Source of the DNA: Robertmurraya sp.
Lineage (GTDB): Bacteria; Bacillota; Bacilli; Bacillales; Cytobacillaceae
Assembly (NCBI GenBank): GCA_025451895.1
Contig: JANWJP010000076.1
Coordinates: forward strand, 1-48,469
DNA length: 48,469 bases
Direction of reading: 5' to 3'
The notes below the pieces were generated by a model. It saw only the letters and a list, made by a program, of their open reading frames with translations. It was not told the DNA's origin and did not search any database. A program made the translations under genes and the position numbers. Positions 1 through 48,469 of this stretch are shown here, in pieces. Each line of letters opens with the position of its first letter. Within the stretch, counting starts at the first letter, position 1.

Positions 1-7
1 AGAGGAC

Positions 8-24
8 GGGAGCTAATCGCTCCC
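8..24 (-). terminator. Hairpin after the first lipoprotein gene
   Basis: A perfect 6-bp inverted repeat (GGGAGC / GCTCCC, 5-nt loop) lies just past the stop of the minus-strand lipoprotein gene. There is no clear U-tract, so it may be only a weak terminator or mRNA end. Confidence 0.35.
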
Positions 25-34
25 TCCTACTCGA

Positions 35-469
35 TTATCTGTGAATGTTTCCATTTTCCCCGCCCATCTGGCTTCCTCTGCGAATTTTAACATTTTCGTT
101 TCTGATGCCTTCATCAATATGAAAGATTCGATTACTGACATCATTATCATCGACGTTCAGAAAGCTGCGGTTCATATCATCAGCCCGGTCCATGCGGATA
201 TTTCTGTTTCTGTCAAATGTTCTTTCATCCCGGACCGGAGCCGTGTCATTAACACGTCTGTCACGGATGTCGTTCGTGTTTCTGTTGTCTCTTTGAAACA
301 TATCGTTTCTTCTGTCCAAATCATTATCAAACCGTTCGTTATAGCGGACAGGACGAAAGTTGACATCCTCCGGAGTATTCAAATTGTTGATTTTATCAGT
401 ATTGCATGCTGTTAAAAATCCCAAAGACATAACAGCAGAGAGTGTTCCAATGAGAAGCTTCTTTTTCAT
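35..469 (-). CDS. Small Arg/Asn/Asp-rich lipoprotein
   Basis: The 144-residue protein starts at the ATG preceded by GGGAGG about 9 nt upstream; a longer in-frame start lacks such a site. The N-terminus is a lipoprotein signal (MKKKLL, hydrophobic core, lipobox LTAC), so it should be anchored on the outer face of the membrane by diacylglycerol on Cys. The mature part has no recognisable fold and is dominated by Arg, Asn and Asp, with repeated RDR, NRN and DDN-type stretches, so it is very hydrophilic and probably disordered. I do not recognise the family. Spore-associated lipoproteins of Bacillaceae can have this kind of composition, but that is only a suggestion. Confidence 0.75.
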   Translation of the reverse strand: MKKKLLIGTLSAVMSLGFLTACNTDKINNLNTPEDVNFRPVRYNERFDNDLDRRNDMFQRDNRNTNDIRDRRVNDTAPVRDERTFDRNRNIRMDRADDMNRSFLNVDDNDVSNRIFHIDEGIRNENVKIRRGSQMGGENGNIHR

Positions 470-598
470 AAAAAAATTTCCTCCCAATTTCATTTCTCAT
501 TCGGCAAGAGGCATAAGCCTTTTAAATACTGACTTTAGCGGATACATCTTTAATTTGCGTCTTATTTTAGAAAAGAAACATGCACTTCTTGCCAGGAA

Positions 599-910
599 TT
601 AAGGATTTTGCTTATTTGAAGCCTGGGTTTTTTTCAGAAAATCTTCTGCCATTTCCATTGCCCATCTGTAATCCATTCTCCTTGCCTGCGGTTTGCGGCT
701 CCGCTCAACAGCCTGTCCGGCGGAAGGATTGGTTCTTTTCTTATCACGAATCCCTTTCCGGTTGAATTGTAAAGCCATCAATGCTGCTCCCAATCCGCTT
801 AATAACAGGACAATCCAGGAGCGGGACCTTCTCTTCTTCGGAAAGAGCTTTATCATATTCCAGCCTTTTTTCCCCCGAAACAATGTAAACAGTTCCTTTA
901 AAGAACTCAT
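599..910 (-). CDS. Small single-pass membrane protein, unknown
   Basis: 103 residues. The start at 910 is supported by GGGAGGGA about 5 nt upstream. A basic N-terminal third (KKRRSRS) is followed by one hydrophobic segment at about residues 31-48 (WIVLLLSGLGAALMALQF), then a strongly basic tail (RKGIRDKKR, RSRKPQARR) and a short helix rich in Met, Glu and Ala. The charge pattern suggests one transmembrane segment with both flanks basic. A second possible start at Met19 has no good ribosome site. I do not recognise the family. It lies alone between the lipoprotein gene and a metallophosphoesterase gene, all on the minus strand. Confidence 0.6.
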   Translation of the reverse strand: MSSLKELFTLFRGKKGWNMIKLFPKKRRSRSWIVLLLSGLGAALMALQFNRKGIRDKKRTNPSAGQAVERSRKPQARRMDYRWAMEMAEDFLKKTQASNKQNP

Positions 911-1071
911 TTTCGTCCCTCCCCATCTTTTGAGAGAATTCTCTCTCCTTAATAGGTTGATTGGGAAAGACTCTTTTTATGTTGACAATTTATTGCAGTT
1001 CAAAATAAAATATAAGATTTTACGAAATATATCCGTCAAAAAACTGAACATACTATGAGAAAGGTTTAAAT

Positions 1072-1099
1072 AAAAAACACTGCCGCAACATACGGCAGT
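1072..1099 (-). terminator. Intrinsic terminator of the metallophosphoesterase gene
   Basis: A 7-bp stem (ACTGCCG / CGGCAGT, 7-nt loop) begins right at the stop codon. On the minus strand it is followed by TTTTTTATTT. Confidence 0.85.
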
Positions 1100-1100
1100 A

Positions 1101-1961
1101 TTAAACAGCAGAAGCAACAGATTGAACATCTGCTTCCGGTTCCCATTCATGAATGGTCATTTCCGGCCGGCTTCCGATCCGGATATTAATACCGGTTTGG
1201 CCCAGACCTTCACTTATATAAAAGGGTTTTTGATCATACATTTGGAGCCCTTTAATCATATGCATTCTCGGCATTTTTCCCATTTTAACGAGATGATATG
1301 CTTTCGGATAACATATTTGTCCGCCGTGGAAATGGCCGGCCAGCAGATAATCAAAATGATAATCCTTCATCTGTAATACCACATTCGGATCATGTGTTAA
1401 CACCAGGATCGGTCCATTGTGAACTTCTTTGTAGGATGCGGCAAGATCGCTTCTTCCCGTACTAAAATCATCTATTCCGATAATATTGACTGTCTTTCCG
1501 TGAACATCTATTGCTACGCTTTCATTATGAAGGACTTTACAGTTATATGAAGCAAAAATCTCTTCAAGACGTTGCAAATTTCTCTTTCTTAACACATAAT
1601 CATGGTTTCCGAGAACAGCAAAAATCCCGTATTTACTATTTAAGTCATTTAAAACTTCCAAATATGGAATCAGCTTCGGGATCGTTCTTTTTCGATCGAG
1701 AAAATCCCCTGTAAGTGCAATTAAATCAATGGACTCATTTTTTAGTGTTTCGTACAGTTCATGCGGAGAAATGGAAATATTTTCAAGATGCAAATCGGAT
1801 AATTGCAAAATCTTAAACGGCTGAGTTCGCCCGCCCTGCTTCCCGGAACACATTCTTACCCGGTTCAAAGCAACATCTTTCGTATTTTTATATCCTCTGG
1901 CCAGGAAATGAAAAAATCCGCCGAGGATAAAACCTGGAAGAATGAAATTAAATAAATCCAC
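1101..1961 (-). CDS. Membrane-anchored metallophosphoesterase (YkuE/YpbG-like)
   Basis: 286 residues from a GTG start; AGGAG lies 8 nt upstream, whereas the GTG three codons earlier abuts it. The first roughly 20 residues are hydrophobic (LFNFILPGFILGGFFHF), a signal anchor. The calcineurin-like metallophosphoesterase motifs follow in order: LSDLHLE (DxH), LTGDFLD (GD), LGNHDY (GNHD), LTHDP and LAGHFHGGQ (GHxH). These residues bind two metal ions, so a metal-dependent phosphodiesterase or phosphatase is well supported. The substrate is not evident; relatives include YkuE and LpxH/YaeI-type enzymes. Unlike B. subtilis YkuE there is no twin-arginine signal. It is a single-gene unit with its own terminator. 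Confidence 0.88.
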   Translation of the reverse strand: MDLFNFILPGFILGGFFHFLARGYKNTKDVALNRVRMCSGKQGGRTQPFKILQLSDLHLENISISPHELYETLKNESIDLIALTGDFLDRKRTIPKLIPYLEVLNDLNSKYGIFAVLGNHDYVLRKRNLQRLEEIFASYNCKVLHNESVAIDVHGKTVNIIGIDDFSTGRSDLAASYKEVHNGPILVLTHDPNVVLQMKDYHFDYLLAGHFHGGQICYPKAYHLVKMGKMPRMHMIKGLQMYDQKPFYISEGLGQTGINIRIGSRPEMTIHEWEPEADVQSVASAV

Positions 1962-2216
1962 ATTCCTCACTCCTTATAAAAGAATTATACATAATCCGGG
2001 ATTAATTTTATCTGGTAATTCATGGAAGGCATCTTACATGAAAAACAGTCTGTCATTCATAAGAAATTTTCGTGATTATTCCTTTAGCAATCCGGCCCAA
2101 ACTCAGGCAAACAATTTACTATCTTTTTAAAATATTTACAGCCGTCTGGGATCATTCAATAAAAAAAGCTAAAATAAAACTGACCATCATTTATGAATTG
2201 TTTCGGGGAGGAAATC

Positions 2217-2729
2217 ATGATCAAAATCAGAGATGCTGTTGCAGAAGATTTGCCGGAGATCTTGGCCATATACAATGTAGCAGTGCGGACAACAACTGCC
2301 ACCTTTGATCTTGAGGAACAAACATTGGCGGACCGGTTAACCTGGTTTCAACAATTCGGTGAAAAATACCCTCTCATCGTTGCCGAAGACGAAAAAGAAG
2401 TTCTTGGCTACTGCAGCCTGAGCCCTTTTCATAAAAAGGCTGCCTATAAAAATACTTGTGAAATATCCATTTACCTTTCCGGCAAACACAGGGGTGCAGG
2501 AATTGGCAGCCTTTTGATGAAAGAGATTATTAACCGTGCAAAAAAACACGGTTTCCATTCCATAATTGCTCTCATTACCGCAGGAAACGCCGCAAGTGTC
2601 AAACTCCACAAAAAGTTTGGATTCCAATTTGCAGGCCGTTTAAAAGAAGCAGGTTTTAAATTCGGCCAATGGCTCGATGTTGATTATTACCAATTAATCT
2701 TGCAGGGCTGCAAAGAGATATCGCAATAA
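2217..2729 (+). CDS. GNAT N-acetyltransferase (phosphinothricin/amino-acid type)
   Basis: 170 residues starting at the ATG after GGGGAGGA; a longer in-frame start at 2193 has no such site. The sequence reads as the Pat/YncA/YwnH branch of GNAT enzymes: MIKIRDAVAEDLPEILAIYN at the N-terminus, the acetyl-CoA loop HRGAGIGSLL in the middle, then ALITAGNAASVKLHKKFGF and a C-terminal DVDYYQL. Family members acetylate the alpha-amino group of amino-acid-like compounds such as methionine sulfone/sulfoximine or phosphinothricin. It is one of the few plus-strand genes here and stands alone. Confidence 0.88.
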   Translation: MIKIRDAVAEDLPEILAIYNVAVRTTTATFDLEEQTLADRLTWFQQFGEKYPLIVAEDEKEVLGYCSLSPFHKKAAYKNTCEISIYLSGKHRGAGIGSLLMKEIINRAKKHGFHSIIALITAGNAASVKLHKKFGFQFAGRLKEAGFKFGQWLDVDYYQLILQGCKEISQ

Positions 2730-2733
2730 CAAA

Positions 2734-2765
2734 GCCGGGGATGACTTTTAAAAGCCAGCCCCGGC
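2734..2765 (-). terminator. GC-rich inverted repeat between convergent genes
   Basis: GCCGGGG / CCCCGGC (7 bp, 18-nt loop) sits between the convergent acetyltransferase and ydjO-like genes. On the minus strand it is followed by TTTGTT, so it may terminate the ydjO-like gene. The plus side lacks a U-tract. Confidence 0.4.
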
Positions 2766-2831
2766 AAACCAATCAGGCTCTTTCGCCGCCTGAAAAAATC
2801 AGAAAATTTTTGAACGCGCTCAAAAAAGCTC

Positions 2832-3029
2832 CTATATTTTATTTGGATTATTGATGACTTCAAGCACTCTTGTGGTCGGTTCCATCTCATTGTTGCACAA
2901 CGGACATGCCGGTACCTCACTGCTTTTGAAATTATCCCTGACCCAACAATTACAATTTGCAGACGTACACACCCATATTTTTGTTTCCTCTTTTACAATT
3001 TCCTGCTGGTTTTTTCTCCCAAACCCCAT
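2832..3029 (-). CDS. ydjO: YdjO-like cold-inducible zinc-ribbon protein
   Basis: 65 residues starting at MGFGRK, with AGGAG about 7 nt upstream; an upstream ATG seven codons earlier is less likely. The core TKIWVCTSANCNCWVRDNF followed by PACPLCNNEMEP matches the YdjO family, in which two CxxC-like pairs could bind zinc. B. subtilis YdjO is described as cold-inducible, but its function is unknown. The naming rests on recalled family similarity. Confidence 0.75.
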   Translation of the reverse strand: MGFGRKNQQEIVKEETKIWVCTSANCNCWVRDNFKSSEVPACPLCNNEMEPTTRVLEVINNPNKI

Positions 3030-3291
3030 TATCTCACTCCTAAATATCATTCTTTTACAGACTTAAAGATAAGCGGATAAAAGAAAACAAAAAATACAGC
3101 AATAATGAAGGGCGTAACTTATAATGATATATTAATTTCCAGTTAAACGCAATATCTTTATCCTTAATAATAACATTTTTGCATAAATTTGTATAGTTCA
3201 ATCCCTTCGACAGGGAGGATTTAGTCCCTGCAAAGAAAAACCTTTTTGGATTCATAACAAAGGGTTTTAGCGAAGAGCAAGATCGGTTAAA

Positions 3292-3627
3292 ATGGGAATG
3301 TATTTAATGACCTGTCGTGAAAGGATGGAAAAATTCTTGGAAATAGTCGGACATACCATAGAAAAGCTTAACGATCCGTTCGGAATATTGTCAGGAGACA
3401 GATATGAAATTTTTGTACATATTACTGTTCCCGAAGAGGATGAACTCTTTTCAAAGAGTGGATTAAAGGTGAAAGTGCTTTTTATCTCTGATGAAGACGG
3501 CGAACGAATTTTACATTATCATATCATCGAAAACGAAACAGAAAAAGTCCTTGACTTTGCTTTGGATGAAGAAGAGGAAGCTGAAATTTTTAATTATTGT
3601 AAAGAACTTATTGCAAAACAATCTTAA
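3292..3627 (+). CDS. DUF6509-like small acidic protein
   Basis: The frame gives up to 111 residues. The region from about residue 14 (LEIVGHTIEKLNDPFGILSGDRYEIF) through LDFALDEEEEAEIF resembles the DUF6509 family of Bacillaceae, sometimes mislabelled pullulanase. The family usually starts just before that region. The real start is therefore uncertain among the ATGs at 3292, 3307 and 3325, none of which has a good Shine-Dalgarno sequence at normal spacing. The protein is strongly acidic with no membrane segment. Function unknown. It is followed by a terminator that mainly serves the opposing cold-shock gene. Confidence 0.65.
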   Translation: MGMYLMTCRERMEKFLEIVGHTIEKLNDPFGILSGDRYEIFVHITVPEEDELFSKSGLKVKVLFISDEDGERILHYHIIENETEKVLDFALDEEEEAEIFNYCKELIAKQS

Positions 3628-3737
3628 CAAATCTTTTGCGTACATGAAGACAAACTGCCGGTCCCGGGATATGCAGCTGTTCAGCCGTAAACCTTCCCTC
3701 GCATAATGGCTGTTCTCTTGTCTCTTTTAGCGCTACT

Positions 3738-3765
3738 AAAAAAGCAAGAGCCCTGTACAGGGCTC
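3738..3765 (-). terminator. Terminator of the cold-shock gene
   Basis: An 18-bp palindrome (GAGCCCTG / CAGGGCTC) lies 8 nt past the csp stop codon. On the minus strand it is followed by TTGCTTTTTTAG. Confidence 0.88.
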
Positions 3766-3772
3766 CCGGAGT

Positions 3773-3973
3773 TCATGACTTTACTACGTTGACTGCCTGG
3801 GGCCCGCGCTGGCCCTCCTCTATATCGAAGGTAACTTCCTGGCCCTCTTCAAGTGTTTTAAATCCTTCCGCCTGAATTGCGGAGTAGTGAACGAAAACGT
3901 CTTCGCCACCCTCCATTTCAATAAACCCAAAACCTTTTTCTGAATTAAACCATTTTACTTTACCTGTTGCCAT
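3773..3973 (-). CDS. csp: Cold-shock protein (CspA/B/C/D family)
   Basis: 66 residues, starting [10 protein letters not shown] with a near-perfect AGGAGG 7 nt before the ATG. The longer open frame upstream is untranslated leader. Both RNA-binding motifs are present: KGFGFI (RNP1) and DVFVHYSAI (RNP2), and the protein ends [10 protein letters not shown]. These small OB-fold proteins bind single-stranded RNA and DNA and act as RNA chaperones in the cytoplasm. The roughly 100-nt AT-rich region upstream is consistent with the long 5' leader that csp genes use for cold control. I cannot tell CspB, CspC and CspD orthology apart. Confidence 0.95.
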
Positions 3974-4149
3974 TATAATCCTCCTAAAGTTCAAAAACAT
4001 TTGATGCACTTGAATCATGCATCTCATTTCTATTCTGCCTATAAACGCATTTTTATATCCCTGATTTTGGAGAATTTTTTCGATTTCCTGTACTTTCCGC
4101 GATTTTTTGAACAAAAGCTTGTTTTGTTCTTTGGGGGAAGAATTTGATC

Positions 4150-4228
4150 AAAAAAAACCCGCCTTTCTACGGATTTTACAGTTCCATTTTTGAAAAAATG
4201 TCACAGGGATCCTGTTATAAAGGCGGGT
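4150..4228 (-). terminator. folD: Large terminator structure downstream of folD
   Basis: Ten-bp arms ACCCGCCTTT (4157-4166) and AAAGGCGGGT (4219-4228) enclose 52 nt that contain a smaller inverted repeat, ACAGG/CCTGT. On the minus strand the closing stem is followed by TTTTTTTGATC. It looks like an intrinsic terminator with an unusually long, possibly branched loop. Confidence 0.65.
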
Positions 4229-4340
4229 ATAAACAATATCATTCAAAAATATTATAATTATTTTTTCCTTTTTAAATATGAATTGTCTTCACATGCCGGA
4301 TCATAAATCAAAATATATTTTTCCTCATTTGGTTTCAGAA

Positions 4341-5192
4341 TTATTCCATTTCAGCAAGTTTTCTTTCGGCTGCATCAACCGTATGCTTAAGCAGCATGGA
4401 AATAGTGACCGGACCAACTCCGCCGGGTACCGGAGTAATCGCTGATGCCTTTTCTAAGCATGATTCATACTCCACATCCCCGATATTTCCCGGATTATAT
4501 CCGGCATCCAAAACGACAGCCCCTTCCTTGAGCCATTCTCCTTTAATAAATTCAGGTTTTCCTACTGCTGCTACAACAATATCTCCCTGAGCTACGATCT
4601 CCGGTAAATTTTTTGTGTATGAATGACAAGTTGTGACTGTCGCATTTGCATTCAATAATAATGCAGAAACGGGTTTTCCAAGAATGGGGCTTCTTCCGAT
4701 TACAACGGCGTGCTTGCCTTCGGCGCTGATGCCGTAATACTCCATAATTTTCATAATGGCTGCCGGAGTGCAGGAAGGATACAAACCAAAGCCTAATGCC
4801 GTCTGGCCATATCCCCAGCTTGTCACCCCGTCCACATCTTTTTCAATGGAGATCGTTTCAAATGCTTTCCGTTCATCAATATGTCCCGGTACAGGATGCT
4901 GTAAAAGAATTCCGTGTACTTTTTCGTCATTATTCAAATCTTGAATAACCTGAACGAGTTCCTCCGTTGTTGTTTCAGCCGGAAGATGTATGCGCTTCGA
5001 TTCAATCCCCAAACGCTCACACGCGTTCCCTTTCATTCTTACATAAGTTGCTGAAGAAGGATCGTCGCCAACGAGAATTGTCGCCAGACAGGGCTGGATT
5101 CCCTTTTCTTTTAAGGCGGCAATCCTTGGTTTCAGAGCCTCTCTCACATCATTTGATACTTTTTTTCCGTCTAAAATCAGTTTATCTCCCAA
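4341..5192 (-). CDS. folD: FolD methylene-THF dehydrogenase/cyclohydrolase
   Basis: 283 residues, starting after AGGAGGG. FolD interconverts 5,10-methylene-, 5,10-methenyl- and 10-formyl-tetrahydrofolate, supplying one-carbon units for purine synthesis. Typical motifs are YVRMKGNACERLG (the Tyr-x-x-x-Lys catalytic pair), GILLQHPVPGHI, KDVDGVT, VVIGRSPILGKPV (NADP-binding loop) and TPVPGGVGPVTI. The protein is full length. It differs from the B. subtilis housekeeping FolD I recall at several usually conserved places (LQHP instead of LQLP; VDGVTSWGYGQ instead of VDGFHPLNVG) and is not in a nusB-folD-xseA context. It may therefore be a second, specialised FolD. Its leader carries a ZTP-type riboswitch, which fits a purine-linked role. 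Confidence 0.93.
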   Translation of the reverse strand: MGDKLILDGKKVSNDVREALKPRIAALKEKGIQPCLATILVGDDPSSATYVRMKGNACERLGIESKRIHLPAETTTEELVQVIQDLNNDEKVHGILLQHPVPGHIDERKAFETISIEKDVDGVTSWGYGQTALGFGLYPSCTPAAIMKIMEYYGISAEGKHAVVIGRSPILGKPVSALLLNANATVTTCHSYTKNLPEIVAQGDIVVAAVGKPEFIKGEWLKEGAVVLDAGYNPGNIGDVEYESCLEKASAITPVPGGVGPVTISMLLKHTVDAAERKLAEME

Positions 5193-5208
5193 GTAAATTC
5201 CCTCCTGG

Positions 5209-5244
5209 TAAAAATATAAAAAGAGACAAGGTGCGCCCTTCTCT
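5209..5244 (-). terminator. folD: Expression-platform terminator of the folD leader
   Basis: On the minus strand AGAGA-AGG pairs with CCT-TG-TCTCT (8 bp, 2-nt bulge, 5-nt loop). This is followed by TTTTTATATTTTT, directly after the riboswitch-like aptamer and before the folD ribosome site. Confidence 0.75.
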
Positions 5245-5246
5245 CC

Positions 5247-5319
5247 GCCCAGACGACCGGCATAATGTATTTTTGCAGCTCCCCGGTGGTCAATTCCACA
5301 TTGTCGTCAGTCACTGCGA
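5247..5319 (-). promoter_or_regulatory. ZTP (pfl) riboswitch aptamer upstream of folD
   Basis: Read on the minus strand, the conserved blocks of the pfl motif occur in order: GCAG (P1), ACTGACG, GTGGA, ACCAC (P2 pairs GTGG with CCAC), CGGGGAGC, CTGC (P1 partner), a linker, then GCCGGTCGTCTGGGC. An intrinsic terminator follows at once. Members of this class bind ZTP/ZMP, a sign of 10-formyl-THF shortage, and raise expression of folate and purine genes, including folD. The assignment is from memory of the consensus. Confidence 0.82.
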
Positions 5320-5344
5320 TAACATCACTATTTTTGGCAATTTC

Positions 5345-5373
5345 ATTATATTAAAAATGATTTAATAAAGCAA
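5345..5373 (-). promoter_or_regulatory. Sigma-A-type promoter of folD
   Basis: On the minus strand TTGCTT is followed by a 17-nt spacer and a perfect TATAAT. It lies 25 nt upstream of the riboswitch aptamer, the right distance for a start site just before it. Confidence 0.75.
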
Positions 5374-5441
5374 TGCCGGGTGGAGGTCAATAAACAAAGC
5401 ATTTACAGTTTTCTGAATAGAACATAAAAAAGGCGGAAGTC

Positions 5442-5498
5442 TGTTGAAGATGACCACCGGAATTTGCAAATGGCCACCGGGCAGGACAGTGACCCCGG
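5442..5498 (+). mobile_element. Possible solitary IS21-family terminus
   Basis: TGTTGAAGA is followed by TGACCACCGG (5451), TGGCCACCGG (5471) and TGACCCCGG (5490), about 20 bp apart. Spaced repeats of this kind next to a TG end are typical of IS21-family termini. No transposase reading frame or opposite end is nearby, so it would be a remnant. Confidence 0.45.
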
Positions 5499-5521
5499 AT
5501 TATTATTCCGAAATCGCGGCG

Positions 5522-5558
5522 AATCAATCATTATTCATATTAACCCGGATGATTGATT
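5522..5558. repeat. 10-bp inverted repeat
   Basis: AATCAATCAT / ATGATTGATT, perfect over 10 bp with a 17-nt spacer. There is no U-tract on either side. It lies between the IS-like end and the glpD terminator; role unknown. Confidence 0.5.
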
Positions 5559-5642
5559 TTGACTTTGCCGGCAATCAGGAATAATTTGCACAATTTACCC
5601 AAGAATATGGTCTTTTTTCCGGCACACCCGCTAAATAACTGC

Positions 5643-5669
5643 AAAAAAAACTCCCGATTTGACGGGAGT
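5643..5669 (-). terminator. glpD: Terminator of glpD
   Basis: A 7-bp stem (ACTCCCG / CGGGAGT, 6-nt loop) just past the glpD stop codon, with an uninterrupted run of 8 T on the minus strand. Confidence 0.93.
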
Positions 5670-5675
5670 CTTCTT

Positions 5676-7337
5676 TTACTGTTCATCAAGGGGGACAGTG
5701 GCATCTAAAATCGCCTTTTCCAATTGTTTGGAGTATTTATTTTTTGTTTCATTATTCCAGTCAAAGTAATCTGCCATATAATTCACAACAGCATCTTTGC
5801 ATTCTTTAGCAAGGGAAACATTGAAAAGGATCATACCCGTTCTTCTGTTTAAGAAGTCAACCGGAGTAAGTGCCATTTCATGTTCCAGGGCATATTTCAG
5901 TTTTGCGAAAACCGGTAAAGGAAGATTGTATGTTTCGGCTTCCTGCCCCTCTTCTTTGATGATTTCAAACAATACAGGCACATTTGAGCCATATGAAGAT
6001 ACCAAATGTTTAGCATCCTCTTCTGACAATCCCAATTCCATGCCGGCTTTTGTTTGTTCGGCAATATACTTTTTGAAACCTGAGGAACCGCCGACATTCC
6101 CGCCTGACATAGGGAGATTTACTGTTTGACAATTCGTAAAAGTTCTGTAACCTTCTTTTTCAAACTTTTTGGAAACGAGGTCCATCACTGTTTCCGCCAT
6201 TTTCCTGTAGCCGGTCAGTTTGCCCCCGGCTATGGTAATTAAGCCGCTGTCAGATTCCCATATTTCATCTTTCCTGGAAATTTCAGAAGGATTCTTGCCT
6301 TCTTCCCAGATAAGCGGTCTCACACCTGACCAACTGGATTCTACGTCTTCTTTTGTAATTTTTACATCAGGGAACATATAATTGACTGCGTTGATTAGGT
6401 AATCCCGATCCTCAGCCAAGATGCTGGGATTAACAATATCTTCATCATAAAATGTATCTGTTGTTCCCACGTATGTTTTTCCTGCACGGGGTATGGCAAA
6501 AACCATCCGGCCGTCAGGTGTATCAAAATAAACAGCCTGCTTTAACGGAAACCTTGATTGATCAATAACGAAATGGATCCCTTTTGAAAGTCTTAACATT
6601 TTGCCCTTTTTAGATTTATCCAATTCCCTGATTTGATCCACCCACGGACCTGTCGCATTAATAATTTTCCTGGCTGTTATTTCAAATACTTCATCTGTAA
6701 CAAGATCTCTGACCTTTGCTCCGATAATCCGGCCGTTTTCATAAAGCAATTCCTCAACTTTTGCATAGTTCACACACACTGCTCCATTTTCCACTGCCGC
6801 CTTCATCACTTCAATAGTTAACCGGGCATCATCTGTTTTATACTCGACATATTTGCCTCCGCCTTTAAGGCCATCCTTTTTGACGAGAGGTTCCAATTGA
6901 AGTGTTTCTTCCGGTGAAAGCATTGTTCTTCTTTCACTTTTTTTCACCCCGGCTAAGAAATCATATACCCTGAGGCCTACAGAAGTCATAAATTTTCCGA
7001 AAGTACCGCCTTCATGGAAGGGCAGAAGCATCCATTCCGGTGTGGTAACATGCGGGCCATTTTCATACACAATTGCCCGTTCTTTCCCGACCTCTGCAAC
7101 AAGTCCTACTTCAAAGTTTTTCAGATAACGGAGACCGCCGTGAACCAGTTTTGTGGATCTGCTTGATGTCCCTGCTGCAAAGTCCTGCATTTCAACAAGA
7201 GCCATTTTCAATCCTCTTGTTACTCCGTCTAAAGCTAAGCCTGCACCGGTAATTCCTCCGCCAATGACAAGAACATCATGCTTTTCAGACTTCAGTCTTT
7301 CTATTGCTTCAGACCTCTTTTTATTAGAAAATTTCAT
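5676..7337 (-). CDS. glpD: Aerobic glycerol-3-phosphate dehydrogenase GlpD
   Basis: 553 residues, full length, starting 9 nt after AGGAGG. It is a membrane-associated FAD enzyme that oxidises sn-glycerol-3-phosphate to dihydroxyacetone phosphate and passes electrons to menaquinone. The N-terminal FAD dinucleotide fold is visible (DVLVIGGGITGAGLALD), followed by GTSSRSTKLVHGGLRYL, the substrate-domain block SWSGVRPL, and TIAGGKLTGYRKMAE near residue 370. The gene is downstream of glpK. It has its own extended -10 promoter and a leader terminator of the kind controlled by GlpP, so it can be induced separately by glycerol-3-phosphate. Confidence 0.97.
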   Translation of the reverse strand: MKFSNKKRSEAIERLKSEKHDVLVIGGGITGAGLALDGVTRGLKMALVEMQDFAAGTSSRSTKLVHGGLRYLKNFEVGLVAEVGKERAIVYENGPHVTTPEWMLLPFHEGGTFGKFMTSVGLRVYDFLAGVKKSERRTMLSPEETLQLEPLVKKDGLKGGGKYVEYKTDDARLTIEVMKAAVENGAVCVNYAKVEELLYENGRIIGAKVRDLVTDEVFEITARKIINATGPWVDQIRELDKSKKGKMLRLSKGIHFVIDQSRFPLKQAVYFDTPDGRMVFAIPRAGKTYVGTTDTFYDEDIVNPSILAEDRDYLINAVNYMFPDVKITKEDVESSWSGVRPLIWEEGKNPSEISRKDEIWESDSGLITIAGGKLTGYRKMAETVMDLVSKKFEKEGYRTFTNCQTVNLPMSGGNVGGSSGFKKYIAEQTKAGMELGLSEEDAKHLVSSYGSNVPVLFEIIKEEGQEAETYNLPLPVFAKLKYALEHEMALTPVDFLNRRTGMILFNVSLAKECKDAVVNYMADYFDWNNETKNKYSKQLEKAILDATVPLDEQ

Positions 7338-7381
7338 AATATTTTCCTCCTTTTACACTATGTTAATAGTGTTTAATGATG

Positions 7382-7430
7382 AAAAAAGGACTGCAAAAGG
7401 CATTACCGATGTGATAATGTTTTGCAGTCC
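7382..7430 (-). terminator. glpD: Leader terminator of glpD (GlpP target)
   Basis: GGACTGCAAAA and TTTTGCAGTCC pair perfectly over 11 bp, with a further CATTA/TAATG pairing inside. TTTTTT follows on the minus strand, 45 nt before glpD. A terminator in the glpD leader overcome by GlpP is established in B. subtilis; application here is by position. Confidence 0.87.
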
Positions 7431-7467
7431 TCCGTACCTTTGGACAAATAATTAACTTTTCTATATT

Positions 7468-9013
<1,546 letters not shown>

Positions 9014-9046
9014 TTAATTTGTGAATAGGAAACGCTTTTCATACGA

Positions 9047-9108
9047 ATTCTGCAGTTTATGTATATTCTCTTTCTAAAAGAATAAAAGTATGCACGAAAC
9101 TGCAGAAT
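9047..9108 (-). repeat. 12-bp inverted repeat in the glpK leader
   Basis: ATTCTGCAGTTT / AAACTGCAGAAT is perfect over 12 bp around a 38-nt loop with an internal ATTCT/AGAAT pairing. It shares CTGCA with the glpD leader stem but has no U-tract. It may be part of the GlpP-responsive leader or an mRNA-stabilising stem. Confidence 0.6.
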
Positions 9109-9146
9109 CTTGTAATATTGTGAATTTTTTAACAAACCCCCGGGCG

Positions 9147-9210
9147 AAAAAAGCCGATACCTCCCTGCAATTGGCTGAAACCGCAACTTTCTCCATGTTT
9201 TCAGGCAGGG
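9147..9210 (-). promoter_or_regulatory. Terminator/antiterminator pair in the glpK leader
   Basis: On the minus strand AGCCaAT pairs with ATcGGCT and is followed by TTTTTT (9147-9176), a terminator. An alternative stem, CCCTGC plus CTGAAA with TTTCAG plus GCAGGG (9163-9210), uses the same bases and would prevent it. This is the layout expected for GlpP-dependent antitermination; direct GlpP binding is inferred. Confidence 0.65.
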
Positions 9211-9335
9211 TGTTGTTAATAATATAAAAAAATACAAATGAAAACGTTTTAATCTGATAGTAAATAAAAAAGCAGTACTAACAGAAAAACTATTTAATAA
9301 TTTTTGGCAGCTTTAGAAAAATTAACTTTAATTGG

Positions 9336-9364
9336 AGTATACATTTATTTGAAAACGTTGTCAA
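9336..9364 (-). promoter_or_regulatory. glpK promoter overlapped by a cre site
   Basis: The minus strand reads TTGACA, a 17-nt spacer, TATACT. The plus-strand 14-mer TGAAAACGTTGTCA (9350-9363) fits the CcpA cre consensus TGWAANCGNTNWCA at every position and covers the -35. Carbon catabolite repression of glpK is strongly suggested. Confidence 0.87.
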
Positions 9365-9520
9365 TGAATTATATTGAAATAATTTTTGAACAAAGGTGAT
9401 AATAGTAAACTGTTCGATGGAAAATATTCACAAAAACATATGGCGGAATAATAGTATTTTCAAAAGATATTTCTGCCGGATAAGATGTACTCAGTAATCC
9501 GATAAAATCATATCTCTTTG

Positions 9521-9548
9521 AAAATAAAAAAAGAAGGGTATACCCTCC
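9521..9548 (-). terminator. glpP: Terminator of glpP
   Basis: AGGG-TATA-CCCT with flanking wobble pairs, followed on the minus strand by TTCTTTTTTTATTTT. It lies 11 nt past the glpP stop and separates glpP from the glpK promoter. Confidence 0.8.
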
Positions 9549-9558
9549 TTTAAAATTC

Positions 9559-10104
9559 TTACAGGGAAACACTCCACAGTTCAGTCTTTGAAGTTGTGAT
9601 GGCAACCGCTCCTGCATTCAAAGCATTCTTTGCATCCTCTTTCGTCCGGATAAGTCCTCCCGCTATAACAGGAATTTGCAGACTGTCTTTAATTTCCCTG
9701 ATCATTTCCGGCATCATGCCGGGCAGTACTTCTATGTAATCCGGATTGGTCTTCGCAATTAATTTATAGCTTTTTTCAAGAGCTCGGGAATCGAGAAGAA
9801 AAATTCTTTGTATCGCCGTGACTCCTTTCTGCTTTGCTTTTAAAATCACATTGCCTTTTGTGGAAATAAGCCCGTACGGCTTATATGCCTGGCAAATATA
9901 TTCGGCAGCGAAATCATCATTTTTTAAACCGTGGATCATATCGAGATGATAAATCATCTTTTTCCCGTGTTCTTTTGCAAGACGGGAAACATTCTTTAGC
10001 TGTGCAACGTGCATTTCTACAAAAATTCCTGTTTCCAAAGGGCTTTCCAAAAATTTTTCAAAATCTCTCATGCTGAAGCATGACGGTATTATCTTCTGGT
10101 TCAT
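9559..10104 (-). CDS. glpP: Glycerol-3-phosphate-responsive antiterminator GlpP
   Basis: 181 residues. The ATG at 10104 is preceded by GGGGG about 6 nt away; a TTG two codons earlier is possible. GlpP is a cytoplasmic TIM-barrel-like protein that, with glycerol-3-phosphate, binds leader mRNA of glp genes and lets transcription pass the leader terminator. Visible hallmarks are MNQKIIPSCFSMRDFEKFL, HLDMIHGL, DYIEVLPGMMPEMI and the phosphate-binding end VIAGGLIRTKEDAKNALNAGA. It lies directly upstream of glpK, whose leader and that of glpD carry matching terminator structures. The gene has its own terminator. Confidence 0.95.
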   Translation of the reverse strand: MNQKIIPSCFSMRDFEKFLESPLETGIFVEMHVAQLKNVSRLAKEHGKKMIYHLDMIHGLKNDDFAAEYICQAYKPYGLISTKGNVILKAKQKGVTAIQRIFLLDSRALEKSYKLIAKTNPDYIEVLPGMMPEMIREIKDSLQIPVIAGGLIRTKEDAKNALNAGAVAITTSKTELWSVSL

Positions 10105-10220
10105 TTTCAACCCCCGCTTTGATATCCTGCCTATCTTATATTATGAATAAACTGGAAAAAAGACAAGCGATTTTTATAACAGGTTGCCTTAATAAATGAA
10201 ACAGAATATTCTTTCTGTTC

Positions 10221-11051
10221 TTAAGCCCTTTTCTTAACTTTAACTGAAGCCCGTTTTTTCTTTTGCGGTTCAGAAACGGATTTTGTTTTATCTATGGATG
10301 CCTGCAGCGCTGCCATCAAATCTGTTACATTTGTTTTTCTTTCTGTTTCTCTCCGTGGTTCAGCGCCGGCTGTTGTTTGTTTCGCCTCTATCAAATCCAT
10401 GAGTGCACTCCGGTATTCATCTTTATATTTTTCCGGATCAAACTTTGTTGTTAATTGATCGATGAGGAGAATCGCCGTTTCCAATTCTTTTTCAGTCACA
10501 TGTTCATCCCCGGGTACGTTCGGCACTTCGCCTGCATTTCTCACTTCATCGGGATAATAAATGGTTTCCAAAACAAGTGTATTTTTATACACACGTACGA
10601 CGGCAAGCTGCTCTCCTGATCGGATCGTAATTTTTGCCAGGCCGACTTTTCCCGATTCCAGCAACGCCTTTCTTAAAAGTGAATAGGCTTTGCCCCCTCC
10701 GTCACCGGGAGATAAATAAAAACTTTTATTAAAATAGACCGGATCAATTTCTTCTATTTTTACAAAATCAATTATTTCCACTGCCCGATCCCCGTGTTCC
10801 CTGTTCAACTGCTCCAAATCCTCATCCTCAAGAACAACAAACTTTCCCTTTGTATACTCATAAGCACGGACAATGTCCTCCTTTTTCACCTCTTCTTCGC
10901 AAACCGGACATACTTTTTCATATTTAATCGGTGAATGGCATTTTTTATGAAGCGTCCGCAACTTCACGTCTTTATCTTCTGTAGCTGCATGAAGTTTGAC
11001 GGGGATATTTACTAAACCGAAACTGATACTGCCTTTCCAAATCGTATGCAT
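10221..11051 (-). CDS. ku: Ku DNA end-binding protein (NHEJ)
   Basis: 276 residues, starting at MHTIWKGSISFGLVNIP with GGAGAG 8 nt before the ATG. The Ku core covers most of the protein: the N-terminal barrel, a four-cysteine cluster (KCHSPIKYEKVCPVCEEEV), and DLMAALQASI towards the end. The C-terminus is a Lys/Arg-rich tail (KKKRASVKVKKRA) thought to aid DNA binding and LigD recruitment. Ku homodimers thread onto double-strand ends and recruit LigD for non-homologous end joining, which in Bacillus matters mainly in spores. ligD is divergently transcribed next door. Confidence 0.97.
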   Translation of the reverse strand: MHTIWKGSISFGLVNIPVKLHAATEDKDVKLRTLHKKCHSPIKYEKVCPVCEEEVKKEDIVRAYEYTKGKFVVLEDEDLEQLNREHGDRAVEIIDFVKIEEIDPVYFNKSFYLSPGDGGGKAYSLLRKALLESGKVGLAKITIRSGEQLAVVRVYKNTLVLETIYYPDEVRNAGEVPNVPGDEHVTEKELETAILLIDQLTTKFDPEKYKDEYRSALMDLIEAKQTTAGAEPRRETERKTNVTDLMAALQASIDKTKSVSEPQKKKRASVKVKKRA

Positions 11052-11314
11052 ATATATACTCTCCATTCATTAAGTTTTTGGCAAACAGGAAATTTCCGTT
11101 ATTGTTATCAGGGTTGATTTGCCCGCTTGCACCTGCATATTTATACAGCGTTGTTTAATGAAAGCAAAATATTTAATGCTTTGTTCTTAATCTTAAGATG
11201 ACTGTCAAACACAAAAAAAATGTCATAAAACTTTTGGAAATGGAGTATTTTACGCAGAAACGGAGAGGATACAAACAGGATTCAAGACAACACAGAATTT
11301 TTGGAGTGAAGATC

Positions 11315-13150
11315 ATGAAGCCGATGCTGCCGGTACTTGCTGATTCAGCCCCTTTGGGAAGAGAATGGAAATATGAAGTGAAATATGATGGTTTTCGAGC
11401 TGTTGCCAGCATTGATATGAACGGAAAAATCAGGCTCATGAGCCGGAACGGCCGCTCACTTCTCCCGTTATTTCCGGAAATAAAGGAATTTTTACAGGAT
11501 AACATGGAGATATTGAAAACCTATGTGCCGCTTGTCCTTGACGGAGAACTGGTTCTTTTGGAGAATGCTTATAAAGCAAATTTTGCGGCCATTCAAACGA
11601 GAGGAAGACTCCGCAATGAACTTGAAATCATTCAAAAAATCCGGCAGGCTCCCTGCCGTCTGCTCGTTTTTGATGCCTTGAAAATACAGGGCAGGGATTT
11701 AAAAAAGGAGCCTTACTCAACAAGGAAAAAAGAGCTCGCTTCCTTTTTCAAAGCCGTCAATTTCCCGGCTGCGCCCGATCCAAAAAGTCCGTATCTGCTG
11801 CAAATGATTCCGGCTTCCGACAGCCTTGAAGAATTGTGGGAGAAAATTATTTTATATAACGGGGAAGGAATTGTAGCGAAACATATAAACAGCCAATGGA
11901 AAGAAGGAAAAAGAACGGAATTCTGGGTGAAACATAAAAATTGGAAATATGTTTCGTGTTTTATTACCGGCTATGACAAAAGCAACGGATATTTTACAAT
12001 CGCGGTTTATAAAGGGAAAAACATCCATCCCGTCGGGCAGTTTTTGTTCGGTATTTCCCCGGAAGAAAAGCAGGCATTAATTCATGTCATCAGGAAAAAT
12101 AAACTGGCAGAAGATGAGAAATATGTAAAAATCACTCCTGCTTTGTGTGTAGAAATAAAATATTTGGAAGTATATGAAGAGCAGTTAAGAGAACCGCATT
12201 TTTCCCGGTTTCGTTTTGATCTTAACGCGGAGGATTGCACGTACGACAAGTTCAGACAGAATCAGAAAAATTTCCCGGAAAGTGTGGAAATTTCCCATCC
12301 TGAAAAACCATTATGGGAAAATCCTCCTGTAAAAAAAATCGACTATATTCATTATTTGCGGGAAATTTCGCCCTATATTCTCCCTTTTCTCAAGAACCGC
12401 CTTCTAACCGTAATCCGCTACCCGCATGGCATCTTCGGAGAAGCCTTTTATCAAAAAAATTGTCCTGAATATGCTCCGGATTACGTTGACAGGGTCATGG
12501 ATGATGGAATCAATTATATCATCTGCAATAACCTTCAAACCCTGTTATGGCTGGGCAATCAACTGGCGTTTGAATTTCATATTCCTTTTCAGACAATTAA
12601 CAGCAAAGGACCCGCGGAAATTGTATTTGATTTGGATCCTCCCTCAAGGAAAGATCTGCCGCTGGCCGTGAAGGCTGCAAGGCTTATCAAAGAGGTGCTT
12701 GATCACGTCGGGTTGATAAGTTTCATAAAAACTTCCGGAAACAAAGGACTGCAAATATATATTCCTTTACCGGAGAATCAATACAGTTTCGAGGATACCC
12801 GTCTTTTCACTTCGTTTATCACAGATTATCTCATTTCCACAGACCCCGATTCCTTTACTGCAGAAAGAATGAAAAAGAAAAGGGGGAACCGCCTTTATAT
12901 CGATTATGTTCAGCATGCCCCGGGAAAAACTATCATTGCCCCTTATTCACCCCGCGGAAACGGGCTTGCTGCAGTGGCCGCACCGCTATTTTGGGAAGAA
13001 GTCAATGAAGACTTGAAAATAGAAAATTTCCGGATCACAAATATGATTAAAAGAATTAAGGAAAATGGAGACCCTTTTCACAATTATTTTCAAGTTAAGG
13101 AACAGCAAAATTTTGCTCCCATCCTGGAGTTTCTTAAAAACAAGAATTGA
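11315..13150 (+). CDS. ligD: ATP-dependent DNA ligase LigD (ligase-polymerase)
   Basis: 611 residues from the ATG preceded by GGAG; the open frame extends upstream but lacks a site. The N-terminal ATP-dependent ligase domain has the adenylated lysine at about residue 23 in EVKYDGFRA, followed by LDGELVLL, GEGIVAKH and WVKHK. The C-terminal half is an archaeo-eukaryotic primase-type polymerase domain, with DLDPPS metal-binding aspartates, TSGNKGLQIYIP and RGNRLYIDYVQ. There is no 3'-phosphoesterase domain, as in B. subtilis LigD of the same length. It joins double-strand breaks with Ku. The gene is divergent from ku across a roughly 260-bp shared control region. Confidence 0.97.
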   Translation: MKPMLPVLADSAPLGREWKYEVKYDGFRAVASIDMNGKIRLMSRNGRSLLPLFPEIKEFLQDNMEILKTYVPLVLDGELVLLENAYKANFAAIQTRGRLRNELEIIQKIRQAPCRLLVFDALKIQGRDLKKEPYSTRKKELASFFKAVNFPAAPDPKSPYLLQMIPASDSLEELWEKIILYNGEGIVAKHINSQWKEGKRTEFWVKHKNWKYVSCFITGYDKSNGYFTIAVYKGKNIHPVGQFLFGISPEEKQALIHVIRKNKLAEDEKYVKITPALCVEIKYLEVYEEQLREPHFSRFRFDLNAEDCTYDKFRQNQKNFPESVEISHPEKPLWENPPVKKIDYIHYLREISPYILPFLKNRLLTVIRYPHGIFGEAFYQKNCPEYAPDYVDRVMDDGINYIICNNLQTLLWLGNQLAFEFHIPFQTINSKGPAEIVFDLDPPSRKDLPLAVKAARLIKEVLDHVGLISFIKTSGNKGLQIYIPLPENQYSFEDTRLFTSFITDYLISTDPDSFTAERMKKKRGNRLYIDYVQHAPGKTIIAPYSPRGNGLAAVAAPLFWEEVNEDLKIENFRITNMIKRIKENGDPFHNYFQVKEQQNFAPILEFLKNKN

Positions 13151-13517
13151 GTATTCTAAAATCATTAAGATTTTTTTCCCGCTTACCCTGCCAACCGGAA
13201 TGCAGGGAACACTTTTGAAATCCTGGAGTGTTTGAAAAAAACCCGGAAGACAAAGAGCAATTACCGCACCCGATCCGGACTTATAATATTACGGGGAATC
13301 AGACTTAGAAGAAAAAATCCATATATAATTAAAAAGCAGATTGAGATCCACTGATCTCAATCTGCTTTTCGACTGTGTCATTTATTATGCATCTCCACCG
13401 TTAATACATCAGGCTGCAGCGCAGGGCAAGATTATCTCAACAGTATTCCCGGCAAAGAAACCGCTGTGCTGATAACACCCTTGCACCATGAAACCGGACC
13501 TGCTGCCCCGAACGCTT
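13151..13517. other. Intergenic region between ligD and ribH
   Basis: Apart from the bidirectional terminator at 13332-13369, I see no gene, promoter or repeat here. Short open frames in it have no ribosome site. Confidence 0.5.
13332..13369. terminator. Bidirectional terminator between ligD and ribH
   Basis: A perfect 17-bp inverted repeat (arm AAAAGCAGATTGAGATC, 4-nt loop) with A/T ends on both sides, placed between the convergent ligD gene and riboflavin operon. Confidence 0.93.
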
Positions 13518-13994
13518 TTATCTTGAAAGCTGTTTATACAAATTAGCCATTTCAAGGGCACTGACAGCAGCATCCCAACCTTTGTTTCCGGCCTTTGTGC
13601 CTGCCCGCTCAATGGCCTGTTCAATGGTATCTGTTGTCAACACACCGAAAATAACCGGAACTCCGGACTCCATGCCGGCAGCGGCAACGCCTTTGGACAC
13701 TTCATTGCTTACATAATCGAAGTGGGGAGTTGACCCCCGGATAACTGTCCCGAGAGTAATGACCGCATCAAATTCTCCGCTGACGGCAAGTTTTTTTGCC
13801 ACAGGAGGAATTTCAAAAGCTCCCGGCACCCAGGCAACGGTAACGTCTTCTTCATTGACTCCATGACGTTTCAAAGCATCTTCTGCACCGCTCAAAAGTT
13901 TGCTAGTAATAAACTCATTAAAACGGGAAACAACAATCCCGATTCTTAAACCTGTTCCTACTAAATTTCCTTCTAATACTCTTTTCATTTCCAT
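13518..13994 (-). CDS. ribH: Lumazine synthase RibH
   Basis: 158 residues. It condenses 5-amino-6-ribitylamino-uracil with 3,4-dihydroxy-2-butanone 4-phosphate to make 6,7-dimethyl-8-ribityllumazine. Motifs include [40 protein letters not shown] (with the catalytic His) and [22 protein letters not shown]. The icosahedral capsid formed by the Bacillus enzyme encloses riboflavin synthase. It is the last gene of the rib operon, 9 nt after ribBA. Two close in-frame ATGs (13994 and 13988) both fit the AGGAG site. Confidence 0.96.
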
Positions 13995-14003
13995 ACACTC
14001 CTA

Positions 14004-15200
<1,197 letters not shown>

Positions 15201-15212
15201 ATGTCCTCCTCC

Positions 15213-15863
15213 TTAAATGAATCCTGTCTCTCTCAAAAATTGTGCCGTAATCTCTTTTTTTGCCTCCTTTTTTTCCTCCCTGGTAAAAAAGGAGTGAATA
15301 TATTTTCCAATTAGATCAAACTCCAGATTGACAATATCCCCCAAAGACTTGAAACCGAGTACAGTCTCCTTTGCTGTATGCGGAATAATGGAAACTGTCA
15401 ATTGATTGCCGTTTATTCCAAACACGGTCAAGGATATTCCGTCAACAGCAATCGACCCTTTATAAAGAAGCAAATGCCGGTACTCTTCCGGAAAAGAAAT
15501 ATCTATATAAATGGCATTTTCTTTTCGTTCTTTTCTCTCTATCTTGCCGACTCCGTCAACATGTCCCGACACAAAATGACCTCCAAACCGGCCGTTTGCC
15601 GCCATGGCCCTTTCCAGATTTACCAGCGAGCCGTCCTGTAAGGAAGCAAGCGAGGTGCTGTTAAAGGTTTCCGGCATGACATCAACTTTAAAAATATCTC
15701 CGCTGAATTCAGTAACTGTCAGACAAACCCCGTTTACGGCAATACTGTCCCCCACATGAATATCTTCACATATTTTCCGGGAACGAATGGACAGCACAAG
15801 AGTTTGTCCGAGTTTCGTTATTTTCTGAACCGTACCCAAATCTTCAACGATACCTGTAAACAT
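15213..15863 (-). CDS. ribE: Riboflavin synthase alpha chain RibE
   Basis: 216 residues. It dismutates two molecules of lumazine into riboflavin and the pyrimidine precursor. Two tandem lumazine-binding repeats are seen, MFTGIVEDLGTV near residue 1 and ANGRFGGHFVSGHVDGVGKI near residue 90, each with VNGVCLTV- or VDGISLTV-type strands. It has a normal family length. It begins 2 nt after the ribD stop, so translational coupling is likely. Confidence 0.97.
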   Translation of the reverse strand: MFTGIVEDLGTVQKITKLGQTLVLSIRSRKICEDIHVGDSIAVNGVCLTVTEFSGDIFKVDVMPETFNSTSLASLQDGSLVNLERAMAANGRFGGHFVSGHVDGVGKIERKERKENAIYIDISFPEEYRHLLLYKGSIAVDGISLTVFGINGNQLTVSIIPHTAKETVLGFKSLGDIVNLEFDLIGKYIHSFFTREEKKEAKKEITAQFLRETGFI

Positions 15864-15865
15864 TC

Positions 15866-16969
15866 CTATAAACCTCCTTCCTGCTCAACGAGTCGTACTG
15901 CAGTAATTTTTAAATCAGGGCCGATTTTTTCCACATTTGTAAAACGGAGTTTCTTTCCCTGTGAAACAAGATCGGGACCGGCACCGCCGATAAAAGGAAC
16001 CGCTTCCCGGCCGCCGATAATCTTCGGCGCTACATAAAGAATGATTTGCTGAAAAGCCTCTTCGGCGATAAAAGATGCATGAATCTCTGATCCGCCTTCC
16101 ACTAATACGGACATCAGTCCTTTTTCACCTAATATGCGCAATACTTCCCTGACAGAGATGCGGCTGCTGTCTAAAGAGATCACCTCAACTCCCAAGTCAG
16201 TCAGTTGCGCTGCTTTTTGTTTGTCAATACGGTTACCTGTGAAAATGATCGTTTTAGAGGATGGATCCCGGACTACACGTGCAGATAAAGGAATTTTACA
16301 TTCCGTGTCCAGGATAATTCGAACGGGATTTTTTCCGCCTTGGGGTCTTCGGGTGGTTAGGAGAGGATTATCGTGTAATACGGTATTTATTCCAACAAGA
16401 ATTGCATCATGCTCATGGCGAAGATTATGGACATCCTGCCTTGCTTCCCCGGAAGTAATCCACTTGCTGTCGCCTGTTTTCGCGGCTGTTTTTCCATCTA
16501 AGGATACCGCGCCTTTAATTGTTACAAATGGAGTTTTATGTTGAATAAAATGAAAGAATTTTTCATTTAATCTGACAGCCTCTTCTTCACAGAGGCCCGT
16601 TACCACTTCAATACCGGCTTTTCTTAGTCGTTCAGTCCCTTTGCCGGCAACAAGCGGATTGGGATCCAGCGTTGCCACAAAGACCTTTTTAATGCCGGAA
16701 TTGATAATTGCATCCGCACAAGGCGGCGTTTTGCCATAATGGCTGCATGGCTCAAGGGTTACATACATAACCGCATCCTTTGCCTGTTCCCCAGCCGCTT
16801 GAATAGCAGCAGCTTCCGCATGGGGCATGCCCGCTTTCAAATGCACGCCGGTACTAATCAACTCGCCGTTTTTTACAATGACTGCACCCACAGAGGGATT
16901 CGGGCTTGTCTGACCGGCTGTTGCTTTGGCAAGAGCAATCGCCAACTGCATATAGTCTCTGTCATTCAT
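15866..16969 (-). CDS. ribD: RibD deaminase/reductase
   Basis: 367 residues from MNDRDYMQLAIALA. The N-terminal domain is a zinc deaminase (PHAEAAAIQ, then EPCSHYGKTPPC), converting the GTP-derived pyrimidine. The C-terminal reductase domain has GAVSLDGKTAAKTGDSKWI and VEGGSEIHASF and uses NADPH. It is the first gene of the rib operon under the FMN riboswitch. Oddly, the strong AGGAGGT lies 15 nt upstream of this ATG, further than usual, and no in-frame ATG, GTG or TTG lies between. The longer open frame runs back through the leader terminator and is not credible. Confidence 0.95.
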   Translation of the reverse strand: MNDRDYMQLAIALAKATAGQTSPNPSVGAVIVKNGELISTGVHLKAGMPHAEAAAIQAAGEQAKDAVMYVTLEPCSHYGKTPPCADAIINSGIKKVFVATLDPNPLVAGKGTERLRKAGIEVVTGLCEEEAVRLNEKFFHFIQHKTPFVTIKGAVSLDGKTAAKTGDSKWITSGEARQDVHNLRHEHDAILVGINTVLHDNPLLTTRRPQGGKNPVRIILDTECKIPLSARVVRDPSSKTIIFTGNRIDKQKAAQLTDLGVEVISLDSSRISVREVLRILGEKGLMSVLVEGGSEIHASFIAEEAFQQIILYVAPKIIGGREAVPFIGGAGPDLVSQGKKLRFTNVEKIGPDLKITAVRLVEQEGGL

Positions 16970-17015
16970 TTGCTGTTTTTGGGTACCTCCTTCGTATCGC
17001 AAATCCTCCACTTGC

Positions 17016-17052
17016 AAAAACAAACAGCCCCGCACATTTCCTTGTGCGGGGC
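17016..17052 (-). terminator. ribD: Riboswitch-controlled terminator of the rib operon
   Basis: A 10-bp stem GCCCCGCACA / TGTGCGGGGC with a 6-nt loop, followed on the minus strand by TGTTTGTTTTT. It lies between the FMN aptamer and ribD; FMN binding would favour it. Confidence 0.9.
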
Positions 17053-17102
17053 AAAAAAGAGCATGACAAATAAATGTTAAAGAATACCTTAACAAATACA
17101 GT

Positions 17103-17243
17103 CATCCTTCTCCCATCCAGACTTTAACTGTCGGCTTTGGAATCTCACCAAATCCACCGTTTTTATTTATTTTAAAAAAACGGGTCACGGGCTTAGAGGA
17201 AACCTCATCACCGCCGGTCGGGAATTTCACCACTGCCCCGAAG
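17103..17243 (-). promoter_or_regulatory. FMN riboswitch (RFN element)
   Basis: The minus strand contains the canonical RFN blocks: GGGGCAGTGGTGAAATTCCC, GACCGGCGGTGATGAGG, TTTCCTCTAAGCCCGTGACC, GGTGGATTTGGTGAGATTCC, AAAGCCGACAGTTAAAGTC and TGGATGGGAGAAGGATGA. FMN binding terminates transcription ahead of ribD-ribE-ribBA-ribH. Confidence 0.97.
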
Positions 17244-17266
17244 GATTATCCTATTCGATTAACACT

Positions 17267-17295
17267 ATCGTAACAGAAAATATATTAATTAACAA
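17267..17295 (-). promoter_or_regulatory. Promoter of the riboflavin operon
   Basis: The minus strand reads TTGTTA, a 17-nt spacer, TACGAT. It ends 24 nt before the aptamer, matching a start site just ahead of it. Confidence 0.6.
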
Positions 17296-17360
17296 TGAAA
17301 AATTCTATCTTTTTTCCAAATTGTCAATTCATAAAAACCTGCCAGACTATTAAACAGAAA

Positions 17361-17933
17361 CTAGGGAAGCTTTTCCATGCCCTTCTCAATCCGTTCTGCG
17401 GTCATGGGACCGGAAACTTTGTCTCTGATGATCCCGTTTGAATCAATAAAATAGCTAGTCGGCAACGAGATCACATTATAAAGAGAGCGGACGGTGCCTT
17501 TCTCATCAATGAGAACCGGAAAAGTAAATTGATGAGACTTTATATAAGCAGCGCCGTCACCGGGATTTTTTTCTGTTGTTGTCATATTGACGGCAAGGAC
17601 AACATAACCGTCTCTATGATGTTTTTGATAATAACTCTCCATATCCGGCATTTCTGCACGGCATGGAGGACACCAGCTTGCCCAGAAATTCAGAAGAACC
17701 TTTTTGCCCCTGAAATCCTCCAAAGAAACTTCATTGCCGGCAAGGTCTTTAAGCGTGAAAGACGGGGCAATATTGCCAATTCCGATTCCCGTCTGCACTG
17801 TTTCAGAATCTGTTTCTTTCGGCTGATACGATTTTCCTGCCTGATTCACAAGTCCTTCATCCTTTAAAACGAATATATCGACAAGTACTAATGTTATTAG
17901 CAGGATTGCTGCAATGAGCAAAAACCTTTTCAT
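17361..17933 (-). CDS. Membrane-anchored thiol-disulfide oxidoreductase (ResA/TlpA-like)
   Basis: 190 residues from MKRFLLIAA, with AAAGGTGG upstream of the ATG. One N-terminal transmembrane anchor (about residues 4-24) is followed by a linker and a thioredoxin-like domain beginning GNIAPSFTLKDL. The active site is NFWASWCPPCRAEMP (CxxC with two prolines), and the cis-Pro loop is SLPTSYFID. This is the layout of extracytoplasmic reductases such as ResA, StoA and YneN, which reduce disulfides for cytochrome c maturation or spore cortex formation. No cytochrome biogenesis genes are adjacent, so the partner is unknown. Confidence 0.9.
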   Translation of the reverse strand: MKRFLLIAAILLITLVLVDIFVLKDEGLVNQAGKSYQPKETDSETVQTGIGIGNIAPSFTLKDLAGNEVSLEDFRGKKVLLNFWASWCPPCRAEMPDMESYYQKHHRDGYVVLAVNMTTTEKNPGDGAAYIKSHQFTFPVLIDEKGTVRSLYNVISLPTSYFIDSNGIIRDKVSGPMTAERIEKGMEKLP

Positions 17934-18050
17934 CGGCAAGCCACCTTTCAGATTGTTGAAATATGTTACGAAAATTATGAATATTTTACCAACAACATCT
18001 ATCATACTATGAAATTATCTTTTTGAAAACCCTAATGGGTATCTCTAAAA

Positions 18051-18075
18051 CAAAAAAAGAAGATTCTGCATCTTC
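18051..18075 (-). terminator. Terminator of the two-helix membrane protein gene
   Basis: GAAGAT / ATCTTC stem with a 5-nt loop, followed by TTTTTTTG on the minus strand, 8 nt past the stop. Confidence 0.87.
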
Positions 18076-18083
18076 CTCTATTT

Positions 18084-18878
18084 TTAATGATCATGATAGC
18101 GAAGCAGTAAAGTCATGACTGCAAAAACCGTCAATCTGTCTTCTGTTTTTGCTTTTTTACTAAAAGACATGACAGGAGCATTGGCATTTTTTATATACGG
18201 TTCCCATTCAAGAGGCATCCACCCTTTCCGAAGCCTGGCTGTATTACTTATGTCCCCGGTTTTAAATTTAATATCCGTAAAAAAACTTTCACTTTCTATT
18301 TGATATGACCTGTTGCCGTACAAAAAAAGCCATCTCTTTTTGCCATCCGCCTTTCCTTCCCTCTCAATAAAACCGTAACCCGAGGAAAAGGAGGAGGAAA
18401 TTTCCACTAATCTGCATTTCCTCCACCGGAAGGCAGCAATTAACTGATTATCTTCATTAAAAAGCCCGTATACCGGTGGAAGTCGTCTATCAATAAAATA
18501 GGGAAGGAACCAGCGAATTTTCCTGTGCTCCAGATCCCGGATCTCTCCCAGCAGACGGCCGCCCGGATGAAAAATTAGCAATCTTAAGGACGGTGCAGGC
18601 ATATACTGCAAAACCATTGCCTCTTCCCTTAATAATCCGTGTTTGGCTTCCCCTGCCATGCAAGTCTTGGCAATCTCCTCGGACCGGTATTTATGGATTA
18701 AGTATTTTTGGAAGGACAAAAAGCTGTAAAACAGAAGCGGGAATATGAATAAAATAAATTCCCGTCCAGGCAGCAAGAAAGCTAAAGGCAAAAGCAGCAA
18801 CGCCGCTAAAGCAAGAGCCAGGAGACTTCCGTTTAATGATATATTAGCGGCCAGCCGGTAATATTGTTGGATATTCAT
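18084..18878 (-). CDS. Membrane protein of unknown function
   Basis: 264 residues from MNIQQYYRL; GGAGAG lies 6 nt before the ATG, and the longer frame has no site. Two adjacent hydrophobic segments occur at about residues 18-36 (LLALALAALLLLPLAFLL) and 41-56 (FILFIFPLLFYSFLSF). The remaining roughly 200 residues are soluble and rich in Arg, Tyr and Trp, containing WFLPYFIDRRLPPVYGLF, YGFIEREGKADGKKRW and ISNTARLRKGWMPLEWEPY. The alternation resembles a beta-rich cytoplasmic domain. I do not recognise the family. It forms a single-gene unit with its own terminator. Confidence 0.75.
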   Translation of the reverse strand: MNIQQYYRLAANISLNGSLLALALAALLLLPLAFLLPGREFILFIFPLLFYSFLSFQKYLIHKYRSEEIAKTCMAGEAKHGLLREEAMVLQYMPAPSLRLLIFHPGGRLLGEIRDLEHRKIRWFLPYFIDRRLPPVYGLFNEDNQLIAAFRWRKCRLVEISSSFSSGYGFIEREGKADGKKRWLFLYGNRSYQIESESFFTDIKFKTGDISNTARLRKGWMPLEWEPYIKNANAPVMSFSKKAKTEDRLTVFAVMTLLLRYHDH

Positions 18879-19237
18879 TCCTGCTCTCCTTTTTTCCGTC
18901 TCAGGGTCTCCCAAAAAGCTTGTGAGGGATCTATTCCTTCGGACGTTTCTGTGAAAAATAACTGGAAACATCAGTTTCTTCTTTATGCAGTGCTCTTTCT
19001 ACCGTCACTTAGGTGCAAATATTTCTGTAAAAACAGTGAATGCCTTCTTCAATTAAAAAGAGCAAGCCGGTTCAAAGGAATAATAAAACAAACCACTTCC
19101 ACAAAGTGGTCCCCATCCTTTTTCAGGAATATATTAACTTTATAGTCTTTTTTCTATCATTCATGCAACTAATTTTAAGAGACTTAGCTGCCTGAAATTT
19201 TAGAAAAACTGTTCCCTTGACTGACAGGTATATAACA
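18879..19237. other. Intergenic region
   Basis: The region holds the ribosome site of the preceding gene and a terminator-like stem at 19085-19110. No supported gene was seen; the plus-strand frame of 93 codons has no ribosome site and a composition unlike a gene. Confidence 0.45.
19085..19110 (-). terminator. Terminator downstream of the broken patatin gene
   Basis: ACCACTT / AAGTGGT stem with a 5-nt loop, followed on the minus strand by TGTTTTATTATT. It probably once ended the patatin-like gene. Confidence 0.6.
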
Positions 19238-19498
19238 CTACCTGTTTGCTTCCGCCATAATTTCGGCGGCATATTTTCTGCCGTCCTCATAACCCTGAAA
19301 ATAGAGAGCATTTAACTTTTGCGGGTTTTTCTCCATTTTTCCCACCTCTAACGGCCGGCTCGGGCGGATAATTAAAACATTTCCCTTTTTCTCTTCCTCC
19401 TCAAGATAATCTAATATCTCATTATACATTTTATAGCGATTTGCCATTGCTTCGTGGAGGCCGGTGTATTCCTGATACCTCCTTTTCAGCCAGACCAA
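19238..19498 (-). pseudogene. C-terminal fragment of a patatin-like phospholipase
   Basis: An 86-codon fragment matching the C-terminal end (DUF6363-type) of YjjU-like patatin family proteins: YQEYTGLHEAMANRYKMYNE, then NVLIIRPSRPLEVGKMEKNP and a final YFQGYEDGRKYA. It has no own ribosome site or catalytic residues. The matching N-terminal fragment is at 21620-21865 in the same orientation, so the original gene of about 290 codons has been split by about 2.1 kb and has lost its middle. The family assignment is from memory. Confidence 0.8.
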
Positions 19499-19516
19499 AT
19501 AGATTTAGGACATAAT

Positions 19517-19555
19517 AAAGCTCCATTTCCGGAGGTTGTCTGGAAAATGGAGCTT
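19517..19555. terminator. Strong hairpin at the edge of the patatin C-terminal fragment
   Basis: AAAGCTCCATTTCC and GGAAAATGGAGCTTT form a stem of about 13 bp with a one-base offset and an 11-nt loop, followed by TTTTTG on the plus strand and TTTATTATG on the minus strand. It lies at the junction between the patatin C-terminal fragment and inserted DNA. Confidence 0.6.
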
Positions 19556-19714
19556 TTTGCTTTCGTATGAATAGTTTTTTGCGCAAGAAACGGAGCGAGT
19601 CATTTTCCCGGCATCCTGCGATAATCATTCAATCTTCCGTATAAAAGTCTTCATAAAGTATCAAAAAGATGTATTCATAGATAAAGTGCTTCTAAAAGCC
19701 TGCTTTCTCAATAT

Positions 19715-20593
19715 CTATTTGTCGCTGTTTATAATTTCTTTAACCTTCTTATCATCAATATTCAATATTCCGTAGGTAGTACCCATTAACGTCTGCTCGC
19801 AGCTCTTACTATCTTGAATATAATGCATAACAGGGGTTACCTGTAAAAATTGATAATCTGTATTATTATTTACCTCGAGATTAGCTTCAATCGAAAATAC
19901 CTCATCAGGTTGTATTACCATGCCATCACCTGAATCCAGTGGTACACCGTTGATTTTAATATTTTTATAAGTTATTCCGTCATTAAGGCTGGTAAGGTTT
20001 ACAAATCTAAATTCTCTTTGTGTATTGTTCTTAAAAGATCCGAAAAAAACATTTTTAGGATAGGATACGGTATAGCCGTCCTCTACGATGATAGCATCAT
20101 TGATTGGTTCCTGACTCACATAGACATGAATGTCCCCAATGTTATAGACTTCAGGTTCCCTATCCTTATATAAAAGAGAAACTGTAGAAAATTTATCAAT
20201 CCCTTGGTTTGTCTTAGGCTTAATATCAACTATTAAATTCATGAGACGTTGATTATTTCCTGTTTTGTCACCTTTAAAAATATCGTATTCCACTACTTCA
20301 ACAATCTCAGTATCATCAAACTGAACCCCGACTAAACTGTCTAATTTAGAAAAATCATTTCCATTATTTTGTTCTATAAATATCAGATTAAGAGAATTTT
20401 CCTCTTTCTCTTTTAAAAACGCTATACTGGCGTTCCATTTCCCAAAGTATATTTCCGAAGAAATTTGTTGATTGTTCCCTTCTTTTGGTTTAGTTTTGGA
20501 ACTTTCATCAGAGGAGAGAATCCTGTAACCAGCATAAAAAACAACAGCAATAATTGCCAGTATGACTAATCCCCATAATACTCTAGATTTCAT
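19715..20593 (-). CDS. Membrane-anchored orphan protein inside the disrupted patatin locus
   Basis: 292 residues. A single N-terminal transmembrane anchor (VLWGLVILAIIAVVFYAGY, about residues 5-23) is followed by a polar linker (SSDESSKTKPKEGNN) and a large extracytoplasmic domain rich in Asn, Asp, Val and Ile, with no motif I know. Predicted strands such as FFGSFKNNTQREFRFVNL and EVFSIEANLEVNNN suggest an immunoglobulin-like beta fold in the second half; this is inference. Base composition is visibly more AT-rich than the flanking genes. The gene lies between two halves of a patatin gene and next to an insertion-sequence remnant, so horizontal acquisition is likely. The ribosome site is weak, and the start is chosen by the signal-anchor position. 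Confidence 0.7.
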   Translation of the reverse strand: MKSRVLWGLVILAIIAVVFYAGYRILSSDESSKTKPKEGNNQQISSEIYFGKWNASIAFLKEKEENSLNLIFIEQNNGNDFSKLDSLVGVQFDDTEIVEVVEYDIFKGDKTGNNQRLMNLIVDIKPKTNQGIDKFSTVSLLYKDREPEVYNIGDIHVYVSQEPINDAIIVEDGYTVSYPKNVFFGSFKNNTQREFRFVNLTSLNDGITYKNIKINGVPLDSGDGMVIQPDEVFSIEANLEVNNNTDYQFLQVTPVMHYIQDSKSCEQTLMGTTYGILNIDDKKVKEIINSDK

Positions 20594-20744
20594 ATATTTT
20601 ACTCCAATACAATTATTTATATTTTACTTGAAGATATGTTTCAGATGATAGTAATGTTAAAATAATAAAAGTTTTTTACCTCCAATTAAATATTTACCAT
20701 CTTAATAAAAGATTAGCATAGCTTTCTAATTTCAAAATCCTTCT

Positions 20745-21590
20745 AATGGCACGATTGATGATCGGTTCTTAAGTCTGCTTTACCCCAATATTTACTTATT
20801 GTGACCGCTGCTGTCTTTAAGCAAAAAGACCGTCCGGCTATTAGGCGTTGGTTCAATTTTACTAACCGGTCCCAAAAATCCTCATTCCTGTCAACGGTTA
20901 ATAAATCTCCGGCATTTTTGAGAAACGCATCTTCAAGCTGCGTTTCTTTTTTTGAAAAACTGGCCAATATCCGCAAGACTCCGGCCCCCCTCTCATCCCT
21001 TCTTTCCCGTCTTTTTTGCGCTTGACATCTCCCTGACATTTTCGTCGGCTGGTTTAAAAATAGAAATTGACTTTGTTAGGAGGGGATGACCTTGCTGTAA
21101 AATGAAGAAACTCAAACACCTGTTGCAAGAAATGACAAAAAGGGAAAAGCTGTCTTTCTTAGTTTTTTCAAAACATTCACCGGCTGTCATTGGTTCCCCT
21201 ACAATCTCAGCCGATTTTCGTAGGGAGTAGCCTTTTAACATACATTCGACAAAGGTAATCCATTCGTTACCTTTTCGGGTTCTATATAGAAAGGTATTTG
21301 TTGTGTCTAAAAAGGTCTTTCTGCAAGACTTACAGCGGTAACGCTGACGACCATTGGTTGTACCGAAGCGAACAACGTGTTCGGACGCACCTTGTGGGCA
21401 TTCACATCCATCTCTACAGCGAGTTTCTCTCTTTCATTAATTAAACGACCCCCAGCCGAGGAAACAGGGTCAACATAGCGTTTAACCCATTGGTAAATTT
21501 AGTCCTTTTGTGTATGCTGTAATTTGTCGATATACTTTAACAAGTTGCTAAACACTTTGCTCACTTCTGAGCATATGTTCTTATTTCGAT
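20745..21590 (-). mobile_element. Degenerate IS1595-like transposase remnant
   Basis: In shifting minus-strand frames the stretch encodes pieces of a zinc-ribbon transposase: KYIDKLQHTQKD, HVVRFGTTNGRQRYRCKSC with RKTFLDTTNTF, EWITFVECMLKGYSLRKSAE, and towards the end a TVDRN block. This order (N-terminal helix, zinc ribbon, helix-turn-helix, catalytic core) fits IS1595-family transposases. Several stops and frameshifts show it is dead. No terminal inverted repeats were identified, so the limits are approximate. Confidence 0.7.
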
Positions 21591-21619
21591 TATAAAAAAA
21601 TTCGGATAGGTATCAAATA

Positions 21620-21865
21620 TCAACATTTATCTTTAACAGAGCCAAAAGATAAATAACGGGAGTCTGTTACATAATGAATATTAACCCTGTAATTTCTCCC
21701 TTTTTGTTTCGATAAAAAGGAGGCAGCCATGACCGAACCGGCAAAAACCCCGATCACATACAGAAAATCAATCTGTTTTTCCAAAAAATATTCCAGAACT
21801 TCTGCCGTACAGATGGCCCGCATGCCTCCCTCTTCCAGGACAAGTCCACAATCTTTCAACAACAT
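21620..21865 (-). pseudogene. N-terminal fragment of a patatin-like phospholipase
   Basis: 81 codons from ATG with AAAGG 8 nt upstream. The beginning is clearly patatin-like: CGLVLEEGGMRAICTAEVLE for the oxyanion loop (normally GGGMRG), then YVIGVFAGSVMAASFL where the catalytic GxSxG should be, and NIHYVTDSRYLSF. The nucleophile serine is replaced by Phe (GVFAG), and the frame ends soon after. The C-terminal part is at 19238-19498. The lost Ser, altered glycine loop and truncation all mark a pseudogene. Confidence 0.85.
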
Positions 21866-21962
21866 CACTCATACCTTTCCTGAAAAATCTCTTAGTTTAA
21901 GAATAAGATTTTTGTGAAAATTTGACAAATGTTCTGCAGACCTGTCCTTTCTTCCTAATCGA

Positions 21963-22742
21963 TTATCCGCTCAATTCTTTATTCCGGAAAATAATGATCG
22001 CAAACACCATCAGAAAAATAATTGCGGCTGTAGCAAGCAGGATGGACGGAAAGGTCCCGGCGGAAAATTCCCCCGAGTGCAAGTACTCGCCGGCATAGGT
22101 TTGCAGCAAGGCAGGACTCCATTTCAATCGGTGTGAAAGAACTCCGCTGACCAAATTTATCACAATAGCCAAAGCGATGGAGCAGAATCCGGCCAATCCG
22201 GGAACTTTAAAAACAGCACTGAAAAACAGGGTCAGCGTCATGATGAGGGTAAGCCATACCCCGTATAAAATGAGCGCTGTCAAAAACTCACCAAAAGGAA
22301 TCCACCCGAATAAGACCCCTGTATAATACCAGGAAGCGAGCATTCCTGTGATGTAGGAAAGCCACATAAGAAGCAGGGATGCCGCCCATTTGGCGGTTAT
22401 GTAAAAACCGAACGGAACAGGTTTAACAAGAATCATTGCAGCCACACCGCTTTTCCGTTCACCGGCAATCAGTCCCATCGTAATTAATACGATAATCAGT
22501 ACTCCGATCGTATCAAACTGGGCAACACTCATCATCAAACTGTCCGGAGGAGACGGATAAGGAATTTCAATCACCGTTCCTTCAGGAAGACCGCCAAGAG
22601 CATCGATCATTTTCGGCATATAATAAGACGTAAGGGGGTCCATTGAGCCGAGAAGCAAAAATGTGAGCGGAACCCAAATGATTTTAAAATTCCGCACCAT
22701 CTCCAGCCATTCTTTTTTAAAAAGAGTAAACCACAGACTCAT
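21963..22742 (-). CDS. yxlG: ABC-2 type permease (YxlG/NosY-like)
   Basis: 259 residues with about six hydrophobic segments. It starts LWFTLFKKEWLEMVRNFK, typical of ABC-2 permeases, and continues GVLIIVLITMGLIAGERKSG and VAAMILVKPVPFGFYITAKW. The start overlaps the end of the ATPase gene by 4 nt (ATGA), so the two are translationally coupled. With the upstream yxlF- and yxlE-like genes it reproduces the order of the distal part of the B. subtilis sigY operon, although no sigY is in this window. The substrate is unknown; B. subtilis YxlG is linked to SigY-controlled envelope functions. Confidence 0.88.
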   Translation of the reverse strand: MSLWFTLFKKEWLEMVRNFKIIWVPLTFLLLGSMDPLTSYYMPKMIDALGGLPEGTVIEIPYPSPPDSLMMSVAQFDTIGVLIIVLITMGLIAGERKSGVAAMILVKPVPFGFYITAKWAASLLLMWLSYITGMLASWYYTGVLFGWIPFGEFLTALILYGVWLTLIMTLTLFFSAVFKVPGLAGFCSIALAIVINLVSGVLSHRLKWSPALLQTYAGEYLHSGEFSAGTFPSILLATAAIIFLMVFAIIIFRNKELSG

Positions 22743-23653
22743 GACCGCACCACCTTCATAAAGACATCCTCCAGACTCATTTTGCTGATTTCGAATTTAA
22801 TGAGAGGCAAATGCTGCTCAAGGATTTCCCTGAGAAACACTGTTTTTGCCTCTTCCACATTTTCCACAAAAAAAGTCGCAGCATTTCCATTTACGAGAAA
22901 CGATTGAACAAAATCTTTATTTGATACCTGTTCAATAAATAATTCCATATCTTTCACATTGCCAAGTGTGAGATCAATTTTAGCCTGGCGGTACTTTTCC
23001 CGCAGGCGAGCCATCGTTCCCGCTTCCACAATTTCTCCCTTGTGAAGGAAAAGGATTTCATCGGAAACCTCTTCGGCATCGTTTAAAATATGTGTAGAAA
23101 ATAAGACAGCAGACATTTTCTTCAAGTTTTCCAAAAGCCCCAAAACTTCTCTTCTTCCAATCGGATCGAGGGCTGACACCGGTTCATCAAGAAGAAGCAG
23201 CCGGGGGCGATGGATCATTGCCTGGGCAATTCCCAGCCTTTGTCTCATTCCCCCGGAATATTTACTGATCCGTTTCTTTTTCGCTTCTCCCAGTCCCACT
23301 GTCTCAAAGAGTTCTTCCGCCCGTACAGCGGCCTCCTCCTTTGTTAATCCCCCCAGTTTACCGGCATATTCGAGAAACTCTTTACCCGTCATCCATTCAT
23401 AAAAAACCGGATGTTGCGGCAAATAACCGATGAATTTGCGAAAATCCCCGTTATTTGAGGTTTCGGGAAAAGTGATCGTGCCCGAACTCGGCTTCAGCAA
23501 ACCGGAAAGCATTCTTAAAATCGTCGTTTTCCCCGCACCGTTTGGACCGACAAGGGCTGTACACCGGTTTTCCCCGAGGGTAAAACTCACTCCTTTTATT
23601 ACCGGCTGATTTTTGAAACTCTTTTTCAGAGCTTCCACACGGATCACGGACAT
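22739..23653 (-). CDS. yxlF: ABC transporter ATP-binding protein (YxlF-like)
   Basis: 304 residues. All ABC motifs are intact: Walker A GPNGAGKTT (about residue 36), the Q-loop in IGYLPQHP, the signature SGGMRQRLGIAQ, Walker B LLLLDEPVSALDP and the H-loop STHIL. A C-terminal extension of about 80 residues is typical of this subfamily of exporters. Its ATG shares one base with the stop of the small gene upstream (TAATG), and a GGAAGGAGA site lies 9 nt before it. It should power the adjacent permease. Confidence 0.93.
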   Translation of the reverse strand: MSVIRVEALKKSFKNQPVIKGVSFTLGENRCTALVGPNGAGKTTILRMLSGLLKPSSGTITFPETSNNGDFRKFIGYLPQHPVFYEWMTGKEFLEYAGKLGGLTKEEAAVRAEELFETVGLGEAKKKRISKYSGGMRQRLGIAQAMIHRPRLLLLDEPVSALDPIGRREVLGLLENLKKMSAVLFSTHILNDAEEVSDEILFLHKGEIVEAGTMARLREKYRQAKIDLTLGNVKDMELFIEQVSNKDFVQSFLVNGNAATFFVENVEEAKTVFLREILEQHLPLIKFEISKMSLEDVFMKVVRS

Positions 23654-23850
23654 TAATCATGTCTCCTTCCAAAGATGAAATACAAAATCGGGCCAATTAT
23701 ATTTACAAATATTATTACAAGAGCCCAAACCCATTTTGGGCCATTTGTTTTTTCAATTCGGACAAGGTCAATAATTGCCACAATTAACAATACAAATTGC
23801 GCGATAATAAGCGGTATGAAAAGTGCATAATGTTCAAAAAAAAGTTCCAT
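23653..23850 (-). CDS. yxlE: YxlE-like PLDc_N small membrane protein
   Basis: 65 residues from MELFFEHYAL, with GGAGGT 8 nt upstream; an upstream in-frame ATG is not needed. Two transmembrane segments (about 10-29 and 40-60) surround the typical PLDc_N block IVAIIDLVRIEKTNGPKWVW, and the protein ends GPILYFIFGRRHD. The domain occurs at the N-terminus of cardiolipin synthases but here stands alone. In B. subtilis, YxlE is described as one of the proteins that dampen SigY activity. First gene of the three-gene operon. Confidence 0.9.
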   Translation of the reverse strand: MELFFEHYALFIPLIIAQFVLLIVAIIDLVRIEKTNGPKWVWALVIIFVNIIGPILYFIFGRRHD

Positions 23851-23924
23851 TAGCAGAATACCTCCTTTATGCTTCATCTGATTGCTTCAGAGAGATAAAT
23901 ACATTTTTTACACTGCATACGCAG

Positions 23925-23956
23925 AAAAAGCACTTCGAACCCGCGAAGTGCTTTTT
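23925..23956. terminator. Bidirectional terminator between the DUF4870 gene and yxlE
   Basis: Perfect 13-bp arms AAAAAGCACTTCG / CGAAGTGCTTTTT with a 6-nt loop and U-tracts on both strands. Confidence 0.92.
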
Positions 23957-24058
23957 AATTCCAATAACAAGTAACAACAGGACAACTTCGGTTTCGAAAA
24001 CAAATTTGGCCAGGAACACTTCCGGTACATTCAATTCATACAGACAGGATTTTTTTCA

Positions 24059-24382
24059 TCAGCGAATTAACCGAAAAATTAACGGAATCCGGTACTCCTC
24101 CCCGCTGAATGCTTTTACGGCACCTACAATCGTGAACACTAAAACAAATATGGAGAGTATCCACAACAGGAAAATACCGACAATAACCAAGGTTAAAACA
24201 CCGAAAATCAGACCGTAAACCGCACATGAAATAAAGAAATTCAAATATTCTTTTCCGTGATAATCAACAAAATACGATTCGTCTTTCTTTAAAAGCCAGA
24301 TGACAAGAGGTCCTATAAATGCCGTTACAAAACTAATCAAATAAATTGCAGCAGCCAATAAACGTTCATCATTGCTGGGCAT
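24059..24382 (-). CDS. DUF4870 small membrane protein
   Basis: 107 residues, starting after GGGGGA. Three hydrophobic helices surround the family hallmark DESYFVDYHGKEYLNFFIS (residues about 34-52), which usually reads as a loop of charged residues followed by N-F; the end is YRIPLIFRLIR. This matches the DUF4870 (Tic20-like) family common in Bacillaceae. Function unknown. It lies between the yxlEFG-like operon and the kinase/ABC module and is separated from the former by a strong terminator. Confidence 0.87.
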   Translation of the reverse strand: MPSNDERLLAAAIYLISFVTAFIGPLVIWLLKKDESYFVDYHGKEYLNFFISCAVYGLIFGVLTLVIVGIFLLWILSIFVLVFTIVGAVKAFSGEEYRIPLIFRLIR

Positions 24383-24578
24383 ATCCGCATTCCCCCTTAC
24401 TGTTATTCAGATATAAACATCTGCATTATTATGATTATGATTCTTATATCTGTACCGGTCCTGTATCTTTTCGTGTAAAATGTTATATCCCTTACACTTA
24501 GTATTACATACGGATTCGCATTTGCAATAGATTCATTTATTATTTATATTTACATAATTTTTTCACCGGATTATTGTT

Positions 24579-25484
24579 TCATTCAGGGCATAATTTCCAT
24601 TCACATATTATGCGCAGCTTATTTCCGTCTATCTCCGCAATCACCTGTCCGTCCATTTTATCCAGCAGACTTTTAACAATCGCCAATCCGAGTCCGTGAC
24701 CGGAGCGACGCGTCTCGTCAGCTGTATAAAACCGGTCAAAAAGTTTCTTAATGTCCGGTTTTTTCCCCTCGCGGCATTCATTTTCTACCGTAAACCGGAA
24801 TAGATTTCCCGCTTTGTCCGCAGTCATGTGTATTTCCCCGTCAGCATGCTGAATGGCATTAAGGATAAGATTCTCCGCTACCCGGATAAAAGCATTTTTA
24901 TCCGTCCGCACAATCAAATCTTCAGATGAAATATTTATGACAGGCTCCTTATTTATCGCTTGAAACTGATCGTAATAAGATAAAATAATTTCTTTCAGCA
25001 AATTGTTCACATGGATTTTTTCCGGATGAAACGGCAGTTCTCCGGATTCGGCTGAGGATAACAGGAAGAAATTATTAATCAATTCATGAAGGGAAAGTGC
25101 TTTTTTATAAGAAACGGACAAATATTCAGATTTATTCTCCTCATCCGTTTCTTCCTCCTTTAAAAGTTGCAGATAACCGATGATCGCCGTTAACGGAGTC
25201 CGTAAATCATGGGACATTCCGGAAATCGCCTGTTTTAATTGTAATTCTGACCTTTTTTTATCCGCTTCGATCTCATTCAACCTGGAAATTAACATATTTA
25301 TTTCTTTTGCCAGTTCTTCAATTTGCCGGTTTCCCAAAGAAATGCCTATTTTATGCCGGGATTGCTGTTTTCTCATGCTGTTAAGTTGATTTGCGATTCT
25401 TTTTATTTGCCTGGACAAAAAAAGATGGCGGATGAGGAAAATAAATATTAAAAGCGATAATACAGTTATTATGAAAATATTCAT
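24579..25484 (-). CDS. Sensor histidine kinase of the ABC resistance module
   Basis: 301 residues from the ATG placed 9 nt after GGAG; two earlier in-frame ATGs overlap or precede that site. One N-terminal transmembrane segment (IFIITVLSLLIFIFLI) is followed directly by a coiled-coil-like linker, so no extracellular sensor domain exists. The phospho-acceptor is His92 in SGMSHDLRTPLTAIIGY. The ATPase domain has ENLILNAIQHA (N box) and RSGHGLGLAIVKSLL (G box). Kinases this compact, paired with an ABC exporter, usually sense antimicrobial peptides or cell-wall damage together with the transporter. It is the last gene of the response regulator-ATPase-permease-kinase cluster, 16 nt after the permease gene. 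Confidence 0.92.
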   Translation of the reverse strand: MNIFIITVLSLLIFIFLIRHLFLSRQIKRIANQLNSMRKQQSRHKIGISLGNRQIEELAKEINMLISRLNEIEADKKRSELQLKQAISGMSHDLRTPLTAIIGYLQLLKEEETDEENKSEYLSVSYKKALSLHELINNFFLLSSAESGELPFHPEKIHVNNLLKEIILSYYDQFQAINKEPVINISSEDLIVRTDKNAFIRVAENLILNAIQHADGEIHMTADKAGNLFRFTVENECREGKKPDIKKLFDRFYTADETRRSGHGLGLAIVKSLLDKMDGQVIAEIDGNKLRIICEWKLCPE

Positions 25485-25500
25485 TTTCCTCATCTCCTTT

Positions 25501-26316
25501 TTACTTAATGTCTTTTCGCTGAAAAACGGTAAGCCCTGCGGCAATAAAAAGGACGGCAGTTACCACGGGAATCAAAATCATTTCCATTGTTTGCGCGCCG
25601 TTCAACGGCAGTTTGCCCAGGTCATAGATTCGGTGGAACACCGAATAATTTTGAAGCGTTTCAACCCATTTTATTCTCCCTGCCAAAAGCGCCGGGCCTT
25701 TTGATGCAATAAAATAAAATCCAAAAATATACAACAACGCTTTTCCGGTACTGCTTGTAAGAAGATTAAACAGCATGGACACAGAAACAAATGCTATCAT
25801 ATAAATCATCAAAATAATCGCTGCTGAAAGGATGGTCTGGATACCTGTCCCTTCCGGCCACTCTCCCACACCAAAAAACAACGAAGCCGAAACAAATGAT
25901 GCGGCTGGAATTATAAAAACAGCAACGATAACCGAACTTACAGAAAAAACAATCCATTTTGCCAGATAAATAGATATTCGGGAGTGCCCGAGAGAGATTT
26001 GGTTTTTAATTGTACCCAGCGAAAATTCTTTTGTTAAATAGAATGTGCCAATCACCGCAGCAATTAACATCATGATTAAGACGTGAGGGGAGGTCAATGA
26101 TTCAACGAAAATTTCAACTCCGCCCGGCAACATTTCGCCGGAACTCTCATATTCAATTGTTATTTCTAACCCGTCCATTTCATCAAGCAGACCTTTTTCA
26201 CCAAGATTAAATAAAAACATGGCCAGAAAGATCAACACTGTAATGATGCCTGACAGCGCCCAAAACGTCTTTGCCCGGAAAAATTTGTAGATTTCTGTTC
26301 TGAGAAGGTTAAGCAT
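25501..26316 (-). CDS. ABC permease (lantibiotic/bacitracin immunity type)
   Basis: 271 residues with about six hydrophobic segments, starting MLNLLRTEIYKFFRAKTFWA, the common opening of ABC-2 permeases in bacteriocin and lantibiotic immunity systems (LanE/LanG and BcrB-like). A sizeable extracytoplasmic loop follows the first helix (LDEMDGLEITIEYESSGEML), and a cytoplasmic EFSLGTIKNQISLGHSR motif precedes the second helix pair. The start overlaps the ATPase stop by 8 nt. It presumably exports or expels an envelope-active compound from the membrane; the actual substrate cannot be read from the sequence. Confidence 0.88.
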   Translation of the reverse strand: MLNLLRTEIYKFFRAKTFWALSGIITVLIFLAMFLFNLGEKGLLDEMDGLEITIEYESSGEMLPGGVEIFVESLTSPHVLIMMLIAAVIGTFYLTKEFSLGTIKNQISLGHSRISIYLAKWIVFSVSSVIVAVFIIPAASFVSASLFFGVGEWPEGTGIQTILSAAIILMIYMIAFVSVSMLFNLLTSSTGKALLYIFGFYFIASKGPALLAGRIKWVETLQNYSVFHRIYDLGKLPLNGAQTMEMILIPVVTAVLFIAAGLTVFQRKDIK

Positions 26317-27238
26317 GGCTTACAGAACCTCCCCCAACCAGGCCGGAAAAATATTCTTCCAACGTTTCATTTTTTAATGTGAATTGTTCAATAATCAGCC
26401 CGTTTTCAGTTAACTTCTTAGAGATTTTTTGTTGTTCCTGAAGATGGCTGTATAGATGAATGGTTCCATCCGGCATGACCGTGAAATTCACCTGTTCAAA
26501 TTCCGATTCCATAACTGCGGCTGTTTTTGCGGCATCATTTGTTTTAATGACCAGGCGGGCGCTGCATTTTTCATTTAATTCTTTCTCAGTAATTTGTTCC
26601 AGTAAGGTTCCCTGATGGATTATTCCCACTCTTGTCGCCAATTGATGAACTTCACTTAATATGTGACTTGAAATTAAGACCGTAACACCGTATTCTTTGT
26701 TCAATTTTTTGAGAAGCGTCCTTATTTCGATAACCCCTTTTGGATCAAGACCGTTTGTCGGCTCATCTAAAATTAAGAATTCAGGATCATTCATCAGCGC
26801 GACGGCTATCCCCAGCCGCTGTTTCATCCCCAGCGAAAAGTCTTTTACTTTTTTCTTTCCAGCTTCTGAAAGACCTACTTGTCTCAAAGCTTTGTCAATG
26901 ACCGTCCTGTCGGGATTTCCTCTTTGTATCCGGATTACCTCCAAATTTTGCTTTGCGGTCATGTACGGAAATAAAGCCGGACTTTCAATCAATGTTCCCA
27001 GTCTGGTCCTGGCCTGCGCCAATTCCTTTTTCTGATTCAGTCCAAATAATTCAATTGCACCTGAGGTCGGCTTGGTTAACCCGGTTGCCAGCCTCATCAA
27101 TGTTGATTTGCCGGCTCCGTTCAAACCTATAAAACCGTAAATTTCCCCCTGTCTGATTTCCATGTTGACGCGGTTTAATACGGTCTTTTTACCGTACTGT
27201 TTAGTCAAATCGACAGTTCTTAAAACATATTTCCCCAT
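26309..27238 (-). CDS. ABC ATPase (BcrA/LanF-like)
   Basis: 309 residues, starting 8 nt after GGAGGG. The ABC motifs are complete: GLNGAGKSTLMRLATGL (Walker A), the Q-loop region LGTLIESPALFPYMTA (with ESP in place of the usual Q, as in BcrA/LanF-type proteins), FSLGMKQRLGIAVAL (signature), EFLILDEPTNGLDP (Walker B) and ISSHIL (H-loop). The C-terminal extension is typical of bacitracin or lantibiotic resistance ATPases. It pairs with the overlapping permease gene and lies 79 nt downstream of the response-regulator gene. Confidence 0.93.
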   Translation of the reverse strand: MGKYVLRTVDLTKQYGKKTVLNRVNMEIRQGEIYGFIGLNGAGKSTLMRLATGLTKPTSGAIELFGLNQKKELAQARTRLGTLIESPALFPYMTAKQNLEVIRIQRGNPDRTVIDKALRQVGLSEAGKKKVKDFSLGMKQRLGIAVALMNDPEFLILDEPTNGLDPKGVIEIRTLLKKLNKEYGVTVLISSHILSEVHQLATRVGIIHQGTLLEQITEKELNEKCSARLVIKTNDAAKTAAVMESEFEQVNFTVMPDGTIHLYSHLQEQQKISKKLTENGLIIEQFTLKNETLEEYFSGLVGGGSVSHA

Positions 27239-27317
27239 TTGCCATACCCTCCTTCTGGTTCATTTTAAGTATGGCATGCGATTAATAAGCATTTCTAAAT
27301 TAATTCTTAAGAAAACC

Positions 27318-27989
27318 TTAAGTTTTTAATCTGTATCCCATTCCCCAAATGGTTTCAATGTATTCTTCATCCGGGTTCGCCTTCGCCAATTTCGTCCGTA
27401 AATTACTCATATGAACATTGACGACATTGGCGCTGTCAAAATATTCACTTTCCCAGACCGCTGCAAAAATATTTTCTTTCGTAAACAACTTTTTCGGGTA
27501 AGTAAGGAATAATCTGAGTAATTTATATTCCCGGGCGGTTAAAGATACAGGAATGTTATTCACAGTTACCTGTTTGGTCTCTTCGTTTAAAATGATGTCT
27601 TTAAAAGTCAATACCTGAGGGGTTCTGTATTTCTTCAATCTTCTAATCTGTGCCTCTATCCGTGCGGCCACCTCCTCATTATCAAAGGGCTTTGTTATAT
27701 AATCATCCGCACCGCTCCGGAGCATATCCACTTTTGTCATTCTTTCATCTTTTGCCGAAATAATAATGATTCCGGCGTCAGACTTTTTTCTAATCATGGC
27801 CAATAACTCTTCTCCGCTCATTCCCGGCAGCATTAAATCAAGCAAAAAAAGGTCCCATGACTTTCTTTCCATCTGAAGGATGGCTTCGGTTCCGGAATAG
27901 GCCGGCTGAGGGTTATAGCCGATCTTGCTGACAATCCGGCAAAGAAGATTATTGATGTCAATATCGTCCTCAACGATTAATATATTCAT
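27318..27989 (-). CDS. OmpR-family response regulator of the ABC resistance module
   Basis: 223 residues, starting after AAGGTGA. Receiver domain with the acidic pair VEDD (residues 7-9), the phospho-acceptor Asp51 in FLLDLMLPGM, the switch residue in IIISAKDE and Lys in YITKPFDNEE. The C-terminal winged helix of OmpR type has LTAREYKLLRLFL and VVNVHMSNLRTKL with GMGYRLKT at the end. It likely activates transcription of the downstream ABC genes, and perhaps of divergent uppP, when the kinase is stimulated. First gene of the cluster, divergent from uppP over about 280 bp. Confidence 0.94.
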   Translation of the reverse strand: MNILIVEDDIDINNLLCRIVSKIGYNPQPAYSGTEAILQMERKSWDLFLLDLMLPGMSGEELLAMIRKKSDAGIIIISAKDERMTKVDMLRSGADDYITKPFDNEEVAARIEAQIRRLKKYRTPQVLTFKDIILNEETKQVTVNNIPVSLTAREYKLLRLFLTYPKKLFTKENIFAAVWESEYFDSANVVNVHMSNLRTKLAKANPDEEYIETIWGMGYRLKT

Positions 27990-28128
27990 TCAATCACCTT
28001 CATTTTTCATAAAATTCGAATTTGTTCCGGACGGTGCAACTTAAGAGTTTCTTACATTGATATCAAAACAGGTTTCTTCCTGCTCAATTATATTGATACT
28101 ATCTTAATCTTATAAGGCGGGAAATTTT

Positions 28129-28149
28129 TTGTAAAAGAAATTTTTACAA
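28129..28149. promoter_or_regulatory. Palindrome in the control region between the response-regulator and uppP genes
   Basis: TTGTAAAA / TTTTACAA (8 bp, 5-nt spacer) lies in the divergent intergenic region. It may be an operator for the adjacent response regulator, but no second copy was found. Confidence 0.35.
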
Positions 28150-28266
28150 CACTGCCTTAAACAGGATATCCGGGGGGCGGTTTTAACCGGCCGGACAACT
28201 TTAAGTTCTTGTTTCCCCGGAGATGAATACAATTTTATAGGACAACTTCTTCAGGGAGTGAACGAC

Positions 28267-29046
28267 ATGTCAAACTGGGAAGCCTTTCTTCTTGGAATCA
28301 TTCAAGGATTGACAGAATTTTTGCCAATTTCCAGTACGGGGCATCTGTATTTGGGAAGGCATTTTTTTTCTTTAGATGAAGCAGGCCTGTTTCTCGATAC
28401 AATGCTCCATACGGGAACTTTGCTGGCGGTTATTGTTATTTATAAGAATGAGCTGCTGCAAATAATTAAAGAGCCGTTCGGCCGGCTTTCCCTCCTGGTG
28501 GTGATTGGCACAATCCCCGCTGTTCTCGCGGGACTTTTATTCAGCGATTTTTTTGATTCTATTTCAAAAACAGGCGTAACGATAGGATGGGAGTTTTTAT
28601 TTACAGGGATGATTCTCTGGATGAGTGACGGAATTAAGTCTGGGAGAAAAAAGATGGAATCAATTACTTTCGGCGATGCCCTGTTTATCGGAAGTTTTCA
28701 AGCTGCCGCCATCTTCCCGGCAGTTTCACGTTCAGGTTTAACCATCGCTGCCGGATTATTTCGGAAATTGGATCGGGAAACTGCCGCTTATTTTTCATTT
28801 TTACTGTCCATACCTGCCATTGCCGGCGGAGTCGTTTTCCAATTTAAAGAATTATTTACCGGACATACGGAAACAGTCACTTTCAGCAGCCTCTTTATTG
28901 CCACTCTTTCTTCAGCATTGTTCGGCTATTTGGCCGTTGTCTGGATGATCGACTTTTTAAAAAGACGATCATTGAAAATCTTTGCCGTATATGTGTGGAT
29001 TTTAGGCTTTACCGTTCTTGCCCTGCAGTTTACCGGTTTTTTTTAA
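28267..29046 (+). CDS. uppP: Undecaprenyl-diphosphate phosphatase UppP (BacA)
   Basis: 259 residues. The ATG is 7 nt after GGGAG; a GTG three codons earlier overlaps that site. The multi-pass membrane protein has both active-site motifs of the family: GIIQGLTEFLPISSTGH (Glu17 and Ser/His near residues 22-26) and FPAVSRSGLTI about residue 160. It converts undecaprenyl diphosphate to the monophosphate lipid carrier, and extra copies confer bacitracin resistance. It is divergent from a response regulator/ABC/kinase cluster, which supports a joint role in envelope stress. It is one of few plus-strand genes in this part. Confidence 0.96.
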   Translation: MSNWEAFLLGIIQGLTEFLPISSTGHLYLGRHFFSLDEAGLFLDTMLHTGTLLAVIVIYKNELLQIIKEPFGRLSLLVVIGTIPAVLAGLLFSDFFDSISKTGVTIGWEFLFTGMILWMSDGIKSGRKKMESITFGDALFIGSFQAAAIFPAVSRSGLTIAAGLFRKLDRETAAYFSFLLSIPAIAGGVVFQFKELFTGHTETVTFSSLFIATLSSALFGYLAVVWMIDFLKRRSLKIFAVYVWILGFTVLALQFTGFF

Positions 29047-29144
29047 AAAAATCATCCCGGCGCGGTTTTAAGGATATACCGTCCGAATGGATCAACATAC
29101 TGCAAGTAAAAAAGTGGCCGGCGGCTATAGCTTAATCCTGCCCC

Positions 29145-29206
29145 AAAATAAAAAAACAGGCCTGCATAAACTCCTCTATTCCTGAGAACTTCGAGGATTT
29201 GCAGGC
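29145..29206 (-). terminator. Terminator of the 52-residue protein gene
   Basis: GCCTGCA / TGCAGGC stem with an inner TCCTC/GAGGA pairing, followed on the minus strand by CTGTTTTTTTATTTT, 9 nt past the stop at 29216. It may also stop uppP transcripts coming from the other side. Confidence 0.85.
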
Positions 29207-29215
29207 TTATTTCCT

Positions 29216-29374
29216 TTACTCTGTTAAGTTGGAGCCGAGTTCTTCCCCGCTCTCACTGATTGATACCTGAGAAAGAAAGTCTTCAAGCTCTTCGTCCGTT
29301 AAAGTTTCAAACCTTCCATCAGCAAAATAGACCTGGGTTTGATTCGGGTTAATCCGCTTTAACTGAAAGCCCAT
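29216..29374 (-). CDS. Small acidic protein, 52 residues
   Basis: The ATG at 29374 is preceded by AAAGGATGG at normal distance, and a strong terminator lies just past the stop, so this short frame is a good gene candidate. The protein begins MGFQLKRINPNQTQVYFADG and continues RFETLTDEELEDFLSQ, ending in an acidic tail (SESGEELGSNLTE). The first half looks like two beta strands, the second like a short helix. I do not recognise the family. Confidence 0.72.
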   Translation of the reverse strand: MGFQLKRINPNQTQVYFADGRFETLTDEELEDFLSQVSISESGEELGSNLTE

Positions 29375-29753
29375 CTGTATCCATCCTTTCTCTTTTTGAC
29401 TATTTTGCCGGGTTCAGGATGCGATTATTCACAGTTTTATGTTATGTTTATAAATTTTTTACTAGTGAAACTGTCTAGTTCAGCATATGGATTGATGCGG
29501 CCCGCAGCAGAAAATTGTATCATTTCCTTTATATTCGCTTTTAAACACAAGACTGTTCGCGAAGAATGCCCTGAATCCCCGGAAACAGAGTTTCTTCTCA
29601 TGGATCGTTGGTGCAGACGGGAAATCTCATCAAAGAAATTCACCTGATTAATACCGCAAAAGGTTTTAATTATTGCCGGTTTAATCACCGTGGATATACC
29701 CTTTAAAGAGTGTTTTACTGGCCATTCCCTGATTTGAAAACAATTCACAACGG
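29375..29753. other. Intergenic region with unconvincing open frames
   Basis: Overlapping frames on both strands (29396-29647 plus, 29437-29748 minus) lack ribosome sites and a gene-like composition. Near 29380-29395 lies the upstream region of the 52-residue protein gene. No other element seen. Confidence 0.4.
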
Positions 29754-30527
29754 TTAATTCCTGTAAATTTTTCCCAGCACATCCTTGCCACCCGTAATAT
29801 TTATGACACTGCCGGTAATAAAACCGGATTCATCCTCAACCAAAAAAGAGATGACCCTGGAAATATCTTCTCCCGTTCCCGGTCTTCCAACCGGCGAGTC
29901 TTTATCCTCATACAACACTGCCTCGGCTATATCCTTTTCCTTCCATTCATCAATTATGTCGCCCGGGCAGACCATATTCGCCGTAATTCCGTTTTTCGCT
30001 TCCTCCAAAGCAATCGTTTTTGTTAATGAGGCAAGACCGGATTTAGCTGCAGCAAAGGCGGAGCGGTAAATCCAGCCTGGCGCCGTTTCTACTCTGTCAA
30101 AACCTATCGTGATGATCCGGCCCCATTTTTGTTTGCGCATATTAGGAATGAGCAACCTGCTTAAATAAAACACTGTATTTAAATTGCCGTTAATGATATA
30201 ATTCCATTCCTCTTCCGTATAATCCGTCATCTTTTTTCGCTCATGCACATAAGGTCCGGCATTATGTATTAAAATATCAATGGTGTGAGCAAAGCTTTCC
30301 GCCTGAACGGCAATTTTCCGGCAATCTTCGGGTTTCGCAATGTCGCCCCTGACAGCAATATTTTTTGTTCCATACTTCCCGGTCAAAAATGCCGTCAGTT
30401 CCAATGCTTCTTTTTCACTGTTCCGGTAATTTATAACCAAATTAATTCCTTTTTCAGCGAGTTGAACGGCGGTTCTTTTCCCTATTCCTGTTGCTCCTCC
30501 TGTAATTAAAGCGGTTTTTATCTTCAC
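29754..30527 (-). CDS. Atypical short-chain dehydrogenase/reductase
   Basis: 257 residues from a GTG start, with GAGAGG upstream. The Rossmann core is clear: ALITGGATGIGKRTA (NADPH loop), GDIAKPED, ILIHNAGPYV (NAG) and GNLNTVFYLS with Asn114. The end NITGGKDVL resembles FabG-like enzymes. However, the YxxxK site reads SAFAAAKSG: Phe158 (codon TTT) stands where catalytic Tyr is expected, with Lys162 kept. The position of the catalytic Ser (IITIGFDRVE) also lacks Ser. So it is either an enzyme with an altered mechanism, a non-catalytic SDR, or a subfamily in which nearby Tyr154 takes over. Substrate unknown. Confidence 0.88.
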   Translation of the reverse strand: MKIKTALITGGATGIGKRTAVQLAEKGINLVINYRNSEKEALELTAFLTGKYGTKNIAVRGDIAKPEDCRKIAVQAESFAHTIDILIHNAGPYVHERKKMTDYTEEEWNYIINGNLNTVFYLSRLLIPNMRKQKWGRIITIGFDRVETAPGWIYRSAFAAAKSGLASLTKTIALEEAKNGITANMVCPGDIIDEWKEKDIAEAVLYEDKDSPVGRPGTGEDISRVISFLVEDESGFITGSVINITGGKDVLGKIYRN

Positions 30528-30638
30528 AAATAATTACCTCTCAATTTAGTAGATTCATATTCTTATCCATATACTAAAAAGAAGTTGAAAAATATGCAAA
30601 TAAAGAGTATGAATGGAAAAGACATTCTTTTACTTAAC

Positions 30639-30664
30639 ACTGATTAGGGCGGTTGCATACAATA
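30639..30664 (+). promoter_or_regulatory. Sigma-K-type promoter upstream of the gerT-like gene
   Basis: AC, a 15-nt spacer, then CATACAATA fits the B. subtilis sigma-K consensus (AC at -35, CATANNNTA at -10). It ends 92 nt before the start codon of a GerT-like spore protein gene. Confidence 0.6.
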
Positions 30665-30756
30665 TAATCACAAAGACTAAGCGTCCGCCCTTCTTTTGCC
30701 GTGAACAGAATAATGTTCCGAACCAACAATTTGAAGGATCGAAAGGATGACCACTT

Positions 30757-31242
30757 ATGTTTCCCTGGAATTTTTTTCCCTTTGATAAAGAAACGAAGAA
30801 AATGATGCAAAACATGAATCCCGGGGAAATTGAAAAATATGTCCATGACATGATGAAAAATATCTTTCAGCGGCAATACGAAAATATTCCCAAAGACGGG
30901 AATGTTCATAATACTTACCATGGTTTCCAGTCCCGGCCATCTTCTTTCAATGAAAATTCCCGGGAAAATGTGCTGGATGCAACTATCTTCGAAACTCATG
31001 ATTATATTTTTATAATGATTCCCGTCCGGAAAGAATGGCTGTCCAATATGAGACTGTATCATACATCAAATCAAGTCATTATCGAGCATGTCCCGGAAAT
31101 GGACAATAAACATGTATATACACTTCCGGCCATTGTAAAGAAAAAAGGAACGACCGCCAGATTTAAAGACGGGCTTTTGGAAATAAAACTTCTGAAACAC
31201 ATTGAAATCAATTTTTCGGAAATCAATATTACCGAAACATAA
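30757..31242 (+). CDS. GerT-like Hsp20/alpha-crystallin spore protein
   Basis: 161 residues. After an N-terminal part (MFPWNFFPFDKETKKMMQNM) comes a weakly conserved alpha-crystallin-type domain from about residue 70: VLDATIFETHDYIFIMIPV, QVIIEHVPE, then KKGTTARFKDGLLEIKLLK, the last being the typical DGxLxIxL strand of Hsp20 proteins. This arrangement and length match GerT/CotM-type spore-coat or germination proteins of Bacillus, made late in the mother cell. A sigma-K-like promoter upstream supports this. The assignment is from recalled family features; a vegetative small heat-shock protein is less likely. Confidence 0.75.
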   Translation: MFPWNFFPFDKETKKMMQNMNPGEIEKYVHDMMKNIFQRQYENIPKDGNVHNTYHGFQSRPSSFNENSRENVLDATIFETHDYIFIMIPVRKEWLSNMRLYHTSNQVIIEHVPEMDNKHVYTLPAIVKKKGTTARFKDGLLEIKLLKHIEINFSEINITET

Positions 31243-31267
31243 ATAAAAACACAGCTTATACAACAAA

Positions 31268-31726
31268 TTAAGGATTTGTAATTGGATATGAATCATCCAT
31301 AATCGATGATGACGGATTTTCTTCCGGTTCGCTCGCTTCTCCTATCACAAATTCCCGCTTCGGCATATAATGCATATCCTTGGCCGTTACATGGGCAATC
31401 ACATAGTAAGTTCCTTCCTCAGCAAACTCCTTTTCCAACCGGTAGACACCGTCCCCTGCGTGATCAACAACGGTATTCTGATGCTCCGGATCATGTGCCC
31501 GCCAGATTTCAAAGGAAACTTCATAAGCATCTTCTACAGGTTCATTTCCATAAGTAACGAAAGCTTCAAAAATAATCTTTTCACCGACCTCCCCCTTTTC
31601 CGGATCGATACTGATCTCAACATCCAAATAGATCGGTTCAAAAACACTTTCTTCATCTGTTGCCCCGCAACCCGAAGAAAAGGCCGTCACTGCAAAAATC
31701 ATTAAAACTGACAAGATTTTTTTCAA
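31268..31726 (-). CDS. Lipoprotein with a YtkA/FixH-like domain
   Basis: 152 residues from a TTG start that sits 9 nt after a perfect AGGAGG. The signal peptide MKKILSVLMIFAVTAFSSGC ends in a lipobox (SSGC), so it is membrane-anchored on the outside. The mature part is an immunoglobulin-like YtkA domain: DVEISIDPEKGEVGEKIIFE, GNEPVEDAYEVSFEIWRAHD, and HAGDGVYRLEKEFAEEGTYY. Such domains occur in copper/oxidase-associated FixH proteins, but no oxidase genes are near. It lies 86 nt downstream of a sensor-kinase gene in the same direction and might be part of that regulon. Confidence 0.85.
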   Translation of the reverse strand: MKKILSVLMIFAVTAFSSGCGATDEESVFEPIYLDVEISIDPEKGEVGEKIIFEAFVTYGNEPVEDAYEVSFEIWRAHDPEHQNTVVDHAGDGVYRLEKEFAEEGTYYVIAHVTAKDMHYMPKREFVIGEASEPEENPSSSIMDDSYPITNP

Positions 31727-31812
31727 TAAACAAACCTCCTAATTTTTTGAATTTTCAGATAATAATGCTTAAACAGGGGCAAGTGCCCCAAAAAAACCAA
31801 AATTACATATAT

Positions 31813-33219
31813 TCATTGATTCAGTTCCATTACCGGAAGGATGATGCGAACCGTAGTTCCTTCCCCGAAAACACTGTCAATCACCAATCTGCCGCCATGG
31901 AGGCGGACAATTTTATCAGAAATGGCCAGTCCGAGCCCGGTTCCGCCGTCCCGTCTTGTCCGGGCCTTATTGACCCGGAAGAAGCGTTCTTTAATATGGG
32001 CTAAATCTTCTTTCGGAATGCCGATTCCCGTATCACTTATTTCAAGAACACAGCCTTCCTCGTGTTTTTCCAATTTGACAGAAATTCCACCCTTTTCAGT
32101 ATAACGAAGAGCATTATCCATAATATTTTGCAGAACTTGCTCGATTCGGCCTTCATCACCTTCAATGATAATATCAGGGTCTAAATTAAATTTTAAGAAC
32201 AGGCCTTTATCCTGTGCTGTTAATGTATATTTTTGCAGTGCATCTTCAATTAATTGGGCTAATGGCAGAGGAGTCTTGATAATTTGGTAAACATCCATAT
32301 CTAATCTGGACAGTTCCAATAAATCTCCCACGATGCGGTTCATCCGTTTCGATTCACGGTGAATTAATGATAAATATTTTTTTTGTTCCTCCTCTGTTTT
32401 AACAATGCCCGTTAACAGTGCTTCGCTGTATCCGTTTATATAACTGAGCGGCGTTCTTAATTCATGGGAAACGTTTGCAAGAAACTCTTTATTGCGCTCA
32501 TCCTCTCTTTGGATCGATGAGGACATTTGGTTAAATGCAGACGCCAGTTCACCGATTTCGTCATTTTCTGACGCTGAGACTCTTGCAGAATAATCCCCGT
32601 CTGACACTCTTCTGGCAGCAGCCTTAATTTCCAAAAGCGGCTTTGTCAATTTTTTTACTAGAAGTGTTCCAATATAAATAGACACTATTAAAAATAAAAT
32701 TCCGGCAACGAGCCACATATATGAGAAATCATTGGTCAGTTCTGAAATTGTTGCCAATGGTACATATAAATAAATAATTCCTTCCAATCTGTTTTCATCC
32801 AAAAGCGGCACAATTACAGCAAGAACTTTACGATCAAACCGCTCTTCATAATCTACTTTCCGGATTATTTCTCCCTCGAGAAGACGTTTTCTTTCTTCTT
32901 CCCCTATCAATGTTTCATAATCAATTTCATATGGAAGACAAGCACTTAATTCTCTCGGATTATTAACAGCAAATACTTCCGATTCCGTTTTACTATTGTA
33001 CCACTCTATTTTTTCCTTAAACTCACCTGTTAAAGGTCCGCCTGTATAATCGGAGGCAAGGTTCTGCCCTTCACGGAAAAGGGATTTTTCCACTGTTTTC
33101 AAATATAGTTTTTCATAGAAAAGATTAGAGAGCAGAAAAGAAAAAATGATTGTAATTAGAATGGACAGGCTCATCGTAAGCCATATTTTCAGAGTCAAAC
33201 TGAGTTTGAAAGGTTTCAT
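31813..33219 (-). CDS. Sensor histidine kinase with extracellular domain and HAMP
   Basis: 468 residues. Two transmembrane segments (about 10-33 and 167-188) flank an extracytoplasmic sensor domain of about 130 residues. A HAMP linker (about 189-242: KPLLEIKAAARRVSDGDYSA) follows, then the His252 box NVSHELRTPLSYINGYSEAL, N box QNIMDNALRY, and G boxes DTGIGIPKED and GGTGLGLAIS. This is a classical group-IIIA (EnvZ/PhoR/ResE-like) kinase. Its start overlaps the response-regulator stop by 4 nt (ATGA). Length and domain plan resemble B. subtilis YclK, though orthology is not proven. Confidence 0.94.
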   Translation of the reverse strand: MKPFKLSLTLKIWLTMSLSILITIIFSFLLSNLFYEKLYLKTVEKSLFREGQNLASDYTGGPLTGEFKEKIEWYNSKTESEVFAVNNPRELSACLPYEIDYETLIGEEERKRLLEGEIIRKVDYEERFDRKVLAVIVPLLDENRLEGIIYLYVPLATISELTNDFSYMWLVAGILFLIVSIYIGTLLVKKLTKPLLEIKAAARRVSDGDYSARVSASENDEIGELASAFNQMSSSIQREDERNKEFLANVSHELRTPLSYINGYSEALLTGIVKTEEEQKKYLSLIHRESKRMNRIVGDLLELSRLDMDVYQIIKTPLPLAQLIEDALQKYTLTAQDKGLFLKFNLDPDIIIEGDEGRIEQVLQNIMDNALRYTEKGGISVKLEKHEEGCVLEISDTGIGIPKEDLAHIKERFFRVNKARTRRDGGTGLGLAISDKIVRLHGGRLVIDSVFGEGTTVRIILPVMELNQ

Positions 33220-33902
33220 TCATCCGGTACCTCAAATTTGTAACCGATTCCCCAGACCGTGTGAATATAATCCCCCGCTCCGAGCTTCATTCTCAATGTT
33301 TTGATATGGGTATCAACCGTTCTCAAACTGCCGACATAATCGATGCCCCATACGTTTTCAAGAAGCTGTTCCCTGCTGAGTGCATGAGTCTTATGTTTTA
33401 CAAAAAAGAGCAGGAGTTCATATTCTTTTAAAGTGAGTGGAACAACTTTTCCATCCACGGATACAGTCCGTGCTTTCTTATCAATGGAAATTTTGCCAAT
33501 CGTCACTAAATCCTCTTCATTATTGAAGTTGCCCACCCGACGCAGGACAGCATTAATTCTTGCAATAAGTTCCCCGGGGCTGAACGGCTTAACAATGTAG
33601 TCATCGCCGCCCAATTGCAGTCCTTTCACCTTATCCCATTCTTCACCTTTTGCAGAAAGGAAAATAATCGGTATTTGTGATTTTTCCCTGATGTTTTGAC
33701 AAATTTGGAAACCGTCTTCTTCAGGCATCATAATATCCAGCAGGACAAGATCAACAGATTCTTCTTTGAGAATCTTGTAGGTTTCTTCTCCGTTTGCCGC
33801 TTGGAAGCAGGAGAATCCCGAGTTTTCCAAATACATCTGTGCAAGATTACGCATATCCTCTTCGTCATCGACAATTAAAATAGTAATGTTGTTGTTGTTC
33901 AC
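33216..33902 (-). CDS. OmpR-family response regulator
   Basis: 228 residues from a GTG start; GGAGAG inside the end of the preceding gene lies 9 nt upstream. Receiver domain with VDDEED (residues 11-16), phospho-acceptor Asp56 in VLLDIMMPEED, IIFLSAKGEE and the Lys of IVKPFSPGEL. The DNA-binding part has LTLKEYELLLFFV and LRTVDTHIKTLRMKLG, ending VWGIGYKFE. It is the middle gene of a three-gene operon (lipoprotein, regulator, kinase) and is phosphorylated presumably by the overlapping downstream kinase. Confidence 0.95.
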   Translation of the reverse strand: MNNNNITILIVDDEEDMRNLAQMYLENSGFSCFQAANGEETYKILKEESVDLVLLDIMMPEEDGFQICQNIREKSQIPIIFLSAKGEEWDKVKGLQLGGDDYIVKPFSPGELIARINAVLRRVGNFNNEEDLVTIGKISIDKKARTVSVDGKVVPLTLKEYELLLFFVKHKTHALSREQLLENVWGIDYVGSLRTVDTHIKTLRMKLGAGDYIHTVWGIGYKFEVPDE

Positions 33903-33904
33903 TG

Positions 33905-34885
33905 TTACTGTCTCTCCCTTAGCGTGATTTGAAAAGGCCCTTCTCCTACGAGAACGGACTTTTCGATTTGTAATGAATGTTGATTTATAAAATGAATATC
34001 ATTACTGTCATAGCCAGCAACGATAATGAACTCTTTGAAAACAGCCAGTCTGAACGGATTGGCTCCGACCTGGACCGCACCTTGTATAATGCCGTCTTTA
34101 CTGATTTTATACAGAGTATTTGAACCGTGGCTGACGGCAAAAACTTCCTCATTCCCGGAAGAAAAATCCACAGGCATTAAAGGAGCGGGAATTTTTTTCA
34201 ACAGGTTTCCGGTATCTGCATCGTATACGTGGATGTTCTTTTCACCCACTGCTCCGCTGCCGTGACCGCCGATCCAAATCTCATCTCCGCTCTGAACTTC
34301 TTTTAGAAGGACACCGGATGCCGATTTATGGACCGGAAAACAATTAATCAATTCTTTTGTCTTTAAATCAATCTCCAGGAGTTTTTCTCCGCTCACACTT
34401 AATACAAGCAGACTGTTCTTCCTCCGTCTTTCCAATAAAGAATCAGGATTTTCATTAAGCGGGACCTCGGAGATTTCCCTGCCATCCGTTGTAAAAAAAC
34501 GGACTGCTTTCCGTTCCCTGTCAGTAAAGACAATATCTTTTCCGTTTTCCAGGAGGATTCCGGAATCAATCCCCTTCCCCGTTTTCCAGGTCTTAATTTT
34601 CTTGCCATTTGCCAATGAATATAAATCAACAGTTGCAAGATGCCTGCCGTATAAAAGGAGAGTATCGCCGTCCGGCAATAAAAATCCGCCGCTGTATGGC
34701 TTGTCCATCTGCCAATCAGTGATTTTTTCCCTATTCTCCAAGTCTATAAAAGAAATGGTCATATCTTTAATATTAATCGTTAGCGCCAGAGGAGCCCCTC
34801 TGCTGATGGACGGATATGTTTGAGAACATGATGCGAGAATGACAGTTACTAACAATAACAGAATCTTCAATGACCATTTCCGCAA
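33905..34885 (-). CDS. Beta-propeller lipoprotein linked to a two-component system
   Basis: 326 residues, probably from a TTG start with GGGG about 10 nt upstream. The signal peptide MRKWSLKILLLLVTVILASC ends in a lipobox (LASC). The mature protein consists of repeated strands of the YncE/YVTN type, e.g. GGFLLPDGDTLLLYGRHLAT, SGILLENGKDIVFTDRE, NIHVYDADTGNLLKKI and NPFRLAVFKEFIIVAGYDSN, consistent with a six- or seven-bladed propeller on the outer membrane face. It is the first gene of the operon with the regulator (2-nt gap) and kinase, so it may sense a ligand or modulate the kinase's extracellular domain. That role is inference. Confidence 0.87.
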   Translation of the reverse strand: MRKWSLKILLLLVTVILASCSQTYPSISRGAPLALTINIKDMTISFIDLENREKITDWQMDKPYSGGFLLPDGDTLLLYGRHLATVDLYSLANGKKIKTWKTGKGIDSGILLENGKDIVFTDRERKAVRFFTTDGREISEVPLNENPDSLLERRRKNSLLVLSVSGEKLLEIDLKTKELINCFPVHKSASGVLLKEVQSGDEIWIGGHGSGAVGEKNIHVYDADTGNLLKKIPAPLMPVDFSSGNEEVFAVSHGSNTLYKISKDGIIQGAVQVGANPFRLAVFKEFIIVAGYDSNDIHFINQHSLQIEKSVLVGEGPFQITLRERQ

Positions 34886-35075
34886 ATTTTCACATCCCCT
34901 TTACCCGGCTTATTTAACATTATATATCATATCTTTATGATAAAACTGTGAATTTTTTAAAGGTTTACTCACATTTGCATCAAGGAATATTTTGTTTTAT
35001 CACACTTTTGTCACATTATTGACATAAAAGGGGAATTCGCACGATTATTAACGAATTTCGCTTCTTTATCGGCAA

Positions 35076-35348
35076 TTATTTTCCTTCTTTAGTATTTTCT
35101 GCAACTGATTTGTACATGCGAATCAATGTCAATTTATCTTCATCAGTCATTGAAGAATCCAATATCCGGCCGACCGCCAAAAAAAACTTTTCATAGACAG
35201 GACGCCGTAAGCGCGGATGGGTGTATTCATCCAAAAGCTCGCTCCTCATAGCCTGTTTCAGGGTTCTCTCACTGCTTTCTTGAACGGCAAGCTCCCTGCC
35301 GGACCACAGTGACCGATATTGCTGCAACAAATAATCATAATTGTCCAT
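35076..35348 (-). CDS. Small helical protein, unknown
   Basis: 90 residues, starting after GCGGGG. Predicted to be fully helical and rich in Leu, Arg and Glu: MDNYDYLLQQYRSLWSGREL, TLKQAMRSELLDEYTHPRLR, then FFLAVGRILDSSMTDEDKL and LIRMYKSVAEN. No membrane segment or known motif. The regular spacing of hydrophobic residues suggests a small helix bundle. I do not recognise the family. It stands alone between the lipoprotein/two-component operon and a divergent zinc-ribbon gene. Confidence 0.72.
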   Translation of the reverse strand: MDNYDYLLQQYRSLWSGRELAVQESSERTLKQAMRSELLDEYTHPRLRRPVYEKFFLAVGRILDSSMTDEDKLTLIRMYKSVAENTKEGK

Positions 35349-35455
35349 TTTACTATTCCCCGCTTTCTTTCACAGGTGCCGAAAAATATTTACATAATTA
35401 AAATAATACAGGGTAAAGTAATTCTCAATAGAAGGGAAAAAGAAAGGAGAAAAAA

Positions 35456-35701
35456 ATGAGTTCACCGTATCGTTGTCCGAATTGCCAAACGAATCGCACC
35501 CGATTCAATATCATTAAACAGGAAGCCCGTTCAGTGAAAATGGACCCGTTAACCGGTGATATTTTGGAGGAACTTTCCGATGACCGGTTAACTCCCTTCC
35601 ACCAGCCGTATAACGGGCCGGACTACCGGATTCAATGCGCCGTTTGCGGATTGATTGAAGATGAAAGAACTTTTATCAAGTTTGGAGAAAAACCTTTGTA
35701 A
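35456..35701 (+). CDS. Small zinc-ribbon protein
   Basis: 81 residues, starting 7 nt after AAAGGAG. Two CxxC pairs frame the protein: YRCPNCQTNRTRFNII near the N-terminus and IQCAVCGLIEDERTF near the C-terminus, a four-cysteine zinc ribbon. Between them lies KMDPLTGDILEELSDDRLTP. It may bind nucleic acid or be a structural zinc protein; nothing in the context assigns a role. One of few plus-strand genes. Confidence 0.8.
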   Translation: MSSPYRCPNCQTNRTRFNIIKQEARSVKMDPLTGDILEELSDDRLTPFHQPYNGPDYRIQCAVCGLIEDERTFIKFGEKPL

Positions 35702-35910
35702 AACTGGAAAAAATAGCGGCTCTGCAACAGGGTTCTTTTTTTACAAAAAAGACCGGACTCCTCCCCCTCACACAGTTGTTGTTTTAAGTGAATCAAATAT
35801 TTTGCTCCTGTATTTGTTTCAGCCGCTGAAACAGTCATGGACCGAAAATTTTTTCTGCACTGCGGAATGAGCGTTTCTATTTGCGTATAAAATGATTTTT
35901 CTAAAGCAAA

Positions 35911-35942
35911 ACAAAAATGCCGGTCTTAAATTACTAACCGGC
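35911..35942 (-). terminator. Terminator spanning the stop codon of the secreted protein gene
   Basis: GCCGGT / ACCGGC (6 bp, 12-nt loop) includes the TAG of the gene. It is followed on the minus strand by GCATTTTTGTTTTG. Confidence 0.7.
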
Positions 35943-36773
35943 GCTCTTCTTGAGAAAATCATTCTCTTGCAGAAATTTGACCGAATCCACCTTCCACGGG
36001 CCTGCCGGAGAAAACCGGACCAGGCGGATATCCCCGTTAAAGCATCTTCTGCCCTTATTTTTTATATACCACTCTATCTCAACGGGAATGGTTAAAATCA
36101 GTTCAAACATAATATCTTCTTCCGGAAGCATTGGCATGGCCATAATGGCTGCATTATCGACGTCCGGTAAAATCCCTTTCCAATTCAGATTTTGCAGGGA
36201 AGCAAGTTTGACTATTTTTTCATCCTGTTCTTTAAAACCTGTAATATAAGCACTTACAACCTCATACGGTCCGGAGGATTGCATGTATTCAGCGAGCTTT
36301 CCGGCTGATTTCAAAACCATTAATTGATGGGATAAATCCACATAATCGCGGCGATGAGTGGTGCTTCCGTAAAAATGAATACAAAAGTGGCCGGGAAAAT
36401 TGTTTTTTAATGCGCCAGCCCCGTGAGGCATGCCATGCATGGAGGCGGCAATCTGCCGGCCGTCGCTGATAACAATAATCGCTCTCCGTCTCCAGCTCCA
36501 TTTTCCGTTATAAATCTTTTTCATAATTGCCGTATCCTCGGAAGACAACGGCTGAACATCTGCATGGCGGCTCCCTGCCCTTCTCTGCACCACAAATTCC
36601 AACCCTGTTTCCAAATCCCGGACTTTAAACACAGAATATTTAGGCAAAACCTTGTCTGCCTGTTCCCACTGCAGCAGTTCCGGGCGGGCATGTGCACCCG
36701 CTTTCCCTGCAGCTTGCGGCGAAAACAAAACGCTGATAAAAAGGGACACTATGCAAGCAATGGTCCATCTCAT
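35934..36773 (-). CDS. Secreted protein with a conserved His/Cys motif (possible YkuD-like enzyme)
   Basis: 279 residues. A cleavable signal peptide (CIVSLFISVLFSPQAAGKAGA) is followed by KYSVFKVRDLETGLEFVVQR, which looks like the entry strands of an L,D-transpeptidase-type fold. Next come SRHADVQPL, WSWRRRAIIVI, and the striking MHGMPHGAG (His113, His117) and FPGHFCIHFYGSTTH (Cys131, His140). The order of an HG motif before a G-H-x-C block recalls the YkuD catalytic signature (HGxx...SHGC). A cell-wall cysteine peptidase/transpeptidase is a reasonable hypothesis, not a proven one. I believe similar secreted proteins are widespread in Bacillaceae. Confidence 0.78.
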   Translation of the reverse strand: MRWTIACIVSLFISVLFSPQAAGKAGAHARPELLQWEQADKVLPKYSVFKVRDLETGLEFVVQRRAGSRHADVQPLSSEDTAIMKKIYNGKWSWRRRAIIVISDGRQIAASMHGMPHGAGALKNNFPGHFCIHFYGSTTHRRDYVDLSHQLMVLKSAGKLAEYMQSSGPYEVVSAYITGFKEQDEKIVKLASLQNLNWKGILPDVDNAAIMAMPMLPEEDIMFELILTIPVEIEWYIKNKGRRCFNGDIRLVRFSPAGPWKVDSVKFLQENDFLKKSAG

Positions 36774-36846
36774 GATTCCTCACTCATTTTCTCCAATCAT
36801 TTTTATATAATGTTTTCCCCGTTCGGGCAAGGATCATGCAGACACA

Positions 36847-37257
36847 TTAACACTTTATATTTTGCAAGTCTTCCATTCGTTCACGCAGCATATCGTGCAA
36901 AATGAGTTTAATCTTTTTTTCAATCACTTTGGTATCCCATTTCGTCAAATAGCCAACCGGATAAAATAGTTCCTTTTTGCATTTCCAGATCGGTATATAT
37001 GCATTTGGAAAGTACTCTTCATTTTCATCTTCCAGCGCAATTTCTATAAAAGATTGGTAATTATCTGAAAATACACTCGGCTTTGAAACATTCTTGCCGT
37101 CTCTCGTTCGGACAAGTTCAATAATAATTTTCATTCCGTAACTTTCAAAAAAGGAGCGGTAGCATTGTTCCAATCTGCCGGTGATTTCGATGCATTCCTC
37201 TTCAAGCTTTTCAATTCTGCGTTCGAGCTCGCTGCTAAAATCAACGATTTGAAGCAT
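36847..37257 (-). CDS. Hypothetical protein with N-terminal coiled coil
   Basis: 136 residues from MLQIVDFSSELERRI, with GAGGTGAGG just upstream; the 183-codon frame upstream has no site and crosses a terminator. The first roughly 40 residues are a coiled-coil (ELERRIEKLEEECIEITGRL), followed by an alpha/beta domain with ESYGMKIIIELVRTRDG and NAYIPIWKCKKELFYPVGYL and a C-terminal helix LILHDMLRERMEDLQ. No membrane segment. I do not recognise the family. It lies downstream of ctpA in the same direction but is separated from it by a terminator. Confidence 0.65.
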   Translation of the reverse strand: MLQIVDFSSELERRIEKLEEECIEITGRLEQCYRSFFESYGMKIIIELVRTRDGKNVSKPSVFSDNYQSFIEIALEDENEEYFPNAYIPIWKCKKELFYPVGYLTKWDTKVIEKKIKLILHDMLRERMEDLQNIKC

Positions 37258-37375
37258 ACTCCTCACCTCTTTATACAGCTCAGGGTATCTAAAGACCCAT
37301 TTTAACGAAAACCCATCTTTAATACAAATGTTTTGCATGATTCGACATTTTAATGAATATTTTGCTGTAATGAAG

Positions 37376-37411
37376 AAAAGGCTGTCCGATATCCTCATCA
37401 GACAGCCTTTT
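37376..37411. terminator. ctpA: Terminator of ctpA
   Basis: AAAAGGCTGTC / GACAGCCTTTT, 11 bp with a 14-nt loop and A/T ends on both sides, 2 nt past the ctpA stop. Confidence 0.9.
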
Positions 37412-37413
37412 CA

Positions 37414-38871
37414 TTACATTTTTTCTTTTAATACTTCAATGGCTTTTTCTATTTGCGTATCATTTGCTTCAATTTTTTCTCTAATTTTTTCCATTAATCT
37501 TTGTGAAGTTTCCCCGGTTATGATTCCGTCTGACGGCAGATTCTCAGCCTTCTGGAATCTTTTAACGGCTTCCTCCGTATTTTTGTCAAAATAGCCGTCA
37601 TCCCTGCCCGGATCAAATCCCAAAGCTTTTAACATTTGCTGGGCAGATTTGATCTGTGCTGAAGCGTTGGAAAGCTTCCACTTATCCTCAGGATTAATAA
37701 TTGACAGACTGGCATAATCAGGGAGGAATACTTCATAATCCGGCTTAATCCCCTTATTGTGAACCCAGGTCCCTTTGGGAGTCAGCCATTTTTCTGTTGT
37801 AATTTTCAAATGAGAGCCGTCTTCAAATTCAAAGCCTCTTTGTGCTGTTCCTTTTCCAAACGTATTTTCCCCGACTAGAGGAACACCGGCTGATTCACTG
37901 ACTGCTGCGGCAAAAATTTCCGAAGCGCTGGCGCTGCCTTTATCGATTACAACCACGAGGGGTAAATCAAATTTCTCAGTTTTTCCAGCTCTTACCTCTT
38001 TTATATTTCCATGGCGATCTTCGATTTTATAAATAACTTTTCCTTCAGGAACAAATAAACTTGATATTTGTTCCGCCTGGTTGAGGATACCGCCCGGGTT
38101 TTGCCGCAAATCGAGAATAATTCCTTTCATTCCCTGCTCTTGAAATTCGTTCAGCATTTTTTCCAATTCATTTGCAGTGTTTTTAGAAAAAGATGTGATT
38201 TGCACAATGGCAATTCCGTCATCCCTCAGCTCCCCGTAAACAGTATGAATTGGAATCTCATCTCTGACGATGGTCATTTCAAAACTTCCTGCTACACCGG
38301 CACGTTCAATTTGCAAAGTTACCTTGGAACCTTTTTCTCCTCTTATCAGTTTAACAGCCTCTGTTGTGCTCATTCCCCGGAGACTTTTACCATCCACCGA
38401 AAGAATTTTATCATCCGGCTTTAAGCCGGCTTTTTCAGCAGGAGAACCTTTCAGCGGAGATACGATAATAATATCATCGCCTCTTTTTCCTATTTCAGCG
38501 CCAATTCCCTCAAAGGAAGAGGAAATCCCCTGATAAAAGCTTTTGGCCTCCTCCTCATTCATATAATCGGTATACGGGTCATCAAGGGCTTGGATCATGC
38601 CTTCGATGGCACCGTTTATAAGAATGTTTTCATCTACCTCTTCATAATATTTTTCCATCAATGAATCAAATGCGGCAAAAACTTTTCTGAACTCTTCCCT
38701 GTCAGTTTTTACGGTTACCGCTTTTTCATCTCCAAACGTCAAAGCAAAAGTAGTAATCCCAGCAGACAAAAATACTACCAGGAATAATAAAATTACAAAG
38801 TGAAATTTTTTTATTTGTACAAAACCGGACTGATTTGACCCGGGTTCCCGCTTTAACACATCCTTATCCAA
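37414..38871 (-). CDS. ctpA: Carboxy-terminal processing protease CtpA (S41)
   Basis: About 485 residues if it starts at the TTG after GTGGTGA (38871); a GTG at 38859 is the main alternative, and the longer frame to 39036 is not credible. One transmembrane anchor (FHFVILLFLVVFLSAGITTFA) precedes the protease. Then come a PDZ domain (PLKGSPAEKAGLKPDDKILS), the S41 catalytic core with Ser in DKGSASASEIFAAAVSES and Lys in ENTFGKGTAQ, and a C-terminal peptidoglycan-binding domain (QMLKALGFDPGRDDGYFDK). It processes or degrades proteins outside the membrane. Position next to yodJ and deoD matches B. subtilis ctpA. Confidence 0.94.
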   Translation of the reverse strand: MDKDVLKREPGSNQSGFVQIKKFHFVILLFLVVFLSAGITTFALTFGDEKAVTVKTDREEFRKVFAAFDSLMEKYYEEVDENILINGAIEGMIQALDDPYTDYMNEEEAKSFYQGISSSFEGIGAEIGKRGDDIIIVSPLKGSPAEKAGLKPDDKILSVDGKSLRGMSTTEAVKLIRGEKGSKVTLQIERAGVAGSFEMTIVRDEIPIHTVYGELRDDGIAIVQITSFSKNTANELEKMLNEFQEQGMKGIILDLRQNPGGILNQAEQISSLFVPEGKVIYKIEDRHGNIKEVRAGKTEKFDLPLVVVIDKGSASASEIFAAAVSESAGVPLVGENTFGKGTAQRGFEFEDGSHLKITTEKWLTPKGTWVHNKGIKPDYEVFLPDYASLSIINPEDKWKLSNASAQIKSAQQMLKALGFDPGRDDGYFDKNTEEAVKRFQKAENLPSDGIITGETSQRLMEKIREKIEANDTQIEKAIEVLKEKM

Positions 38872-39034
38872 ACCCCTCACCACTTTCGTATCAGTAAAAA
38901 TTTTCCTAAAACAAACCGGTAATCCTATACTGTTTAGAATAACATTTTTCTTAATTAATGAAAATATCCGGCCGCTGATTTTCGGACAGGCCGGAGAATA
39001 ATCGGCTGTCTGTAAGGGACGGCTATTTCCCGCC

Positions 39035-39074
39035 AATCAAATAAGGCCGGCAATAGAATCATCTCTGCCGGCCT
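39035..39074 (-). terminator. yodJ: Terminator of yodJ
   Basis: AGGCCGGCA / TGCCGGCCT, 9 bp with a 13-nt loop, followed on the minus strand by TATTTGATT, 11 nt past the stop. The U-tract is weak. Confidence 0.7.
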
Positions 39075-39084
39075 AATGATTATA

Positions 39085-39873
39085 TTATATCTTCTTCACA
39101 ATATTAAAGTATTCTTCAAGGGTCAGATCATTTTCATAAATGTATGAAGCTACTTCCCCGCCCACATAACGGAAATGCCACGGTTCATAGCTGTAACCGG
39201 TAATATCTTCCTTTCCTTTCGGGTATCTCAATATGAACCCGAATTTATGAGCATTCTCAGCCAGCCACTGACCTTCAGGCTTTTCACCAAAATCTTCAAC
39301 CAGTTTATAATCCACACTGGCTCCGGAAATATCCATTGCCAGGCCGCTTTGATGCTCGCTGTATCCGGGGACGGCCACTACCTGCTCTGCAGCTTCTTGC
39401 CCCGAATGAATCACTTCATAATTATAGATTTGCTTTTGGCGTTCGTAGGAGCGATAACCTGAAACGGCATAAAGTTGGATTCCGTCCAATACTGCGGCGG
39501 CAAACATTTCTTCTAATTTTTCTGCCGCTTCCTTACGGAGATAAGCTTTTTCGATATCAAGGTCACCAAAAGAGAAGGAAACATTCGGACGCACCAAATC
39601 TTCAGGTTCATAATCTTCCGGAAGAGCAAACTCTTTATTGACTAAAGCAAGTATGTTATAGGGGTTTTGAATAACTCTTTTTCCATCCACTTCTTTAATT
39701 TCGTTAAAATAAACGGATTCTAAAACGGGACCCTGTTCCTCATTTCCGGGATCAGGTTCGCCGATATTCCCGATATTTTCATTATTTTTATCAGAAAAGC
39801 CCAACTTATCTGACATTTGGCACCCTGACAAAAGGAGCATAAGTCCGATGCATGATGCAATTACTTTCTTCAT
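39085..39873 (-). CDS. yodJ: D-Ala-D-Ala carboxypeptidase, VanY family (YodJ)
   Basis: 262 residues from MKKVIASC, after GGGTGA; the longer frame is not used. The signal MKKVIASCIGLMLLLSGC ends in a lipobox, so it is a lipoprotein. The VanY/DacB-like zinc peptidase domain has YAVSGYRSYERQKQIYN, VPGYSEHQSGLAMDIS (His and Asp zinc ligands) and YEPWHFRYVG (catalytic Glu and the last His ligand). It trims the terminal D-Ala from peptidoglycan stem peptides. Same neighbours as in B. subtilis (ctpA, deoD). Confidence 0.94.
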   Translation of the reverse strand: MKKVIASCIGLMLLLSGCQMSDKLGFSDKNNENIGNIGEPDPGNEEQGPVLESVYFNEIKEVDGKRVIQNPYNILALVNKEFALPEDYEPEDLVRPNVSFSFGDLDIEKAYLRKEAAEKLEEMFAAAVLDGIQLYAVSGYRSYERQKQIYNYEVIHSGQEAAEQVVAVPGYSEHQSGLAMDISGASVDYKLVEDFGEKPEGQWLAENAHKFGFILRYPKGKEDITGYSYEPWHFRYVGGEVASYIYENDLTLEEYFNIVKKI

Positions 39874-40222
39874 CCATTTCACCCATTTCTTACACAAAAG
39901 TCGATTTATGCAGAACGAAAAAAATTTCCATTGATTGGATGTTGTTTTATTATAAAAATTTACTTTTTGATGAAAGTACAGTCTTTTTGGTTTTTGGCGG
40001 TTGGTTTTGAAAAAACGAATATATGCCACAATATAGCAATTGCCAAAATTACCGGGAATATACATGGTTCAAGAATTTACTGCACCACATCCAAATAACC
40101 GGAAATATTTGTTCATACTTTTTTCTATATAATACTATACAATAAAAACAAATTAGAAACATGATTTTTAAGATTTTGTGACAAAAATATGATCAAATAT
40201 GACAAAATCCAACATTTTCTGA

Positions 40223-40336
40223 AAACAGGTTCCGGTTAATATCAAAAACGAAGAAGACAGTTTCGACTATGAGTGGGAACTGAAAGAAATATGTGAAGAA
40301 GTTGAGAAGATCATTTGCGTATTTTTAGGGGAATAA
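40223..40336 (+). pseudogene. Possible remnant of an acidic protein
   Basis: The frame from 40223 to a TAA at 40334-40336 encodes an acidic peptide ending FDYEWELKEICEEVEKIICV, with gene-like composition. No start codon or ribosome site precedes it, and a stop lies immediately upstream in frame. It may be the 3' end of a decayed gene, or chance. The rest of 40066-40431 holds only the deoD terminator. Confidence 0.3.
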
Positions 40337-40341
40337 ACAAC

Positions 40342-40371
40342 AAAAAGCATCCCAAAATATTTTGAGATGCT
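40342..40371 (-). terminator. deoD: Terminator of deoD
   Basis: AGCATC / GATGCT outer stem continuing into a CAAAAT/ATTTTG pairing, followed on the minus strand by TTTTTGTTG. Confidence 0.85.
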
Positions 40372-40431
40372 GCAATTCAAAGATTTCAGCGATAATGATT
40401 CAAACACCGCATCCGTGTCTTATTATCCTCT

Positions 40432-41136
40432 TTATTTTTTAATAGCTGCTTCCAGTGCCACCTCAATCATTTCATTGAAAGTCGTTTGCCGTTCCTCCGC
40501 CGTCGTTGCTTCACCGGTTACAATATGATCGCTGACTGTAAGAATTGAAAGTGCTTTGCGGCCAAACTTGGCAGCAAGAGTATATAAAGCGGCGGTTTCC
40601 ATTTCAACGGCTAAAATTTGATAACGTGCCCATTTTTCATGTTCCGCATTATCGTTATAAAACATATCAGCAGTAAACACATTTCCGACCTTCAATTCAA
40701 GCCCCTTTTGTTTTCCGGCCTCATATGCCTTCAATAATAAATGGAAATCTGCCGTCGGAGCATAGTCTACCCCTCCAAAGGTTAACCGGTTCATTTGCGA
40801 GTCGGTGGAAGCACTCATTGCCAAAATCACATCCCGGACCTTTACATCTTTCTGGATGGCACCGCATGTGCCGACACGTATCAGGTTCTGCACATTATAT
40901 TCCTGCATCAGTTCATTCACGTAAATAGAAATCGAGGGAACACCCATACCCGTTCCTTGAACTGAAATTCTCTCTCCCTTATACGTACCGGTAAACCCCA
41001 ACATATTACGGATTTCATTATAACAATGTACATCCTCCAAAAAGGTCTCTGCGATATATTTTGCCCGCAGCGGGTCTCCCGGGAGGAGAATGGTTTCCGC
41101 AATTTCATTTGCTTTCGCACCGATATGTATACTCAT
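40432..41136 (-). CDS. deoD: Purine nucleoside phosphorylase DeoD
   Basis: 234 residues, starting 8 nt after GGGAGG. It cleaves purine (2'-deoxy)ribonucleosides with phosphate in the salvage pathway. The hexameric-type PNP signature is clear: [54 protein letters not shown] (the ribose-binding Met-Glu) and [11 protein letters not shown] with the catalytic Asp. Full length. Same neighbourhood as in B. subtilis, between yodJ and yodL. Confidence 0.97.
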
Positions 41137-41178
41137 AATTAAAACCTCCCTGTTTTTTAATCAATTATTCCCAATAAA

Positions 41179-41358
41179 ATGATAACATACCAAACCTTTT
41201 GGGAAAAAGATTCCGGCGAACGGATAATAGACTTTGTCCGGGAAATACTATATCACGAAGAAGAAACGCAGCATTGTGCTCACGGTGAAAATGAACTGCT
41301 GCATACAACAATTCACTATTTAACTTATTCGGAATATGAAAGAGAAGAAGCTTTCTGA
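41179..41358 (+). CDS. Small acidic protein, 59 residues
   Basis: An open frame from ATG at 41179 to TGA at 41358 encodes MITYQTFWEKDSGERIIDFV, then REILYHEEETQHCAHGENEL and an end rich in Tyr, Glu and Thr. The composition is gene-like and the frame sits in tandem, 28 nt before another short gene. No Shine-Dalgarno sequence precedes the ATG, so it may be leaderless or a truncated gene. I do not recognise it. Its 5' end overlaps the expected promoter of divergent deoD. Confidence 0.5.
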   Translation: MITYQTFWEKDSGERIIDFVREILYHEEETQHCAHGENELLHTTIHYLTYSEYEREEAF

Positions 41359-41386
41359 CAAGTACAAGTATGAAGGAGAGTATTAT

Positions 41387-41512
41387 ATGGGCAAAAAACA
41401 TCGCAATCGTATCAACCAACCGAAGAAAAACAATCATATTTCTCCGGAAAATATTATCGCTGAAGAAGAAGCCCATGGAAAAGAATTTTCAGCGAAAAAG
41501 AGAAAAAGATAA
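41387..41512 (+). CDS. Small basic protein, 41 residues
   Basis: ATG with GAAGGAGAG about 7 nt upstream, a strong site. The product starts MGKKHRNRINQPKKNNHISP and ends GKEFSAKKRKR. It is highly basic at both ends with an acidic middle, and has no hydrophobic core. Short basic proteins of this style are found in Bacillaceae, some of them spore-specific, but I cannot name this one. A very strong hairpin follows at 41543. Confidence 0.7.
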   Translation: MGKKHRNRINQPKKNNHISPENIIAEEEAHGKEFSAKKRKR

Positions 41513-41542
41513 CCTGCCTGTATGTTTTGTTAATTTTTTCAC

Positions 41543-41604
41543 AATTCTTTTTAAGAGAATAAGGAGAGTTCCCGGCCTTCTCCTTCATTCTCTTAAAAAG
41601 AATT
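41543..41604. terminator. Long bidirectional hairpin between the 41-residue gene and yodL
   Basis: Perfect 18-bp arms (AATTCTTTTTAAGAGAAT and its complement) continue after a one-base bulge into AAGGAGA/TCTCCTT. It lies between convergent genes, so it probably ends both. Confidence 0.8.
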
Positions 41605-41679
41605 CGACTTGTTTTATCTTCATTTGTCCTATACCCTTCCATATAATAACAGTCTGTTTGCATCCTCTGCGGCAACCTG

Positions 41680-41988
41680 TCAGCGAATGTGAATCCTGTT
41701 AATATTCTGCCATCCGCCGGGCTTTAACTGGTAATAATATTGACCGAACCTGCCTTCATCAATAAAGACAATATCTCCCGTTGAAATAAATCTTCCTTCA
41801 TAATCATCAGGGATGCAGTCGGTAATGTTAAATTTCCGAAAGACATTCTCAAGACATTCGGAATGGCTGCCTCCTTCTATTTCCGTTCTGTATACTTGAC
41901 GGTATCCTTTTTTTTGCCTGAACTCAGGAGTTTGAAAAATGGTTACATCGTAAATCTTTTTTCTTATTCTCGACAATTCCTTTAACAT
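41680..41988 (-). CDS. yodL: YodL-domain protein
   Basis: 102 residues, starting after GGGGGGAA. The sequence follows the YodL family: VTIFQTPEFRQKKGYRQVYR, FRKFNITDCIPDDYEGRFIS, TGDIVFIDEGRFGQYYYQL and the end GGWQNINRIHIR. In B. subtilis YodL affects cell shape when overproduced and is reported to act on MreB and related functions. It resembles the YodL-like domains of larger proteins. Same position relative to deoD and yozD as in B. subtilis. Confidence 0.92.
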   Translation of the reverse strand: MLKELSRIRKKIYDVTIFQTPEFRQKKGYRQVYRTEIEGGSHSECLENVFRKFNITDCIPDDYEGRFISTGDIVFIDEGRFGQYYYQLKPGGWQNINRIHIR

Positions 41989-42162
41989 GTTGTTCCCCCC
42001 TGAAAATTAATGTTTATAATACATTAAAGATCCGCATTGTCGAATCCTTCATCGAATTTCTTCTAATATTGTCGAGAAGAAGAATTTTTGCAAAAAATCG
42101 TAAATAAAGAAGATTCAAACAAAATTTGATAAAAAAATGACGAGGTCTTGCCCGCCATTTTT

Positions 42163-42336
42163 CTATTTTTCATCCGTATCTTCATCAATGATGCATTTAT
42201 CAAGTAAGAATTCGAATGTAATATCGGCCAGATCTTCCAATTCTTCCTCTTCGGGAACATACCCCCTCCGGACTAATTCCATAAAAAAGAAATCTGCTAT
42301 TTCTTCCGTATTTATTACAACCTCAATTTCCTTCAT
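42163..42336 (-). CDS. yozD: YozD family protein
   Basis: 57 residues from MKEIEVVINTEEIADFFFME, with GGGGGG upstream; 15 further codons upstream lack a site. The sequence matches the YozD family closely in layout (EIADFFF, RRGYVPEEEELEDLADITFE) and is strongly acidic. Function unknown. It lies in the conserved yodL-yozD-yodN order. Confidence 0.9.
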   Translation of the reverse strand: MKEIEVVINTEEIADFFFMELVRRGYVPEEEELEDLADITFEFLLDKCIIDEDTDEK

Positions 42337-42466
42337 TGCACGGCCCCCCTTTGTCAAATTCATTCTATGACAGGAATCCAATTTTCATTCTTTAAAAAAG
42401 GTTGTCATGTTTTTTTAAAAAGCTCATATGATTTACTAATCTCATAGAACAATGGAGGAAAAAAGA

Positions 42467-42634
42467 ATGACAACTTTCTTAAAAAGATTTGAAGCAATTG
42501 CTGCCGATCTGAATCAAGAAAACAGCAAAATTGTTTTTTGTTTCGAAAGATTCACAAAATTTATTTTTACAGGGGTTGTCTCATTGGCATTTGTGCTGTT
42601 GGTATTTTTTCTTTTACCGGCGTCATTCAGTTAG
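42467..42634 (+). CDS. Small single-pass membrane protein, 55 residues
   Basis: The ATG is 9 nt after GGAGG (an upstream in-frame ATG overlaps that site). The first 30 residues are amphipathic (MTTFLKRFEAIAADLNQENS), followed by one transmembrane segment (FIFTGVVSLAFVLLVFFLL) near the C-terminus. Such a tail-anchored layout is typical of small regulatory or sporulation membrane proteins. I do not recognise it. Its stop codon is only 1 nt from that of the convergent yodN gene, leaving no room for a terminator. Confidence 0.7.
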   Translation: MTTFLKRFEAIAADLNQENSKIVFCFERFTKFIFTGVVSLAFVLLVFFLLPASFS

Positions 42635-42635
42635 T

Positions 42636-43334
42636 TTACAATTTCTTTTTCCGGGCTTCTACAATCATTTTTAATTTTGTCTTTACGATGTCCATAATTT
42701 TTTTATATTCATTATCGCCAAACATTTCATATAAAATTCGGTAATCATTATAAACATCTAAGAGGCCGTCAATCATCCGGCTGATTTCCTTTTTTTCTTT
42801 TAAAATTTCTTTTTCCCGGGAACGGTAAGAATTTGGAAAACTGGCCTTGGAGCGGGGATTTTCATACTTTTTATCAACGAGGTTGTTCAAAAGTCCTAGT
42901 TTTTGGATGAAGACATCTGCACTTTCAGCATCAGCGATGAGCGTTAATTCTTCTTCTCCGGCTTCAAGCCATTCTCCATCACCGATTCTGGAAAGTTCAT
43001 AAATAATATCCTCCCATGCATCCTCCTGATATCTCCAAATCTCCGTGCGAAAACCGACAACTTTAAATAAATCAGAGCCGTACCCGTTTACTTGAACAAG
43101 ATCTCCGATAAAAAAACGGTATTCAATGTCAACCTGTTCCTTTTCCATAATGGAGCCTTTATAATCCGAAAGCAATTCAAGGCCGTTTTCCGTAAATAAG
43201 CCTTGACTGTTATTGATTTCATACACATAAGTACCATCAAGCCATTTAATAGCAGTAATCTTTCCCACCGTGCCATACATCGTAATCACGACTGTATCAC
43301 CGACTCTGAATTTAGGCTTCCTCTTTTCTTCCAT
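42636..43334 (-). CDS. yodN: YodN family protein
   Basis: 232 residues from MEEKRKPKFRVGDTVVITMY, after GGAGG. Two KOW/SH3-like segments are visible (FRVGDTVVITMYGTVGKI and YRFFIGDLVQVNGYGSDLFK), each resembling a ribosome- or RNA-binding beta-barrel, followed by a helical half with KEILKEKKEISRMIDGLLDV and a basic end (ARKKKL). The family is known only from Bacillaceae; function unknown. It is placed as in B. subtilis, next to yozE. Confidence 0.87.
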   Translation of the reverse strand: MEEKRKPKFRVGDTVVITMYGTVGKITAIKWLDGTYVYEINNSQGLFTENGLELLSDYKGSIMEKEQVDIEYRFFIGDLVQVNGYGSDLFKVVGFRTEIWRYQEDAWEDIIYELSRIGDGEWLEAGEEELTLIADAESADVFIQKLGLLNNLVDKKYENPRSKASFPNSYRSREKEILKEKKEISRMIDGLLDVYNDYRILYEMFGDNEYKKIMDIVKTKLKMIVEARKKKL

Positions 43335-43497
43335 AATCCTCCATCCCCTCAAGGACTAGTCGTGAAATCTTGATACGATAGTATATGTGCACACCAATCC
43401 TTTTGGCAACTTTTAATCACCTATGTCAAGCCTGATTGGGATGAAACAAATTGGAGGGGATGGAAGAACAGAAAAAATAACCTAAAGGCCCGTTCGC

Positions 43498-43722
43498 TTA
43501 TTTTCGCTCTTCATTCAAGTAAGCTTCCCAGGCCTCATCAAAAACAGCCATTGTCTTTAAATAATGGCCGTTTAACTCGAGATAATTGCACAGTTCATGA
43601 TAATCTTTGCTTAATTTTGGAAAAGAATGATCCTCAAATGCATGATTTGCAAACTCTTCGATTGCATTGCTTGGCTTTGGGTGCCGATATTTCATTAAAT
43701 AATGATAAAACGATTTTGCCAT
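43498..43722 (-). CDS. yozE: YozE (SAM-like helical domain)
   Basis: 74 residues from MAKSFYHYLMKYRHPKP, with AAGGTG upstream. It follows the YozE family throughout: EEFANHAFEDHSFPKLSKDY, HELCNYLELNGHY, FDEAWEAYL. The fold is a small helix bundle related to SAM domains and occurs in many Firmicutes. Function unknown. Confidence 0.94.
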   Translation of the reverse strand: MAKSFYHYLMKYRHPKPSNAIEEFANHAFEDHSFPKLSKDYHELCNYLELNGHYLKTMAVFDEAWEAYLNEERK

Positions 43723-43818
43723 ATTCCGCTGCACCTTTTTTGTTTTTGTTTTTAACTATACAGGAAATACCAATGATTCGTCTACACCATTTTTATTAAG
43801 GCTTTCATCCTTTGGCGT

Positions 43819-44100
43819 TCAGGAAAAGTCAAAATAATTTCTTTTTAACACCCTGGGCAAAGCCATTAACTCGGAATATGTGATTTTTTTTGCCAGTTTC
43901 TTTCTATCCACAAGAAATAATTGTTCCTCGATATATTTGACAATCTCCGGGGACTGATATACGATCCCGCAATGGTTACAGGAAATTGACGGAGTCCCGG
44001 TAATCGTAATCGCTCCGGTGCCGTCTGGAAGCTCCCAATAAACAGTTTCTCCGGTTGCACAAGTCTTCCCTGTTTCACACCATTCGCATGTCTCTTCCAT
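43819..44100 (-). CDS. yokU: YokU family zinc-finger protein
   Basis: 93 residues from MEETCEWCETGKTC, after GGGAGGAG. Two CxxC pairs (CEWC and CNHC) form a likely zinc finger similar to YgiT antitoxin-type fingers, and the end FLVDRKKLAKKITYSELMAL is helical. B. subtilis YokU is also encoded next to kamA. The gene begins 4 nt after the kamA stop, so it is co-transcribed and may assist the aminomutase or regulate the operon; both are inference. Confidence 0.9.
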   Translation of the reverse strand: MEETCEWCETGKTCATGETVYWELPDGTGAITITGTPSISCNHCGIVYQSPEIVKYIEEQLFLVDRKKLAKKITYSELMALPRVLKRNYFDFS

Positions 44101-44104
44101 ATAT

Positions 44105-45520
44105 CTACTCCTCCCCTTTTTCTTCTTTGCCGGTTGAAAATTTCTCCTGCTGGGCAAGGAATTTTCTCTCTTTTAACATATCGCGTTTTTCCCGTTTATC
44201 TTTCAAAGTGCTGTGGGAGGGGTCTGTCATGTATTGCTCCCTGCGGCGGATTCGTTCAATCCCCTGTGGAGTCAAATTAAATACATTGTCATTCATTAAA
44301 GCGGATATGCCAAGATTTGAGTTCTTTTCGAATATTTCCGGAAAAACTTCTTTATAATATTCATCTGCCCTGCCCGGAACATATCCTTCCGGTTCCGGAT
44401 ATGAAGTAATAACTCCTTCAAAATTTCTCAGAATCACTTTTTCAGGACTCTGGGAAATCAAATAATTAGGCTGAAGAACGATTTTTCCTCCTCCGCCGGG
44501 ACTGTCCAAAACAAACTGCGGAACCGCATATCCCGAAGTATGACCGCGCAACCCTTCAATAATTTCCAATCCTTTGGCCACCGGAGCCCGAAAATGACTG
44601 ATGCCTTCAGACAAATCACATTGATAAATATAATAAGGCCGAACCCTTATTTTCACAAGCTCATGCATCAGCTTTTTCATAATCGGCACACTGTCATTGA
44701 TCCCTGCCAAAATCACCGATTGATTTCCAAGGGGAACACCCGCATCAGCCAACATTTCACAGGCGCGTTTTGAATCCTCGGTTATTTCAAACGGCGTATT
44801 AAAATGTGTGTTTACCCAAACCGGATGATATTTCTTTAAAATTGCGCATAAATTCTCAGTAATTCTTTGCGGAAAAACAACAGGGGCCCTCGTTCCAATG
44901 CGGATAATTTCCACATGATCAATTTCGCGGAGTTTTCGGAGGACATACTCTAAAATGTGGTCATTGATGAGCAGTGCATCGCCTCCTGATAAAAGTACAT
45001 CACGAACCTGCGGCGTTCTTTTTATATAATTAATTGCTGCGTCAAGCTGTTTCTTCGGAACACCCATTCCAATCTGCCCGGAAAACCTCCGCCTGGTGCA
45101 AAAACGGCAATACATGGAGCATTGGTTCGTCACAAGAAATAAAACGCGGTCCGGATAGCGGTGTGTTAAGCCGGGAACAGGTGAATCTTCATCTTCATAC
45201 AGGGGATCCTCAAGATCATATTTTGTTTTATATAACTCTTTTCCAACCGGGACGGACTGCATTCTGACCGGACAGCGGGGATCATCGGGATTCATCAGGG
45301 AGGCATAATAAGGAGTGATATTTAAAGGAATAGTTTTAACGGAAATCCGGGCACCTTCCTCTTCCTCAGGGGTTAAATGAATAACCTTGCGCAGATCTTC
45401 AACGGTCCGGATTGTATTTGTCAACTGCCAGAGCCAATCATTCCATTCTTCATCGGTGACATCCTTCCAAAGCTCAATATCCTTCCAGTGCCTTTTAGGC
45501 CTGTATAATGAAGATTTCAA
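44105..45520 (-). CDS. kamA: L-lysine 2,3-aminomutase KamA (AblA)
   Basis: 471 residues from a TTG start that is 7 nt after GGGGGG; a GTG five codons earlier overlaps it. A radical-SAM enzyme: the [4Fe-4S] cysteines are in TNQCSMYCRFCTRRRF (Cys134, 138 and 141), and the PLP-binding lysine is in DSPGGGGKIVLQP. It interconverts L-alpha-lysine and L-beta-lysine. With AblB (downstream in the pathway) it makes N-epsilon-acetyl-beta-lysine, an osmolyte in methanogens; in Bacillus the operon is linked to sporulation. yokU follows 4 nt downstream. Confidence 0.97.
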   Translation of the reverse strand: MKSSLYRPKRHWKDIELWKDVTDEEWNDWLWQLTNTIRTVEDLRKVIHLTPEEEEGARISVKTIPLNITPYYASLMNPDDPRCPVRMQSVPVGKELYKTKYDLEDPLYEDEDSPVPGLTHRYPDRVLFLVTNQCSMYCRFCTRRRFSGQIGMGVPKKQLDAAINYIKRTPQVRDVLLSGGDALLINDHILEYVLRKLREIDHVEIIRIGTRAPVVFPQRITENLCAILKKYHPVWVNTHFNTPFEITEDSKRACEMLADAGVPLGNQSVILAGINDSVPIMKKLMHELVKIRVRPYYIYQCDLSEGISHFRAPVAKGLEIIEGLRGHTSGYAVPQFVLDSPGGGGKIVLQPNYLISQSPEKVILRNFEGVITSYPEPEGYVPGRADEYYKEVFPEIFEKNSNLGISALMNDNVFNLTPQGIERIRRREQYMTDPSHSTLKDKREKRDMLKERKFLAQQEKFSTGKEEKGEE

Positions 45521-46206
45521 AATCTTTCCCCCCACATTCTTTTTTTACATTATGTATGCAAAACCAATATCATCAGTGAGCGAAGTCAGTAAAACCTTTA
45601 TATTCGGTGACGGATGGTTAGCAGTTTGTGATACTGCAGGGGGTTCATTTAAAGAGATTAAAAGATTAATGAATTCAGGGATAATTTCTTAAGAACGCAG
45701 CAAAGGGCGTCGCCTGAACGCAGGAAAGGAAAACGGAGTCAATTCGGGAAAAAAGTGCCGGTTTTGTATGCGAAATTCAATTAATTGGAGTTGACGCGGG
45801 AATCTGAAGACCGTATTGCCGGTTCTTTCATTGCATCAGGCACCAGTTCAAAAAAATGAGACCGGCTTTAATTCCAAAATTCTGACACCGATGCCGGTAG
45901 TTCGGGAATTCCGGGCCCGATTTGCTTAATCTTTCACTGAATCGGGCCTTGTTCAAAAAATTAAATCATCTTACTTTTAAAAACAAAATTCAATACGGAG
46001 TCCATGGACTATTTCGCCGGTGTGCCCGAAATCCTGTTATTTTTTTATCAAAAGGAAAAAAGCGTTCCAAGCTCCCTCTGCCGCTTCAAACAATCCGGGC
46101 GGTATCAAGCACCGGAACCCTCTTCTTTTAAGGTTGGTTCTAAAAAAAGTGCTTGCCGGAAAATGTCCCGAAAATATCATCACATTTATACAAATCACGC
46201 CTTCCA
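45521..46206. other. Long gap between kamA and ablB
   Basis: About 690 bp separate two genes that are usually adjacent. It must contain the kamA promoter. A plus-strand frame of 46 codons from an ATG at about 45552 (MYAKPISSVSEVSKTFIFGD at its start) has plausible composition but no ribosome site. The rest shows several stem-loops and no supported gene. Confidence 0.5.
45914..45948. repeat. 9-bp hairpin between kamA and ablB
   Basis: GGCCCGATT / AATCGGGCC with a 17-nt loop, followed by TTGTTC on the plus strand. A terminator is possible but the U-tract is poor. Confidence 0.5.
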
Positions 46207-47070
46207 TTACTCTCCGTGGGAGCGGGACAAATCTTTTACCCATATATTCATATTTTCCAGATCACGATAAATAAAGCAGTTATTCAAAAGTCTCCCCCGG
46301 TACCGGTAACCGAGCTGGTACAGAGCCCCGTTCATTCCATACGACAAAGCTCTGGAAAGGGAATAAGCGCAAAAAATTCCCCTTTTTATCAATTCATTTT
46401 CCAATTCACAAATGAGCCATTTCATCAACCCGTGTTTACGGTGTTCACGGACGGTCGCACAATCAGTTATTTCAGCATTTTTATAGTCTGAATTTATCTC
46501 CGCGGATGCTGCGCTGACAAAATCATCATTCAAACGGTAAGCAACATAAACAGTTCCATCTGACATTGTCCTTTTAATATAATCAGGGTCCGATAACGGG
46601 GTCGGATAGATTTCAAAAACCTTTTTGTACAATGCCGCCAATTTTTCAGCGTCTTTTTCGTCCACTTTTGTCAACATATAACCTTTGAGCCTTTCCAACT
46701 CCGTTTTGCCCCTTTTCGTGGAACGGATGTCCCGCAAAATTTTTTCCTCCTTCAAGAAAGAAGATTGCCGCCTTCTCTCCGGGGAAAAATATTTGCATAA
46801 AAAATAACAGTCTGAACCAAGAAAATATTTATCAATCTGCCCTTCCCACTGATAACCGGCCTCAATAAAATCTGACAACTGCTCCCTTCTTGCCTTGACG
46901 ATTAATTTTTCCGCATTGCTTTGACCGGCAACTTCTTCACATGTCCCGATTGCTTTTTCATGATCTCCCCGGATGTCATCGATTCGTACTCTCTTATTAA
47001 AAGGATCAAGATACATTTTGATGTAATAGTTTTGTGCGGAAATTTCCCGCTCACGGGCAAAGGCTGCCAT
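46207..47070 (-). CDS. ablB: Beta-lysine N-acetyltransferase AblB (YodP)
   Basis: 287 residues from the ATG 9 nt after GGGGG; a TTG eight codons earlier is possible. The C-terminal half is a GNAT acetyltransferase domain with the acetyl-CoA region EITDCATVREHRKHGLMKWL and the end ALYQLGYRYRGRLLNNCFIY. The N-terminal half (SDFIEAGYQWEGQIDKYFLG, DCYFLCKYFSPERR) is specific to AblB/YodP. The enzyme acetylates beta-lysine made by KamA to N-epsilon-acetyl-beta-lysine. It lies 58 nt downstream of yodQ and, unusually, far upstream of kamA. Confidence 0.93.
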   Translation of the reverse strand: MAAFAREREISAQNYYIKMYLDPFNKRVRIDDIRGDHEKAIGTCEEVAGQSNAEKLIVKARREQLSDFIEAGYQWEGQIDKYFLGSDCYFLCKYFSPERRRQSSFLKEEKILRDIRSTKRGKTELERLKGYMLTKVDEKDAEKLAALYKKVFEIYPTPLSDPDYIKRTMSDGTVYVAYRLNDDFVSAASAEINSDYKNAEITDCATVREHRKHGLMKWLICELENELIKRGIFCAYSLSRALSYGMNGALYQLGYRYRGRLLNNCFIYRDLENMNIWVKDLSRSHGE

Positions 47071-47128
47071 GCTGTTTTCCCCCTTTTTATCCAAGCGCAG
47101 GAGCAGGTTATTACTCCGCCTTCCCCTT

Positions 47129-48400
47129 TCAGTTCTTCTCCCAGCCGCACCAGCGTAAAATGGTCAAAGCAATGATTTCAGCCGCCTGAAAAACGGCCTC
47201 CAGTTCCACGTACTCATTTACATCATGGGCAACACTTGTTGTTCCGGGTCCGAAGACGACGGTCGGAATCCCGCCGATATTTGAAAGTATTCCCCCGTCT
47301 GTTCCCCATGGCGCCGCTTCAAAAACCGGCTTTTCATTCATGACTTCCTCATAAGCCTGCGACAAGACAGCAGGTAAAGGATGGTTCGTGCTTATTTCTC
47401 CCGGAAACCAGCGTGCGCCGAACCAACTTAACTCAGGAGGATGACTGGCAAACCACGGATCTTCTTCTGCCAACTTGGAAAGGGCTGCAGCCATTTCTTG
47501 CTTTGCTTCAAATATATCTTCCCCCGGAGCAATGCCAAAACGCCCTTCAATTGTGCAAAAATCAGGAACTGAGGATGGCCAGTCTCCGCTATTGATCCGG
47601 CCGATATTAATCGGGATCGGAATCGGCGTATTTTTATAAAGAGGATCTGTAATCCTTTCATTGCGTCTTCTTTCCAATTCATGTAAAACGCTGATAACTG
47701 CCATTCCTTTCTCAATTGCATTGACTCCTTCGTATCTCGTACCACCGTGAGCAGCCCTGCCTTTTACATTGATTCGAAACCACACGGAGCCTTGTTGTTT
47801 GACGAAAATTTTCATATTAGTCGGTTCAGGAATTATTGCACCATCCGCCTTATAACCGCGCAACACCGCAGCAAGCGTGCCGGCTCCGCCCGATTCTTCC
47901 TCAATAACACTTTGAAAAATAATGTCCCCCTTCAATTGGAAGCCACAGGAAATTATAGCCTCGATTGCCAACAAGAGCGCAGCGGTTCCCCCCTTCATAT
48001 CTGTTGAACCTCTCCCGTAAAGACGCCCGTCCTTTATACAACCGCTGTAAGGCTCATTTTCCCAATCATTTATGTCACCCGGCGGCACAACATCAATATG
48101 GCCATTTAAAATAAGTGATTTTCCTCCGCCCCTGCCGGGAAGGACCGCGACAACATTCGGACTGCCGGAAAAGTTTTTTCTGTCGCTGCAAAAAGCAGGA
48201 TGTTTCAGCAATGCTTCGCCGCCTATTTCCCAAATATCCAATTTCAGTCCGAGTTCCCGGCATTTTTCGATGATAATGGCCTGGGCCCGGCTTTCATCGC
48301 CCCTGAGGCCGCCTTCTTGCACTAATTTTTGCAAAAAGCGGACAGCAGAATTTTCATTTTGCCGCAACCAATCTCCCAATTGCTTTTTTATTTTTTCCAA
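47129..48400 (-). CDS. yodQ: M20-family deacetylase/peptidase (YodQ)
   Basis: 423 residues from a TTG start 8 nt after GGGGG. Metal-binding motifs of the M20/ArgE-DapE family: LNGHIDVVPPGD (His/Asp), GRGSTDMKGGTAAL (bridging Asp), IEEESGGAGT (catalytic Glu-Glu), IPEPTN and, near the end, FGPGTTSVAHDVNEYVEL (last His). The dimerisation lid contains GRAAHGGTRYEG. As part of the B. subtilis yodTSRQP-kamA operon it is thought to act on N-acetylated lysine derivatives; the exact substrate is not proven. It is placed upstream of ablB as in B. subtilis, but the rest of the operon is outside the window. Confidence 0.92.
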   Translation of the reverse strand: MEKIKKQLGDWLRQNENSAVRFLQKLVQEGGLRGDESRAQAIIIEKCRELGLKLDIWEIGGEALLKHPAFCSDRKNFSGSPNVVAVLPGRGGGKSLILNGHIDVVPPGDINDWENEPYSGCIKDGRLYGRGSTDMKGGTAALLLAIEAIISCGFQLKGDIIFQSVIEEESGGAGTLAAVLRGYKADGAIIPEPTNMKIFVKQQGSVWFRINVKGRAAHGGTRYEGVNAIEKGMAVISVLHELERRRNERITDPLYKNTPIPIPINIGRINSGDWPSSVPDFCTIEGRFGIAPGEDIFEAKQEMAAALSKLAEEDPWFASHPPELSWFGARWFPGEISTNHPLPAVLSQAYEEVMNEKPVFEAAPWGTDGGILSNIGGIPTVVFGPGTTSVAHDVNEYVELEAVFQAAEIIALTILRWCGWEKN

Positions 48401-48469
48401 AGTATATCCCCCCTTGTTTAGCGCAGGCAATGTTTTGAAATATGATGAGCTTTTTTTATATGAATTTAA

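Follow-up and report, generated by a model that had tools for sequence, protein, structure and literature searches.

The folD gene in the stretch of Robertmurraya sp. DNA analysed here (48,469 nucleotides, hereafter the window) is preceded on the minus strand by a ZMP/ZTP riboswitch aptamer and an intrinsic terminator that abuts it, and the leader as a whole is best explained as a transcriptional ON switch through which folD responds to ZTP, a reading in which we place good confidence. The aptamer, the terminator, their abutment and the gene were read from the sequence, and the ligand and the ON direction are those reported in the literature for the class. ZTP riboswitches are a standard model of co-transcriptional strand displacement, and if this Bacillales branch switches without shared strands, the strand-displacement model does not cover the entire class. 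A wider reading is put forward only tentatively: the Bacillales might possess a ZTP platform without alternative pairing, in which a ligand-locked aptamer, joined with zero spacer to the terminator base, blocks hairpin closure inside RNA polymerase, and this module would travel with a FolD lineage that took the place of the operon folD repeatedly and brought the supply of 10-formyl-folate under alarmone control.

Aptamer and layout of the folD leader

Positions 5324-5240 of the minus strand match the whole of the RF01750 (ZMP-ZTP) covariance model (1-86) with 61.7 bits (gathering score 39; E 1.1e-7 in the scan of the window and 1.7e-9 in the scan of the genome), so that the pfl aptamer proposed in the first-pass annotation is borne out by the model; the final bases of the match overlap the terminator stem. 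It is the single ZTP aptamer that the model found in the genome (3.2 Mb in 216 contigs, 95% complete). The J1/2 strand GACGAC (5308-5303) is fully complementary to GUCGUC (5257-5252) in the P3 loop, which makes six Watson-Crick pairs possible in the pseudoknot. P3 itself, placed by alignment to RF01750, consists of GCC 5261-5259 paired with GGC 5249-5247 and closes the loop GGUCGUCUG, which contains the second pseudoknot strand and a portion of the conserved CUGGGC. The model permits one extra P3 pair, a U.G that would use base 5246. The folding energy of the whole 149-nt leader is no better than that of shuffled sequences (z -0.64), but secondary-structure energy is blind to the pseudoknot; the covariance-model score is the relevant test.

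With its full length, its pseudoknot, its CUGGGC and its place before a one-carbon gene, folD, the aptamer resembles the rest of the RF01750 class and reads as a textbook member of it. The association itself is not new. In the excerpted text of PMC2864571, published in 2010, folD is one of the five genes most often linked to the pfl motif, which agrees with the pairing noted in the first pass and makes a ZTP switch before folD an ordinary member of the class. The logic assumed there, that folate shortage would raise ZTP and release folD, is likewise in line with the class literature, where folate shortage raises ZMP/ZTP and termination is relieved (PMC7266159, in part).

All the elements named in the first-pass annotation are present on the minus strand and in the order given, from promoter boxes through aptamer, terminator and ribosome site to folD. 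The feature drawn there at 5209-5373 holds the promoter boxes, the aptamer and the terminator, although its end at 5209 omits the Shine-Dalgarno sequence AGGAGG at 5206-5201; folD follows at 5192-4341 with a TTG start and encodes 283 aa. The proposed promoter, TTGCTT at 5373-5368 and TATAAT at 5350-5345 with a 17-nt spacer, stands as far as its boxes and spacing are concerned, but it is a putative one, a consensus match (9/12, with 3/6 in the -35 box) and the weakest part of the layout. A promoter scan demanding 4/6 matches per box did not report it because the -35 box falls short of that threshold. Promoter-like pairs with at least 9/12 matches occur in 20 of the 49 leaders of the folD lineage described below, and in shuffled leaders in 12.2 on average and 18 at the highest (20 rounds).

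The riboswitch-linked FolD lineage and the operon copy

The product of the window folD carries the domains PF00763 and PF02882 and has kept YxxxK, LLQ and KDVDG, the conserved active-site motifs of FolD. Together with its position in the tree, these features point to a methylenetetrahydrofolate dehydrogenase/cyclohydrolase of a riboswitch-linked lineage, here called type A. This lineage comprises 48 of 79 named FolD relatives, and the aptamer precedes folD in 48/48, whereas none of the 30 tested among the other 31 relatives (L107 left out; no Acinetobacter record among the 30) has a ZTP aptamer nearby. In a tree of 101 FolDs the 49 rows of the window group, among which is the aptamer-less G057, form a single clade (SH-aLRT 98). 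This clade lies apart from the operon-type FolDs of Bacillales, and its closest neighbours are 16 FolDs from proteobacteria and other phyla; the tree was built by a quick method, is unrooted, has long branches and leaves out L104 and L107, which were too short. Records of Acinetobacter baumannii FolD are 58.4% identical to the window FolD, and the closest solved structure is PDB 4b4u (340.6 bits), which we take to be the A. baumannii enzyme. One record named Pseudomonas sp. ISL-84 (L051) has the same kind of leader and a FolD that groups with Cytobacillus oceanisediminis, and it is probably misnamed or contaminated.

The link between enzyme and aptamer was followed at the levels of order and class, with adjacency read by hand from coordinate lists. 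In the order-level sample FolD was found at 1e-30 in 99 of 101 genomes with 114 matches, 32 of which are type A (identity at least 66%), and in 31 of these 32 the aptamer lies no more than 200 bases upstream. The FolD of the nusB-folD-xseA operon (type B) belongs to the same enzyme family and shares the conserved motifs, but it is only 39-53% identical to the window FolD, takes a separate place in the tree and has an adjoining ZTP aptamer in 0/79 order-level cases. The remaining 3 of the 82 matches outside type A are one fragment and two FolDs of a third type with aptamer (L003 = G007:C104 and L009 = G074:C4). These are 34-38% identical to the window FolD, have E for Q in LLQ and GFG or GHG in place of GRS, and their chemistry may therefore differ. 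Among the FolD matches listed for the class-level sample of 151 genomes, the aptamer accompanies 3/3 new type-A members and the FolDs of G135 and G193 (45-48% identity), and it is absent from two relatives of 58-62% identity. The idea that the aptamer is exclusive to type A was rejected, since it is also carried by the third type (G007, G074, G147) and by G135 and G193, where G147, from the class level, G135 and G193 were assigned to their types on percent identity alone and lie outside the tree. On these sequences the association of type A with the aptamer appears strong and non-exclusive.

Two loci point to losses within type A. In G057 (L193, G057:C142) no aptamer was found before the type-A folD at the gathering score, the leader is too short to hold one and a promoter-like sequence lies shortly 5' of the ribosome site, which looks like a natural loss of the riboswitch. 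In G019 a fragment at C39:20205-20465, 75% identical to the window FolD and interrupted by two stops, appears to be what is left of a type-A folD.

The gene order around xseA, located in 30 genomes with type A, bears on the fate of the operon copy. Wherever a second FolD is present it stands directly before xseA (9/9 genomes; G036, which has both FolDs, lies outside the xseA search), and this place therefore looks ancestral. Where type A is alone, a NusB-like ORF (40-70% identical to the NusB fragment of the window genome) directly precedes xseA with no FolD match between them in 20/20 genomes; G057, the thirtieth, has a cut xseA and is outside that count. The window genome gave one FolD at its 95% completeness, with nusB and xseA both at contig ends. 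A tree of XseA (29 rows) requires at least 7 changes between presence and absence of the operon folD, at least 4 of them on well-supported branches. The simplest reading of these arrangements, which concerns the relatives, is that the operon folD was lost repeatedly where the riboswitch copy was present. If true, the pattern is a clear case of a metabolite-regulated copy supplanting the copy of a conserved operon.

The operon folD might instead have been regained, or both FolDs might be old paralogues that were sorted differently. The trees lack a root, the number of changes says nothing about gain versus loss, and on the XseA tree the genomes with the operon folD cluster no more than under random relabelling (about a third of the 500 shuffles gave as low a value), all of which suits such a history. 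Nevertheless, the constant place of the operon FolD in genomes with both copies, the adjoining nusB and xseA in those with type A alone and the number of well-supported changes argue for replacement, and we consider regain or sorting of paralogues the less probable account, at perhaps one chance in a few. Among the literature titles searched, where 'folD' also matches 'fold' and subscription papers lie outside, none concerned replacement of FolD or an abutting ZTP terminator.

A terminator that abuts P3

The intrinsic terminator assigned in the first pass was recovered as a hairpin with the stem GGAGA.AAGG/CCUU.UCUCU at 5246-5222 and a U-rich tail at 5221-5210. Its energy of -12.9 kcal/mol (z -2.77) was equalled by 3 of 200 shuffles, and it has the G+C-containing hairpin trailed by a U tract, UUUUAUAUUUUU, that defines such terminators. 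A simple terminator scan passed over this hairpin, for which the G.G mismatch in its stem is the probable reason.

The stem starts at 5246, that is 0 nt past the three G-C pairs of P3, and its 5' arm contains no base of these pairs or of the pseudoknot. What the terminator and P3 can share is at most one wobble pair, the U.G at 5246, and in this the window leader differs from the RF01750 class as described. In the ZTP switches that have been studied, according to the excerpted texts of PMC10085676, PMC10687018, PMC7337938 and PMC7484762, aptamer bases lie within the terminator and the ligand blocks strand displacement. The excerpts on the switches of Clostridium beijerinckii (pfl), F. ulcerans and T. 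carboxydivorans describe the same transcriptional ON logic, the same P1/P2, P3 and pseudoknot and the same terminator output as proposed here, but in those switches P3 is part of the terminator (in C. beijerinckii the pseudoknot also), which it is not in the window. When P3 and its loop are locked in the predicted fold, the energy of the window leader is unchanged (-40.3 vs -40.3 kcal/mol) and the terminator is retained; competition for strands therefore leaves the switching of this leader unexplained. The platform thus appears, from its sequence, to be a variant outside the studied models.

How far the terminator stands from the GGC of P3 (its offset) was measured by one procedure in three sets of leaders, namely the 49 of the window's folD lineage (with a cut-off of -6 kcal/mol for a U-tailed terminator), 22 other order-level leaders, two of them before third-type FolDs, and 29 distant Bacillota loci in which P3 was located by pattern (7 without the pattern were dropped and 22 counted). 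A U-tailed terminator was found in 35 of the 49 lineage leaders, with an offset of 0 in 27, 1 in 2, -3 in 1 and -5 to -23 in 5. The last five (L034, L038, L063, L065, L068) share strands, since their terminators extend by 5 to 23 bases into P3 or past it, and in L065 the best hairpin that ends ahead of the start codon has an offset of 0. The other 14, which include L032 and L033, the two closest relatives, gave no U-tailed terminator at -6 kcal/mol; L070 has one. The second set has a terminator in 22/22, with an offset of 0 or 1 in 13, -3 in 1, -4 in 6, -21 in 1 and +27 in 1, and the seven that reach at least 4 bases into P3 include six that reach exactly 4, by weak pairs of GGG with the U-rich tail. 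In the distant set 20 of 22 terminators take in at least 8 bases of P3 and its loop, in agreement with the published switches; of the other two, L213 is a member of the window's own class and the hairpin assigned to L203 is doubtful.

For the first two sets together, a hairpin begins 0-2 nt past P3 in 67 of 71 leaders against 22.5 expected from dinucleotide shuffles, and an abutting hairpin of -6 kcal/mol or better with a U tract occurs in 54 of 71 against 2.6; because the 71 leaders are related to one another, neither count is made up of independent events. The abutting stems vary widely among leaders and the offset is mostly constant. Among 31 distinct outer stems, each of positions 3-7 holds a canonical pair in 26 to 30, and several pair types are represented at each; the canonical pairs at positions 1-2 follow from the way the stems were selected.

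The proposed switch would work as follows. RNA polymerase would start near 5338, judging from the promoter boxes, and would transcribe the aptamer first. At low ZMP/ZTP the weak P3, with its three G-C pairs, would yield, the adjoining terminator would close and transcription would end before folD. A shortage of 10-formyl-folate would raise ZMP/ZTP and lock P1, P3 and the pseudoknot; the polymerase would then read through, FolD would be made and formyl-folate restored. For intrinsic termination the base of the hairpin must close deep inside the RNA exit channel of the polymerase. A ligand-locked aptamer with no spacer to the terminator base would be kept out of this channel, so that the last pairs of the terminator stem would be unable to form, and an unbound aptamer with its three-pair P3 would melt and let the hairpin finish. 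Because the terminator and P3 have so little in common, the coupling between them is probably steric, as the geometry and general knowledge of termination suggest. A helix that acts inside the exit channel, by way of ligand-stabilised pausing, is reported for a manganese riboswitch (PMC11087558).

Classical strand displacement, in which the 3' arm of the terminator would invade P3 and the pseudoknot in the ligand-free state, is an unlikely mechanism for the window leader, where the stem begins past the G-C pairs of P3, shares no base of the loop and is predicted to coexist with P3 at no cost. It is the mechanism described, in the excerpts cited above, for the three studied switches, and the procedure used here does detect shared strands in the distant leaders and in a few relatives of the lineage, such as L034. 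In the window itself the GGG of P3 could wobble-pair with the U tract, giving a weak G.U invasion, and base 5246 may be contested by the U.G pair of P3. Elsewhere locking P3 costs from 0 to 5.6 kcal/mol over 29 non-redundant folD leaders, and base-pair competition may therefore contribute to switching there.

The ribosome site and neighbouring elements

Another possibility is that the leader acts on translation, alone or in addition to transcription, the 3' strand of P3 (UCUGG) pairing with CCAGGAGG and hiding the ribosome site until the ligand binds. This pairing has an energy of -8.5 kcal/mol and beats every other 10-base stretch of the aptamer that was compared. Near-duplicate ribosome sites were removed for the comparison with other genes (49 leaders reduced to 29, 149 control genes to 104), and of the 19 serA-type loci described below 18 entered the pairing comparison (12 after duplicates) and 12 the accessibility comparison (11 left). 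The pairing is stronger in the 29 leaders than in the 104 controls (median -6.9 vs -5.05, p = 5e-4), and CAG, CUG or CG stands immediately 5' of the purine core in 16/29 against 7/104; related leaders are not independent. Against this, the accessibility of the ribosome site in the predicted ensemble of the window leader is 0.33 both free and with P3 locked, and a gain above 0.2 was obtained in 5/29 folD leaders and 0/11 serA-type leaders (p = 0.077). Since the ensemble shows no change, translational or dual control of the window leader is unsupported and stays a rival only, one that we regard as improbable; pairing at the ribosome site may matter in some relatives, though not demonstrably in the window leader. 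In L033, L037, L061 and their kin the linker before P3, AUGUAUA, is by eye complementary to UAUACAU at the start codon, a possible masking of the start codon.

That the aptamer is a conserved relic, with folD roughly constitutive through a leaking terminator, is very improbable: the G.G mismatch weakens the window stem, in C. beijerinckii chimeras a G:G mismatch close to the base of the terminator increased leak (excerpt of PMC10085676) and the folD of G057 has no aptamer before it, but the high covariance-model score, the full complementarity of the pseudoknot and the retention of the aptamer in all the named relatives of the lineage speak against it.

Other elements were encountered near folD or with the same aptamer. 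The small RNA BsrC (RF01410) lies about 150-650 nt upstream of folD on the opposite strand at 25 loci (among L032-L066, L088 and L193), and the window gave no match to it even when hits with E as high as 1 were admitted. The second common context of ZTP aptamers in the order sample is a dehydrogenase of 368-401 aa, at 19 of 30 loci (L004-L030). The one member scanned with Pfam (L011) is a D-isomer specific 2-hydroxyacid dehydrogenase. The gene is presumably serA, and if so ZTP would be tied to serine-derived one-carbon units as well. At L008 (G030) the first long ORF past the aptamer begins 351 nt on, and its start resembles what we take to be an RRXRR/IscB-type protein. The window also contains an FMN riboswitch at 17101-17249 on the minus strand (RF00050, 112.5 bits).
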